Shown here piece after piece: positions 1 to 51,487 of a DNA stretch of 51,487 bases. The translations under genes and the position numbers were made by a program. A model generated the notes under the pieces. That model was not told the origin of the DNA. It did not search any database and was given only the letters and a program-made list of their open reading frames with translations. Position 1 is the first letter of the stretch. Each line of letters starts with the position of its first letter. Location: positions 1 to 51,487 of the forward strand of contig JACTVG010000009.1 of NCBI GenBank assembly GCA_015660965.1, given 5' to 3'. Source of the DNA: Methanoregulaceae archaeon. Its GTDB lineage: Archaea; Halobacteriota; Methanomicrobia; Methanomicrobiales; Methanospirillaceae.

Positions 1-1778
1 TCTGCCTTTTTCCGTTCTGTGACATCACGTGCGGCAGCAAAAACCCCGGCAACGTTTCCGGATTCATCTCGGTATACTGTTGCGTTGTACATGACCGGGG
101 TCACATGCCCGTTCATGTGGCGAATCCCGAGCTCGTAATCCGTTACCGATCCGTCCCTGAACACTTTCTCGTACCCGGCTCTTGCCTTTTCAGGCTCGGT
201 GAAGTATTTCGAAAAGTCAGTTCCGATCAGTTCTCCCCGTGAAAAACCGGTAACCCGCACCGTCGCAGCGTTCACATCACTGATCTTTCCATCTGGATTA
301 ATGGTGACGAGCGGGTCAAGGCTTGCCTCAATGAGACTCCGGTTATACAGGTTTGCGATCTTGAGTTCATTCAGTATTCTTTTTTTCTCGGTTATATCCA
401 GTGCGAAACAACAGCAGTACTGTTTCTCCTTGAATTCAAGGTAATTGAGGACCATTTCAACAGGGATTCCCTGGCCGTCTTTTTTGGTAAAGGTGGTTTC
501 GATCGTAAGTTGGCGATCACGCCGGGTAATCTCCCAAGTCTCATTCCAGGAAAAACGTGTGTCGCTTGATAATATATCAAAAATATTTTTTGAGACGAGT
601 TGCGATGTAGACAAACCCAGAACCTCCCGGGCTTTTGTGTTCATATAAACAAAACGCCCTTGAAGGTTGATCCAGATAATCATGTAGGAGGCGTTATCCA
701 TGGCAAACTGGGTAAATTGTAACTGGAACTCCGCCTTTTCACGATGAGAGATTTCATTATAGAGCTGCCTGTTGAGATCCTGTATCTCATCTCTCTGTAC
801 CTTGACAAGCTCCTCCATATCCTGTTGTGTTTTTTTCAGTTTTTCCTTCAATTGTTTCAATTCGGTGATATCCAGCCCCGCACCATGGTATTTTCTTAAG
901 GTACCAGACGAATCAAAAATTCCCCGGAATTTCCAACGTTGCCACCGATGTTCTCCTTTGGATGTTATTGTACGGAATTCCTGGGTTGAAACCGGGTGGT
1001 TTTTATCGATCGATGCAAGACTGCTTTTGATTATTTTATATTCAGATTCAGGAATCACCGGTCGCCATTCATGTCCTAGAAGATCCGCTTTTGACTTATG
1101 CAGCGTGTGGCAGTAGGTTTCATTGACAAAGGTGATGGTACCGTCAGGTTCGAAATGGCAGACGTATTCAATTTCATCCATTTCGAGATCAGATGGGATG
1201 AATCCGGTATCTATAAATCCGTTTTGTTCAGATTCAATCGGTAGATCGATAATGAGGGAGACACCAGGGTCCCCGTTTTCAAAAAAAACCGGGCTAATCG
1301 TGAGCATAGACGGGAATAAATGATCGCCCGATACAATCAAAACAGGATTTCTGGATTCTTTTTCTTTCAGCCCTTCTTTTATTAACGCTGGCAATTCAGG
1401 ATGGCTTTGCACAACAAATGGCAGCTGCTCAATAGTTTTACCGACAATTTCCTTTTTTGATATTTTCAGGAATTCACACAAGGGATCATTAATATCAACA
1501 ACTACCAGCCCGTGATTTACCAGTATTACATAACTCTTCGATAATTTTAGTACAGCAGCAGCTTGTAATTTATTTGAAAGGGAATAGATTTTTGAAGAAC
1601 TGTAATATTTGACGGTGACAGTGCCCTGACTCTGGAGCCTACCTAGGTATTTAGCAACGGAATTACGGTGTATACCTAGCATTTTAGAAATGGTTTTTAT
1701 GTTCAACCCTTCCGGATGCTCATATAATAACACCTTAATGATGGAAATTCCATCCAGAAATTTTTCGATTGCCATCAT
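1..1778 (-). CDS. Multi-PAS sensory protein with N-terminal HTH, partial (runs off the left edge)
   Basis: The reading frame stays open from ATG at 1778 (a second ATG follows at 1775) to base 1, giving 592 visible codons and no stop, so the C-terminus lies outside the window. Residues about 12-50 form a helix-turn-helix (IKTISKMLGIHRNSVAKYL). Four PAS-like domains follow at about 80-180, 200-305, 351-465 and 476-590; the last three end in the usual DITE/DVTE motif. Residues 305-350 look like a coiled coil. Whether a kinase domain follows cannot be seen. By family knowledge PAS domains sense small ligands, redox state or light. An HTH at the front suggests a one-component DNA-binding sensor rather than a classical kinase, but that is inference. 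A TATA-like T/A stretch and tandem repeats lie just upstream. Confidence 0.85.
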   Translation of the reverse strand, partial: MMAIEKFLDGISIIKVLLYEHPEGLNIKTISKMLGIHRNSVAKYLGRLQSQGTVTVKYYSSSKIYSLSNKLQAAAVLKLSKSYVILVNHGLVVVDINDPLCEFLKISKKEIVGKTIEQLPFVVQSHPELPALIKEGLKEKESRNPVLIVSGDHLFPSMLTISPVFFENGDPGVSLIIDLPIESEQNGFIDTGFIPSDLEMDEIEYVCHFEPDGTITFVNETYCHTLHKSKADLLGHEWRPVIPESEYKIIKSSLASIDKNHPVSTQEFRTITSKGEHRWQRWKFRGIFDSSGTLRKYHGAGLDITELKQLKEKLKKTQQDMEELVKVQRDEIQDLNRQLYNEISHREKAEFQLQFTQFAMDNASYMIIWINLQGRFVYMNTKAREVLGLSTSQLVSKNIFDILSSDTRFSWNETWEITRRDRQLTIETTFTKKDGQGIPVEMVLNYLEFKEKQYCCCFALDITEKKRILNELKIANLYNRSLIEASLDPLVTINPDGKISDVNAATVRVTGFSRGELIGTDFSKYFTEPEKARAGYEKVFRDGSVTDYELGIRHMNGHVTPVMYNATVYRDESGNVAGVFAAARDVTERKKA

Positions 1779-1814
1779 TATTGCATGATTATATGGTTTT
1801 AAAAATTTTTTGAT

Positions 1815-1844
1815 TCATGTTGTGCACTCATGTTGTGCATGCAC
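1815..1844. promoter_or_regulatory. Tandem 12-bp repeats plus palindrome between divergent promoters
   Basis: TCATGTTGTGCA occurs at 1815-1826 and again at 1828-1839, and the second copy runs into the perfect palindrome GTGCATGCAC at 1835-1844. A/T-rich TATA-like tracts sit on both sides (about 1798-1811, read towards the PAS gene, and 1847-1859, read rightwards). Two repeats one helical turn apart between divergent promoters look like an operator. The HTH of the adjacent PAS protein is an obvious candidate binder, but that is inference. Confidence 0.5.
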
Positions 1845-1882
1845 GTAAATTTTTAAACCGACGACCAGACATTCAATTAATC

Positions 1883-1896
1883 CCCTGTTATCAGGG
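1883..1896 (+). promoter_or_regulatory. Small hairpin in the leader of the mini zinc protein
   Basis: CCCTG-TTAT-CAGGG forms a perfect 5-bp stem with a 4-nt loop about 90 nt before the ATG at 1986. It may be leader structure or a start-proximal terminator; nothing else in the sequence decides. Confidence 0.25.
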
Positions 1897-1985
1897 TTTA
1901 AGTGCATGATAAAATTGGGGAATAAAAAGGAACCTTATAACGTGAGATTTACTCAAAAAAATTTGATATGAAGAAGGATTAAAAA

Positions 1986-2147
1986 ATGCAAGAAATCTGT
2001 GTTGGATTTGAAGTGTCTCTCCCCCAAAAAAATCATAAGAAAAAAATATGTACGCTTTGTTATGGCACGGGTAGTATAAGACAACCAAATGGTGTAAAAG
2101 TACCCTGTCCAAAAGGTTGTCCGGGTTTCTATCCTCCACATCGGTAA
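1986..2147 (+). CDS. 53-residue DnaJ-like zinc-finger mini-protein
   Basis: A short ORF of 53 codons plus stop, preceded by GAAGGAT at a good ribosome-binding distance. Its centre is CTLCYGTG followed 12 residues later by CPKGCPG. This resembles one and a half of the CxxCxGxG zinc motifs of the DnaJ cysteine-rich domain, with four cysteines able to hold one Zn. Such mini-proteins are usually uncharacterised; a role in protein folding or redox is only analogy. The HTH gene at 2181 begins 33 nt downstream on the same strand, so the two are probably co-transcribed. The antisense ORFs here are ignored because this one has the motif and the ribosome-binding site. Confidence 0.6.
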   Translation: MQEICVGFEVSLPQKNHKKKICTLCYGTGSIRQPNGVKVPCPKGCPGFYPPHR

Positions 2148-2180
2148 GATTTGTGTTGAACAATAATTTGGTGGTGGTGT

Positions 2181-2555
2181 ATGAGACAGGAAAATTTGAT
2201 GTACTTTGCTGAAAAAGACGGGGAGTTGGTAAATCTTCTCTTCGAGTTAGGGGTAAAAAGAAACGTTGCCAAGGTTCTCGTGTTCCTCACAAAAACACCG
2301 ACGGTAACATCCCGTGCGATCGACCGGGGGACCGACCTTCGCCATCTTGAGGTGGCCACTGTGATGAAATACCTGAAGAAACAGGGTTGGATCAAGAGCC
2401 CGGAGAACAAAGCCCAGAGCAAGGGGAGACCGGTAAAGATCTACGAGCTGGCAAAACCTATTGCCGAGATCGTGAACGGCATCGAAAAAGAAAAAATAAA
2501 AAAGGCAAATGACCAGCTCCAACTGATCCAGAAATTACGGAACTACGTCAGTTAA
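2181..2555 (+). CDS. Winged-helix transcriptional regulator (TrmB/ArsR-like)
   Basis: A 124-residue protein starting at ATG 2181 behind a strong GGTGGTGG site. Residues about 20-95 read as a winged helix: LLFELGVKRNVAKVLVFL, then TVTSRAIDRGTDLRHLEVATVMKYL as the recognition region, then a wing ending at GRPVKIYELA. The tail (about 98-124) is a charged helix, probably for dimerisation. The family regulates transcription in many methanogens and ligands are mostly unknown. It follows the mini zinc protein with a 33-nt gap. No effector domain is present, so any signal must come through the HTH or a partner. Confidence 0.8.
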   Translation: MRQENLMYFAEKDGELVNLLFELGVKRNVAKVLVFLTKTPTVTSRAIDRGTDLRHLEVATVMKYLKKQGWIKSPENKAQSKGRPVKIYELAKPIAEIVNGIEKEKIKKANDQLQLIQKLRNYVS

Positions 2556-2633
2556 TCTCACGATCCTGGTCTATGCTATTAATGATGTACAAAAAACAAT
2601 CGCGATTATCGGAATTCTTTTAGCGCTTGTTGT

Positions 2634-2771
2634 GACAATCCTGCTTCGCGTAACGCAGAATCGCTCGGGCTCCGGCTCGTGGTATCCCTTGTGGAACAGT
2701 TGCAGGGCACGATTGAACTGGACCGGACGGTGGGGACGATCTTCCGGATCAAAGTCAAGGAAAAACTTTGA
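2634..2771 (+). pseudogene. Remnant of a histidine-kinase C-terminus (HATPase G2 region)
   Basis: Forty-five codons plus a TGA read DN...RNAESLGLRLVVSLVEQL, then GTIELDRTVGTIFRIKVKEKL. This matches almost residue by residue the last part of the kinase at the right end of the window (DNGVGIP...RNAKSLGLRLVISLVEQL...). The ten or so residues between DN and RNA (GVGIPQDFDW there) are lost here, and no upstream kinase sequence, start codon or ribosome-binding site exists. It is the scar of a deleted or recombined PAS-kinase gene. Confidence 0.75.
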
Positions 2772-2847
2772 TCTGTCTCTTCATTCTCCATTTTTTCCGA
2801 AGTATTATGAGAATGAGAACGATTTTTTTGTAATTTTTTTGTAAAAG

Positions 2848-2918
2848 TGCTGCTATGGGGATTTGAACCTTCGAACACCTGTGAGATTAGCCCCCCAAAC
2901 TAAGGCCTTTGATCTGGT
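2848..2918 (-). pseudogene. 3' fragment of a tRNA-Leu-like gene (degenerate)
   Basis: On the minus strand this reads like the D-loop end, anticodon arm, long variable arm, T-arm and acceptor 3' side of an archaeal class II tRNA-Leu: AGATCAAAGG, then TTAGT-TTGGGGG-GCTAA as anticodon stem-loop, then GTTCG and GGTTCAAATCC. The 5' acceptor strand is missing and replaced by T-rich sequence. The anticodon position reads GGG rather than a leucine anticodon, and three of five T-stem pairs mismatch. It is therefore not a working tRNA. Such 3' ends of tRNAs are typical attachment-site scars of integrated elements. Confidence 0.6.
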
Positions 2919-3218
2919 AAAAAAGAGAGTCAATTTTGTGTGGGCGTGGGTTAGATTTCTTCGTCCTGCAACTTATCACAAAAACGTGATTTATACCACA
3001 CTATTGTGGGTTTAACAAGCATGAACAGATCCTTTTCAATATCTAGAGTGGATAAAAAAAACATTCCCCCTCTTTTTTCTTTATACATTATGACCACCTC
3101 CCGGCTTTTTATCAGGTTTGAGCCTGTAAAGTGTCCCTATGAAAAGGGTATTAACAGAACAGGCAGCAACCATACCGGAACGAGTGTGTCCATTGGTTAA
3201 TGGACGGGATCGCATCTC
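2919..3218 (+). promoter_or_regulatory. Upstream region of the ABC exporter with two inverted repeats around a TATA box
   Basis: A gene-poor stretch of about 300 bases. It contains ATCAC (2975-2979) and GTGAT (2986-2990), a TATA-like TTTATACC at 2990-2997, and CCACA-CTAT-TGTGG at 2996-3009, so the TATA box lies between two inverted repeats. A second TATA-like CTTTTTATC is near 3102. A 59-codon ORF at 3021-3200 has no recognisable motif and is not called. The arrangement suggests repressor control of the exporter, by inference only. Confidence 0.4.
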
Positions 3219-4205
3219 ATGACTGTCGCACTGCATATCGAAAATCTGACCCGGCGATTTAACGATCTGGTCGCCGTGGACAATATATCATTTGATATCG
3301 AACACGGGGAGATTTTTGGCTTGCTTGGCCCCAACGGTGCCGGGAAAACAACGACACTCTCCATGCTCTCCACCATGCTCAAACCTACATCAGGTTCAGC
3401 GACGGTCAATGGCATCGATATCGAACATGATGAGGATGGCGTGAGGAAATCTATTGGCATTGTCTTCCAGGACCAGAGTCTTGATGAAGAACTGACTGCC
3501 TGGGAAAACATGGATTTTCACGGGCGGCTCTACCGGATCCCTGCAGACATACGGAAGCAACGGATCACAGAGCTCCTCCGGCTCGTTGAGCTTGAAGACC
3601 GGAAAAATGACATTGTAAAAACATTTTCCGGAGGGATGAGGAGACGTCTGGAGATCGCACGCGGTCTTCTCCATCATCCGTCGGTCCTCTTCCTGGACGA
3701 ACCAACGCTTGGCCTTGACCCCCAGACCCGCAATCATCTCTGGCAGTATATTGCCACCCTGGCTCGGGAGAAGGGAATCACCATTATCCTCACTACGCAT
3801 TACATGGAGGAAGCCGACCAGTTGTGCAACCGGGTCGCCATTATCGATCACGGGAAGATCATTGCCCTTGACACTCCACAAAACCTCAAAGACGGGATTG
3901 GCGGGGACGTTGTGACCATCAGGTCGCCAGACCCGGCAGCTATTGTCGCAGCCCTGGCCGAACCCTGGATCACCCGCGTGGAACAGCATAATGATGAAGT
4001 GATTGTCAGCTTGCAGAACGCCGAACAGCATATCAGCACCATCGTGACGCTGCTCAACACAAAACAGGTCCCTATCCAGTCCATTGGGATCCACAAACCA
4101 ACCCTAGAGGATGTGTTCCTCTCCTTTACCGGAAAAACCATCCGGGAGGAGGAAGCGAACCATAAAACCAAAATGCGGATGTTCCAGAGGATGGTGAGAC
4201 ATTAA
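3219..4205 (+). CDS. ABC transporter ATPase, daunorubicin-exporter (DrrA) family
   Basis: A 328-residue nucleotide-binding subunit. Walker A GPNGAGKTT is at residues 37-45, the signature FSGGMRRRLEIARGL begins at 136, Walker B LFLDEP at 157 and the switch histidine at 194 (TTHYMEEAD). The C-terminal ~100 residues form the extra domain found in DrrA/CcmA-type exporters (HKPTLEDVFLSFTG near the end). It pairs with the permease whose ATG follows three bases after the stop region, so both come from one mRNA. Expected role: ATP-driven export of a lipophilic compound or lipid across the cytoplasmic membrane. The substrate cannot be told from sequence. Confidence 0.93.
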   Translation: MTVALHIENLTRRFNDLVAVDNISFDIEHGEIFGLLGPNGAGKTTTLSMLSTMLKPTSGSATVNGIDIEHDEDGVRKSIGIVFQDQSLDEELTAWENMDFHGRLYRIPADIRKQRITELLRLVELEDRKNDIVKTFSGGMRRRLEIARGLLHHPSVLFLDEPTLGLDPQTRNHLWQYIATLAREKGITIILTTHYMEEADQLCNRVAIIDHGKIIALDTPQNLKDGIGGDVVTIRSPDPAAIVAALAEPWITRVEQHNDEVIVSLQNAEQHISTIVTLLNTKQVPIQSIGIHKPTLEDVFLSFTGKTIREEEANHKTKMRMFQRMVRH

Positions 4206-4207
4206 TC

Positions 4208-4957
4208 ATGGACATCATATACACCATCTGGCTGCGGAATATGAAACGCTACATCCGGTCCAAAAGCCGGATCATCGGCAGTATCAGCATGCCGCTCTTC
4301 TTCCTGCTCTTCTTAGGCTTCGGTCTGAATTCCGTTGTGCAGTTGCCAGGAATAGGTGGGAACTACATCGTGTTCCTGATCCCGGGCATGGTAGCCATGA
4401 GCGTACTCTTCACGTCTGTTTTTTCCGGAATCCAGATCATCTGGGACAAACAATTCGGATTTTTGAAAGAGACTCTTGTTGCACCGGTCTCACGACTTGA
4501 GATCATGTTAGGCCAGACCCTTGGCGGAGCAACAACCGCAGTCCTTCAGGGATTTATGATCCTTGTCCTCTCGCTGTTCATTGGGCTTCATGTCTCAAAT
4601 CCGGGTGGTTTTCTATTAGCACTCGGATTCATGGTCCTGATCGGTATATCATTCACTGCGTTTGGTATTGCGATTGCATCACGGATGGAAGATATGACCG
4701 GTTTCCAGCTCATTATGAATTTTGTTGTCTTCCCGTTATTCGGCCTGTCCGGGGCGCTCTTTCCTATTAGCTCATTGCCGGCGTGGATTGGACCGATTAC
4801 CCTGTTCGATCCGCTGACGTATGGTGTGGAAGGAATCCGTTACGGTCTTACCGGCGTTTCACAGATTAATCCGCTGGTCTGTGGTGCAGTTATCGGGGGT
4901 TTCACTGTAGTGATGACCATACTCGGAGCATTCCTGTTCAGGAAAATCAAACTCTGA
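4208..4957 (+). CDS. ABC-2 type permease (DrrB-like)
   Basis: A 249-residue protein with about six hydrophobic segments, including GIGGNYIVFLIPGMVAMSVL and the ABC-2 hallmark region LIMNFVVFPLFGLSGALFP. It begins two bases after the stop of the ATPase gene, so translation is coupled and the two form one exporter. Length and topology match the DrrB/ABC-2 family, in which two permeases and two ATPases make the pump. An eight-T run 37 bases after the stop looks like a terminator. Substrate unknown. Confidence 0.92.
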   Translation: MDIIYTIWLRNMKRYIRSKSRIIGSISMPLFFLLFLGFGLNSVVQLPGIGGNYIVFLIPGMVAMSVLFTSVFSGIQIIWDKQFGFLKETLVAPVSRLEIMLGQTLGGATTAVLQGFMILVLSLFIGLHVSNPGGFLLALGFMVLIGISFTAFGIAIASRMEDMTGFQLIMNFVVFPLFGLSGALFPISSLPAWIGPITLFDPLTYGVEGIRYGLTGVSQINPLVCGAVIGGFTVVMTILGAFLFRKIKL

Positions 4958-4993
4958 ATGAAAAAAAAGGGACGGGATCTATATCCCATACCA

Positions 4994-5001
4994 TTTTTTT
5001 T
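4994..5001 (+). terminator. Oligo-T terminator after the ABC exporter
   Basis: Eight consecutive T on the coding strand about 37 bases after the permease stop. Archaeal RNA polymerase stops at such tracts. The converging Usp gene ends 40 bases further on. Confidence 0.4.
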
Positions 5002-5042
5002 AAAGAATTGTTTTTAAGCCGGACGCAGTCTATTTATCAATA

Positions 5043-5480
5043 TTATTTACTTTTTACCACGAGAACCATGCAATCTGCCATTCGTATGATACTCTCGGCA
5101 ACACTGCCCAAAAGCAGTCTTTCGAGACCACTCTTACCTTGGGAACCGACAATGATCAGATCGACATTATTTTTTACGGCGAACTCAGTGATTACATGAG
5201 CGGGTTTGCCAGATAGTACGAGGGTCTCTACCTTCACCCCATTTGCGATCCGTTTCACTTGTTCAACGGCTTTTTCCCCCTCATCCTTTAATTTCATATA
5301 AACCTCGCCTGTCAATATTTCTGGCTGCGACGATGTAAACGGAGTTTCGTCGATCACATATATGGCATAGATGATAGATCCGAATTCACGGGCTAGCTCC
5401 ACACCTTTCGTCACCGCAGGTTGATTTTTCACCGATCCGTCTGTTGCTATCAGAATTTTTTTAAATATCTTCGTCATCAT
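5043..5480 (-). CDS. Universal stress protein (single UspA domain)
   Basis: A 145-residue protein covering one whole Usp fold. It begins FKKILIATDGS and carries the ATP-binding signature GSQGKSGLERLLLGSV near the C-terminus (G-x2-G-x9-G-S), so it is probably an ATP-binding Usp. Two ATGs in a row start it, behind an AGGGTGA site. It lies 31 bases downstream of the MFS transporter in the same direction, suggesting one operon and a link between stress response and efflux (inference). The precise function of Usp proteins in methanogens is not established. Confidence 0.93.
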   Translation of the reverse strand: MMTKIFKKILIATDGSVKNQPAVTKGVELAREFGSIIYAIYVIDETPFTSSQPEILTGEVYMKLKDEGEKAVEQVKRIANGVKVETLVLSGKPAHVITEFAVKNNVDLIIVGSQGKSGLERLLLGSVAESIIRMADCMVLVVKSK

Positions 5481-5511
5481 TCACCCTTCACAATACTTGG
5501 CATAATCTTTT

Positions 5512-7287
5512 TCATTCAGACATGTCATCATCAGACCCATTTTCCGGCTCCGGTATTTCTGTTGGGGGGTTGGAGTTTTGTCCATCGATCTCGTACACGT
5601 ATTTCGAGCCTCGCATCACTGATAATACCGCTGCAACGAGAGAGATTGCTGCGCCTACATAAAAGGAGATCCGGAGCGAAGGCATAAATGCCTGCGCGAG
5701 TGTGGTCGGGAACCATGTTATGCCGGTTAGCGTCGCTATGGTTGCCGGGCTGATTGCGGCAACGACAGACTGCGGCACGGCAGCGAGAATGATGCGAACC
5801 GGATTGTAGCCCAGAAATGCAGCGAACAATGAACCCGTTGGGGGGATTGCAATCATGGGGGCGATGAGATTTGGTGCACCGGCATTCATGAGTGAAACTG
5901 AGAGTTCGGGGGGAAAGGTATGAGTCAGACTGACGATGACAATAGTAAAGAACATTGCCATGGAAATGACCATGCCGCTGTTCTGCAGCATCGACCTCAT
6001 TCCCGATGCAACCCCCCTCTCTTCCGGAGGCACTGCATTCATGATGGCCGCAATGTTCGGTGCACCGAACATGCCATTCCCAAGCCCCATAATCAGGAGG
6101 GCAATCGCGAAGATCGGGTAATCAAAGTTATAAGGCAACATCGCGAGCATCAGGAACGATATGGCAACAAGGATCATACCGGACGTAGCGAACAATCGAG
6201 AGCCGTATTTGTCAGAAAGCCAGCCGGAGAGTGGTCCCATGATCATAAATCCGGCGGTGAGTGGCAACATGAACACTCCGGCCCAGAATGGTGTTGATTC
6301 GTAACTGTAGCCGTGGAGCGGCAGCCAGATGCCTTGAAGCAACATGATCAGGAGGAACATCACACCGCCCCGGGCAATTGCACTTAAAAATCCGGCGATA
6401 TTCGCAAGGGAGAAAATACGGTTCTTGAAAAGGCTCAGCCGGAACATGGGGTCCTCGATCCGGCTTTCGATGATCGGAAATACTATTAGGAGACTGACAC
6501 CGAGGAATATCGATGCGATGACCCATGGATTGCTCCACCCCATCGGGTCCTGCCCATACGGAAGCAGTGCATACGTAATACCGATCAAAAAGATGGTCAG
6601 CCCGGCGACAAAGGCAATGTTGCCCCACACATCGATCTTCCGGGCCCGTTTCGGCAACGAGGTCTCTTTGAGTTTCAGGAATGCCCAGATCGTTCCAAGA
6701 ATCCCGACCGGCACGCTGATAAGGAATACGTACCGCCAGTTGAAGAACGCAAGAATGCCGCCGAGGATAAGACCAATGAACTGGCCCGAGAGGAATGCCA
6801 TCATGTTCAGTCCTAGCGCCTTACCCCGTTCATTTGGAGGAAATGCATCAGTGAGAATTGCGGCGCTATTCGAGAAGGTAAACGATGCTCCTACTGCTTG
6901 GACGAGACGGAAGACGATCAGCTCAATGGCGCCTGCGTCACCTTTGTCCGGTGTGAGAAAAAGCAGGATGGATCCGAAGGTGAAGATGGCAAACCCGATA
7001 TTGTAGAGCTTCACCCTCCCATACATGTCAGAGAGCCGGCCGAAACTAAGGAGCAGCGTGGCGGTAACCAGGCTATAGCCCATAAGCACCCAGAGCAAGT
7101 ACTGAAACGAGGTGAACGGATCGATATTGATCCCATTGAAGATCGCGGGCAGCGAGATGAGGGTCATGCTGCCGTTCACTGATACCATGAACATCTCGAT
7201 GGTCGTAATCGAGAGTACGATCCACTTGTAGTCTATGCCTTTTTTGACGGGTCCTGTCCCACTGCCTGCGGTTTCGTTTTTTTCCAT
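5512..7287 (-). CDS. MFS multidrug efflux transporter, DHA2/EmrB-QacA type (14 TM)
   Basis: About 591 residues with some 14 hydrophobic segments. Family motifs are present: [19 protein letters not shown] after TM2, the alternating [17 protein letters not shown] motif in the second half, and a motif-C-like [22 protein letters not shown]. The tail is acidic and cytoplasmic. ATG at 7287 ([10 protein letters not shown]) is preferred; an in-frame TTG at 7299 is closer to an AGGAAA and cannot be excluded. Expected role: proton-driven export of drugs or amphipathic compounds. It heads an operon with the Usp gene, and nested GTAAG/CTTAC repeats lie upstream. Confidence 0.92.
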
Positions 7288-7335
7288 AAGATCGGGCAAT
7301 TTCCTGGCATCGTTCGGGTATTTGTCCTGAAAGAT

Positions 7336-7359
7336 GTAAGATATAACTTACAAAGTAAG
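7336..7359. promoter_or_regulatory. Nested inverted repeats upstream of the MFS pump
   Basis: GTAAG (7336-7340), CTTAC (7347-7351) and GTAAG (7355-7359) form two overlapping inverted repeats with spacers of 6 and 3 bases. ATATAA in the first spacer reads on the minus strand as a TATA box for the pump gene. This looks like an operator that would block TBP/TFB binding. No regulator gene is adjacent. Confidence 0.45.
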
Positions 7360-7578
7360 ATCTTTGGGACTATAATGTGTTCTGTTGCTTAACGGGACTC
7401 AATGGAAATGATATCCTCGGAACACTTCAATTCGAGTATTCAAATGTCCCGCAGATGCAACAGAACCCTCTCTCGATATCCTTAAATACCGTAAACGGTA
7501 TGTAGTGTTTGAAGGCAGGGGTTTTGCTTTTCATGGTGTCAGCTGCCGGACCTGAGCATGCTGCCGCCGGGGTGGTGT

Positions 7579-8448
7579 ATGTTTGAAAAGGTGCTTTTCC
7601 CGACAGATTTTTCAGAACGTGCAGAGATTATGCTCGATTGTGTTGCCAGTTTTCCGCAGGTCCGGGATATCATCCTGCTTCATGTCGTCAAAGAGACCCG
7701 GTATCCGATGGGGGCGGAGATCGCTGATACGCTGGCAAAACAGGCCGATGAAAAAACTCTCGCTGATGCACAAGACTACCTTAAAAAACTCAACCGAAAC
7801 ATCAGGGTGACGGTGGAAACAACGATATCGCCCGACATCCATGAGGGAATCCTGACAACAGCGGAGAAGAGGGGTGCCGACCTGATCGTTATCGGCGCAC
7901 ACGGAAAGAGCGTGAAGGTGGGGGTGCTCCTTGGCAGTGTACCATCGATGGTCCTGTGCCGCATCAGCAAAACCAATGTCCTGATCATGCGCCATAAGAT
8001 CATCGAGACCCTGACTGGCAAGACGTATGAGAAGTTCTGTCCCAGGCTCTTCTTTCGGATCCTCTGCCCGACAGATTTCTCCCCGTTCTCTGAACATGCA
8101 ACAGCTCTTGCTGGCATGATGAAGGAGGCGGGAGAACTCATCCTGCTCCATGTCGTACCGAAGGGTGGGACAGGTAGTGAAATCAAGGAGGCTGAACAGG
8201 CAGCGGAGGCTCGGATTGGTGCAGTCCGCGACAGCCTTGCGGCACAAGGCATCCGGTGCAGGATCATCGTGACGACAGGAGAACCTGCCAGCGAGATTTT
8301 AAAGACTGCCGAAGAGCAGGACGTATCAGTCATCTGGATCAGCTCCCATGGAAAAGGCTGTCTCCATGATTTCTTGCTTGGCAGTACGGTGCAGGACATA
8401 GCTATGAACTCGACACGGCCGGTGATCGTCATCCGCTCATGGAAATAA
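7579..8448 (+). CDS. Tandem universal stress protein (two UspA domains)
   Basis: 289 residues made of two Usp domains, about 1-140 and 155-289, each beginning with a (K/R)(V/I)L(F/C)PTDFS motif. The first has a full nucleotide-binding signature, GAHGKSVKVGVLLGS. In the second the first glycine is serine (SSHGKGCLHDFLLGS), so ATP binding may differ between halves. ATG at 7579 is chosen over the in-frame ATG at 7558 because GGGGTGGTG lies directly before it. The gene stands alone, divergent from the MFS/Usp operon. Role: general stress response; exact ligand unknown. Confidence 0.92.
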   Translation: MFEKVLFPTDFSERAEIMLDCVASFPQVRDIILLHVVKETRYPMGAEIADTLAKQADEKTLADAQDYLKKLNRNIRVTVETTISPDIHEGILTTAEKRGADLIVIGAHGKSVKVGVLLGSVPSMVLCRISKTNVLIMRHKIIETLTGKTYEKFCPRLFFRILCPTDFSPFSEHATALAGMMKEAGELILLHVVPKGGTGSEIKEAEQAAEARIGAVRDSLAAQGIRCRIIVTTGEPASEILKTAEEQDVSVIWISSHGKGCLHDFLLGSTVQDIAMNSTRPVIVIRSWK

Positions 8449-8538
8449 CAGTGGTTCTACAAGCCCCGGCTTTCTGAATGTGAACGGCCACATCCGGGGC
8501 ATTACCGCTCAACTTTTCACGTCGTTCGTAGACCCTTT

Positions 8539-9111
8539 TCATTTTGATCTGTTTTGTTGTATGCCGTTTGAAACTTCTCGATCGACAATAGTAAAACTTG
8601 TACTCCCACTGACTTTTGGGTTTATTCCGGATACTTGGACGATATATTCATCCGGCTTAAACGCTGATGTATCAACATCGAATGACCACCGATTGTTACC
8701 CTCAGTCCCTCGTTGAACTTTAACGATGCCAGTTGTTCCTGAAAATTCATTACTTTCTCCTTTTGTTGTCGGTCTAAACGATAAAGAATAGATTTCGATG
8801 AGCAAGTCATCATCAACCGCTAAGTTTGTGGAACCTGTTATTGTGAATTTCTCTCCAACAATGTGAGTACCTATTGAATCGATGAGTACATTGGGTTTTT
8901 CAACAACTATGCCGTTTGGAATAACTGATAACATCGGTGCAGATGATGGTTCTATTGACGTTTGTGCTTCTGTTGACGTGACCGTTGTTGCTGGAAGAAC
9001 AGTTTGTATTGTAGATGTTTGATTTGTTATTGGTGTTTTATTTGTGCATCCACTTGTCCACACGAGGAAGATTACAACAATAATTACTAAAATTGGGAAT
9101 ATCTCTCTCAT
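8539..9111 (-). CDS. Secreted lipoprotein, unknown function
   Basis: 190 residues starting at ATG 9111 behind AGGAG; an in-frame TTG at 9117 is less likely. Residues 1-20 form a signal peptide ending in a lipobox-like SGC, then a Thr/Ser/Pro-rich linker to about residue 55, then a beta-rich domain (IGTHIVGEKFTITGSTNLAV...DEYIVQVSGINP) resembling the repeated domain of methanogen surface proteins. It is AT-richer than its neighbours. The first ~50 residues are nearly identical to those of the JAMM-like lipoprotein at 36156-37037, while the mature domains are unrelated. Likely anchored on the outer face of the membrane; function unknown. Confidence 0.7.
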   Translation of the reverse strand: MREIFPILVIIVVIFLVWTSGCTNKTPITNQTSTIQTVLPATTVTSTEAQTSIEPSSAPMLSVIPNGIVVEKPNVLIDSIGTHIVGEKFTITGSTNLAVDDDLLIEIYSLSFRPTTKGESNEFSGTTGIVKVQRGTEGNNRWSFDVDTSAFKPDEYIVQVSGINPKVSGSTSFTIVDREVSNGIQQNRSK

Positions 9112-9288
9112 AACCAACTCCTAAAGTGGGAATATTCGTTAAGGATACAATATAATTTTCGAATTTTAATCTAAATCAAAATCGATGCGTGATATCAAAA
9201 ATGAAGGGTTGCATTTTGGTAGATAAGTAGGTCCCCTCTCTCTTTTACGGTTGAAACATTTACATGAGGCCGTGGCCATTATGGTACA

Positions 9289-9921
9289 ATGAGCGGACAG
9301 GAAGGAGACAAGGAGAGTATCATTTCAAAAAGCCGGCTCGAAGCGCTCATTGACGGCGTGTTTGCCTTTGCGATGACGCTCCTTGTCGTAAACCTTGTGA
9401 TCTCGCCGCCCATTCCAAAAGCAGAGGCCGCAACAGAGCTCCCCCGCCATCTCGCAGGGATGCTGCCGGTATTTACCAGCTTCCTTATCGCGTTCTTCCT
9501 GCTTGCGTCGTACTGGGCGCTCCACCACCGTCTGTTCCATTTTCTCCGCACGGTCGATTCCCGCATTCTCCGGCTCAACCTCGTCATTCTCGTCTTTATC
9601 GTCCTCATCCCCTTCACCACGAGGCTCTCCGGGGAGTATGATTACGTGCAGGTCGCCGTGGTCCTGTTTCACCTTAACCTCTTCGCGATCGGTCTGCTCT
9701 TTCTCTTCCACTGGTTCTACCTCACCCGCAAACGTCATCTCACCGAACCGGAGATCCCTCTACAGACTGCCCGGTGCTGGATGGCCCATTTCCTCACCAG
9801 CCCGGCAGTTGCCCTCACCGGCATTGCGGTTTCTTTCATCACACCTTCGTGGTCGATGGCCGTGTACCTGTTGATCCCGCTGGGTAGCCTCGTTGCCAAG
9901 CGATACGGCTGTCGGTCATAA
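9289..9921 (+). CDS. TMEM175-family (DUF1211) membrane protein, putative potassium channel
   Basis: 210 residues. The N-terminus carries the family signature: RLEALIDGVFAFAMTLLVVN, matching RxxxFxDGxFAxAxTLL, with Leu in place of the usual Phe. About five hydrophobic segments follow, with a YWALHHRLFHFL motif after the third. Prokaryotic TMEM175 proteins are K+-conducting homotetramers in which TM1 lines the pore. Whether this one conducts is inference. It is a single gene between an AT-rich lipoprotein gene and the end of the glycogen operon, which converges on it. A GGACAGGAAGG cluster lies inside the first codons; no clear site precedes ATG 9289, so a leaderless mRNA is possible. Confidence 0.85.
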   Translation: MSGQEGDKESIISKSRLEALIDGVFAFAMTLLVVNLVISPPIPKAEAATELPRHLAGMLPVFTSFLIAFFLLASYWALHHRLFHFLRTVDSRILRLNLVILVFIVLIPFTTRLSGEYDYVQVAVVLFHLNLFAIGLLFLFHWFYLTRKRHLTEPEIPLQTARCWMAHFLTSPAVALTGIAVSFITPSWSMAVYLLIPLGSLVAKRYGCRS

Positions 9922-10043
9922 AAAATCCTTTCTCACCGGGACTGAATACGGCTGCCCGGCTTTCATCCATGTTCCGGATAAGGAGGTCTCATTGATACCC
10001 CCCTCCTAGTTACATGAAAATTGGCGAAGAACGTTGGTATCTG

Positions 10044-11084
10044 TTATTGTCTACCACCCATTGTTGTCTTTGCGACCGCATACAGTTCAGGTTCCACTTG
10101 CTTTAGCCGGTGGACTATGGATGATAACGGGACTGTCACAACATGGGCACTCTGCAACGCCACCATGGTCCCGAAGTTGCCCATCCTGATCTGTTCGACA
10201 GCAGCAACTCCAAACCGTGTGGCAAGGACCCGGTCGAATGCCGTTGGTTTCCCCCCACGCTGGACGTGGCCAAGAATCGTCACCCTTGTTTCAATACCAA
10301 GTCGCCGTTCCAATTCCCTGCCAAGCAGGTTCCCGACTCCGACAAATTTCTCGTGACCGCATTCATCCCGATCGCATTCCGGAACAGAATTGTCACAAAT
10401 CTCCTCCAGAGGTATCCCCTCAGCAACCACCACGATAGAGAATTTTTTTCCTGCCGCAAAGCGTGTCTTAAGATTTTGGCACACCTCATCCATCGTAAAT
10501 GGCACTTCCGGAATCAGGATCTCATCTGCTCCGCCAGCTATCCCGGCCTTGAGCGCGATCCAGCCGACCTGACGGCCCATGACCTGAACGACCATGATCC
10601 GGTGGTGGGATTCTGCGGTTGTATGGAGGCGGTCGATCGCATCAGTCACGATGGAAACGGCGGTATCAAAACCGATTGTCATATCGGTTTCAGGGATATC
10701 ATTGTCAATGGTTTTTGGAATCCCGATAAGCGGGATGCCGCGAGTGGCGACCTCATGTGCTGCTGCAAGTGTCCCGTTTCCACCTACTACCACAAGTGCA
10801 TCAATGGAAAATTTTTTCAACGTGTTTTTAATTCTCTTAAAATCTCCAGGGTTTTTCAGCGGGTCGGTCCGCGATGTGCCAAGGATAGTACCACCCCGGG
10901 AAATGATCCCGGAGACGGCAAAATCCGTGAGAGGTTCAACATCCGCTTCGATAAGCCCCTGCCACCCGTTCCGGATACCGATGGTCGTATACCCGTGCTG
11001 CAAACCGCTGCGCACGATTGCCCGAATTACCCCGTTTATGCCCGGGCAGTCGCCCCCTCCTGTGAGGATACCGATTGTTTTCAT
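10044..11084 (-). CDS. pfkA: ATP-type 6-phosphofructokinase, group III (PfkA-like)
   Basis: 346 residues. The motifs are ILTGGGDCPGIN at the start, VVVGGNGT around 97-104 and IPKTIDND around 123-130. The glycine after N marks ATP rather than pyrophosphate specificity, while Lys in PKTIDND is the pyrophosphate-type residue; this mixed pattern is known from atypical ATP-PFKs of actinobacteria. The residue before that glycine is normally Asp or Glu and binds Mg; here it is Asn. Reaction: fructose 6-phosphate to fructose 1,6-bisphosphate. It is the last gene of the glycogen operon, 18 bases after aldolase, with a GGGGGA site. Bacterial-type PFK is unusual in methanogens, which mostly use the ADP-dependent enzyme, also present here. 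Confidence 0.9.
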   Translation of the reverse strand: MKTIGILTGGGDCPGINGVIRAIVRSGLQHGYTTIGIRNGWQGLIEADVEPLTDFAVSGIISRGGTILGTSRTDPLKNPGDFKRIKNTLKKFSIDALVVVGGNGTLAAAHEVATRGIPLIGIPKTIDNDIPETDMTIGFDTAVSIVTDAIDRLHTTAESHHRIMVVQVMGRQVGWIALKAGIAGGADEILIPEVPFTMDEVCQNLKTRFAAGKKFSIVVVAEGIPLEEICDNSVPECDRDECGHEKFVGVGNLLGRELERRLGIETRVTILGHVQRGGKPTAFDRVLATRFGVAAVEQIRMGNFGTMVALQSAHVVTVPLSSIVHRLKQVEPELYAVAKTTMGGRQ

Positions 11085-11102
11085 CGTGCAGTGTCCCCCT
11101 TT

Positions 11103-12023
11103 TTAAGGCTCCCGGCTCTGGTATATTTTCATTGCCGTTTCGGGATCTGCATCTTCAATTGTTATCGCGTAGATTGCATTGCACATGCGGATGGCGTCTG
11201 GAAGTGATTGCTGATGGATATTTCTTCCGGTGGCATTTCCTGCTGCCCCACCAATATGAATCTGCTCATGCAGTTCCTGCAAAAATGCTGCTGGATCAAT
11301 GGAAGATCCACCGGCACAAACAACCCGGGTCCTGCCTGCTGCACGGACCGCCTCCTGGAGGAGTTGGGCCGATGACTCACCTTTACGTTTTGGGGAATTG
11401 ACTTTGACAAAATCGCTGCCTAAACATGCGGCAATGCCACAAGCACCGGCGATCAGGTGGGGATCTTTTTCATCTTTTATTTCCTTTCCCCGCGGATAAA
11501 TCCAGAGAACCGTCACAAATCCGTTTTCATGCGCCTGGTGGACAACCTGAGCTGCTTCCCGTAGCATCTCGTTCTCATATTCACTTCCCAAGTAAATGGT
11601 GTACCCAATCCCGGGTATGGAAAGTCCTGTTTGTTTTTTAAATTGTACCACTTGTGGAATAGTATACCAAGCGGAGCTGACCGGGTCTCGTTGTTCCGTC
11701 TTCACAAGGTGAGTTTTTGAATTGAGTTTGACCAGATATGGCACTGTTTTATAATCCTGAGCGTACTGTGCGATGAGTCCCAGCTGGGCAGCAAACACAC
11801 CAATCCTGGCTCTGGACGCAATCCGGAAGAGGTGCTCTGGCTCACTGTCATTGAGGTGGATACCAGGACCGTAAAAGTCGTCATTGAGATGTTCGACTTT
11901 CTGGTCCCCGGCAAAGAGCATCAGGCGCCCGGTGCCTCGTGTCATCACTGAGAAATTTTTACGGTATGCTGCCCGTGATTTTGCCGGTACATCTAACGGT
12001 ACATGGATCGGTTGTTGTTTCAC
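11103..12023 (-). CDS. fba: Fructose-bisphosphate aldolase class I, archaeal (DhnA) type
   Basis: 306 residues starting at GTG 12023 behind a GGAGGA site. The fold is the archaeal DhnA-type TIM barrel: LMLFAGDQKVEHLNDDF near residue 40, and DFVKVNSP with Lys207 as the expected Schiff-base lysine, then VVCAGGSS and GGAAGNATGRNIHQ as the phosphate-binding loops. Reaction: reversible cleavage of fructose 1,6-bisphosphate to two triose phosphates. This subfamily is typically a monofunctional aldolase. Placed between phosphoribulokinase and phosphofructokinase it can serve both glycolysis and sugar synthesis, or the reductive hexulose-phosphate route. Confidence 0.9.
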   Translation of the reverse strand: MKQQPIHVPLDVPAKSRAAYRKNFSVMTRGTGRLMLFAGDQKVEHLNDDFYGPGIHLNDSEPEHLFRIASRARIGVFAAQLGLIAQYAQDYKTVPYLVKLNSKTHLVKTEQRDPVSSAWYTIPQVVQFKKQTGLSIPGIGYTIYLGSEYENEMLREAAQVVHQAHENGFVTVLWIYPRGKEIKDEKDPHLIAGACGIAACLGSDFVKVNSPKRKGESSAQLLQEAVRAAGRTRVVCAGGSSIDPAAFLQELHEQIHIGGAAGNATGRNIHQQSLPDAIRMCNAIYAITIEDADPETAMKIYQSREP

Positions 12024-12129
12024 GATTATTCCTCCATGAGAACCCTGTCATCTTCCAATTATCGTGCAAGGGTCATAATGATGTTTGCATGGTGATCGTT
12101 TTGGCTGTACAGATCGGGCAGGCTATGAT

Positions 12130-13092
12130 TTACCGGCCAGTCTCCATGAAGATGCGGCGGAGTATTATCCTCCAGCACAAGATCAGCTGTGCGAAATCAC
12201 CGGCAGTCAGATACGTCCTGTTCTTGAAGATTGAGATAGGGTGGACCCGTGTCTGATGTTCAATACTGTTCTCCAGTTTTTTCACGACGTGTTCACTCAA
12301 TTCGCCATCGATGATCAGCTCCCCCATCTTGTGACCCTCATGCTCGCTGGTTCCGAACTTGAGAGAAAAATCTCTCTGGGAGAGCGAGAGGATCGAGTAC
12401 AGGTCCAGTGATAGGTCGATATTTTCAATATTCTGTTTCATCCTACTCTGGGAGAGGGTTATCCGGTAGACATTCCGTTCAAGCCCGAGATGTTTGCCAT
12501 ATTCAGAATAATCGATGCCAATAACGGCGTCAGCGAATTCCTTTTGGGGGGCAATGTAGGTCTCATAATCAGGTTCTCGTTCGGTAATTTCTCTCAACAC
12601 ATCGTTCTCTGAATACCCCCGTTTATTCATATCCCGTCGTATCTTCCAGTCATACTTGACCTCTTTTACCGGATCCACGAAGAGCGAAAAATCGAGATTG
12701 TAACGAAGTGCAGGTGTAAATAATGTATGGAGCCCTTCAAGTATCAGGATCTTTCGGGGCCGGAAAATAACCGGTGGGTCAAAGGTTCCAGTACTATGGT
12801 TATAGACCGGCTTTTCAATAGGGACTCCACGCTTCAGCAATGCAAGATCCTTTTCAATCCTATCGAGCCGGTTTGCACGGGGATCAAGTGCTGTGATTCC
12901 ATGTTCCTTTCGACCATCCCGGTCAAAGCGGTGGTAGTCATCCAGCGTTATGGTCGATACCATGTCATCGCCAAAGATGCTTCGGACCCCCTGCGTGAAC
13001 GTGGTCTTCCCGGATCCGCTGTCACCAGCCACACCTATGGTGAAGATGTGCGGCGATGCTGCGATCGTATCCTTGAAATTGGGTTGATGCAT
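12130..13092 (-). CDS. prk: Phosphoribulokinase, archaeal type
   Basis: 320 residues with P-loop GDSGSGKT at 23-30 and the PRK signature TLDDYHRFDRDGRKEHG followed by DPRANRLD, then ILILEGLHTLF. ATG 13092 overlaps the debranching-enzyme stop as TGATG, with GGATGG upstream; the frame is open further upstream, but that stretch is antisense-like junk within the previous gene. Reaction: ribulose 5-phosphate + ATP to ribulose 1,5-bisphosphate. Archaeal PRK was characterised in Methanospirillum hungatei, where it works with RuBisCO in the reductive hexulose-phosphate pathway. RuBisCO is not in this window. Uridine kinase is the main alternative, but the DDYHRFDR block argues for PRK. Confidence 0.88.
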   Translation of the reverse strand: MHQPNFKDTIAASPHIFTIGVAGDSGSGKTTFTQGVRSIFGDDMVSTITLDDYHRFDRDGRKEHGITALDPRANRLDRIEKDLALLKRGVPIEKPVYNHSTGTFDPPVIFRPRKILILEGLHTLFTPALRYNLDFSLFVDPVKEVKYDWKIRRDMNKRGYSENDVLREITEREPDYETYIAPQKEFADAVIGIDYSEYGKHLGLERNVYRITLSQSRMKQNIENIDLSLDLYSILSLSQRDFSLKFGTSEHEGHKMGELIIDGELSEHVVKKLENSIEHQTRVHPISIFKNRTYLTAGDFAQLILCWRIILRRIFMETGR

Positions 13093-14789
13093 CAATGGAA
13101 AACCATCCTGCAGGCCCGGGCGATCTCTGCAACGCTCCATGCCTGGGCAATGCACCCTCTCGGGAGGTAGGGGGGGTCTCCGTCGAAGATTTCGGATATA
13201 TACCCCACACCGGCTTCCCTGAGATGGTGAAGGATTGGAGTAAGTAATGGCTCGATCATATCCCGGTGGACGCCGTTTCGTATGAGTGCATCGACATACC
13301 AGCCGGTCAGCCAGGGCCAGACACACCCGTTATGGTAACTGCGGTCACCGGAATACCGTCCGTAGTAGTGAGGGTCCTGCGGCGAGAGCGTGCGTAACCC
13401 ATAGGGGGTCAGCAGATTTTTATTGATCGTGTTAAGGGTTTCTGTTGCCTGATCCTGATCAACAAGACCGAGCGCGATAGCGACAACCTGGTTCGGCCGG
13501 ACGGTGGGATCAACAGGATCTATACGGTCATATAGGCACTGACCTTCCTCGTTCCAGAACCGCTGGAATGCCATGAATGCTGATTCCGGACTGATCGGAG
13601 TCTTGATTCCCATTGCATCAGCTTCTATTAGTGCACTGACCCATAATGCATTGATCTCGACCGGCTTTCCTTCGCGGGGGGTGAACTCCGTATCCATCCA
13701 AGTGCTCTTTGGCACAACTGAGATAAGGTCATGGTCAAGCGTAGCGACCGGTGAGGAAGGATAGTTTTTGAGGATATTACCAATCACCGGCTTCATCCCT
13801 TCAATAAAGGTGTCATCTCCCCAGCGGCGCCGGTACCGCATTAGGGCTTGGATGAACCAGAGGGAAGCATCACTGGTATGATAATTATCCGGGAACCTGT
13901 TCGGGATTATACCCTCTTTCATCCCGGATGCAAGACGTTGCAGTACTGCCTGTGCAGCAATTTTACAATCCCGTTCAATCAACAGTCCTGTAACACTGAT
14001 CGCAGAATCCCGCCCCCAGGATTCGCAGAACCAGTGGTAGCCAGCGAAGATCTCGTCCCCGTGCCAGAACGCATCAGATGCCCACTCGAGCCAATCAAGG
14101 GGGGATTGAGGAGAGGGTTTGCGGTTTTTGTTCACTATGGGGGGGTGCCCTTCTCGTATGCATTGGAACGTGACCGTGCAGTCCTGTACATGGCCTTGAA
14201 AAACACCCGGTGAATGGAGGTCCTCAACCGATTCGTATCCCCGTTCATCTTCCTGTTGATACCAGACATTCCAGTAAGTAACAGGATCAGGTTCAAACGG
14301 GAGGTCGCTTTCAAAAAAGAGATTCCCCCAGCGAACACCATTTCGTTTACTTACGCAAAGAGGATGAGGTGCCCGAAGAACCTCATTCACCGAACGGTCC
14401 GTAATAAGAGGACGGATCCAGAGATCGGTGTCACCGGTGATATCATGCTTAACGACGAGAACACCGTTAAACGTGATGGTCTTCTGGATAGTGATATCTC
14501 CCACTCTATAGACCCAGCGGGGCGGGTAAACCGAAAATTCGTGGAGGTACTTCAGTCCTGCATCATTGGATGCCCGGTTATACTGCTGGGTAGAAATCCG
14601 GATTCCGTTTACCATTTCGTCGAGTCCGGCAAGGAGCAGGCGTCCGTTCTGAACAAAAAGTCCGTGGTATTTTCTGGTGTTGCCACCAACAGTCGAAGAT
14701 GAGTAGGCATGGCCAGCCGTCATCAGAAATTCAAGCCTTCGGGTGGCATCTGGTTCCTGGATCTCCCGACCACCGTATTGGAATCCCAT
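13092..14789 (-). CDS. Glycogen debranching enzyme (amylo-alpha-1,6-glucosidase family)
   Basis: 565 residues. The N-terminal beta domain starts FQYGGREIQEPDATRRLEFL and contains the family block GGNTRKYHGLFV; the C-terminal (alpha/alpha)6 barrel of GH133 type runs from about residue 240, with WFCESWGRDSAISVTGLL, FPDNYHTSDASLWFIQAL and YHNGCVWPWLTGWYVDAL. It hydrolyses alpha-1,6 branch points in glycogen. The 18-base gap to the upstream glycosyltransferase and TGATG overlap with prk place it in the middle of the operon. It is somewhat shorter than many bacterial relatives, but all the expected blocks are there. Confidence 0.9.
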   Translation of the reverse strand: MGFQYGGREIQEPDATRRLEFLMTAGHAYSSSTVGGNTRKYHGLFVQNGRLLLAGLDEMVNGIRISTQQYNRASNDAGLKYLHEFSVYPPRWVYRVGDITIQKTITFNGVLVVKHDITGDTDLWIRPLITDRSVNEVLRAPHPLCVSKRNGVRWGNLFFESDLPFEPDPVTYWNVWYQQEDERGYESVEDLHSPGVFQGHVQDCTVTFQCIREGHPPIVNKNRKPSPQSPLDWLEWASDAFWHGDEIFAGYHWFCESWGRDSAISVTGLLIERDCKIAAQAVLQRLASGMKEGIIPNRFPDNYHTSDASLWFIQALMRYRRRWGDDTFIEGMKPVIGNILKNYPSSPVATLDHDLISVVPKSTWMDTEFTPREGKPVEINALWVSALIEADAMGIKTPISPESAFMAFQRFWNEEGQCLYDRIDPVDPTVRPNQVVAIALGLVDQDQATETLNTINKNLLTPYGLRTLSPQDPHYYGRYSGDRSYHNGCVWPWLTGWYVDALIRNGVHRDMIEPLLTPILHHLREAGVGYISEIFDGDPPYLPRGCIAQAWSVAEIARACRMVFH

Positions 14790-14807
14790 CGGGTCCTCTC
14801 TCTCCCT

Positions 14808-16055
14808 TTATTTCCTGTCGTCAACCAGTTCCTGGTATACCCCGATGGTCTTTTCTGAGGCTATTTCCCAAGTGAAGTTCTTGAGTACCCGGCTCCTGCC
14901 ATTCGTACCCATGGTTGTAGCTAGGTCAGGATCTTTGAGAATCTTGACAACATATTTTGCGATATCCAATGGATCATACGGGTTGATATGGAATCCGCAG
15001 ATTTCGTTTCCGGTTGGGATCACCTGCTCGCGGAGACCGGATGTACCCGTTGCACCTACGACGACTGGTTTCCCCATTGATTGCGCCTCGGTGCAGACAA
15101 TCCCGAACGGCTCGTACTTCGAGGGGAAAACGGCGATATCGCAGGCTGCATAATACATGAGCCGCTCCTCCTCCGGCACCATCTTGAAATGCAGCAGAAC
15201 ATTCTCATCCAGATGGAGATCGCGTACCATTTGGGTGAGCATTTGATCCATTTCTCCTATGCCTAAAATAACCAGTTTTGCGTCTGGGATTTCTTGTATG
15301 ATCTGGGGCATTGCCCGAACGAGCGAGTCGACCCCTTTCACCCAAGTAAGCCTACCAATGAAAAAGATCATCGGGGATGACCCGACCCCGATCTGTTCCC
15401 GGAACGCTTCTACCTCCTGACCAGAAAATCGATCAGCGTCATATTTCTCGGTATCCACACCATTGTGGACAACCCGGATCTTTTGTTCCGGATACCCGCA
15501 TCTCATTAGTTCGTCCCGCATTGCATAACTGACGGTAATAATCCGGTTGGCATTTAAGGCAGCAATGCGCTCAATTTCCTTAACCGTTGCAGACCCAGAG
15601 GGATTTCGCCCCTGCTCATTTGAGTGAAAGTGGATAACAAAGGGGATGCCCAGATTCCGCTTGGCGATAATGCCCGCGAGAGCGGCTAGCCAGTCATGGG
15701 AGACCAGAATATCAAAATTCCGGTGCTCTTTTTTTACAAGGGAATTTACTAGTTTTGATGCGGAAAGGATATTGTAGAGAAGGGTATTTGTAAAAAATTC
15801 CTGTCCATTTAGGTTCCACGTCTTCATTTCAACAGGATTGACGATGGAAAGCATGTCAGAAAAGGTCATGAGCTTGGGGCGGTGGACCTCTGCACCATCC
15901 CAGGTATCGAATGTGGGATCATCTCCTGTATTTAATGAGAAGACCGATAGAGAATGTCCCTTGAGGGTGAACTGTTTTGTGATCTCTTTTGCATAGGTTC
16001 CCAACCCCCCCCGGAAAAAAGGTGGAAATTCATCAACAAAATAGGCGATCTTCAT
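14808..16055 (-). CDS. Glycosyltransferase GT4/GT5-like (candidate glycogen synthase)
   Basis: About 415 residues with the GT-B fold. It begins MKIAYFVDEFPPFFRGGLGTYA, whose GGLG loop binds the donor as in glycogen synthases, and carries IFFIGRLTWVKGVDSLVRA mid-protein and the C-terminal E-x7-E motif in FPSKYEPFGIVCTEAQSMGKPVV. ATG 16055 overlaps the stop of the preceding glycosyltransferase gene (ATGA); the open frame to 16106 is not used. Expected role: elongation of alpha-1,4 glucan from a nucleotide sugar. Which of the two adjacent transferases is the actual glycogen synthase cannot be decided here. Confidence 0.85.
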   Translation of the reverse strand: MKIAYFVDEFPPFFRGGLGTYAKEITKQFTLKGHSLSVFSLNTGDDPTFDTWDGAEVHRPKLMTFSDMLSIVNPVEMKTWNLNGQEFFTNTLLYNILSASKLVNSLVKKEHRNFDILVSHDWLAALAGIIAKRNLGIPFVIHFHSNEQGRNPSGSATVKEIERIAALNANRIITVSYAMRDELMRCGYPEQKIRVVHNGVDTEKYDADRFSGQEVEAFREQIGVGSSPMIFFIGRLTWVKGVDSLVRAMPQIIQEIPDAKLVILGIGEMDQMLTQMVRDLHLDENVLLHFKMVPEEERLMYYAACDIAVFPSKYEPFGIVCTEAQSMGKPVVVGATGTSGLREQVIPTGNEICGFHINPYDPLDIAKYVVKILKDPDLATTMGTNGRSRVLKNFTWEIASEKTIGVYQELVDDRK

Positions 16056-17206
16056 GCGATCACACGGGAGTAGGTTTCTGTCATCTTCCTCCCAACCGGA
16101 CCCCATAGGAACATACGATCAACTTTTTTCCTGCCCCGTTTTCCAAGAGATATCGCATTACTTGGATCCTCCATCACGTTGTTGATCCCCCATGCCAGCG
16201 AGTCCGGGTCGGGTTCAACCTTCACCCCGTTCACGAAGGCATCGATGTTCTCCGAGAGCCCGCCAACATTGGATGCAACAACACCTTTCTCTGCACTCCA
16301 CGCCTCCAGCAGCACGAGGCCGAACGGCTCATTCCGGCTGGGAATGACCACGAGATCACAGGCGTTCAGGAGACGGACGTACTCAGAATCGGGAATATAA
16401 CCAATGAAATTAACCGGGAGATCCCTTGCCCGTTCCGCCAGCCAATGGCGCATGTCCCCCTCTCCAGCAACGATTAGCTTCACATCCCAGTGGTGCTGGC
16501 ATACTTTTTTTATTGCCTCAATCAGCAGATCAGGACCTTTCTGGTAGACCAGCCTGCCGATAAACAGGATAAGCGGGGCGAACGGGTGGATACCGTATGC
16601 CTGCTTCACTTTGCCTGAATCAATTTCCGCACGGAACTCGCGTGGCACCACTCCATTAGGAACCACGTCACACTTCCAGTCTGGCACATTATAGAGTTGC
16701 ATGACCTCGTTTTTCAGGGTCACGGATACAGCGGTGACCCGTTTTGCAATTAGTGCCCCGTACCACTCCTTCCCCGAGATCTCCTTAGACTCCCACCAGT
16801 CGCCGAACCGGTTCCCGTTCCTCCCGTATTCTGTCGAGTGAAAGGTAAGAATAGTGTTCCTGTCCTGCAGGGTATGGAGCGCCTGAACTGCGTGCCAGTC
16901 ATTAAAATGGAGGTAATCAAATTTCCTAGGTTTATCAAACTTGTGGAAATTCTCGACCATCCCCCGGCTCATAGAATCGCAATACTCCACAATGTTGTTG
17001 CCGTTAGGCTGGCAGTAGTGGTAATGAACTCCCTTGATCGTCTGATCCGGGATCCCGCCACGGGTGAAGAAGTGCACCTCGTGGTGCTTAGCCAGCGTCT
17101 CAGCGAGATGGGTTGCGGCACGGGCAAGTCCGCCCACACGCTCGGCATAGAGTGATTCCCAACAGAAAATAGCTATTTTAAGTGACTCCACAGTCGTTCG
17201 CTCCAT
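16052..17206 (-). CDS. Glycosyltransferase GT4/GT5-like, second copy in the glycogen operon
   Basis: 384 residues, GT-B fold. The N-terminus has SLYAERVGGLARAATHLAETL, a KxGGL-like donor loop, and the C-terminal domain has ILFIGRLVYQKGPDLLIEA and IPSRNEPFGLVLLEAWSAEKG. ATG 17206 lies inside the end of the GH57 gene (34-base overlap); an in-frame GTG at 17191 is possible. It resembles the transferase just downstream only in general layout, so the pair is an old duplication or two separate activities, such as chain initiation versus elongation (inference). Cytoplasmic. Confidence 0.85.
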   Translation of the reverse strand: MERTTVESLKIAIFCWESLYAERVGGLARAATHLAETLAKHHEVHFFTRGGIPDQTIKGVHYHYCQPNGNNIVEYCDSMSRGMVENFHKFDKPRKFDYLHFNDWHAVQALHTLQDRNTILTFHSTEYGRNGNRFGDWWESKEISGKEWYGALIAKRVTAVSVTLKNEVMQLYNVPDWKCDVVPNGVVPREFRAEIDSGKVKQAYGIHPFAPLILFIGRLVYQKGPDLLIEAIKKVCQHHWDVKLIVAGEGDMRHWLAERARDLPVNFIGYIPDSEYVRLLNACDLVVIPSRNEPFGLVLLEAWSAEKGVVASNVGGLSENIDAFVNGVKVEPDPDSLAWGINNVMEDPSNAISLGKRGRKKVDRMFLWGPVGRKMTETYSRVIA

Positions 17207-18627
17207 TCACAAACAAGATTGGTAAGATCCTGTCGCTCTGTGCAGTCTTTGATGCGTTCAGCAAGGTCCGTGTCACCAAGTACATCCGTAATCCAGCTTG
17301 CAAAGTCCCCCCGCTCTAGATGGTGCTGGATAGAGTCCTTGGGTACGATATGTAAAAGCTGGCAGAACTGGTCCAGATTGTATGCCGTATACCCGATATA
17401 ACCGGCTGGAGATGCAAAATGGAACGCGCTTTCCGGGGGCAGCGTCCGCAGTGTCTTTGCTGCCTTGCGGTTCTTCGTACGACGGATGTTGCGTTCCTCA
17501 TAGTCTGCAAGAATTCTCATGTATGTCTTAAACGCATCTTCGCCAACGAGATAACAGAAATACGAATGCACTTCGCCACAGGAACCATACTTAGACGCCA
17601 TGTAGTAGAAATGATCACTTGTCTGGAGGTATCTCCAGATCTGCTTATCCTTTGCATAGACACGAGCCGATTCAAGGGCCCGGAAGGTCGCCCGCTGCCG
17701 GTCGTTTCCCATCCATGCGGATGTATCCTTCTCGATATCAGCCCATGAGATTGTCTCGGTCACATCAACAGTTCCAACCGGTGAATAATCCTCAAGTATT
17801 TTTGATGGCAGGATTGTAGAGACTCCCTGCGCTGAAAGTTCTTCCGGAAGATACCGCATGAAATCAAAGATACCGGTCTCCGGCCACAAATGCTCCCCGA
17901 AGGATTCATAGTCTAAAAAGACATTCACGACATCCCCGGGAGATTGTGCCACCCATTTTGCATATGTATCGGCAGTCAGGGGATACATGTCCCACGAACG
18001 GTTGGTGAACCGGAATGCAATATCATCTGACAACTGGGTGTTCCGGAGAAGTACCGGAATGTCCCTACAGGTATACAGGTAATTGGGGCTTCTCCAGCCA
18101 AGGATGCGGTCTACACCCTCGGTAAAAATCCCGGCAAATCCCATATCCTTGATATGGGTTGCGATTTCGTTATTGAACGTAAATTCAGTATTTTCAAAGA
18201 CTGTAGGATCTGTATGGAACAAATCGTGCATCAGGGTGGCATGCATCCTGACCTGCTCGGTAAATTCGGTTTTGTCGTGGAAGCAGCTGGCGATGCTATG
18301 GTAGTAAGTCTGGGCGAGGATCTCTGCATTCCGGTGGGCGGCAACCTGCTCGAACAGGGCAAGGGAATCCGGGCTCCACTTTTCAATCTGTTCGATAAGG
18401 GTGCCGGAAAATGAGAACGCACAGGAGAACCCCGCGTCCATCATTTCCAGGACCATTGTTGTTGCCGGAATGTAGCATTTTTCAGCGACACGGAGCAGGA
18501 GCTCGCGGTTGATCTCATCAAAATAGAGATTTAAGAGATCTTTTTTCTTTACATTGGGATCCGGAGCAAAATGCCTGTTCAACCGGTACGGCTGGTGCAC
18601 CTCGAATCCAAACGATATTGCTGGCAT
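17173..18627 (-). CDS. GH57 alpha-amylase / glucanotransferase-like enzyme
   Basis: 484 residues from ATG 18627; an in-frame TTG at 18639 sits too close to the GAGGGGAG site, while GAAGGT directly precedes the ATG. GH57 motifs are in order: HQP at 11-13, a GTLIEQIEKW region, FTEGVDRI with Glu170 as likely nucleophile, and VFLDYESFGEHLW with Asp239 as likely acid/base. It acts on alpha-1,4 glucan, either hydrolysing or transferring; branching enzymes of GH57 are usually longer. First gene of the seven-gene glycogen operon, behind a leader with two hairpins. Cytoplasmic; no signal peptide. Confidence 0.88.
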   Translation of the reverse strand: MPAISFGFEVHQPYRLNRHFAPDPNVKKKDLLNLYFDEINRELLLRVAEKCYIPATTMVLEMMDAGFSCAFSFSGTLIEQIEKWSPDSLALFEQVAAHRNAEILAQTYYHSIASCFHDKTEFTEQVRMHATLMHDLFHTDPTVFENTEFTFNNEIATHIKDMGFAGIFTEGVDRILGWRSPNYLYTCRDIPVLLRNTQLSDDIAFRFTNRSWDMYPLTADTYAKWVAQSPGDVVNVFLDYESFGEHLWPETGIFDFMRYLPEELSAQGVSTILPSKILEDYSPVGTVDVTETISWADIEKDTSAWMGNDRQRATFRALESARVYAKDKQIWRYLQTSDHFYYMASKYGSCGEVHSYFCYLVGEDAFKTYMRILADYEERNIRRTKNRKAAKTLRTLPPESAFHFASPAGYIGYTAYNLDQFCQLLHIVPKDSIQHHLERGDFASWITDVLGDTDLAERIKDCTERQDLTNLVCEWSERLWSHLK

Positions 18628-18663
18628 ACCTTCAATCAACTCCCCTCTGGAAGACCATGTAGG

Positions 18664-18698
18664 AACCCTCCGACAGGGTTCTGGCTCTCCTTGAGAGC
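18664..18698 (-). promoter_or_regulatory. Two perfect hairpins in the leader of the glycogen operon
   Basis: Read on the minus strand, GCTCTC-AAG-GAGAGC (18698-18684) is followed three bases later by AACCCT-GTCGG-AGGGTT (18680-18664). Both stems are six perfect pairs. A TATA-like box at 18722-18736 would start transcription near 18703, just ahead of the first hairpin, so the leader of about 75 bases would consist mostly of this structure. A GGAGGT just before the hairpins has no start codon after it. This may be a cis-regulatory RNA or mRNA-stability element; it does not match a riboswitch class I recognise. Confidence 0.5.
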
Positions 18699-18721
18699 GT
18701 ACCTCCTTTTGTTGGGAACTA

Positions 18722-18736
18722 ATTTTTTAATCAAAG
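18722..18736 (-). promoter_or_regulatory. TATA-like box for the glycogen operon
   Basis: On the minus strand the stretch reads TTGATTAAAAAATTA, an archaeal TATA-like element. Its usual 25-base distance to the start of transcription predicts the mRNA to begin near 18703. No other A/T-rich box lies between here and the start codon. Confidence 0.45.
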
Positions 18737-19081
18737 AATATGAGGGAGGTAAATCAGTAACGGGATTCTGTCGGGGGAGTGTCCTGGTTCTTAAGGCACA
18801 GTGAAGATGCCAGAGAAATGATTTATACTTTTCCCTCTGTTATAGCCTGTTTTGTGTTGGGGTATATAAATCAAGAAAAAATAGGTTCTGATAATTTAGC
18901 GGGACTTGGGATAATTTCCACGAAATCGTTATGTCATGCTACTTTATATTTCTCTCAAATTTTCTACTTGAAGTCCTGTCAATTTATCAGAACTCCACGG
19001 CCAAATACTTATTATATTCCGGGGTGATGAAGCCATATCCGAAGATCTGCGATCCTGCGGTCCGGACCAGGATATCCTTCT
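18737..19081 (+). promoter_or_regulatory. Intergenic region upstream of pgk with several TATA-like boxes
   Basis: About 345 bases without a supportable ORF. GTATATAAA at 18862-18870 is a strong TATA consensus, followed by TTTATATT near 18944 and CTTATTATATT near 19008. The last lies at the right distance for a short pgk leader. The first would give a leader of about 190 bases or an independent small transcript. No stable hairpin was spotted between them. Confidence 0.4.
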
Positions 19082-20266
19082 ATGAAGAGAAAGACTGTTA
19101 GGGAAATCGATGCTGCAGGAAAACGCGTCCTTGTCCGAGTGGACTTCAATGTATCGCTGCGGGGCACCGGGGAGATAGAGGACGACTCCCGAATCAGGGC
19201 CTGTCTCCCGACGATCCGTCTCCTTTCCGGGCAGGGTGCCCGGGTCATCCTATGCTCCCATCTCAGCCGCCCAAAAGGGCAGGTGGTCGAAAATCTCAGA
19301 CTCGCACCGGTCGCAGACCGGCTTTCCAATTTGCTTGGGGTAAAGGTACGAGCGCTTCGGGACTGCATTGGTCCCGAAGTCGAAGCGTCAGTGTCAGCGA
19401 TGCGCGACGGGGAGATCGTGATTCTCGAGAATCTCCGGTTCCATCCCGGGGAGGAGGCTAACGACCCGGCATTCGCCGCATCTCTTGCCCGGCTCGCGGA
19501 TATCTATGTCAATGATGCATTTGGGGCGTGCCATCGTAGGCATGCATCGGTCGTTGGGATATGCCAGTTTCTGCCCGCTGTCGCCGGTCTCCTTCTCGAA
19601 CGGGAGCTGGTGATGCTGGGGGAACTCCTCGAGAACCCTGAACAGCCCTTTGCTGCGATCGTTGGTGGCGCAAAGGTAAGCGGGAAACTGGGAGTCCTTG
19701 AGAATATTATCACGAAGGTCAATATGCTCTTTATCGGTGGGGGAATGGCCGCGAGCTTTCTTGCGGCCAAGGGCTTCTCGGTCGGGAACTCCCCTGTCGA
19801 ACAGGAAAAGCTGGAGTACGTGAACGGTCTTTTGAGAAAGGCTGAAGCCACCGGTGTCAGGGTCCTCCTGCCACTCGATGTTCTGGTAGCGGAAAACACC
19901 CGCGGTAGTTCCGGTTCGCGGACTGTTGCCGTGTCAATGATCCCGGATCATACGACCATTGTGGATATCGGACCGGAGACGATCGCCCTGTTTGTCCGGG
20001 AACTGAGTGCGTGCCGGACGGTATTCTGGAACGGCCCGATGGGAGTATACGAGGTCCCGGAATTCTCCTTTGGCACTCGCACGATCGCAGGTTCGCTTGC
20101 GGAACTGGACGCAGTCACCGTCATCGGTGGCGGATCTACTGCCGCCATCGTAACCAGTCTCGGGTTCGCGGACCGAATGAGCCACGTCTCTACCGGGGGA
20201 GGTGCATCCCTCCAGTTCATTGCGGGTGAAGTCCTCCCCGGTATCGCAGCCCTCGGGGATGCGTGA
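19082..20266 (+). CDS. pgk: Phosphoglycerate kinase, bacterial-type
   Basis: 394 residues covering the whole two-domain enzyme: RVDFNVSL at about 18-25, SHLSRPKG near 60, NDAFGACHRRHAS near 145, GGAKVSGKLGVL near 195, WNGPMGVYEVPEF near 320 and STGGGASLQFIAG near the C-terminus. Reaction: 3-phosphoglycerate + ATP to 1,3-bisphosphoglycerate, reversible. The motif spelling and length follow bacterial PGKs rather than the divergent archaeal form, so transfer from bacteria is plausible. It stands alone on the plus strand, back to back with the glycogen operon, and completes the triose part of the route served by those genes. Confidence 0.93.
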   Translation: MKRKTVREIDAAGKRVLVRVDFNVSLRGTGEIEDDSRIRACLPTIRLLSGQGARVILCSHLSRPKGQVVENLRLAPVADRLSNLLGVKVRALRDCIGPEVEASVSAMRDGEIVILENLRFHPGEEANDPAFAASLARLADIYVNDAFGACHRRHASVVGICQFLPAVAGLLLERELVMLGELLENPEQPFAAIVGGAKVSGKLGVLENIITKVNMLFIGGGMAASFLAAKGFSVGNSPVEQEKLEYVNGLLRKAEATGVRVLLPLDVLVAENTRGSSGSRTVAVSMIPDHTTIVDIGPETIALFVRELSACRTVFWNGPMGVYEVPEFSFGTRTIAGSLAELDAVTVIGGGSTAAIVTSLGFADRMSHVSTGGGASLQFIAGEVLPGIAALGDA

Positions 20267-20392
20267 AGACACACGATTACCCGCGGAAGAGCCGGAACTG
20301 GGGATCGGGGGTTCTGATGATGCGTTTCCGGTTGATGATCGATTTTTTCATCTCGTAAAAAATTCCATACCAACCGACAACACATCAGAACC

Positions 20393-21646
20393 TCAAGACC
20401 GGTCTGCAACAAATGCAGTGGATGAAAGAATGTCGCCGAGCCCGGTTGTCTTATTAATATTTTGTGAAATGTATGTGGGAACGATGATCACCACCCGGTT
20501 GCCAACCTCAAAGATGCCAGTGGTCTGATCCGGACCAATCGCTTCTCGTACAGCATCGTACGCCAAAAGACCATCCGGCGACAGGATTTGCCCGTCCCCT
20601 CCAGCTGCATCGGCAGTCTCCCGTGCTGCAAGGAGGAGAGCAGTTTGGGACTGTTCGGGCTGAGCCATTCCGTGTTCGAGAATAAGAATGTAATACCCGA
20701 ATGTATGGAGATGGATACGGGGCACCCCGGTGGCATCTGCAAGGGCAATCGCCTCACGGACGTATGCAACGGGGGATGATGGCGGGGAGCCTGCAGATGT
20801 GGGCGCTGTTTCCCGCAGTGTATGCATGAGAAGACCCAGCTCACGTTCATTGAGCCCGATGCTGTCAGTATTTGGAAAGATATAGCGGAGTATCATTGCC
20901 AGCACAGACCGTTCGGCAACTGAAACGCACTCGACATGTGTCAGCATCAGGGGATTGGCATTGCGGATCATCTTGATCTGCCGGGCTGCAGTGATGAATT
21001 CCTGTTCTTGTCGCAGATACTGGTAACCGGAGAGGAATGCACGCCGGCAGGAAGCAATCTGTCTCAAAAAATTATCCTGTAAATCTTCTGGGATGATTAT
21101 GGTGGAAGGATCATGGACAGGAGATACAATGAACCGGTTGCTCCGGGGCACAACTTGTTCAGCCACCTGTACCAGGTTTGGGGGGTATTCGAAGATCAGG
21201 TGAGTGGTGTCAGAACGTTCTCCAGCTCCAGTGTTAAAAGTCAGGGGGATAACCCCGGCATCCTGCAGCATACCACAGGTCTTTGGACCGGCACCGGGTG
21301 CAGCACAGGTCACTGACGGGATGCCAAGTCTGCAAAGGTGAACTGCCGCTATTCCTGCCTGCCCCCCAATTGCGACCGTACCTGATGTGGAAAAAGAATC
21401 TGTAAGTTCCTGGTACACTGAATGGTGGCTGATAAACACCTCATCGGCTGAACAGTAACGCATTGACTGTTTCAACCGGTCGAGAAGGGCATCGAACCCC
21501 GGCACGGTGTGCCGCTCAAAAGATCTCAGCATATCAGCGGTCACCGGAATAACTCGATCGATATTGGCATTGAACCCGGTAATTACCGGATCCAGCTCCG
21601 GTTTTTGCAGGGATTGGTACATGTCCTCCCAAACTCCGGCGTTCAC
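20393..21646 (-). CDS. pfkC: ADP-dependent phosphofructokinase/glucokinase
   Basis: About 417 residues, ribokinase-like fold of the ADP-dependent sugar kinases (PF04587). Landmarks are ITGFNANIDRVIPVT, IGGQAGIAAVHL, the NTDSIGLNERELG motif and the catalytic GLGDILSSTAF near the C-terminus (GxGD). GTG 21646 is preferred because GGAAGGTGA lies seven bases upstream; the GTG at 21667 has no such site. Reaction: fructose 6-phosphate (or glucose) + ADP to the phosphorylated sugar + AMP. It is divergent from the glucan phosphorylase and converges on pgk. Specificity between fructose 6-phosphate and glucose is not resolved here. Confidence 0.9.
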   Translation of the reverse strand: MNAGVWEDMYQSLQKPELDPVITGFNANIDRVIPVTADMLRSFERHTVPGFDALLDRLKQSMRYCSADEVFISHHSVYQELTDSFSTSGTVAIGGQAGIAAVHLCRLGIPSVTCAAPGAGPKTCGMLQDAGVIPLTFNTGAGERSDTTHLIFEYPPNLVQVAEQVVPRSNRFIVSPVHDPSTIIIPEDLQDNFLRQIASCRRAFLSGYQYLRQEQEFITAARQIKMIRNANPLMLTHVECVSVAERSVLAMILRYIFPNTDSIGLNERELGLLMHTLRETAPTSAGSPPSSPVAYVREAIALADATGVPRIHLHTFGYYILILEHGMAQPEQSQTALLLAARETADAAGGDGQILSPDGLLAYDAVREAIGPDQTTGIFEVGNRVVIIVPTYISQNINKTTGLGDILSSTAFVADRS

Positions 21647-21789
21647 AAAAATGTCACCTTCCCGCACGCCAGATAGGACGTCAGAAGATTATAATGTTAT
21701 TTTGCGATCCTCGCTTTTCCTGCTCATTTGTTTTCCCAATAGTATTAATCGTGACATTACCCACATTAAAATCAAGAAGGTAAACGTAA

Positions 21790-23967
21790 ATGGCCGACCA
21801 TGATGATCGACTTGCGGAGAAATTCCCCCATGTTCCGGAAAGAATATCCGGTCTCGTCGATCTAGCATATAATCTCTGGTGGAGCTGGCACCCGGAGGCA
21901 AGGGTACTTTTTAAGCAGATCAATCCACAGGCATGGAAAAAAAGTGTCCATAATCCCGTTAAAATGCTTCGGGATATTCCCGCCGAATTTCTTGATAGTC
22001 TTCTTTCAAATCCGGAATACCTCCATCGCTATGACATCATTATGACCCGTTTTTTCCAGTACACGACTAACCGGAATGGCTGGTTTTCGGAACATTACCC
22101 AAAACGCAGATCTCTTACCATTGCATATTTTTCTGCGGAGTACGGCCTCCACCACTCACTTCCCTTTTATGCAGGTGGCCTTGGGTTCCTAGCTGGGGAC
22201 TACTTAAAGGAATGCAGCGATCTGGGTGTTCCGCTGGTAGCAGTGGGATTCATGTACTCAGAAGGATACGTCCACCAGCATATTCGTCCTGATGGTTGGC
22301 AGGATAATATCACTGAAGTGATGGATCGCGATGCAGCACCTGTTATAAGGGTTCTGAATGATTCCGGAGACCAGATGGTGATACGGGTCCCCTTCATTGA
22401 ACCCCCTATGTATGTAGCCGTGTGGAGGGTGAATGTGGGCAAGATTCCTCTCTATCTGCTTGATACTGATATTACTGCAAACCTCCCTGAAAACAGGATC
22501 ATCTCCCATCGCCTATACACGGAGCAACCTGAACAACGTCTGCGACAGGAAATAGTCCTCGGGATCGGGGGACGAAAAGTACTCAATGATTTGGGAATAG
22601 AGTTTTCAGCTCTGCATCTCAATGAAGGGCACCCGGCATTTTCCCAGTTGGAGCGGATTAGAGAACGAGTGGAAAAAGGGATGACATTCAAGGATGCCCT
22701 AGTGCAGGTGAAAGGGACTTCGGTCTTTACTACCCATACTCCGGTTCCTGCCGGGAATGATATTTTCCCCTTTGATCTCATGGGCAAATATTTCTCCAAT
22801 TATTATCATCAGCTTGGCATCGACCAGGACACCTTTTTCCAGCTCGGACACCATCCCTGTGACTTGGGAACCGGGTTCAACATGACCGCGTTTGCACTCC
22901 GGACAACTGAATACCATAACGGTGTATCAAAGAAACATGGCATGATTACCCGCGGGATGTGGCGCTGTATGTGGCCTGACCTGCCGGAACAGGAAATCCC
23001 CATTGACCATATTACCAATGGGGTCCACATCCCGACATGGCTGAATCCCCGGATGGAAGACCTCTATTCAAAATATTTTGACTCCACCGATCCCCACTGG
23101 CAGATGAACCATGATAACCCGGAGATCTGGCAGATGATTGACGAGATTCCGGATAAAGAAATCTGGCAAGTACATACATGGTTGAAACAAAAACTTCTCA
23201 ACAGAATCCGGGAAAGGAAGCGAATCAAATGGGAGACCCAGTTAAATGAGCCCAGCAACCTTATCGCAGACGCCCTGATGCTCAACCCCTCTGTTCTCAC
23301 TATTGGGTTTGCCCGCCGTTTTTCTGCCTACAAACGGGCAGATCTCATTTTTCATGATCCGGCCCGTCTCAAGCGGATCCTGAATAATCCCTGGCATCCG
23401 GTGCAAATTATCTTTGCCGGAAAAGCACATCCTGCCGATAATGAAGGGAAAATAATTCTGAAACGGATTTATGAATTTGCCCAGCAACCGGATTTCGGCG
23501 GCAGGATCGGGTTTGTCGAAGATTACGGGGAACAGATGGCCCAGTATCTGGTTCACGGTGTGGACGTCTGGATGAACAATCCCATGCCCCCCATGGAGGC
23601 CTGCGGGACAAGTGGCATGAAGGCTTCATTAAACGGGGTACTTAATTTGAGTATTCTTGATGGGTGGTGGATTGAAGGATATAATGGCAGTAATGGCTGG
23701 GCTTTTGGCGGTGAGACTCCTCCCGGATCACGGGATGCATCTGACGCCGATGCACTCTATACCCTGCTTGAAAAAGAAGTAGTGCCACTTTACTATTCTG
23801 CTTCCATAGACGGAATACCCCACGGTTGGGTAAAGAAGATGAAAGAAACCATAAAAAGTACCAGCGCTCCATTTTCAGCCCGCCGTATGGTCAAAGAGTA
23901 TGTCAATAAATACTACCCTTCTCTTCTCACATGTGCGGAAAATGAGGGCGGCTTCTGTTCCCTATAA
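21790..23967 (+). CDS. glgP: Alpha-glucan (glycogen) phosphorylase
   Basis: 725 residues. An N-terminal DUF3417-like region (LAYNLWWSWHPEARVLF) is followed by the GT35 catalytic core, including YFSAEYGLHHSLPFYAGGLG, TNGVHIPTWL, the ARRFSAYKRADL segment and the cofactor block EACGTSGMKASLNGVLNLS, whose Lys is expected to hold pyridoxal phosphate. Reaction: glycogen + phosphate to glucose 1-phosphate. SD AGAAGGTAA precedes ATG 21790. The length suits the short GlgP class of archaea and bacteria. The substrate links it to the debranching enzyme in the operon across the pgk/pfkC pair. Confidence 0.94.
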   Translation: MADHDDRLAEKFPHVPERISGLVDLAYNLWWSWHPEARVLFKQINPQAWKKSVHNPVKMLRDIPAEFLDSLLSNPEYLHRYDIIMTRFFQYTTNRNGWFSEHYPKRRSLTIAYFSAEYGLHHSLPFYAGGLGFLAGDYLKECSDLGVPLVAVGFMYSEGYVHQHIRPDGWQDNITEVMDRDAAPVIRVLNDSGDQMVIRVPFIEPPMYVAVWRVNVGKIPLYLLDTDITANLPENRIISHRLYTEQPEQRLRQEIVLGIGGRKVLNDLGIEFSALHLNEGHPAFSQLERIRERVEKGMTFKDALVQVKGTSVFTTHTPVPAGNDIFPFDLMGKYFSNYYHQLGIDQDTFFQLGHHPCDLGTGFNMTAFALRTTEYHNGVSKKHGMITRGMWRCMWPDLPEQEIPIDHITNGVHIPTWLNPRMEDLYSKYFDSTDPHWQMNHDNPEIWQMIDEIPDKEIWQVHTWLKQKLLNRIRERKRIKWETQLNEPSNLIADALMLNPSVLTIGFARRFSAYKRADLIFHDPARLKRILNNPWHPVQIIFAGKAHPADNEGKIILKRIYEFAQQPDFGGRIGFVEDYGEQMAQYLVHGVDVWMNNPMPPMEACGTSGMKASLNGVLNLSILDGWWIEGYNGSNGWAFGGETPPGSRDASDADALYTLLEKEVVPLYYSASIDGIPHGWVKKMKETIKSTSAPFSARRMVKEYVNKYYPSLLTCAENEGGFCSL

Positions 23968-24027
23968 TAACTTTTCCGGTAGACCTTCCAATAAGCCTTT
24001 TTACCTCTTCCCCCGAAACCTTTCTCC

Positions 24028-24933
24028 GTGGACGCACTCTCTCACGCCCTGATAGCCTACATCCTCTTCTCCGCAACCGGACTTACGCCCATTATCCCGT
24101 TTTGCATCCTTGGGGCAGTGATTCTGGACGTGGACATATTCTTTCCTCTCATCTTCGATAGGGACCCGTCCCTGTATTTGTTCACACACGGTGGCATCGC
24201 CCACAGCTTTTTGGGTGCCCTCGTTCTGTCCCTGCTGGCGTACCTCGCTATCATGCTAGTCGCCCTCGCGAGTATCATACCACAATTGGTGGTTTCGGGA
24301 TTTGGCGTATACGGGATTGCCGCAATCCTTGCCGGTGCCCTGCTGCATCTTGCGATTGACGTAGCTGCCTGCCCCGGGATCCCGCTGTTCGCTCCCGTGA
24401 TTGACAGGAAATACACTCCGGCACTCCTCCCCGGACCCAGCGTGCTCTTGATGGGCAGCGCAATCGGGCTTTTAATTCCGGCAGCATCCGGACTAGTGCC
24501 GTTCACCGTCTCCCTTGCCATCTATGCAGTCATCGTTGTCATGTATCTGGCGGTTCGTCTGGGAGTATTCCTGTATACCGCTGCAACGGTCAGGGGATGG
24601 CGGATCCCCACCATCAATCCGTTCAGATGGCTTGTGATCAATGAGGATGACAATACTTTCACGGTCAGGTATTACACGCTGTTTTCTGGGTTTTCTGAAG
24701 GCAGGGTCTTTGAAAAGTACCGCAACATCAGCAAAAAAGAAACCGAGCAGTATCTGGATATACCGGAAGTCAAAAAACTGAATTTTCATTCATATATCGT
24801 AACCGCTGAAAGGACCAGTTCAACCGTTATCTTCACCGACCCGCTCCGCGAGAACAGGTACATCTATTACCCGCCGAAATACAAGCAGGTCACGGTCCCG
24901 GTTGCGGGTGGACAGAAAGGTACCCTCATATAG
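24028..24933 (+). CDS. YdjM-family membrane protein (putative metal-dependent hydrolase)
   Basis: 301 residues from GTG 24028. The N-terminus DALSHALIAYILF with later ILDVDIFFPLIF and THGGIAHSFLGAL carries the His/Asp pattern of the YdjM/DUF457 family (PF04307), membrane proteins often annotated as putative hydrolases. About five TM segments fill residues 5-190, followed by a soluble tail of about 100 residues (WLVINEDDNTFTVRYYTLF...). No ribosome-binding site precedes the GTG, so a leaderless mRNA is likely. Substrate unknown. Confidence 0.8.
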   Translation: MDALSHALIAYILFSATGLTPIIPFCILGAVILDVDIFFPLIFDRDPSLYLFTHGGIAHSFLGALVLSLLAYLAIMLVALASIIPQLVVSGFGVYGIAAILAGALLHLAIDVAACPGIPLFAPVIDRKYTPALLPGPSVLLMGSAIGLLIPAASGLVPFTVSLAIYAVIVVMYLAVRLGVFLYTAATVRGWRIPTINPFRWLVINEDDNTFTVRYYTLFSGFSEGRVFEKYRNISKKETEQYLDIPEVKKLNFHSYIVTAERTSSTVIFTDPLRENRYIYYPPKYKQVTVPVAGGQKGTLI

Positions 24934-24985
24934 TACTGTGCCCAAAAAAATCTCTGACAGAATCGTACAGTGTGGAGAGAATAGG

Positions 24986-25417
24986 ATGAAGACCGAGGCC
25001 CGTGAACTGAAGCGCGATGAGTTTTATCTGGCAGAGAAACTGTGGGAACAGTACCGGGGCCAGAAAGCTGACCTGGTACGCGAAAGGATATTTGGCGTAT
25101 TTGTAGATGGAAGTCTTGTCGCGACTGCCCGGTTCACCCGGCACCCTGACGGCAATGAGATGGACTGCATCTTTGTGCCCGAACAGTACCGCGGGAAGGG
25201 GTATGCCCGCAGTGCCGTGGAAGCGCTGATACAGCGGTGCGGCTCGGAAACGATCTACATCCATTCAACCATCGTTTTGATTCAGTTTTACAAGACCTTC
25301 GGTTTTACTCCCATTCCGGAAGAACAGCTCCCCAAGAGCATCCGGGACCGGTTCGTCTTCTGCTTTGGCGAGATGGAGGGCTGCAATGTCTGTCCCATGG
25401 TAAGAATGAACAAGTGA
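24986..25417 (+). CDS. GNAT-family N-acetyltransferase
   Basis: 143 residues from ATG 24986, with GTGGAGAG upstream; the longer open frame from TTG 24902 overlaps the previous gene and is rejected. Motif A is FVPEQYRGKGYARSAVEAL (R/Q-x-x-G-x-G/A for acetyl-CoA), followed by IYIHSTIVLIQFYKTFGF, the usual motif B shape. The C-terminus has a CNVCPM motif. It transfers acetyl from acetyl-CoA to an unknown amine. It follows the YdjM-like gene by 52 bases and may share its mRNA. Confidence 0.88.
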   Translation: MKTEARELKRDEFYLAEKLWEQYRGQKADLVRERIFGVFVDGSLVATARFTRHPDGNEMDCIFVPEQYRGKGYARSAVEALIQRCGSETIYIHSTIVLIQFYKTFGFTPIPEEQLPKSIRDRFVFCFGEMEGCNVCPMVRMNK

Positions 25418-25470
25418 CCGACTACTGCATAAAAAAAGCCACTCTGATGACGAGTAGATGAGCGTTGGCC

Positions 25471-25479
25471 AAAAAAAAA
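25471..25479 (-). terminator. Oligo-T terminator for the methyltransferase gene
   Basis: Nine A on the plus strand give nine T in the minus-strand RNA, 57 bases after the methyltransferase stop. The GNAT gene converges from the other side. Confidence 0.35.
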
Positions 25480-25535
25480 TGAAGCGGCCGATTGGTTATG
25501 CTGTGAGGTGGGGTTCTAAGCTCTGACAGTCCCGT

Positions 25536-26213
25536 TTAGCCCTTCCTGCCCGTCAGCACCACAAAAGTCCTGTTCCGGTATACTACATCAACGTCAGAGA
25601 ACCCGCTGTCAAAAAGCCATTTGAGCTGCACGGAGAGTTTTGCGTTCCTGTCAAGCGTTGTCCGTCGCCTCAGGATCTCTATCCGTTCGTCGTCTGTCAG
25701 CGGACCATTGCGGACGAACTCGTCCCAATACTGCATATACTTCCTTTCCATTACAGGAGTCTCCCCTGTTGCCTGGTCGGCATTCACAAAGACGCCGCCT
25801 GGGTTCAATGCATCGTAAATCCGCTGGTACAGCTTCTGTTTGTCTTCGTGTATGAGATGGTGAATCGAGAGGGCCGAGCAGATCAGGTCATACCGGCCTC
25901 CGAGGCTCATGGTACTATAATCACCAGTGATGTAGCGGATATTGTTTTTCCCAGCAAACCGCTTTTTTGCGACCTTAAGCATCTCTTCTGATATGTCAAG
26001 GAGCGTAAGAGATGCATTCGGGTATTTTTCCAGCAGTAATGCACTGAGCAGGCCGGTCCCTGCTCCGATATCTAGGATTGCCGGTCTGCTACCGGGCCAG
26101 TCCGCTGCCCAAACTGCAATCCCGTAAAACATGTCAAGCTCGGGGATCACATGTTGCCTCTGGGCATCATACTCGGATGCGATAGCGTCAAACGCGGTAC
26201 GTATATGTTCCAT
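25536..26213 (-). CDS. SAM-dependent class I methyltransferase
   Basis: 225 residues from ATG 26213, which has AAAGG five bases upstream; the frame extends to 26285 but would overlap the pilin gene. Motif I is ILDIGAGTGLLSALLLEKYP, with LTLLDISEEML as motif II and YDLICSALSIHHL as the post-II block. These fit a ubiquinone/menaquinone-biosynthesis-like or small-molecule methyltransferase. The acceptor is unknown. The pilin-LamG gene ends 43 bases upstream in the same direction, so transcription may be shared. Confidence 0.9.
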   Translation of the reverse strand: MEHIRTAFDAIASEYDAQRQHVIPELDMFYGIAVWAADWPGSRPAILDIGAGTGLLSALLLEKYPNASLTLLDISEEMLKVAKKRFAGKNNIRYITGDYSTMSLGGRYDLICSALSIHHLIHEDKQKLYQRIYDALNPGGVFVNADQATGETPVMERKYMQYWDEFVRNGPLTDDERIEILRRRTTLDRNAKLSVQLKWLFDSGFSDVDVVYRNRTFVVLTGRKG

Positions 26214-26256
26214 AGTGCCTTTCGTAAAAAGGATGTCTTCTCCTGAAGCCAAAAAA

Positions 26257-27549
26257 TTATGTCTGGTAAGTATTATTGTTCGCAATGATCTGAGAGGGGG
26301 TAAGTACTGTGTTATAGAATGACACCTGACTCATACTCCCAGTATAATAAAATTCGTCCCCAGGTGGCCCGTTTTGTTTCCCGATTAAGATATTATTACC
26401 GACGTTTTGGAGCTGTACACCGTAACCGGCAGGAGGACTGCTGCTGCTCCCTATGTAATTGACACCTGGAGTGTTACTCTGGTAAACGTTATAGAACTGC
26501 GACACTCCGTTGACATAGATAGACGGGAGCCCTCCGTTCGGAACGGTCACAGTGATATAATTCCAGTTATTCTGCATATTGGGAATTGAATTGGTGACGA
26601 TATTGTAATGAAGCCCAGTACCGACATCATTCCATTCAAAATACATTTGATTTCCCATCTGTACTAACTGGTAATTATCAATTTCATTACTACCTCCTGT
26701 AAGCAGACCTTTACCGACGACTGTATGCCAGTTGCTGCCAGAACCGCTCAACGGACCAGATGCGTCAGCTGGATCTAACCACAAGGAAAGTGACATGTCA
26801 CCGGTGAATTCGAGACCAGGATTATCCGCTCCTTGAATGTACGCACCTGTCCCATTGAATTGAAATGCCGGAAGACCGTTCGGCCCAATAAATGGTATGG
26901 TCCCATTGTTCGTGAACGGGATTGCATACCCTGACGAGTTGGTCAGTGACAACTGCCCGGTCGAATTCGTCCAGATGGTCGATGGGCTGAGCGGGTTTGA
27001 AAGGGAACCATTGCCCGTAATTGATACGGTCGATTCCATGAGCACAACATTCGCGGTATCGTCGATCATTTTGACCATCCAGTTTCCTCCCTTCAACGGA
27101 ATGAGGTACTTATTTTTGTTTGTGGTCTGCATGTTATCGGTAACCCAGAACCCCCCGCCTCGTATATCCTGGTAAAGATAAAGCGGTTTACCGTACAGGT
27201 TTCCACTGCCCGATACATCAGCAAGGGATGTCCTTGAGCTGGAACCATCCGGAGCTATTAATAGAAATGAAGCCGACGGTGCGCCGTCAGGTATATTTGA
27301 CTGTCCAGTCAGATAGAACTGTTCACCGGCCTGGGGAAGCACGTAAAAGACCGGAAATGCGGTTGTTGTATCGATAGGGACGTAGGCAACACCCGCTGAT
27401 GCAGCAACAAGAGATGTTTTCTGGAGGAGTGGAAACCACCCGCTGAAGACAACATAAGCCACTCCGGCAAGGAGTATGATTAAGAAGATGATAAGGATTT
27501 CAGCAGCAACTTCTGACACACCCTCTGAATTACAGAGCACCTTTTTCAT
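26257..27549 (-). CDS. Archaeal type IV pilin-like protein with LamG domain
   Basis: 430 residues. Residues 1-35 are a class III (pilin) signal and helix: MKKVLCNSEGVSEVAAEILI then a hydrophobic stretch, as in archaeal pilins processed by a prepilin peptidase. The body is rich in Ser, Thr, Asn and Gly; residues about 215-430 form a LamG/concanavalin-like jelly roll (GLEFTGDMSLSLWLDP... ILIGKQNGPPGDEFYYTGSM...). Likely a surface-exposed pilus or pilus-tip adhesin that binds carbohydrate (inference). It is much longer than ordinary pilins. No other pilus genes are adjacent; it is divergent from the AT-rich lipoprotein gene. Confidence 0.8.
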   Translation of the reverse strand: MKKVLCNSEGVSEVAAEILIIFLIILLAGVAYVVFSGWFPLLQKTSLVAASAGVAYVPIDTTTAFPVFYVLPQAGEQFYLTGQSNIPDGAPSASFLLIAPDGSSSRTSLADVSGSGNLYGKPLYLYQDIRGGGFWVTDNMQTTNKNKYLIPLKGGNWMVKMIDDTANVVLMESTVSITGNGSLSNPLSPSTIWTNSTGQLSLTNSSGYAIPFTNNGTIPFIGPNGLPAFQFNGTGAYIQGADNPGLEFTGDMSLSLWLDPADASGPLSGSGSNWHTVVGKGLLTGGSNEIDNYQLVQMGNQMYFEWNDVGTGLHYNIVTNSIPNMQNNWNYITVTVPNGGLPSIYVNGVSQFYNVYQSNTPGVNYIGSSSSPPAGYGVQLQNVGNNILIGKQNGPPGDEFYYTGSMSQVSFYNTVLTPSQIIANNNTYQT

Positions 27550-27715
27550 TCGAAGCCCTCTTTATTGAGGTATTGGTTATCTGGATTAAATTAATCAATA
27601 TATACATTTTGTCCCATGGCATTAAGGTATGGGCAATAACCATGAACTCCATTTTCTCCAATTTTTCGAAAGACGTAATAATCAAAGAAAGGAATAATAA
27701 ATTTTATTTATACGA

Positions 27716-29020
27716 ATGACTGCCGTAAATCATCGTGAGACAACCATTTTATTACTATTCATATTTTTACTCGTATTGAATTCAGGATGTCTCTTGAACT
27801 TTCTACCTTTAGGATCTGTTAATGTTCAATCTGATCCTTCAAATGCCGAAGTTTATTTAGATTCGGTTTATAAGGGGACTACTCCGTGTCTGATTGAGGG
27901 GGTCTCTTTGGGAGACCATATCATTGAATTAAGACATGATGAATTTCCCGTTTGGCGTCAAAATATCACCCTCGAGTTTGGAAAAAAAGAGAATATTACA
28001 GCAGATTTATCAGAAAATTTGATTCCAAATGTATCTCTTTTATGCAAATCTCAACAGACAACAAACGAATCTTCAAAGGATATTCGGAATTATAATGGAT
28101 GGACATCTTCTTGCATCTACGCAATAAATGAACCAATCCATGTTTCTGGAGTTGCTGTTGGTCCACATTTAAAAGAAAATCCGAATGTAAAATTATCATT
28201 GAAAAGAACTGATACTTATTCCCCAAATTCAAATTCGGATTATTCTGTTCCAATTCACGATGATTTTACTTTTGATTATACAATTCCAAATTTAAATCTC
28301 CCAAGTGGTAAGTACCAAATAGTCGCTTTAATGTCTTCTGGTCAAACCTCTCGTCTTAATATTTCCATCGAGACCGCCTCTGATACCAGAATCAGAATAT
28401 TAAAACAAATTGTTGAAGATTATCATCAGACTCATACCTATAGTTTACCCGATTTGTTTGTCTGTGCCGATATGGCAATTGATGTATGGGATATGGTGGA
28501 AACCAAAGGAATAAATGCAATAATCGAAATGGGTAACGTTGAAAAAGATATTACAACGATTCAAGATTCAGATCATGCGTGGGTATTAGCGGAAATCTCT
28601 TCCAACAACTGGATTGCGCTAGAAACCACGGGCGGTTTTCTCGTCTGTAATAATCCCAATACCTGCCCTGTCAATAATCCACGGTATTATCACGGGTGGA
28701 GTTATAATACCCCGAAAGAGTTCAAGGATGCATTAGATAAACTCAACCATCCGTGTCCAGAAGGATATATTCTCGGGAGCGATAATCTATGCCATCAATC
28801 TTGCGGCGGTAATACCTATTGCACTGGGACTAGTGTTTGTATAAATGGACAATGTGTCGGATGCAAACCAGGATACATTCTCGGAAATGATTTACAGTGT
28901 CACCAACTCTGTGGTTCCAATACCTATTGTACGGGAATGAGTGTTTGTTTAAATGGGCAATGTGTTGGTTGCAATCCAGGATATTACCTCGGAACGGATT
29001 TGCAGTGTCACAAATCGTAA
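27716..29020 (+). CDS. Lipoprotein with PEGA domain, transglutaminase-like core and Cys-rich repeats
   Basis: 434 residues. Signal peptide with LNSGC lipobox (Cys25); PEGA domain at about 33-95 (GSVNVQSDPSNAEVYLDSVY...); a beta-rich domain to about 215; then a transglutaminase-like fold with PDLFVCADMAIDVWDMV (catalytic Cys), DHAWVLAEI (His) and WIALETT, where Glu replaces the usual Asp. The C-terminal ~85 residues are two and a half Cys-rich repeats of CxPGYxLGxDxxCHxxCGxNTYCTGxSVC type. Strongly AT-rich compared with the metabolic core, suggesting recent acquisition. Expected at the cell surface; could crosslink or cleave proteins, unproven. Confidence 0.75.
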   Translation: MTAVNHRETTILLLFIFLLVLNSGCLLNFLPLGSVNVQSDPSNAEVYLDSVYKGTTPCLIEGVSLGDHIIELRHDEFPVWRQNITLEFGKKENITADLSENLIPNVSLLCKSQQTTNESSKDIRNYNGWTSSCIYAINEPIHVSGVAVGPHLKENPNVKLSLKRTDTYSPNSNSDYSVPIHDDFTFDYTIPNLNLPSGKYQIVALMSSGQTSRLNISIETASDTRIRILKQIVEDYHQTHTYSLPDLFVCADMAIDVWDMVETKGINAIIEMGNVEKDITTIQDSDHAWVLAEISSNNWIALETTGGFLVCNNPNTCPVNNPRYYHGWSYNTPKEFKDALDKLNHPCPEGYILGSDNLCHQSCGGNTYCTGTSVCINGQCVGCKPGYILGNDLQCHQLCGSNTYCTGMSVCLNGQCVGCNPGYYLGTDLQCHKS

Positions 29021-29370
29021 GGGAAAAATCCCGTGGAAAAATGCCAAAAAATGATCTTCTCGTACTCTATTTTCATTATTGTTGACAAATTTCACAAAAG
29101 TCAATCGTTTTCAATTTTTAAAACATAGAATGGAAGTACCATTGTTTCCCCTATATTTCCACTGGAGTCTTCCTCCGAAACGTCTTGGAATAAAGAATTA
29201 GACCATCAGTGAAATAGTGCTGCTAGGGAGCAACCGGATGAGGTTATTGTTGAGGAATTCTACAGAGCCAACAAAAGTGAATTTATCTCCTGACTCCATG
29301 TGTGAATATAGTTTTTTATTTGAATATGTACTAAACGAAACCATATCGTCTAAGAAGGTAATAATTGAGT
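29021..29370. other. AT-rich intergenic region, no supportable gene
   Basis: 350 bases. An 87-codon ORF at 29217-29480 lacks motifs and overlaps the next gene out of frame. TTTTTTATTTG near 29310 is a plausible TATA box for the SHOCT gene at 29371. Nothing else seen. Confidence 0.5.
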
Positions 29371-29700
29371 ATGCCTCTTGGTTTTATGTATTCCACGCAT
29401 TCAATGCATCCATTCTTTGGAATGGCGTTGATGATCATCGCCTGGATAGTCCAGTTGGTGATTGCATATTTCATCTATAAAGATGCAAAAGAACAAAAAA
29501 TGAGTGCACCTCTCTGGTTCATTTTGGTGATTATCCCATTGTACGGATACCTCCTTGCAATCCTCTACGTTATCATTCGGGAGGTCAGGATGCCAATTGA
29601 AACACAGAAAACTCCAGTTGATATCCTAAAATCCCGGTTTGCAAAAGGAGAGATCACCGTTGAAGAATTCGAAAAGGGAAAAGATGTATTAATGAAATAA
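29371..29700 (+). CDS. Small membrane protein with C-terminal SHOCT domain
   Basis: 109 residues from ATG 29371; an in-frame TTG at 29365 is closer to the AAGGT and could also serve. Two TM segments (FFGMALMIIAWIVQLVIAYF; LWFILVIIPLYGYLLAILYV) are followed by ILKSRFAKGEITVEEFEKGKDVL, the SHOCT helical hairpin. SHOCT domains often end membrane proteins and probably mediate oligomerisation; function unknown. An eight-T run directly follows the stop. Confidence 0.82.
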   Translation: MPLGFMYSTHSMHPFFGMALMIIAWIVQLVIAYFIYKDAKEQKMSAPLWFILVIIPLYGYLLAILYVIIREVRMPIETQKTPVDILKSRFAKGEITVEEFEKGKDVLMK

Positions 29701-29703
29701 AAC

Positions 29704-29711
29704 TTTTTTTT
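29704..29711 (+). terminator. Oligo-T terminator after the SHOCT gene
   Basis: Eight T begin three bases after the stop codon. Confidence 0.45.
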
Positions 29712-29794
29712 GAATTCTCTGAAAAATATTTACTATTTCCCTTCAGGTATAAACTCCGGATTTTTTCTTCCATCACTATCTCCACCAGAAAACA

Positions 29795-30541
29795 CTAATT
29801 TCCCGTCACAAGGTTCCTCTGCTGGATGATTTTTGCACAGCCGATAAACAGAAGAATCACAACTACGAGCACCAGCACATCAAGGAACGGTGGGTAAACT
29901 GCGGTTCCGTTCAATGCCCCATAAAACAGGTCGACAAGGTACGTGAGCGGCGAGAAAAAGGTAAGCACCCGTTCCCAGCCCTGCATCTGATTGAGCGGGA
30001 TGAAAATACCGCTCACGAAAATGAGGGGAAAGCGAACGAGGCTGGAGAGTATCATGATGTTGGACGGTGTATCAGTCGCCGGCGAACCGAGTAAGGTGCC
30101 GAGTGCAGCAAACGCAATCGCCCCGAGCAGTAATGCCAGAGCCAACAGCCCGATATTTGCAAGAGGTAGGTGCAGGAATACCGCACTTACGATCCAGACG
30201 ATGAGGGTGATGATTATCCCGAATATCGCACCAGAGAGAAGATCCCCGAGAATTATGCTTTCGAGTATCACCGGAAGAGAGAGGAGCCGTTCATAGGTCT
30301 TTTCCCGTTTCTCCCAAGGAGTAATTAGCGGCCCGACCGATGACGCGGTAAAAAACAACATCATTCCCAGAAAACCGGGGAAGAAGAGTGTGAGGTCAAG
30401 GTTCCTCCCTATGAAAAAAGTAAAAAACATGAGGAAGGGAAAGAGCAGCCCGAAGATCACCACGGCACCCTTGTAATAATAAATCCGCATGTTCTTCTCG
30501 GTGACCAGCGTAACACTCCGGGCAAATATCGCAAGGTCCAT
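29795..30541 (-). CDS. ABC-2 type permease
   Basis: 248 residues, about six TM segments. It begins MDLAIFARSVTLVTEKNMRIYY, a cytoplasmic start, and contains FFTASSVGPLITPWEKREKTYERLLSLPV, the long cytoplasmic loop of ABC-2 permeases, and SNIMILSSLVRFPLIFVSGIF, the usual membrane re-entry region. Its ATG shares one base with the stop of the upstream ATPase (TAATG). The pair forms an exporter of unknown substrate, possibly for lipid or peptide, and is the second such system in the window. Confidence 0.92.
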   Translation of the reverse strand: MDLAIFARSVTLVTEKNMRIYYYKGAVVIFGLLFPFLMFFTFFIGRNLDLTLFFPGFLGMMLFFTASSVGPLITPWEKREKTYERLLSLPVILESIILGDLLSGAIFGIIITLIVWIVSAVFLHLPLANIGLLALALLLGAIAFAALGTLLGSPATDTPSNIMILSSLVRFPLIFVSGIFIPLNQMQGWERVLTFFSPLTYLVDLFYGALNGTAVYPPFLDVLVLVVVILLFIGCAKIIQQRNLVTGN

Positions 30542-31458
30542 TAAGCAACCTCCGTGAGTTGCAAAAACGCCTCTTCCAGCGACGGGCCTGAGGTCGCTAT
30601 TGATATAATGCTGAGGTGATCCCTTTCTGCAACCTGTGCAAGATATTTCACCACATGATCCGGATCATTCGTATAGATCCGCCATTTATCTCCCCACCGT
30701 TCAACCCGGGAGATCGACTCGTCCTTGAACAGCGCTTCTGTCACCGATTGTCTAAACGAGATTTCAACATAATGCGTAGTTCCATAGGTTTTTTTCAGTT
30801 GTTCCGGACTGTCGGTCGCAATGATCTTTCCTTTATTGATGATGCTGATTGTTGTGCAGAGTGCATTTGCCTCCTCGATATTGTGCGTTGTGAGAAAGAT
30901 TGTGCTTCCCGCATTGTTCATTTTGTGGATGGTGTCGATGACGAGCCGGCGGCTGTGTACATCCAGACCTGAAGTCGGTTCATCAAGAAACAGTAATGGA
31001 GGCGAGGGGACGATAGCGCACGCGATGCTGATCCGCTGCCGCATTCCTTTTGAGAATGTACGGACAAGATCGTTTTTCCGTTCGGTGAGCCCAAGCTGTG
31101 AGAGGATCTCTTGTGCCCGCTGTTCACGGGTGGTGCGGTCCATTCCATAGAATTTTGCCGTCCAGATAATGTTCTGTTCGGCAGTCAGGTCGCCGTAGAC
31201 CGTCCCGTTCTCGGGAATGACACCCATCATCATCTTGGCAGCGAGAGGATCGTTGTTGATATTCACCCCTCCGATATAGATCGATCCGGTATCAGGTGTC
31301 AGTACTCCCGTCAGCAGCCGGATCACTGTTGTTTTTCCTGCACCATTTGGTCCCAAAAAACCAAAGATGCTGCCTTTTTTCACCGAAATGCTAACATCAT
31401 TAACGGCCGTGACAGATCCAAACGATTTGCTGAGATTATTGGCTTCAATAGCTTCCAT
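30541..31458 (-). CDS. ABC transporter ATPase (CcmA/NatA-like exporter family)
   Basis: 305 residues. Walker A GPNGAGKT at 36-43, Q-loop region VIPENGTVYG (Pro-Glu instead of the usual Gln), signature FSKGMRQRISIACAIV, Walker B LLFLDEP and LTTHNIEEA switch. Lys replaces the second Gly of LSGGQ, common in this subfamily. A C-terminal extension of about 90 residues ends in SGPSLEEAFLQLT. Overlaps its permease. The promoter region is shared with the divergent rhomboid gene. Confidence 0.93.
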   Translation of the reverse strand: MEAIEANNLSKSFGSVTAVNDVSISVKKGSIFGFLGPNGAGKTTVIRLLTGVLTPDTGSIYIGGVNINNDPLAAKMMMGVIPENGTVYGDLTAEQNIIWTAKFYGMDRTTREQRAQEILSQLGLTERKNDLVRTFSKGMRQRISIACAIVPSPPLLFLDEPTSGLDVHSRRLVIDTIHKMNNAGSTIFLTTHNIEEANALCTTISIINKGKIIATDSPEQLKKTYGTTHYVEISFRQSVTEALFKDESISRVERWGDKWRIYTNDPDHVVKYLAQVAERDHLSIISIATSGPSLEEAFLQLTEVA

Positions 31459-31572
31459 TGGTGCTTTCCTAGAACAATGGTTCCAACACTAAATTAAATA
31501 AGTTAATTATCTGAACACTTTTCCCTTTCTATGTTTAAGTTCGCCGTAACCTAAAAATCTGGTATTCTCGCC

Positions 31573-31710
31573 ATGACTGTGCGGCCGGCTGCATCCGGAA
31601 ATGATGAACCGGAAGGGGAGTCACCCGAGACCCTCTCCTTTTATCTCAACGGAACCGATGTATGGATCAAAGAAGGGAAAAGACCGGTCGTGAACCATGA
31701 ACCTTTTTAA
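31573..31710 (+). CDS. Short ORF overlapping the rhomboid start
   Basis: 45 codons plus TAA from ATG 31573. The coding frame overlaps the rhomboid ATG by 14 bases. The product is hydrophilic (ESPETLSFYLNGTDVWIKEG) with no recognised domain. It could be a small co-translated protein or a chance ORF. The tight overlap and lack of stops favour a real leader ORF only weakly. Confidence 0.35.
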   Translation: MTVRPAASGNDEPEGESPETLSFYLNGTDVWIKEGKRPVVNHEPF

Positions 31711-32596
31711 AAAGTTTAAGGACTTCCGATCAACCATCAACCTCAGGCTCTTTTCCATGTACCTTGCCATCGTGCTCATTATCCCGGCAATCACGATCAT
31801 CATCGAGTATCTTGTCTCTGTATATCCGTCATTCCGCTCAAGCCTGCAGGTCGATCTGCAGGACTTCCATGTCTACCAACTCTTCACGTCGTCGTTTGTC
31901 AGCCTGAACTTCGATTATTTCCTCGCGAACGTGACTGCATACCTGCTGATCGCCATTTACGGCTTCGTGCTAGCCACGATCGTAAACCGGAAACGGCTGT
32001 ACCTCGCACTGACCAAGGTTATCGTCATCATATTTCTCATCTTCGGTGCATTCTTTGCCTTCTTCAATGCGACAACGACCTATTATGCAGGCCTCTCGGG
32101 CATCGATTCGGCACTCGCAGGGCTGCTGCTCATCTTCTGGCTGATATACCTGGAGCGAAAGTCTGAACGGAACATGCGCAGCTATTACGGATTGGTGCTG
32201 GTCTGTATCCTTGCCATGTCTGCGGGAATCATCGCACGGTACATGCTCCTGTACCACACCGAGAGGAGCTCGCCACTTCTGTTCGGGTTGGTCGCCGTTA
32301 CAGGCATGCTGGTGCTGGCCGCTTTTGTCTACCGGCACCAATTCGCGGATTTATACCGCGTCATGCAGGAATTCTCCTGGTCTTCCCGGCTCCTCACCAT
32401 CGCGATCGTCTTCATCTTCATGTACTTTGTCTGGAACCTCTTCCCGGAGCGGCTGGCAAACTCGACGCGGACCGTGAGCATTTCCCTGCACTTGGCCGGC
32501 ATTGTTATCGGTATCCTGGCCGGGTATCTTTTCATGGTATACCTAAACCAGATCGCCTATTTCAACGGAGAAAAAGATGTGATCTCCCGGTCGTAA
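31697..32596 (+). CDS. Rhomboid-family intramembrane serine protease
   Basis: 299 residues with about seven to eight TM segments. YQLFTSSFVSLNFDYFLANVTA corresponds to the rhomboid loop 1 and TM2 (with the Asn), GLSGID at 132-137 holds the catalytic Ser134 (GxSG), and SLHLAGIVIGILAGYLF holds the catalytic His265, as HLxGxxxGxxxG. Both dyad residues are thus present. Rhomboids cut single-pass membrane proteins inside the bilayer; the substrate is unknown. An extra TM segment before the core matches archaeal rhomboids. Weak overall similarity is why the confidence is not higher. Confidence 0.75.
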   Translation: MNLFKKFKDFRSTINLRLFSMYLAIVLIIPAITIIIEYLVSVYPSFRSSLQVDLQDFHVYQLFTSSFVSLNFDYFLANVTAYLLIAIYGFVLATIVNRKRLYLALTKVIVIIFLIFGAFFAFFNATTTYYAGLSGIDSALAGLLLIFWLIYLERKSERNMRSYYGLVLVCILAMSAGIIARYMLLYHTERSSPLLFGLVAVTGMLVLAAFVYRHQFADLYRVMQEFSWSSRLLTIAIVFIFMYFVWNLFPERLANSTRTVSISLHLAGIVIGILAGYLFMVYLNQIAYFNGEKDVISRS

Positions 32597-32904
32597 CGGT
32601 GAAGATTCCAGTACCGTACCGGCCCGGCATCATCGCATGTCATCGACAAAGGTACGGCAGCCTGGGCACCACCAGCCGACAGGAACGGCATGCTGCTTTC
32701 GTTTTCCGTCATAAACCCTAATGTACGTCCTGAACATATACTGCCGTTTTGCACGGCCGGTGTTCTTGGAGTGCCGGCAGCCATTCGGGCAGGGAGGGCT
32801 TTTGCACATACGATCAAATCCCTATGATACCGGTGCGATAAACCTTTGGGCCGGCCTGATAATACTTGGATTCCTCTGGCGTGCTCCCGCCATTATGGCA
32901 CTTG
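32597..32904. other. Intergenic region, no supportable gene
   Basis: 308 bases between converging genes. An ORF at 32721-32921 ends in a hydrophobic stretch (AINLWAGLIILGFLW), but has no start signals or homology I recognise and overlaps the isochorismatase-like gene. It may be decayed sequence. Confidence 0.4.
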
Positions 32905-33477
32905 TTACTCGATTGCTTTGAGTATTTCATCCGTCTTCCGTACCCTACCCATCCTCCGGAATATGAATGTGACCGCTGCGTTGTGCTGATCTGCTGACAT
33001 CGAGGACATCGCATCTTCCGCAAAGACCTGCTGGAAACCGTACTCGTAGGCGAACCGTGCCGTGCTCTCAACGCCGAGGTCAGTCGATATCCCGCAGAGA
33101 ATGATCGTGTCCATTCCCCGTCTCCTTAGCTGGAGTTCGAGATCGGTGCCGTAAAACGCTCCCCATTGCTTCTTTGCAATCACGATGTCCGATGGGACGG
33201 GTGCAATCTCCGGGACGAACTCAGACCAGTCTGGCGGCAGGGGCATGGGACGGGAGAATGACAGGTCGCTATTGACTTTAAGCATCGTTTCCTGTGAGTT
33301 AACGACATGCACGAGGAATACCGGCATCCCATTTTTCCTGAACGCCTTTATGAGCTTAGCCGAATTCCTGATAACGTCCTGTGCAGGATATGGCTTTGTG
33401 GGCTGTGCCGCTATTCCCTTCTGCAGGTCAATGACGACGAGGGCTGTGGTTGTTTTATTTACTTCTAATTCCGGCAT
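32905..33477 (-). CDS. Isochorismatase-family cysteine hydrolase
   Basis: 190 residues covering one whole domain. The triad is Asp17 in ALVVIDLQKGI, Lys in IAKKQWGAFYGTDLELQLR and Cys in IILCGISTDLGVESTAR. The cis-peptide and nicotinamidase-like spacing are normal. It hydrolyses an amide or ether bond of an unknown small molecule; true isochorismatase and nicotinamidase are both unlikely to be assignable from sequence alone. GGTGA lies upstream of ATG 33477. It stands alone. Confidence 0.9.
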   Translation of the reverse strand: MPELEVNKTTTALVVIDLQKGIAAQPTKPYPAQDVIRNSAKLIKAFRKNGMPVFLVHVVNSQETMLKVNSDLSFSRPMPLPPDWSEFVPEIAPVPSDIVIAKKQWGAFYGTDLELQLRRRGMDTIILCGISTDLGVESTARFAYEYGFQQVFAEDAMSSMSADQHNAAVTFIFRRMGRVRKTDEILKAIE

Positions 33478-33518
33478 TGTGTCACCATGGGAACATAGGG
33501 TATCGGACCCTATTTATT

Positions 33519-33665
33519 AACTGTGCTAAAGGACGTGCAACATACGTTCAGGCAGCCGTGACAGGGTCATTTGCAGGTTCAAAAAAGACACCGATAGATG
33601 TTGGTACCGTCTTGATTGCAATCGCTGGTGCTACGATTTTGGATATTAGGGTGGAGGGATCTTAG
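33519..33665 (+). pseudogene. Possible C-terminal gene fragment
   Basis: 49 codons of clean reading frame ending in TAG: NCAKGRATYVQAAVTGSFAG and on to GTVLIAIAGATILDIRVEGS. Its composition looks like the end of a globular or membrane protein, but there is no start codon with a site, and the frame upstream breaks at the isochorismatase promoter. I do not recognise the family. It may be a truncated remnant. Confidence 0.3.
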
Positions 33666-33725
33666 TGCCGCTGACGCAAGAGGCCAGCGAGAAGATCCCA
33701 TAAGGAACAACAGTATTGATGAGAA

Positions 33726-34679
33726 TTACCTACTGTTATCAATAAGACGGATGAGGTTTTCCCGTCCTTTTCTTACCTTCTGGATGATCCCCCGCTGGTG
33801 GAGATCGTTGAGCGTTGAACTCACGGTGGATTTTGGCATGCCCAAGACTTTTACGATCTCTGACTGGAACTGTTGCCCGCCATTTGCCTTGAGCAGCTTG
33901 ACGATCCGTTCTTCGAGGGTTACCAAATCAGCTTCGGACAAGCGGGATGCCTGGTCCTCAGGATCGTCCGGTAGATCATCCGACTCGGGTTGCTGTTTTC
34001 TCTTCAGGTATACGATAAAGCCGGCCACGATAATTAAGATGACAATGAACCCCAGGACACCCAGCAGGACCGGAAATGCCGGTCTTTCCAACACGATTCG
34101 CGGTTCCCCGGCCCCGAAGGAACGCACGCCATACCAGACAAGCCCATCGCTCACCTGCTGGTCGGGGACTGGTTCTGCAGCTGTTACCGTATAGCCATGC
34201 GGGTACTTGATGACGAGGGTGTTATCCTTTGCCAGATACAGCCCGCCGGCAAACGCATCGCCAGTGGAAAGGCCACCGTCAGACACGGCAAAGTTGGTCC
34301 AGGAAAACGAGTAGGTGACAACCCCAAACTTTCCGGTCGGGGACGTCTGAACGACGGCCTCACCGGAAAAATTGTCCGCCTCCATCTGTCTGGACGTGCT
34401 GGCGGCCGCCTGCACAGCGGAACGCTGCATCAGGTCTTTCAGCTGGGGGAGATAGACGGAGTTCAGGTCGCGGGAGTAGTTTTCAAAATTATCCATGTCC
34501 TCGTTGGTGGCAAGGGGGGTGCGGTACTCCACCGTCCAGAGTGCCGAGCCGTCTTTCTGGAGGGCGATCGTGTAGGTGGTAGTGTAATCCGGAGTGGGTG
34601 CCGACAATGCCCCCGGCAGGGTGCAAAGCAGGAGCAGGACTGCGATGGCCAAAACCCAGTACCAGGTCAGCTTATACAT
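33726..34679 (-). CDS. Membrane-anchored winged-helix protein
   Basis: 317 residues: signal sequence 1-26 (IAVLLLLCTLPGALSA), an extracytoplasmic beta-rich domain (TTTYTIALQKDGSALWTVEYRT...), one TM segment at about 205-225 (FPVLLGVLGFIVILIIVAGFIVYL), an acidic linker, then a cytoplasmic winged helix at about 250-317 (ADLVTLEERIVKLLKANGG... MPKSTVSSTLNDLHQRGIIQ). Such proteins probably sense an outside signal and regulate transcription directly at the membrane (inference from architecture). The next gene upstream on the same strand encodes a secreted DUF5667-like protein 90 bases away. Confidence 0.85.
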   Translation of the reverse strand: MYKLTWYWVLAIAVLLLLCTLPGALSAPTPDYTTTYTIALQKDGSALWTVEYRTPLATNEDMDNFENYSRDLNSVYLPQLKDLMQRSAVQAAASTSRQMEADNFSGEAVVQTSPTGKFGVVTYSFSWTNFAVSDGGLSTGDAFAGGLYLAKDNTLVIKYPHGYTVTAAEPVPDQQVSDGLVWYGVRSFGAGEPRIVLERPAFPVLLGVLGFIVILIIVAGFIVYLKRKQQPESDDLPDDPEDQASRLSEADLVTLEERIVKLLKANGGQQFQSEIVKVLGMPKSTVSSTLNDLHQRGIIQKVRKGRENLIRLIDNSR

Positions 34680-34769
34680 GGAGCGCCTTGTTGTTGATCA
34701 TTATCGTGTTCCGTATAAAAAATACGTAACCAGTCTTTTTATAACCGGTTACTGACCTGAATAGCGGAA

Positions 34770-35768
34770 TTACCTGTTGGGGAACCTGGTATCCCAGTTG
34801 CCATTCCGGTAGTTGTTTTCGTTGCCATTCCTGTTGCTGTTGCCGTTGTCGGTCCAGCCGCCCGTTCCGCTGCCGTTTCCGTTCCTGTTTTCCTGGTTGT
34901 TTGAGGGGGACTGACTGTGGCTGGGAATTACCTGGATGGCCGGCCGGTGTTGGTCCTGCTGGGACGGGTTCGTTTCCCGGGGGGACTGCACAGTTCTGTT
35001 CCATGTCTGCCCGGTGTTTTGCCAGCTCTGGTTCCCTATCTCTGGGACCATTCTGTTTACGGTGGGGCTGTACCGTCCTTCCGCATTTGTCGGTATGGTC
35101 CGGTTCTGCGTCAGGCTCGGTGCGCCAGAACTCAGGTGTTCTGCTCGTAACCATATCCTGTTGTCTGCATCCTTGACGCGTTCGAACCGTGTCTGTGTCT
35201 TCTGTTCAAACTTCATCTCTAATTCCCGGCTGTTGTTGTATGCTCTTGCCAGGCCCGGGTTGCCGGAGTGCGAGGATAGGAGATTTTCTAGGACAACTTG
35301 GTGCTTGATGATCATGTCCTGCACGTGCATGAGGCCTTTATCAATAGGCGCCGGCATGGATCCGGTCTCATTGAACGCGGGTATGGGCGAGGTCTGGTTG
35401 AACCATTCGAGGGTACGTTCCGTCTGGTTCAGGTTCTGCCAGTATTGATCCAGTGCCCGGTCCGCGGCATCGGTCCTGTTGGCCGCCAGTGCTTCCTTCA
35501 GTTCGGCAATGCGGAGGTCTGCGTGATCAATCTCTTTTGCCAGCTTCTCGCTTTGGTTGAAAGTGAAGAAATCGTCGAGGTTTTCAAACGCGATCTTGAG
35601 CCCGTACATGGAGTTGTTAGCGCCGATAGGTCCGTTGTACGGCTGTATGTCGTCCACGAGTTGCATTCCTTGCGTGCTGGTGGTGTTGTCTGCTGCAGCG
35701 GTTCCAACAATGGTGCAGAGTAGTCCAAGTGCCACCAGTCCCAGCAGCACGCCAAACTTAGTGTTCAT
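34770..35768 (-). CDS. Secreted DUF5667-like protein with Asn/Gly-rich tail
   Basis: 332 residues. Signal peptide 1-26 (LGLVALGLLCTIVGTAAA), then a mostly helical domain to about 200 (YGLKIAFENLDDFFTFNQSEK, ...DHADLRIAELKEALAANRTD..., VQDMIIKHQVVLENLL), the pattern of DUF5667. The C-terminal third is low complexity, rich in Asn, Gln, Gly and Arg. DUF5667 proteins are thought to be extracytoplasmic and sometimes linked to anti-sigma-like regulation in bacteria. The gene lies just upstream of, and in the same direction as, the membrane winged-helix gene. GGAGGG precedes the ATG. Confidence 0.75.
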   Translation of the reverse strand: MNTKFGVLLGLVALGLLCTIVGTAAADNTTSTQGMQLVDDIQPYNGPIGANNSMYGLKIAFENLDDFFTFNQSEKLAKEIDHADLRIAELKEALAANRTDAADRALDQYWQNLNQTERTLEWFNQTSPIPAFNETGSMPAPIDKGLMHVQDMIIKHQVVLENLLSSHSGNPGLARAYNNSRELEMKFEQKTQTRFERVKDADNRIWLRAEHLSSGAPSLTQNRTIPTNAEGRYSPTVNRMVPEIGNQSWQNTGQTWNRTVQSPRETNPSQQDQHRPAIQVIPSHSQSPSNNQENRNGNGSGTGGWTDNGNSNRNGNENNYRNGNWDTRFPNR

Positions 35769-36155
35769 GGTTTTTTTCCCTCCGTATTCTTCGGTATGTT
35801 CCGTTAGCTGAAGGTTCCCTTTCCGATGCTTTAAGGGTCGTTACCGTTCCGGCAAATTCCGGTCGTCCGTGCGGTTTTCATGTATCGCGCAATCGTTCCG
35901 GACGGTTTAGATTGCAAATCGGAGCGATTTCCTGCGGGAAAAAATTCCGGTGTTTTTCAAGCGAGAATACGCGCCGGACCGGTTCCGGATCGGCCAGGAG
36001 CGCAGGAGCGGGGAGAGTAAAAGGAGCATGAGCTGCAGTAATTTTTTTAACATACTTTTTTGGGATTTTTCTTTTTAATCCTAATATCGTTCTTGAAGTG
36101 AAAAGGGCACACAGTCAACACGGTAGTATTTTTAATAAAAGACAGGGCGAACCCA
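35769..36155. other. Intergenic region of 387 bases, no supportable gene
   Basis: The left part holds the GGAGGG site and probable promoter of the DUF5667-like gene and is rich in CCGG words. The right part is A/T-rich with T-runs near 36045-36080. No ORF, tRNA or repeat array seen. Confidence 0.5.
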
Positions 36156-37037
36156 CTACGCTATGACCACATGATTTGCGGTATAGGTGTAGTTGAGTTC
36201 CTTTGCGAGCAGGGGCATCAGGTTATCGACGTCATAAAAGGTTCGGTTCAAGTACGGGTCGTAGGTGGAGAATTTCACCTCCATGAACCGCTCGATGTGG
36301 TTAACCCCTTCGTACACTTCCTCCCTTGTCTTCCAGTCGTCCTTAATCTTCGGATATATCTCGTAATCCTTGTCGCTCACCGCGATCAAGTTCAGTATAT
36401 GGTACCCTTTTTCTGTCAGATCGGATGTCACCGCGAGGTCTTCGAGCGAGAAGGTATTGAGGCTCACAATCCCCACGCAGGTATCCCACACCTTGGGGTG
36501 GGTATGGAGGATGATATACGAGTGCCCGGGTTTCATGTTCCGGACAAAGAGGTCAGAATTGATGCTCCAGTAATCGCCATTCACAAAGAACGTGTCGCCG
36601 GTATTGGCGTCAATCAGGTACCCGAGTTCTCGGGATTCTTTGATGTCGCAGTTGTAAGGAGAATGTAGTGATATCACGATCGTATCTGCTTTGTCACTGT
36701 CTTTTAATTGATCAAGCTTATCCTTTGCGTCTTGGATGCGGGCATTGAGTGCAGAGTCCTTTAGCAGTGCCAGGGTGGTTTGCGGTGATGCCGTGGCTAT
36801 TGGCGAGGAGGTGGCTGGCGACGTAACCGAAATGGTCGCTGCGGGTATTGGTGCAGGTGATGGCTCTGTTGATAACTGTGCTTCTACCGGAATGACCGTT
36901 GTTATTGTTGTTGCTGGAAGAACGGTCTGTATTGTTGATGTCTGATTTGTTATTGGTGTTTTATTTGTGCATCCACATGTGCACACTAGGAAGATTACAG
37001 TAATAATTACAAAAATGGGATATCCCTCAGAGTGCAC
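36156..37037 (-). CDS. Lipoprotein with JAMM-like (JAB1/MPN) metalloprotease motif
   Basis: 293 residues from GTG 37037, with GGGGAG seven bases upstream; an in-frame ATG at 37070 lacks a site. The first ~50 residues (signal peptide, TCGC lipobox, TNKTPITNQTSTIQTVLPAT linker) are nearly identical to those of the lipoprotein at 8539-9111. The body has RELGYLIDANTGDTFFVNGDYW, then ILHTHP and, 16 residues on, SLEDL: an HxH...SxxD zinc pattern of JAMM proteases with a longer insertion than the usual seven residues. If active, it would be an extracytoplasmic zinc hydrolase. Overlaps the pyrophosphatase gene by 11 bases. Confidence 0.65.
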   Translation of the reverse strand: MHSEGYPIFVIITVIFLVCTCGCTNKTPITNQTSTIQTVLPATTITTVIPVEAQLSTEPSPAPIPAATISVTSPATSSPIATASPQTTLALLKDSALNARIQDAKDKLDQLKDSDKADTIVISLHSPYNCDIKESRELGYLIDANTGDTFFVNGDYWSINSDLFVRNMKPGHSYIILHTHPKVWDTCVGIVSLNTFSLEDLAVTSDLTEKGYHILNLIAVSDKDYEIYPKIKDDWKTREEVYEGVNHIERFMEVKFSTYDPYLNRTFYDVDNLMPLLAKELNYTYTANHVVIA

Positions 37038-38649
37038 GGAGTTTCTCCCCGAACCAAGGGAAAAGATCATTTTTGCGGGACATCATATTCGGGAGCCGGA
37101 CCGGCTGGTTGTGGAGCTCCAGTCTCGTGAGGAGCTGGCTGTCCGCGGCGGCAAAGAGATCGCTTGCGTTGTCGAAGACGCTTGTGAACATCCCCAGGTA
37201 GATGTCCACACCGTGCTGTTTCCGGAGCCTACCGAGTTCGAGTCGGATCTCATCTATGTGCTCCTGCGAAAACGAAAAGGAGGGGATCATCACCTGCGCA
37301 ATGATCAGGCGCTTTCCAAAGAGTTCATATTGTTTTGTGTCTCGCATGAGGAGTTCCTCTATTGAGGCACCGGAAAGATTCATCCCTCTTTCAAGAAGTG
37401 CCGTTCCGAACGCGACCATGTCGAGACCCGCAATAGGCGCAAGGTTTGCGGCTGACTCCCTGTCATCCGCGGTGGTTGTGGACATCTTCAGGAAGAGGGT
37501 GTCTGAGAGGATGCCAGCAAGAAGGATGCCCGCAACCGCTGATTGTGGGGTGATACCCGCCTCGCGGTATTTTTTTGTGATGATGGTTGAAGTGGAGCCA
37601 ACCGGATCGTTCAAAAATTTCACCGGCTTTAACGTGGAAATGGCACCGAGTCGATGGTGGTCGATGATCTCGAGGATCTCTGCTTCATCAATTCCCTCAA
37701 CCGCCTGAGCAAACTCGTTGTGGTCGAGAAGGATGACCGGTTTGTGCACATCGGAAAGGAGTGTTGTCCTTGTCACGATTCCGCGGAGTGTCCCGTCCTT
37801 TTCCACAACACAGGCAGAACGAAACTTGGAGTTGGTGACGGTTTGTTTCGCCTGTGCGATGGGGTCAGAAAGCGAGAGCCGTGGGATATCCGTCTCCATC
37901 ATCATGCGTGCCGGGAGCGAGAGATTAATCATCGTCCCAACCCCGAATGCATCGAGTTCGGTGGCGAGGAGCGAGACCTTCTGCACCTGTGCCTCGCGGT
38001 TCACACGGGCACTCACCGGCGCCCCGTCAGCGATGATGAGTGCCGCAATGCCGGATGCAATCAGCGCGAGCTGCATCGGTTCGTTGTCGCCGACGACCGC
38101 GATAATGTCTTTTTCTGTCAGCTTCTTTCTGGTGATATCGGGAGCGTCAATCACAATGGTAACCCTGCCTTCGATTGTTTCCGTTGCTCTCACTACCACA
38201 CGGGCAAAGAGGATCCTAGCGAGGGTGTCAAGGGGGATCGGCGTGATGGCAAGCTCGCCGATCTTCAACCGGCGAACGTACGCACGGGCGAGCCCGTGCT
38301 CACTCACCACACCGATGAGTTTCCCATGTTCATCGGTGACCGGCACGTTCCGGATATCGTGCTTGTCCATGAGCGAGGCAACATCGATGGCGGGGACGTC
38401 CTGTGTTACACTAATTCGCGCAATCTTTAAGTCGGAAACACGTGGCGCCAAGGTGTCGATAAGGATGGGAGGTTTAATGCCAAAGGTCTCGAGCGCAAAG
38501 CACGTCTCCGCATTCAGCTCCCCGCAGCGAGCGGCAAGGTACCTGTCCGGCTCAGCGTGGTTCTTGAATGCCGCGTACCCAATCACACTCGCGATACAGT
38601 CAGTATCCGGCTGCCGGTGACCGATAATTATGACCTTATCCAGAACCAT
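37027..38649 (-). CDS. ppaC: Family II manganese-dependent inorganic pyrophosphatase with CBS pair and DRTGG domain
   Basis: 540 residues. The DHH domain starts GHRQPDTDCIAS at residues 10-21 and resumes after the insert with IIDHHRLG; DHHA2 follows to the end with MMSRKNDLFPWF for pyrophosphate binding. The insert holds one CBS motif (KHDIRNVPVTDEHGKLIGVV), a DRTGG-like domain (about 125-245) and a second CBS motif (FRSACVVEKDGTLRGIV). Mn/Mg-dependent hydrolysis of pyrophosphate drives biosynthesis; CBS pairs bind adenine nucleotides to regulate activity. SD GGGGGA. The lipoprotein gene follows with overlap. Confidence 0.95.
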   Translation of the reverse strand: MVLDKVIIIGHRQPDTDCIASVIGYAAFKNHAEPDRYLAARCGELNAETCFALETFGIKPPILIDTLAPRVSDLKIARISVTQDVPAIDVASLMDKHDIRNVPVTDEHGKLIGVVSEHGLARAYVRRLKIGELAITPIPLDTLARILFARVVVRATETIEGRVTIVIDAPDITRKKLTEKDIIAVVGDNEPMQLALIASGIAALIIADGAPVSARVNREAQVQKVSLLATELDAFGVGTMINLSLPARMMMETDIPRLSLSDPIAQAKQTVTNSKFRSACVVEKDGTLRGIVTRTTLLSDVHKPVILLDHNEFAQAVEGIDEAEILEIIDHHRLGAISTLKPVKFLNDPVGSTSTIITKKYREAGITPQSAVAGILLAGILSDTLFLKMSTTTADDRESAANLAPIAGLDMVAFGTALLERGMNLSGASIEELLMRDTKQYELFGKRLIIAQVMIPSFSFSQEHIDEIRLELGRLRKQHGVDIYLGMFTSVFDNASDLFAAADSQLLTRLELHNQPVRLPNMMSRKNDLFPWFGEKLRAL

Positions 38650-38803
38650 TCCCCCGTTATGGTATTCTTTTTCACTAGTATTGCGGGGCGGTGAATAAAT
38701 AATGTCTCGGCAATATCATAGAACCAGACAATCCGATCTAAATATCATGGACAAAGGATAGGGGAAGACGATAAAAATCAAAGTGATTCTCTATAATTTC
38801 TCA

Positions 38804-38822
38804 AGAATGATCTCATCATTCT
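38804..38822. other. 7-bp inverted repeat downstream of the zinc-ribbon gene
   Basis: AGAATGA (38804-38810) and TCATTCT (38816-38822) with a five-base loop could form a hairpin in the RNA of the minus-strand zinc-ribbon gene after its T-run. Possible terminator or stability element. Confidence 0.3.
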
Positions 38823-38865
38823 CTGTTCTGATTATTGTTGAGGAATTCTTCAAGAGTCTCCTCCC

Positions 38866-38874
38866 AAAAAAAAA
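38866..38874 (-). terminator. Oligo-T terminator after the zinc-ribbon gene
   Basis: Nine A on the plus strand directly after the stop codon give nine T in the minus-strand RNA, a strong archaeal termination signal. Confidence 0.5.
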
Positions 38875-39042
38875 TTATTTTGCATTCCGTACATCCAGCT
38901 TGACATTATTCTGACATCGCGGACAATGGACCTTTACCGGTCTTCGGGTTCTTGCGAGGCTGGCAAGCCGTGTACCCATGTACACCCACTCGTGGTTGCA
39001 CCGATGACAGGATACGAGGCAGCTTGAATACTCAACAACCAT
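38875..39042 (-). CDS. 55-residue zinc-ribbon protein
   Basis: Starts at ATG 39042. CHRCNHEWVYMGTRL and VHCPRCQNNVKL supply two CxxC pairs, so one zinc ribbon is expected. A TATA-like CTTTTATACC lies about 25-30 bases before the start, so the mRNA would be nearly leaderless. The open frame to 39147 includes promoter sequence and is not used. Many such archaeal mini ribbons bind nucleic acids or partners; no function is known here. Confidence 0.75.
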   Translation of the reverse strand: MVVEYSSCLVSCHRCNHEWVYMGTRLASLARTRRPVKVHCPRCQNNVKLDVRNAK

Positions 39043-39168
39043 ACTCGTATTGTCTACCCTAGTGAGGGGTATAAAAGAAGTGCATGTGAAGGGTGAAAGT
39101 ATCGCAACCGGGTGGGTCGTTGTGATTGCATACCCATACCAGTACATTTATTGGGATCATTTGCTACA

Positions 39169-39591
39169 ATGTCACGCATGGCACTCAAGGAACAGATCTT
39201 AGAAGTCATCGGAGGCCCCCACGTAGCGGCCGTTGCCACGCTGGACGGGAAGCAGCCCGCCGTGCGGTTCATGGTGCTATCAGGGTTCCCGGACATGACC
39301 CTTATTGGGGCGACCATGAAAGCCACCAAAAAGGTAGGCCAGTTGAAAAAGAACACAGATTCGGCACTTGCGATCTGGTTGGGAAAAGAGTTCTCCGATC
39401 CCTACGTCGAGATCAAGGCACAAGGCAAAGTCCACGAGGACATTGCGACAAAAAAGAAGTACTGGAACCCGATGTTTGAGAAACATTTCAAATCGGCGGA
39501 CAATCCCGATTTTGTCGTTCTGGTCTTTACAGCAACCGAGATCACCTACCACGCAAAGAACATGGCGAGCGTTGACATCTGGAAACGGTAG
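39169..39591 (+). CDS. Pyridoxamine 5'-phosphate oxidase-like flavin-binding protein
   Basis: 140 residues from ATG 39169 (a second ATG at 39178). It has the split-barrel fold pattern: QILEVIGGPHVAAVATLDGK, then PAVRFMVLSGFPDMTLIGAT and SALAIWLGKEFSDPYVEIKAQGKVHED. These fit the general-stress/PNPOx-like family binding FMN or F420. It is not likely to be true PdxH. An A/T box near 39150 suggests a short leader. A frameshifted copy of its last ~60 bases exists at 40111-40173. Confidence 0.85.
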   Translation: MSRMALKEQILEVIGGPHVAAVATLDGKQPAVRFMVLSGFPDMTLIGATMKATKKVGQLKKNTDSALAIWLGKEFSDPYVEIKAQGKVHEDIATKKKYWNPMFEKHFKSADNPDFVVLVFTATEITYHAKNMASVDIWKR

Positions 39592-39636
39592 GATTCTTTT
39601 TTTGTCCGATAGGTTATAGTCACCCGGAGATAGCCA

Positions 39637-40032
39637 TTGAAACCAGACCAAGACTGTCAGCAGTGCGGCAGGTGCTGTGAGAAGTGGGGGTGGGACCAGA
39701 AGGGCATAATCGACGATATTATTCCCTGGATGGATAAAAATCGCAATGACATCTTACAGTACGTTTCTATAACACTGAAGGACGGAACACGGTGCAATGG
39801 CAGGGATATTTCTATCGAGAATCTGCCTGAAGTTTCCCGCATCGACTACTGGGCAGAACCGAGCGGTAGGGCGCTGGATCACTGCCCGTTTTTCCATAGA
39901 GCAGGTGACGGAAAGGTTTTTTGTAAAATTCATGATGCCAAACCCAGCATCTGCAGAAGTTTCACGCCATGGAATGAAGGGATTCGTGACTATGCATTGA
40001 ACTGTCCGGCATGTAGGCAAACAACCCCGTAG
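39637..40032 (+). CDS. YkgJ-family cysteine-cluster protein
   Basis: 131 residues from TTG 39637, with CGGAGA seven bases upstream. CQQCGRCCEKWG opens it and a second group CPFF...FCKIHDAKPSICRSFTP and NCPAC follows, the YkgJ (UPF0153) pattern predicted to bind Fe-S or zinc. It lies 45 bases after the flavoprotein gene on the same strand and may share its mRNA, suggesting a redox context. Function unknown. Confidence 0.85.
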   Translation: MKPDQDCQQCGRCCEKWGWDQKGIIDDIIPWMDKNRNDILQYVSITLKDGTRCNGRDISIENLPEVSRIDYWAEPSGRALDHCPFFHRAGDGKVFCKIHDAKPSICRSFTPWNEGIRDYALNCPACRQTTP

Positions 40033-40110
40033 AAAAAAGCTGTTTTGGCGAGATATCAAAGTATTCAGAATCTATTGTTCTGATTGACAGGACTGACTTA
40101 TGTCAAAAAG

Positions 40111-40173
40111 CTTTACTGCAACCGAAATCACGTATTACCGAAGAACATGGCGAGCGTCGATCTTCAAAAGCGG
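40111..40173 (+). pseudogene. Frameshifted copy of the 3' end of the flavoprotein gene
   Basis: Aligns with 39525-39588 over its length: both contain CTTTAC, then GCAACCG, AATCAC/GATCAC, and AAGAACATGGCGAGCGT. One base is missing relative to the gene, which breaks the frame. It marks a tandem duplication of the locus that has decayed or been partly deleted. Confidence 0.7.
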
Positions 40174-40356
40174 CACGAAATCGTCTTCTTCCCTGATCCG
40201 GTGGGTCTCATGATACAAACGGCGCCGGTTCTCTTCGCGAACCAGGTCACTGATCACATCATCAAATGTCTGGCCGGGTCTGCGCAAACCATGGACGGCT
40301 TCCCATGTACTCGGGCGTACCGGAATTCGTTTTGTCGCACACTCATGGGAGGACAT
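40135..40356 (-). CDS. Orphan antitoxin-like protein (DUF7557 type)
   Basis: 73 residues from ATG 40356. RIPVRPSTWEAVHGLRRPGQTFDDVISDLV is the pattern of short archaeal antitoxins in which a ribbon-helix-helix segment is followed by a toxin-binding helix; the antitoxin at 49520-49756 has a similar block. No toxin gene is adjacent. Its last ten or so codons (LKIDARHVLR) read antisense through the decayed flavoprotein copy, so the C-terminus may be recent. TATA-like TACTTTTATG lies just upstream. Confidence 0.6.
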   Translation of the reverse strand: MSSHECATKRIPVRPSTWEAVHGLRRPGQTFDDVISDLVREENRRRLYHETHRIREEDDFVPLLKIDARHVLR

Positions 40357-40589
40357 ACAAATCATAAAAGTATTGTAACTATTTACTTCTTTACAATCCT
40401 GCACATCAGTCATTCCGACTGGTAGAATGCAACAGGAGTCATGTTGCGGGGAATGATCATGGGATGATACTATTTCAACCGAGAGCTAATTTTCCGTATT
40501 GGCGTGGATAGTCCCAACAACGCACCAGCACCTCTCAAAGAACCGTACACCTTGTATACCTCGGGTACCAATCATTCTGTGGATTGGGT

Positions 40590-41531
40590 ATGGTAAACAA
40601 ACTCAAACAGTTGATAGAGGCGTTACGCGTTCCTCCCAATAAAAAGGTCAATCTCAGGAAAGACTATGACCCCGGATTTGTCGGGCACTTCATGTCAAAG
40701 GCAGACGCAGAAAAGACCACCACGGCCGGTATCAACCTGTTGGCTGAGCAGCAGGACAAACTCTACGCCCAGGATACCTATGCGTTGTTGATTATCCTAC
40801 AGGGAATGGATGCTGCCGGGAAAGATAGCACCATCAAGCACGTGATGTCGGGTGTGAACCCGCAGGGTGTTCGGGTCACGAGCTTCAAGGAACCGTCACT
40901 CGAGGAACTCAACCATGATTACCTCTGGCGGAACGTCACGGCCTTACCAAAACGGGGAGAGATCGCGATCTTCAATCGTTCCTATTACGAGGAAGTCCTC
41001 GTAGTTCGGGTGCACCCGGAATATCTGAAAAAGCAACACCTGCCGCCAAAACTGAAAGACACAACCATCTGGAACCGGCGCCTTGAAGAGATCAATAACT
41101 TCGAAAAGTATCTGGTTAATAACGGGATCATCGTTTTAAAATGTTTCTTGAACGTTTCAAAAGAGGTCCAGAAAAAACGGTTCTTGAACCGTGTAGATCT
41201 GGCCGACAAGAACTGGAAATTCTCGGCGTCAGACATTCAGGAACGCCAGTACTGGGATCAGTACATGGACGCATACCAGGACGTCATTAACACCACCAGC
41301 ACGCCGTGGGCACCCTGGTACATCATCCCAGCTGACCACAAATGGTTCACACGATTGGCTGTCGTTTCCGTCATTCACCAGACCCTCAACCGTCTTAACC
41401 TCTCCTACCCAACAGTCAGCAGGGACCAGAGACAGGCGTTACTCGACGCAAAAGCTGAGATGGAACGCGAAGGTGGTGGCGTGAAGGATACGACTGAAAA
41501 GAAAAAAGGAAAGAAGAAAAACGTGATTTAA
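40590..41531 (+). CDS. ppk2: Polyphosphate kinase 2 family protein
   Basis: 313 residues from ATG 40590; TTG 40584 is an alternative. Walker A LQGMDAAGKDS is at about 70-80, and the lid/Walker B area has EIAIFNRSYYEEVLVVRVHPE at about 124-144. The core ends near TLNRLNLSYPTVS; a Lys-rich tail follows (TTEKKKGKKKNVI). PPK2 enzymes transfer phosphate between polyphosphate and ADP, AMP or GDP; class I versus III cannot be decided here. It stands alone, after an A/T-rich gap. Confidence 0.93.
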   Translation: MVNKLKQLIEALRVPPNKKVNLRKDYDPGFVGHFMSKADAEKTTTAGINLLAEQQDKLYAQDTYALLIILQGMDAAGKDSTIKHVMSGVNPQGVRVTSFKEPSLEELNHDYLWRNVTALPKRGEIAIFNRSYYEEVLVVRVHPEYLKKQHLPPKLKDTTIWNRRLEEINNFEKYLVNNGIIVLKCFLNVSKEVQKKRFLNRVDLADKNWKFSASDIQERQYWDQYMDAYQDVINTTSTPWAPWYIIPADHKWFTRLAVVSVIHQTLNRLNLSYPTVSRDQRQALLDAKAEMEREGGGVKDTTEKKKGKKKNVI

Positions 41532-41604
41532 TTCTTTAAACTTATTTTTAAAAACGGTTTTAGAGGAGATCCAGGAGCAGGCACTCGGATCAAGTATACT
41601 GAAT

Positions 41605-41612
41605 AAAAAAAA
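41605..41612 (-). terminator. Oligo-T terminator after the small lipoprotein
   Basis: Eight A on the plus strand abut the stop codon and give eight T in the minus-strand RNA. Confidence 0.45.
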
Positions 41613-41993
41613 TTACGGTTTATTCTCGGATACAACATCGTACTTAAAGATATATTGACAATCAAGGTTGGCAAATTCAGAAAATGAGATCTCTTGAAGA
41701 CTTTTCTCCGATGGGGCTAGTACTGGAATGTCTATTGTTTTAGACTGAGAATGGCAATATAACAATGTTGGCATTAAATTAGCCTCAACTTCGACGTTTT
41801 TAAAGGTTACATTTGTGGGGTTCTCTACCCAAACATTTACGGTATATAGATCCACTGAACCAACGTTAAAAGGGGCGATATTATCTAAATTGGAACTGCT
41901 GACGGTTATATTCGGATTATGAAATTTTGAAACGCATCCTGCACATAATAACATGATTAAAAATAACAATAAAATGCAGCGAACGCTTTTCAT
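41613..41993 (-). CDS. Small lipoprotein with a beta-sandwich domain
   Basis: 126 residues. Signal peptide ends in LLCAGC (Cys20). The mature part, VDLYTVNVWVENPTNVTFKN through ISFSEFANLDCQYIF, resembles the conserved FxxLxF-type immunoglobulin-like domains of archaeal lipoproteins (late embryogenesis-like folds), with two Cys that may form a disulfide. Anchored outside the membrane. Function unknown; AT-rich. Confidence 0.75.
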   Translation of the reverse strand: MKSVRCILLLFLIMLLCAGCVSKFHNPNITVSSSNLDNIAPFNVGSVDLYTVNVWVENPTNVTFKNVEVEANLMPTLLYCHSQSKTIDIPVLAPSEKSLQEISFSEFANLDCQYIFKYDVVSENKP

Positions 41994-42219
41994 CGTATCA
42001 CAACAGAAGCAGTTGATCGTTTTAACTCAATACTTTTTTCCAATATAGAAAAAAATCAGACGATTTCGTGATAAATACTCAGTACAAGGAGAAGATGTGA
42101 GCTGGCACAGCGCCAGGATATAAGAGTACTCGCCCTCCTTTAGGTATGGTGGAACGTGACATCGTGTCCTTTGTTTTTTTTTAAAAATAATACAGCGGTT
42201 TTGGTTGCCGATTGATCAA

Positions 42220-43398
42220 TTATTTAGGGGACTGGTTCGTCGTGTTCAGGGGGATAACGGAGATGGCAGTCCCACTCTCCTGGCAGTACGCCTCAACCCG
42301 GGTAACAACCCGGCCCGCCATACTGCTGTTGGTTAGAATCAGGGAATCCTGCCCCCGCAAGGCACGCAGGATGCATTTATCGATAACACCATACGTAAAA
42401 TCAAGGGTTAGATGTTCTTGGCTGGCACGTTGTTTTGCACTGGTACCCATGGCCCCAACCGCCAGATTCTGCCGGGCTGAGACCCACGTGGCAAGAGGAG
42501 TGTCCCACCCCCTATCGACATCGCAGACCGAGATTGTGCCCGGCCTAGAAGTACTGCAGGAACGGTTGAGCAGGTGTTCAATAATGTGGATCATATCCAA
42601 GACACTGCGTGGCTTTCGTTCCGGCTGTGCAAACCCGCGCCGGCCGAGTTCCTGCGAGACTTCGAGGAGCGTCGGGACAGAAAGGTGCGCCATACGGACG
42701 TAATCGGGGTTCCCGAACGCCACGTCCGGCACCCCTTCCTGAAGAATCCTGCCATCCAGCAAAAGGATTGCCCGGTCAGCCCACGGGTACGCGAGTTCGA
42801 CGTCATGGGTGGAGATGATCACGGTCTTACCTTCATGGTTCAGTTCGTCCAGCAGTTCCATGACATCTTCCGATCCGGAAGGATCAAGGCCGGTCGTCGG
42901 CTCGTCAAATACTAGCATGTCCGGATCCATTGCCAACACGCCGGCAAGGGCAACCCGTTTCTTCTCCCCACCGGAGAGCTGGTGGGGTGGCCGCCGCTCA
43001 AACCCCTTAAGGCCGACACGCCGGAGTGCTAGAGCAACCGCCTGCTGGATGGCCTGTTCATCATACCCGAGGTTTGCCGGGCCAAAAGCAACATCCTGGT
43101 ATACGGTCGGGGCAATGATCTGGCGGTCCGGGTTCTGCAGAACGTACCCGACCCGTTTCCGGAGCTGGCGGAGGGACGAGGTATCATACCGGATCGGTTC
43201 CTTATCAAAGAGCATGGTGCCGGAATCCGGGCGGATCATACCGTTGAACATCTGTAATAGCGTGGACTTACCGGCACCATTGGGACCTACGAGTGCGATC
43301 TTCTCGCCCCGGCGGATATGGAAACTGATCCCTTTGATCGCCTCCAAGCTCTGCGGGTACCGGTACCTGATATTCCGTGCTTCGAGTATGATATTCAT
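42220..43398 (-). CDS. cbiO: Cobalt/nickel ECF transporter ATPase CbiO with C-terminal extension
   Basis: 392 residues. Walker A GPNGAGKSTLL at 38-48, signature LSGGEKKRVALAG, Walker B MLVFDEP and the switch ISTHDVELA. The ABC part ends near 275. A further ~115 residues (after LLNRSCSTSRPG) form an alpha/beta-looking extension, IDKCILRALRGQDSLILTN and AYCQESGTAISVIPL, not found in minimal CbiO. It powers metal uptake for cobamide or F430 synthesis. Overlaps cbiQ by four bases (ATGA). Last gene of cbiMNQO. Confidence 0.92.
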   Translation of the reverse strand: MNIILEARNIRYRYPQSLEAIKGISFHIRRGEKIALVGPNGAGKSTLLQMFNGMIRPDSGTMLFDKEPIRYDTSSLRQLRKRVGYVLQNPDRQIIAPTVYQDVAFGPANLGYDEQAIQQAVALALRRVGLKGFERRPPHQLSGGEKKRVALAGVLAMDPDMLVFDEPTTGLDPSGSEDVMELLDELNHEGKTVIISTHDVELAYPWADRAILLLDGRILQEGVPDVAFGNPDYVRMAHLSVPTLLEVSQELGRRGFAQPERKPRSVLDMIHIIEHLLNRSCSTSRPGTISVCDVDRGWDTPLATWVSARQNLAVGAMGTSAKQRASQEHLTLDFTYGVIDKCILRALRGQDSLILTNSSMAGRVVTRVEAYCQESGTAISVIPLNTTNQSPK

Positions 43399-44189
43399 GA
43401 AAGCACCACGACCCGTGTTATCACTACCAGCAGAATCCCGCTCAGCCCGGCAAGGTACAACAGTACTGGGATGAGTGACCGCATCTGCATCGGTTCCGCC
43501 TGCTCCAGCGAGGGAATTATGCCGTTATAGCACCGGCAGTCCATTGCGTGGATCAGGTCCTCTCCCGCATTCCAGCTGGATATAAAGAGCATTCCGCAGA
43601 GCATGGCAGAGGATCGGATTGCTTCCATTGGTCTGCTGTAGCCAAGACGCATCACCTGGGCATGCCAGATTTCAACGGCTTGGTTATAGACGATGAAGAT
43701 GTACCGGTAGATAATCATCATCAGGTCGATAATTTCGATGGGAATCCCGATCCGTTTCATACCATCAAAGAGATCCGTCATTGGCGTGGTCAGTGCGATG
43801 AAGAAGAGCGAGACCGAACAACCGAACACTCGGCATAGGACTAGCAGGCCTTCATGTAAACTCCCTACTGTGATGGTGAGATTGACCCACGGTACAGGGT
43901 TGAACTGCCAGAGAACATCTCCCCCGCCAACGAGGAATACGAGGACCACAACACTAATGATCGTAAAAATAGCCGGGCCCAGCAAGAGTTCCCCGTAGAG
44001 GACAGGAGAGACTCGTGCCGGGACAATGAGGACAATGCTGAGTACAACTCCTGAAATAAGCGGTACAACAGGTGATGGGGAGACCAGGCATATCACGAGG
44101 GAACCAAGACACAGGATGAGTTTGGTTGCCGGATTGATATGCCGGAACGCACTTTCCTGTGCGATATTATCGACGAGATTTTCAAGCAT
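43395..44189 (-). CDS. cbiQ: ECF transporter transmembrane subunit CbiQ
   Basis: 264 residues with about five TM segments and the cytoplasmic coupling helices that contact the ATPase: RRIG..., MRLGYSRPMEAIRSSAMLCGML, then HAMDCRCYNGIIP. The block LMMIIYRYIFIVYNQAVEIWHAQ is typical of CbiQ. Starts six bases after the cbiN stop region; ends in overlap with cbiO. Confidence 0.92.
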   Translation of the reverse strand: MLENLVDNIAQESAFRHINPATKLILCLGSLVICLVSPSPVVPLISGVVLSIVLIVPARVSPVLYGELLLGPAIFTIISVVVLVFLVGGGDVLWQFNPVPWVNLTITVGSLHEGLLVLCRVFGCSVSLFFIALTTPMTDLFDGMKRIGIPIEIIDLMMIIYRYIFIVYNQAVEIWHAQVMRLGYSRPMEAIRSSAMLCGMLFISSWNAGEDLIHAMDCRCYNGIIPSLEQAEPMQMRSLIPVLLYLAGLSGILLVVITRVVVLS

Positions 44190-44195
44190 GGGATC

Positions 44196-44504
44196 TCAGC
44201 GTGAGGATGTTTGTTTTTTCTGTCCAAACCAGTAACCGAACACGAATCCGAGAATGACGCCCCCGATTGCAGTCTGGATTGCAAAGAGTGTTGATTCGAT
44301 CTCAGCACTTGGCGGGATCCATTGCGGTATTAAGGGTGTGAATGAATCAACGGGATGGCCGGTCAGCTCAGCTACCTTCTGTGACCCTACTTCATCGGAT
44401 CCGTTGAACCCATGACTTCCGGTGGCATTGACGGCAAGGAAGACAATAACAAATCCAAGTACTGCTACAACAGTGATCAGTTCGAGTTTCCGGTTCTGGA
44501 TCAT
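44196..44504 (-). CDS. cbiN: Cobalt transport protein CbiN
   Basis: 102 residues with two TM segments (ITVVAVLGFVIVFLAVNA; IGGVILGFVFGYWFG) around an extracellular loop rich in charged residues (NGSDEVGSQKVAELTG). It is the small subunit that stimulates CbiM in cobalt or nickel uptake. ATGA overlap with cbiM upstream. Confidence 0.92.
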   Translation of the reverse strand: MIQNRKLELITVVAVLGFVIVFLAVNATGSHGFNGSDEVGSQKVAELTGHPVDSFTPLIPQWIPPSAEIESTLFAIQTAIGGVILGFVFGYWFGQKKQTSSR

Positions 44505-45223
44505 GATCTGACCTCTGATGAAGCGACTGATCCCTCGGTCATTCGTGCTTTTGCAATCTGTTCATGGGAAAAGACGTTCAGTTTTTCAATGATCTCCGGT
44601 TTTATCTGGACAATATACTTGAATACGAGCGCCAGAACACATCCTTCGACAATTGCGAGCGGGATTTGGGTAACTGCGAATATCGCGAAAAATGCCGCAA
44701 ATGAGGTCATAACACCACCAATCTGAGCTGGGTAGGCAAGCGCAAGCTGGAACGACGTGATGACGTACGTGATCAAATCGGCAACGGCTGTGACGGTGAA
44801 GACGGTGATATAGATATTCACCGAGGTGTTTTTCAGGAGCCGGTATATCGCGTACCCTGCCAGCGGGCCACCGATTGCCATTGAGACCATGTTGGCCCCG
44901 AGCGTTGAGATCCCACCATGAGCCAGCAGGAGCGCTTGAAAAAGCAGAACAATCGCCCCGATGACCGATGTGATGAACACCCCGAAGCAAATCGTCGAGA
45001 GCCCGGTTCCTGTCGGGTGCGAGCTGCTGCCGGTCACGGAAGGCAGTTTGAGAGCGGATAAAATGAAGATGAACGCCCCGCAGACCCCAAGCAACGGCAG
45101 GTATTCCCGATCTTTTCTCATCATCGATCGCAGTTCAATGATTCCCAGAACAATGAACGGGACCGCGACAAGCCACCAAACGATACACCATTGCCATGGT
45201 AAGAACCCTTCCATGATGTGCAT
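44501..45223 (-). CDS. cbiM: Cobalt/nickel transport protein CbiM
   Basis: 240 residues. It begins MHIMEGFLPW, the conserved metal-binding N-terminus in which the amino group and His2 coordinate the ion, and has HPTGTGLSTICFGVF and LLLAHGGISTLGANMVSMAIGGPLAGY as the other conserved blocks. Metal (cobalt or nickel; CbiN partner favours cobalt) is imported for vitamin B12-type cofactors or F430. First gene of the operon; ATG 45223 has no ribosome-binding site, fitting a nearly leaderless mRNA. Confidence 0.94.
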   Translation of the reverse strand: MHIMEGFLPWQWCIVWWLVAVPFIVLGIIELRSMMRKDREYLPLLGVCGAFIFILSALKLPSVTGSSSHPTGTGLSTICFGVFITSVIGAIVLLFQALLLAHGGISTLGANMVSMAIGGPLAGYAIYRLLKNTSVNIYITVFTVTAVADLITYVITSFQLALAYPAQIGGVMTSFAAFFAIFAVTQIPLAIVEGCVLALVFKYIVQIKPEIIEKLNVFSHEQIAKARMTEGSVASSEVRS

Positions 45224-45231
45224 GATATTTC

Positions 45232-45264
45232 AACACAAGTGTTATTGTTTTAACTTAATAAAAT
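45232..45264 (-). promoter_or_regulatory. cbiMNQO promoter with palindrome near the transcription start
   Basis: AACAC-AA-GTGTT at 45232-45243 is a perfect 5-bp inverted repeat. A TATA-like box, ATTTTATTAAG on the minus strand, lies near 45253-45264. Transcription would begin near 45232, inside the palindrome, which is the usual place for an archaeal repressor operator. A metal-responsive repressor such as a NikR- or DtxR-like protein is a guess. Confidence 0.5.
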
Positions 45265-45336
45265 TTGTAAAGTTGTTTTTTTAATATTTGACAATACATA
45301 AAAACAGTTATCTTTTCTCCTGTTCAAGCGAGGTGT

Positions 45337-45549
45337 ATGGAACGTAAAGATTTTCAGTGGGGGTATATCCCCGTTGGAATTATGGGAATTGCGATCGGGC
45401 TGATCATCGGGTTGGTCATGAGTCAATTTGAATATGGCACGGCGTTGTTGATTGTTACGATCTTTGCATTAGGCATTCTTGTTGGGGGGTTTATCCCGGA
45501 AATTTACGGAATGATGATCGCTCCGTTGCAAGTACAGCGGGATAAGTAA
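45337..45549 (+). CDS. Small two-TM membrane protein
   Basis: 70 residues: a short cytoplasmic start, then IPVGIMGIAIGLIIGLVMS and ALLIVTIFALGILVGGFIP. GCGAGGTGT lies before ATG 45337. No family recognised. Divergent from the cobalt transporter and next to the TA island. Confidence 0.65.
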   Translation: MERKDFQWGYIPVGIMGIAIGLIIGLVMSQFEYGTALLIVTIFALGILVGGFIPEIYGMMIAPLQVQRDK

Positions 45550-45600
45550 CGAGTATATTTTTATACCCTACGCTGGGAGGGAACCCGTGCTGTTCTATTG

Positions 45601-45660
45601 TCGAGACTTGATGAAAACAAATATCGATATTTTGGGTAAAATATTAAGGAACGTTTTGGT
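45601..45660 (+). repeat. Diverged copy of the intergenic repeat (copy 3)
   Basis: Shares the order GAGACTTGA, AAAACAA, TCGATATTTTGGGTAAAATA and TTAAGGAACGT with the two copies at 46244 and 46851, at lower identity, just before the hicBA genes. Confidence 0.45.
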
Positions 45661-45712
45661 GACACAAGAGAATCTTGCGCACTTTATTATCAGAACTAAG
45701 TTGTTTCAAAAA

Positions 45713-45934
45713 TCACAATAATTCTAAAAATTCCTTCACTGTGAGATTCGCATCTTTGATAATAATTCGTAACGTTCCGCGTGCAATTTCCATTTGATTC
45801 GGAACAGTTAGAGGTCTTTTAACCGGATGCCTCAGATGGATGTGGCTTCCTTTCTGATCATAAACAGTGTAACCTATTTTAGCGAGGGTTTTGATGACGT
45901 CCCTGCCTGAAAGCAGCGGTAGTTTCTCCGTCAT
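45713..45934 (-). CDS. hicA: HicA-family toxin (mRNA interferase)
   Basis: 73 residues: LPLLSGRDVIKTLAKIGYTV, then QKGSHIHLRHP with the catalytic His, then TVPNQMEIARGTLRIIIKDA. This is a whole double-stranded RNA-binding-like HicA. It cleaves mRNA when freed from HicB. Its ATG overlaps the hicB stop (ATGA), the less common antitoxin-first order. Confidence 0.92.
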   Translation of the reverse strand: MTEKLPLLSGRDVIKTLAKIGYTVYDQKGSHIHLRHPVKRPLTVPNQMEIARGTLRIIIKDANLTVKEFLELL

Positions 45935-46149
45935 ATATTGACAGCCACAAATGTCTCTTTTGCCCCCTCAGGGTTATACAAGGGAATACCGTCACGGGCA
46001 AGGGCACTGAGGTGAAGCTCAATCGCTTCCGTGATATTTTTCTTTGCTTCCTTCTCAGTCTTACCCTGTGATACGCACCCTGGGAGCGCTGGTACCGTAA
46101 CAACATACCAGCCGTCTTCATCTTTATCGATAACAATTTTGAATTTCAT
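45931..46149 (-). CDS. hicB: HicB-family antitoxin
   Basis: 72 residues: KFKIVIDKDEDGWYVVTVPAL, then LPGCVSQGKTEKEAKKNITEAIEL, the partial RNase H-like HicB fold. It lacks a C-terminal DNA-binding domain, so it neutralises HicA but may not repress by itself. First gene of the pair. Confidence 0.92.
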   Translation of the reverse strand: MKFKIVIDKDEDGWYVVTVPALPGCVSQGKTEKEAKKNITEAIELHLSALARDGIPLYNPEGAKETFVAVNI

Positions 46150-46243
46150 TGTATCGCTCCTCTATCGCATTACATATTGGGTTCCGGTATTTAAGAGGGT
46201 TTATTGATTCCAACATCCGCAATTTCCTTGGCTCTTAGTCAGT

Positions 46244-46333
46244 AGATGCCGTTGCATCCCCGAGACTCGAAAAACAAGACTCTCGATCATTTGAGTAAAA
46301 TAGTAAGGAACGTCCTGATGTCATAACAGAACC
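46244..46333 (+). repeat. 90-bp intergenic repeat, copy 1
   Basis: Nearly identical to 46851-46940 over 90 bases (AGATGCCGTTGCATCCC at the left end, CAGAACC at the right end). It lies between hicBA and the RelE pair. No ORF. Possible decayed mobile or promoter-bearing unit. Confidence 0.7.
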
Positions 46334-46394
46334 GGTTTTTTAAAGACACATACCTCGGCTAAGCCTCTAGAAAAAGGAAAGCTATTTGATTAGA

Positions 46395-46646
46395 TTATAA
46401 AGACTTGTAGACCTTTCCACGCACATCAATATTTATAATCACAATTACCTTTTCTTCCTCATATACCTTAAAAAGAGCACGATATTCCCCGATTCGCATC
46501 CGGAAGATATTATCTTCAATTCGGATAAGATCACCCGAATCGGGAAACTTTTCAAGTTTTAGAAGATGAGATCGTATTCTTTCACGGTCAGAAAACTTTT
46601 CAAGATTCTTATGAGCTTTTTTATGGAGAAAAACCCGATAGGTCAT
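46395..46646 (-). CDS. relE: RelE/ParE-family toxin
   Basis: 83 residues: YRVFLHKKAHKNLEKFSDRE, then the core IFRMRIGEYRALFKVYEEEK and IINIDVRGKVYKSL at the end. This fits archaeal RelE, a ribosome-dependent mRNA nuclease. It starts in overlap with the small upstream antitoxin (ATGA). Confidence 0.88.
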   Translation of the reverse strand: MTYRVFLHKKAHKNLEKFSDRERIRSHLLKLEKFPDSGDLIRIEDNIFRMRIGEYRALFKVYEEEKVIVIINIDVRGKVYKSL

Positions 46647-46798
46647 AATCTGACAAGTTCACTAAGTCGTCCACTTTTTAGGTACTCATCTGTCTCTTTG
46701 ATAAGTGCTATCTCCTCAGTGGTCAGGGTTTTATCATGAAGAAGTTCAATGATGAGATCCAGTTTTGTTTCCACCCGTTGTAATATTTCTCCATCCAT
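46643..46798 (-). CDS. 51-residue RelB-like antitoxin
   Basis: Starts at ATG 46798 and ends in the relE start. MDGEILQRVETKLDLIIELL, then KTLTTEEIALIKETDEYLKSG, is helical and acidic in the middle, as expected for a toxin-wrapping antitoxin. It has no DNA-binding domain, so regulation would need a partner. The overlap with relE supports it as real. Confidence 0.7.
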   Translation of the reverse strand: MDGEILQRVETKLDLIIELLHDKTLTTEEIALIKETDEYLKSGRLSELVRL

Positions 46799-46850
46799 AA
46801 GGATACTGATTAACTATTGTTTCACTGCTCATTATATTTCTTCGCTTCAC

Positions 46851-46940
46851 AGATGCCGTTGCATCCCTGGGACTCGAAAAACAAGACTCTTGATCATTTG
46901 AGCAAAATATTAAGGAATGTCCCCTAGATCGAGCAGAACC
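46851..46940 (+). repeat. 90-bp intergenic repeat, copy 2
   Basis: Copy of 46244-46333 with few differences (CTGGGACTCGAAAAACAAGA against CCGAGACTCGAAAAACAAGA). It lies just upstream of the RelE antitoxin promoter region. With the other copies it brackets the two TA pairs. Confidence 0.7.
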
Positions 46941-47032
46941 ATTGGAACCACTGTCTTCTTAACGTATCCAAATTCACGGGATATTGAATAAAATTGAAGA
47001 AAATGTTCCAGTATTGATTGATGTGTTGTGTA

Positions 47033-47632
47033 TTACACGACGAATGGGATGAGTGCCTTCACCTCCTCTTTGTACCGGACATACTCCTCACCAAACTCTT
47101 CAAGCAGAACTTTCTCTTCCCACCATATCTTTCCCAAAAAGGCGGCAAGCATCATCAAAATCGCAAACAATGCCCACACTTCACCGATTACGATTGCTGT
47201 TCCTGCAAATGCAAAGAGGATTCCGGTATAGATCGGGTGCCGCACGAGCTGATATGGCCCGGTCCGGATCAGTTTATGGTTCACTTTGATCTCCGGCATG
47301 TAGCTCCAGTACTTTCCCAAGTGTATACGTGCCCAAACCGCAAAACCGAGACCTGCGAGTGTGATGAGAATGCCCACGAGACCGACTGCCATTCCGTCAG
47401 GTACGATGCGGGAGAGTAGAAACCCAACTGCGAATTGATCGAAAAAGAGCATCCAGAAAACCATCACCACTACGATAAAGAATAAGAACCGAGGAAAGGA
47501 CGACTGCTGGCGTTTGACCGGGGACCGGGTCCACCAAGCAGAGATAAACCAGTATAACCAGAAGATGACCCAGATACAAAAAACAATTAGCCCGAAAATT
47601 TGCACGCTCTCATTCTCGTAGTTATTAAACAC
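47033..47632 (-). CDS. ICMT/PEMT-family membrane methyltransferase
   Basis: 199 residues from GTG 47632 with about five TM segments. The C-terminal block LVRHPIYTGILFAFAGTAIV and WEEKVLLEEFGEEYVRYKEEV is the isoprenylcysteine carboxyl methyltransferase signature (RHP-Y-G, E-E). Methyl donor is SAM; in archaea the acceptor is probably a lipid or isoprenoid. No neighbour clarifies it. Confidence 0.88.
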   Translation of the reverse strand: MFNNYENESVQIFGLIVFCIWVIFWLYWFISAWWTRSPVKRQQSSFPRFLFFIVVVMVFWMLFFDQFAVGFLLSRIVPDGMAVGLVGILITLAGLGFAVWARIHLGKYWSYMPEIKVNHKLIRTGPYQLVRHPIYTGILFAFAGTAIVIGEVWALFAILMMLAAFLGKIWWEEKVLLEEFGEEYVRYKEEVKALIPFVV

Positions 47633-47699
47633 AGTAACGGAATTAATAGTTTCGTGGATTCAAGTAGACCTGGAAAACCTTTGCATTTTTTTACGTGTC

Positions 47700-48839
47700 T
47701 TATAGGTGTAAAAATACCCCATAGACGATGAGCTGTATGATTGTCAGAGGGACTCCCACTTTGATAAACTCAAGGAATGTTAGGGTTTGCCCCTGCTTTT
47801 CTGCGTTCTGGATGATGATGACGTTACTTGCAGCGCCAAGGATTGTCAGGTTACCGGCAATGGTGCTCCCCGCTGCAAGTGCCATCAAATGGGTAAAAGA
47901 ACCTCCGGCCTGTTCAATCATCGGCTGGAATAACGCTACAAACGGGACATTGGAGATAAATTGACTGATGATCGCACTGGTTAAAAGAATGACTGGAATG
48001 TCCGTCGTGAACCCTTTCGTCACGAACGATTGGAAGAATCCGGTCTGCCAGACACTTGCCATCAGGATGAACATTGCTGCAAAGAACACAAGGGTGCACC
48101 AATCAATATTTTTCAGTACATCAAAACGCCGGTGAGAGAATATAAGAATCGGTGCAGCAGCACACACGGCGATCAAAGGCAGGGATACCACAATGTGTCC
48201 GCTGGTGAACGATGAAATAATATTGACGATAACAAGACCGAGAATGATCACAAGCGAGCATTGTACAAGAACAGAAAACGTACGTTCGGCGGGAGCGATC
48301 TGCTCATGCACAAACGGTCTTGGCAAGAACTCCTTACGGTAGAAAAGACGGAGCAGAATCCAGGCTATCGCAAGGTTCAGAACCGTCGGGATAAGTAAAA
48401 ACGCCCCGAACGTGACAAACGGTGTTGCCATACCGCTATTGACTGCAATGAGCAGGTTCTGAGGATTTCCTATAGGACTCATCGCACTCCCTGTCGTGAC
48501 TCCAAATGCAAGAGAGAGTAAAAGGAGTTTTGGAGATATTCTGAACTTTGTCGCAAGGCCCAGCACAACGGGTGTTCCGATAATAGCGAGGGTATCGTTC
48601 ATTAACAGTGCGGAGAGGAACCCAATACCAAAGAGAATCGTGAATATGAGTTGATCCGTATTTTTTGTCCATGAGAAAAGGCGATACGAAATGCAGTTCA
48701 GATACCCACTCTCGACTAACGCTTCACCAACAATGAACATACCAAACAGAAAAACCATCACATCGATATTGATTGCACGAAGGGCGTCAGGAACCGTGAT
48801 TTGACCGGTGGCAAGAACAGCTAAGGCTCCACCGAGCAT
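47700..48839 (-). CDS. ArsB/NhaD-like permease, SLC13-related
   Basis: 379 residues with about ten TM segments. It has MSPIGNPQNLLIAVNSG and IIGTPVVLGLATK, the two conserved Thr/Gly/Asn motifs, and SQFISNVPFVALFQPMI in the second half; these suit the arsenite/Na-H antiporter group. The first ATG is 48839, but the in-frame stretch upstream (48840-48947) encodes another TM helix without a start codon. Substrate uncertain: arsenite, Na/H or dicarboxylate. Confidence 0.85.
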   Translation of the reverse strand: MLGGALAVLATGQITVPDALRAINIDVMVFLFGMFIVGEALVESGYLNCISYRLFSWTKNTDQLIFTILFGIGFLSALLMNDTLAIIGTPVVLGLATKFRISPKLLLLSLAFGVTTGSAMSPIGNPQNLLIAVNSGMATPFVTFGAFLLIPTVLNLAIAWILLRLFYRKEFLPRPFVHEQIAPAERTFSVLVQCSLVIILGLVIVNIISSFTSGHIVVSLPLIAVCAAAPILIFSHRRFDVLKNIDWCTLVFFAAMFILMASVWQTGFFQSFVTKGFTTDIPVILLTSAIISQFISNVPFVALFQPMIEQAGGSFTHLMALAAGSTIAGNLTILGAASNVIIIQNAEKQGQTLTFLEFIKVGVPLTIIQLIVYGVFLHL

Positions 48840-49247
48840 AATCTGCCAGATCCTGGTCGTGAATCGGCCTATCTGCCGTACAGCGATGAGGATAAAGACG
48901 AGGGCAAGTACGATAATGGCAATATACGTAGACGAATATTTCTCATATTAGGTCATGAGCATTGGGATTCAGAGTACCGAAATGCGATAAGATGATGACT
49001 GTCATTTTTTGACTTAGATCATCGCATCGTGTGTCTTGTGCGTCGTTTTAATCTGTAATAGAATTTTTTTGGGTACCATTGAATTGGAGGAATACGAAGT
49101 GCCAAGTAATAATTTACTTTTTTTAAAAAAATACACAGTTCACAATGGTTTATTTAAAAAAATTACACAAGTGAAATCCCCGTCGCTCGGACTGTGGCTG
49201 GTGTTGATATGGGTTGTTGACCCTGACACAGCTTCTTGCACATATAA
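48840..49247. other. Upstream of the permease: uncalled in-frame helix, then AT-rich gap
   Basis: On the minus strand 48947-48840 reads IAIIVLALVFILIAV and on to RIWQI, clearly the missing N-terminal TM of the permease, preceded by TAA at 48948-48950 and by an out-of-frame ATG at 48946. A 1-2-base shift or non-standard start would join them. The rest, to 49247, has no supportable ORF; one of 93 codons on the plus strand (49036-49317) has no features. Confidence 0.5.
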
Positions 49248-49523
49248 TCAGAAGTCCTGGTATGAATGTTTCCGGTGTTCGACTTCGAGAACGTGGATGA
49301 TCAATACATCATCATGAATTGAGAGCAGGACCCGTACATCCCTTTGGGCCCTGAGGGAGTATACCGGATGCCGGGGGTTGGACGCCTTTATTTTTTTGAT
49401 AAAGAGATATGGGTTTTCTCTTATCTTGTGGATAGCTTGGACAACTTTGCGGGCAGTTACTTTTGGAAGTTTTTCAAGGTCACGATCCGCACGGGGGGTA
49501 TACCTGATGGTATATAGGCTCAT
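49248..49523 (-). CDS. relE: RelE/ParE-family toxin
   Basis: 91 residues: YTIRYTPRADRDLEKLPKVT, then PRHPVYSLRAQRDVRVLLSI and DDVLIIHVLEVEHRKHSY. This fits the RelE/ParE fold of archaeal type II toxins. Its ATG overlaps the upstream antitoxin stop (ATGA). Activity (RNase versus gyrase) is not decided by sequence. Confidence 0.88.
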   Translation of the reverse strand: MSLYTIRYTPRADRDLEKLPKVTARKVVQAIHKIRENPYLFIKKIKASNPRHPVYSLRAQRDVRVLLSIHDDVLIIHVLEVEHRKHSYQDF

Positions 49524-49756
49524 TTAACGCCATATTTCTTCATGATCTTTGATTCGGGGATCAGTTGTCCATGCCGGATCTCCTCAAGAGCTTCTTCCAG
49601 TCCCCTGATAGCATCTTCACTCAGCGGCTCCTCATCAACTGCAAGGGTTACCAGGCGCTCAATGACATCATTATAGGACTCCTTCGGATGCTGTTTTAAG
49701 GATTTCAGCTGATCCTTGAGATCTTCCCGTATGTAGATCGAGGTTGCTACCTGCAT
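49520..49756 (-). CDS. Antitoxin of the RelE/ParE pair (DUF7557 type)
   Basis: 78 residues from ATG 49756; a GTG at 49774 is in frame but lies inside the palindrome. Residues 1-40, TSIYIREDLKDQLKSLKQHP and KESYNDVIERLV, are the DNA-binding and dimer part, and the rest (PLSEDAIRGLEEALEEIRHG) would bind the toxin. A perfect palindrome covers its start, so it probably represses its own operon. Confidence 0.85.
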   Translation of the reverse strand: MQVATSIYIREDLKDQLKSLKQHPKESYNDVIERLVTLAVDEEPLSEDAIRGLEEALEEIRHGQLIPESKIMKKYGVK

Positions 49757-49773
49757 AGTAGTATTACTATGCA
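49752..49773. promoter_or_regulatory. Perfect 9-bp inverted repeat at the antitoxin start
   Basis: TGCATAGTA (49752-49760) and TACTATGCA (49765-49773) flank four bases and overlap the antitoxin start codon. A/T-rich TATA-like sequence lies about 15-30 bases further upstream. It has the size and position of a TA autoregulation operator. Confidence 0.7.
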
Positions 49774-49840
49774 CCTATATGTAATAAATATAAGTATATC
49801 TCATCTGAAAGAGGGGGAACGCCGGATGCACATTTTCGGT

Positions 49841-51487
49841 TCATTCCTTTTCATGCACAACAATATTGAACGTCGTTCCCGAAGTCCGGTCAAGTTCAAT
49901 CGTCCCGGAAAGCTGCTCGACAAGTGATATCACAAGCCGAAGCCCGAGTGATTTTGCGTTGCGCCAGTCAAAGTCCTGCGGGATACCGACGCCGTTGTCC
50001 TTAAACAGGATCGTGATTGTCTGATCCTGTCTGTGGATCGCAAGGGAGATCTCTCCTTTTCTCCCCCTGGGAAACGCATATTTTAAGGAGTTGGAAATCA
50101 GCTCATTGATTATCAGCCCAAGGGGGATAGCGGTGTCTATATCTAGGGAAATATCCCGGATATCCGTCGTGAACATGATGCCCTTTCCTTGCATGCCGTA
50201 GAATTGGAACAGGCTGTTACCAAGGAACTGAATATAATCGCCGAGATTGATTCTCGATATGTCTGTGGACTGGTACAGTTTTTCATGGACGAGTGCCATT
50301 GCCCTGATCCGGGACTGGCTATCCTTGATCACCTGAGAAGATTTCTCGTCCTCGATATACCGGGACTGAAGGTTTAAGAGAGAGATAATAATCTGAAGGT
50401 TGTTTTTCACCCTGTGGTGGACTTCGCGGATCAGGACTTCCTTTTCACCGACGGTTTTAGTGAGTTGCTTTTCAGCGTCGAGACGGATACCAATCTCTGT
50501 TACCAATTTCAGGTTAACATCTGAGAGGTCTGACGTTCGTTCGATAACTTGGCGGTCAAGATCATCAACGAATGTTTTCAGGGTTTCTTCCGTCCGCTTG
50601 CGTTCGGTGATGTCAATGAATGACTCGATTAAAACCTTTTTTCCACCCAAAGTTGCTGATATAACACTTTTCAGGATCGGGATTTTCTCTTTCTGTGCAT
50701 TGATAAGGATACGTTCAGAGGAGTCGACTGTCTGAGCGAGATCTGTAATTGGACATCTGCCCAGTTCGGCAGGACAAATGAAACTGTGGCATACGGTGCC
50801 AAGAACCGTCTCTTTGGTTCCCCCAATCATATTCAAGGCTTTCTGGTTGATATCAATGATAGTGTGGGAATTAGCATCAATCACAATGATTCCCGTTTGC
50901 ATTGAATGGAGGATCGTTCGGTACCGCTCCTCGCTCTCGATCAGCGCCTCTTCTGCTTTCTTCTTGTCGGTAACGTCCTGTCCAATGGCGAGCAGTCCTT
51001 CAATGCTGCCATCAGCGCCCTTGAGTGTCTTGTCGTACCACTCGATCAGCCGTTCGTGTCCGTCTTTGGTGATGATAGCGTCAACATTGCCGCGTGTCTG
51101 GCTATCCCCAATGGCTTTTCGGAATAAAGACCGGGTAATTTCCCGAATATAAGATGGCAGGAACGTCTCAAACCAGTCTTTGCCCTTCACCTCCCCCAGA
51201 ATATAACCGGAAATCGCCTCCATGTAGGGATTAATATAGACGATATGTCCCTCCGGGTCGAGAATCAGGACAATTGCCTGCGCCGTCCCAACTATGCTCT
51301 CAGCGAAATCCCGCTCTTTGCGGAGTGCCTCTTCCATCTTCTTGCGGTTGGTGATATCGCTGATAATGTGGACTGCTCCGGTAAACTCGCCGGCTTCATC
51401 GAAAATGGGATCCACGTCGACCTCAAACCAACTCTCGCCAATCCGCAGATCCATTGTTTCACGGTGCAGGCTGTTTTTCGCCCGCTC
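49841..51487 (-). CDS. Multi-PAS sensor histidine kinase (HisKA_2 type), partial (5' end off the right edge)
   Basis: 548 visible residues; the frame is open to base 51487, so the N-terminus is missing. Three PAS domains are visible: the end of one at the start, then RDFAESIVGTAQAIVLILDP and ESEERYRTILHSMQTGIIVI. A coiled coil follows, then REVHHRVKNNLQIIISLLNL (phosphoacceptor His in HisKA_2) and an HATPase with NELISNSLKYAFPRG (N box), KDNGVGIP (G1) and LGLRLVISLVEQL (G2). Cytoplasmic: no TM seen. Senses an unknown signal and passes phosphate to a response regulator not in the window. The remnant at 2634-2771 matches its end. Confidence 0.92.
   Translation of the reverse strand, partial: ERAKNSLHRETMDLRIGESWFEVDVDPIFDEAGEFTGAVHIISDITNRKKMEEALRKERDFAESIVGTAQAIVLILDPEGHIVYINPYMEAISGYILGEVKGKDWFETFLPSYIREITRSLFRKAIGDSQTRGNVDAIITKDGHERLIEWYDKTLKGADGSIEGLLAIGQDVTDKKKAEEALIESEERYRTILHSMQTGIIVIDANSHTIIDINQKALNMIGGTKETVLGTVCHSFICPAELGRCPITDLAQTVDSSERILINAQKEKIPILKSVISATLGGKKVLIESFIDITERKRTEETLKTFVDDLDRQVIERTSDLSDVNLKLVTEIGIRLDAEKQLTKTVGEKEVLIREVHHRVKNNLQIIISLLNLQSRYIEDEKSSQVIKDSQSRIRAMALVHEKLYQSTDISRINLGDYIQFLGNSLFQFYGMQGKGIMFTTDIRDISLDIDTAIPLGLIINELISNSLKYAFPRGRKGEISLAIHRQDQTITILFKDNGVGIPQDFDWRNAKSLGLRLVISLVEQLSGTIELDRTSGTTFNIVVHEKE

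Follow-up and report, generated by a model that had tools for sequence, protein, structure and literature searches.

A predicted surface lipoprotein of methanogens with a probable, divergent JAMM-like domain

Introduction

For a long time, the JAB/JAMM domains of prokaryotes were, to our knowledge, described only from the interior of the cell, where most of them cut ubiquitin-like tails. A gene in a 51,487-nucleotide stretch of DNA from a Methanoregulaceae archaeon (assembly GCA_015660965.1, contig JACTVG010000009.1, positions 1 to 51,487; hereafter the window) raises the question of whether such a domain also works outside the cell. An earlier note, made from the letters of the window, had read the product as a secreted lipoprotein with a JAMM-like zinc motif, translated in overlap with a pyrophosphatase. 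Here we ask what kind of protein this is, where its gene came from and what it might do.

Results

The gene lies on the minus strand at 36156-37037 and encodes a protein of 293 amino acids (P0001) from a GTG codon at 37037. The SD-like sequence GGGGAG (37050-37045) precedes this start by 7 nt; an alternative ATG at 37070 would yield 304 amino acids. The hydrophobic N terminus forms a predicted signal peptide (36969-37037, minus strand) ending at a lipobox cysteine, Cys23 (codon 36971-36969). Most family members carry the motif [A/T]GC at this site, with a weaker TCGC in the window copy. A hydrophobic signal peptide followed by a lipobox Cys is the arrangement of an archaeal lipoprotein, and Cys23 supports the predicted surface location. 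A Pro/Thr/Ser linker extends to approximately residue 95, followed by a domain of 199 amino acids. Of the neighboring genes, 33726-34679 encodes a DUF7345/DUF7343 protein that is membrane-anchored and ends in a MarR-like helix-turn-helix, and 34770-35768 encodes a DUF5667 secreted protein.

The domain contains the elements of a JAMM-like motif, all encoded on the minus strand. These are Glu137 (36627-36629), a candidate catalytic base; His178-Thr-His180 (36498-36506), whose histidines are putative zinc ligands; and Ser197-x-x-Asp200 (36438-36449), in which the Asp is also a putative zinc ligand. As the earlier note had stated, HTHP is followed by SLEDL, with 16 residues between His180 and Ser197. 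Two cysteines accompany the motif: Cys130 (36648-36650), seven residues N-terminal to Glu137, and Cys187 (36477-36479), which lies in the loop between HxH and Ser and, judging from the sequence, may be the disulfide partner of Cys130.

A family-level search of 108 genomes yielded 13 full-length copies in 12 genomes, together with a C-terminal fragment in genome G044 and a chance match in G010. The full-length copies are confined to two genera of one methanogen family, in records named Methanoregula or Methanomicrobiales. Beyond these 13, an order-wide search (232 genomes) and a phylum-wide sample (393 genomes) returned only noise. The distantly related genome G325 gave a weak match (E 0.004), which was dropped because its sequence read as TrpF-like, and searches with the domain in viral, phage and plasmid sequences found no relatives. 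Two of the family's genes are unlinked paralogues with HSHA in place of HTHP (G071 C1:230578 and G070 C1:214140). Both are surrounded by a protein-kinase-like gene, a methyltransferase gene, and pth2-like and truD-like genes, named by reading their sequences; in this shared neighborhood the family has a second stable location.

Whether the histidines vary among homologues had been named beforehand as a check on the JAMM reading. They do not: Cys23, C130, E137, H178, H180, C187, S197 and D200 are invariant in all 13 proteins. Within the domain, the invariant residues include two of 13 Ser, two of 11 Glu, six of 21 Asp and two of seven His, the last being H178 and H180. All five residues of the motif belong to the 44 positions, of 199, that do not vary (hypergeometric chance 4e-4), so the pattern is more than chance. 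The distance from Glu to HxH is 41 residues in every member, and the gap from HxH to Ser is 16 residues in the window protein and 18-19 in the others. With a dN/dS of 0.19 against the G005 gene, the domain is under purifying selection.

Nine of the 13 copies lie between divergent genes for an ABC ATPase and two ABC-2 permeases, and the other four lie elsewhere. The first permease carries a C-terminal PrsW intramembrane protease domain, demonstrated for locus L032 (gene at 6724-8535; E 5e-8 when this part was scanned alone); an orthologue is at C154:77501-79300 of G000, the window's own genome. Each of the 12 family genomes that were checked has the exporter, with an orthologue of this permease, whether or not it also has the lipoprotein gene, and G044 has kept the exporter together with a decayed remnant of the C-terminal part of the gene at this site (L078, C93, ~7567-7653). 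We infer that the exporter site is ancestral and that the JAMM-like gene is an often-lost accessory. This permease, with its PrsW domain, also recalls PrsW-linked export and processing systems; the fusion partner of PrsW is here the permease instead of a toxin, with the JAMM-like protein encoded separately. Since the ABC operon occurs in genomes that lack the gene and four of 13 copies lie elsewhere, the functional link is uncertain. That the PrsW-fused ABC-2 exporter works with a lipid-anchored JAMM metallopeptidase, which would process the exported product outside the cell, is a tentative idea that we consider rather doubtful.

In the window's own genome, the exporter lies on another contig and lacks the JAMM-like gene. 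The DNA encoding the domain, with the adjoining linker and 3′ flank (36112-36840, minus strand), is 84% identical to the ABC-linked G005 gene (L026 5919-6649). The N-terminal lipoprotein cassette, consisting of signal peptide and linker (36847-37028, minus strand), is instead homologous in its DNA to window positions 9107-8933, where another lipoprotein gene begins (79.9% identical across 184 bp). It is also homologous to other G000 lipoprotein genes, and not to the N terminus of the G005 JAMM gene. Cassettes with 79-91% DNA identity also occur at G000 C157:48315, 12274 and 13702, at G000 C170:79302 and at G003 C103:1536, and the genes they head differ in their downstream bodies, which suggests that an N-terminal surface-anchoring module has been shuffled within the genus.

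On its 5′ side the gene adjoins a DHH/CBS/DRTGG/DHHA2 manganese-type inorganic pyrophosphatase gene (37027-38649, minus strand; Pfam), which overlaps the lipoprotein start. In genus relatives that have the pyrophosphatase, DNA homology reaches no further than the pyrophosphatase stop codon, beyond which the sequence differs. The cassette, the G005-like domain DNA and this break in homology together indicate that the window copy is a chimera and that it has moved to a place behind the pyrophosphatase: judged from its DNA, it has a foreign lipoprotein signal/linker cassette, fused to the JAMM-like gene in the linker and abutting the stop codon of the pyrophosphatase. The overlap to which the earlier note drew attention is real and measures 11 nt from the GTG start, but it results from the chimera join and is particular to this genome's copy, a by-product of relocation. 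A conserved operon was considered and rejected, as genus relatives with the downstream region lack the gene there and none of the other family members was observed next to a pyrophosphatase. At five loci of genus relatives (L117, L118, L119, L123 and L124), a small tautomerase-like ORF of ~60 amino acids lies 3′ of the pyrophosphatase gene; this ORF is absent from the window.

We next consider the fold. The protein had no match in the Pfam, NCBIfam and PDB sequence libraries, and a Pfam scan of the 13 members revealed no JAB-clan profile. Two AlphaFold models whose input began with different sequences agree with each other (pLDDT 84.7 and 84.9). They predict, in order, a helix, strands, the strand of the Glu, a strand that closes with HxH, a loop, a helix opened by SxxD, and two strands. 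In these models Glu begins an earlier strand than the one ending in HxH; the earlier note had proposed a Glu-containing strand ahead of the motif. The E...H[ST]H...SxxD order, with Glu ~40 residues before HxH, is shared with AfJAMM and Prok-JAB (PF14464), and the predicted placement of HxH at the close of a strand and SxxD at the opening of a helix is shared with AfJAMM. In AfJAMM, the zinc site adjoins the loop that connects the end of strand 4 with helix 2, and a disulfide from this loop, C74-C95, holds it (PMC300881); the protein described here likewise has a Cys in the zinc-side loop.

Several features set the protein apart from JAMM/MPN+ proteins. It is a predicted exported lipoprotein that matches no profile; an additional strand hairpin precedes the Glu strand, and the domain is extended at its C terminus by an alpha/beta segment. 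In addition, the gap from HxH to Ser is longer than the classical 7 residues (PMC300881), and H[ST]H-x7-S-x2-D occurs in none of the 13 members. As neither spacing nor profiles place the protein in the JAMM family, membership is not established, and we regard it as probably a divergent extracytoplasmic JAMM-like domain rather than a proven member.

Foldseek against viral models gave seven matches with E<=0.001, for the most part minor capsid proteins of phages; lower-ranked matches included one MPN-domain protein, two RadC proteins and one dCMP deaminase, all compared by fold alone. JAB has been assigned to the deaminase fold (PMC3482391). The predicted topology and the viral MPN, RadC and deaminase-fold matches favor a JAB-type fold. 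Foldseek against the PDB placed no solved JAMM among the best 50 matches, which included weak APOBEC deaminases amid noise. With hhalign, HxH and SxxD fell in register with both archaeal Prok-JAB and RadC at marginal scores (~P 0.05; 14 of 300 column shuffles scored equally high). The alignment to the RadC JAB clade (PF04002) spans 46 columns with 35% identity and both motif halves in register, at a score that is not significant. A PHROG match, to the two-member phrog_32100 (E 0.0005), covered 37 residues with no assigned function and was set aside. Because the profile comparison reaches only ~P 0.05 and the best 50 PDB matches contain no JAMM, the fold is only probable. The proposed JAMM/MPN likeness thus held for the residues, the predicted topology and the viral matches, including those to MPN and RadC models; it was marginal in the profile scores and did not extend to HMM matches, to the best 50 PDB matches or to the spacing, which is more than twice the classical value.

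Discussion

Our data are consistent with a surface lipoprotein whose domain more probably than otherwise works in a JAMM-like mode. An enzyme with this fold could also be of the RadC or Tox-JAB type, cutting nucleic acid or acting against competitors rather than cleaving peptides. Exported JAB domains are already known in the form of Tox-JAB-1 and -2, which are toxin modules and the only exported prokaryotic JAB/JAMM domains that we found described (PMC3482391). Like them, the lipoprotein is predicted to be exported, has the E, H[ST]H, S, D signature and diverges from enzymes that cut ubiquitin tails (PMC3482391). Moreover, PrsW has been proposed in the literature as an export or processing conduit for toxins, phage minor capsid proteins are among our Foldseek matches, and effector domains are known from MuF capsid proteins. 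Tox-JAB domains, however, form the C-terminal parts of large polymorphic toxins that come with immunity genes, whereas this protein is a stand-alone, membrane-anchored lipoprotein that is conserved in sequence, and not polymorphic, within its family; no adjoining immunity gene was recognized, and its neighbors are ABC-2 genes or unrelated. DUF4329 (PF14220) was absent from the Pfam scan of the 13 members and from the 393 genomes of the phylum, in a search run without a positive control; a DNA pattern aimed at DUF4329 in viral contigs recovered only unrelated ORFs. RadC itself is cytoplasmic, with HNHPSG and tight spacing, unlike the window protein. We consider a role of the RadC or Tox-JAB type unlikely.

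It is also improbable, in our judgment, that the HxH...SxxD pattern is a mere resemblance in a non-JAMM or non-catalytic metal-binding extracytoplasmic domain, such as a lipoprotein that binds substrate or senses metal for the ABC-2 system. Such a domain would explain why no JAMM profile gives a statistically firm tie and no JAMM appears among the best PDB matches, but it leaves aside five invariant residues in the right order with near-classical Glu spacing, their predicted secondary-structure positions, and the MPN and RadC models among the viral matches. A deubiquitinase-like enzyme acting on ubiquitin-like proteins, as cytoplasmic archaeal JAMM proteins do, is suggested by the common motif and the earlier JAB1/MPN analogy but is very improbable, as archaeal ubiquitin-like proteins are cytoplasmic, the protein is predicted to be exported, a long loop replaces the tight classical site, and a separate 140-aa Prok-JAB encoded in the same genome is better placed for the role. 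Second Prok-JAB matches in other Methanomicrobiales proved to be RadC rather than an exported JAMM.

We therefore favor, as reasonably probable in its entirety, a surface lipoprotein with a JAB/MPN-type zinc hydrolase domain, an exporter-linked ancestry and, in the window, a relocated chimeric gene. The invariant residues, the lipobox, the predicted topology, the synteny and the chimera are what the sequences show, whereas metal, activity and substrate are deduced. A lipid anchor would hold the protein at the cytoplasmic membrane, facing outward, and a flexible Pro/Thr/Ser linker would bear the divergent zinc domain. From the motif and by analogy with AfJAMM, the metal would be held by H178, H180 and D200; E137 would serve as the base acting on bound water, and S197 would stabilize the site. 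A C130-C187 disulfide, suggested by the invariance of both cysteines and their extracytoplasmic location, may tie the long loop beside the metal. The activity would most likely be hydrolytic, and the bond cleaved would probably be a peptide bond in a polypeptide that is exported or exposed at the surface. Ancestrally, the gene would have had the divergent ATPase gene of the ABC-2/PrsW exporter on one side and the permease genes on the other, and because of this position our working model is that the enzyme trims or degrades a product that is exported, or subject to quality control, at that site. In the window's genome, the domain moved, acquired the signal/linker cassette of another lipoprotein and landed directly behind the pyrophosphatase stop codon.

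If this account is correct, a lipid-anchored JAMM with a stretched, probably disulfide-tied site would mean that the fold acts extracellularly, on other substrates. The ancestral place of the gene beside the ABC-2/PrsW exporter offers a testable partner, and the window copy appears to be an archaeal surface protein caught in the midst of being rebuilt through exchange of its signal/linker module.
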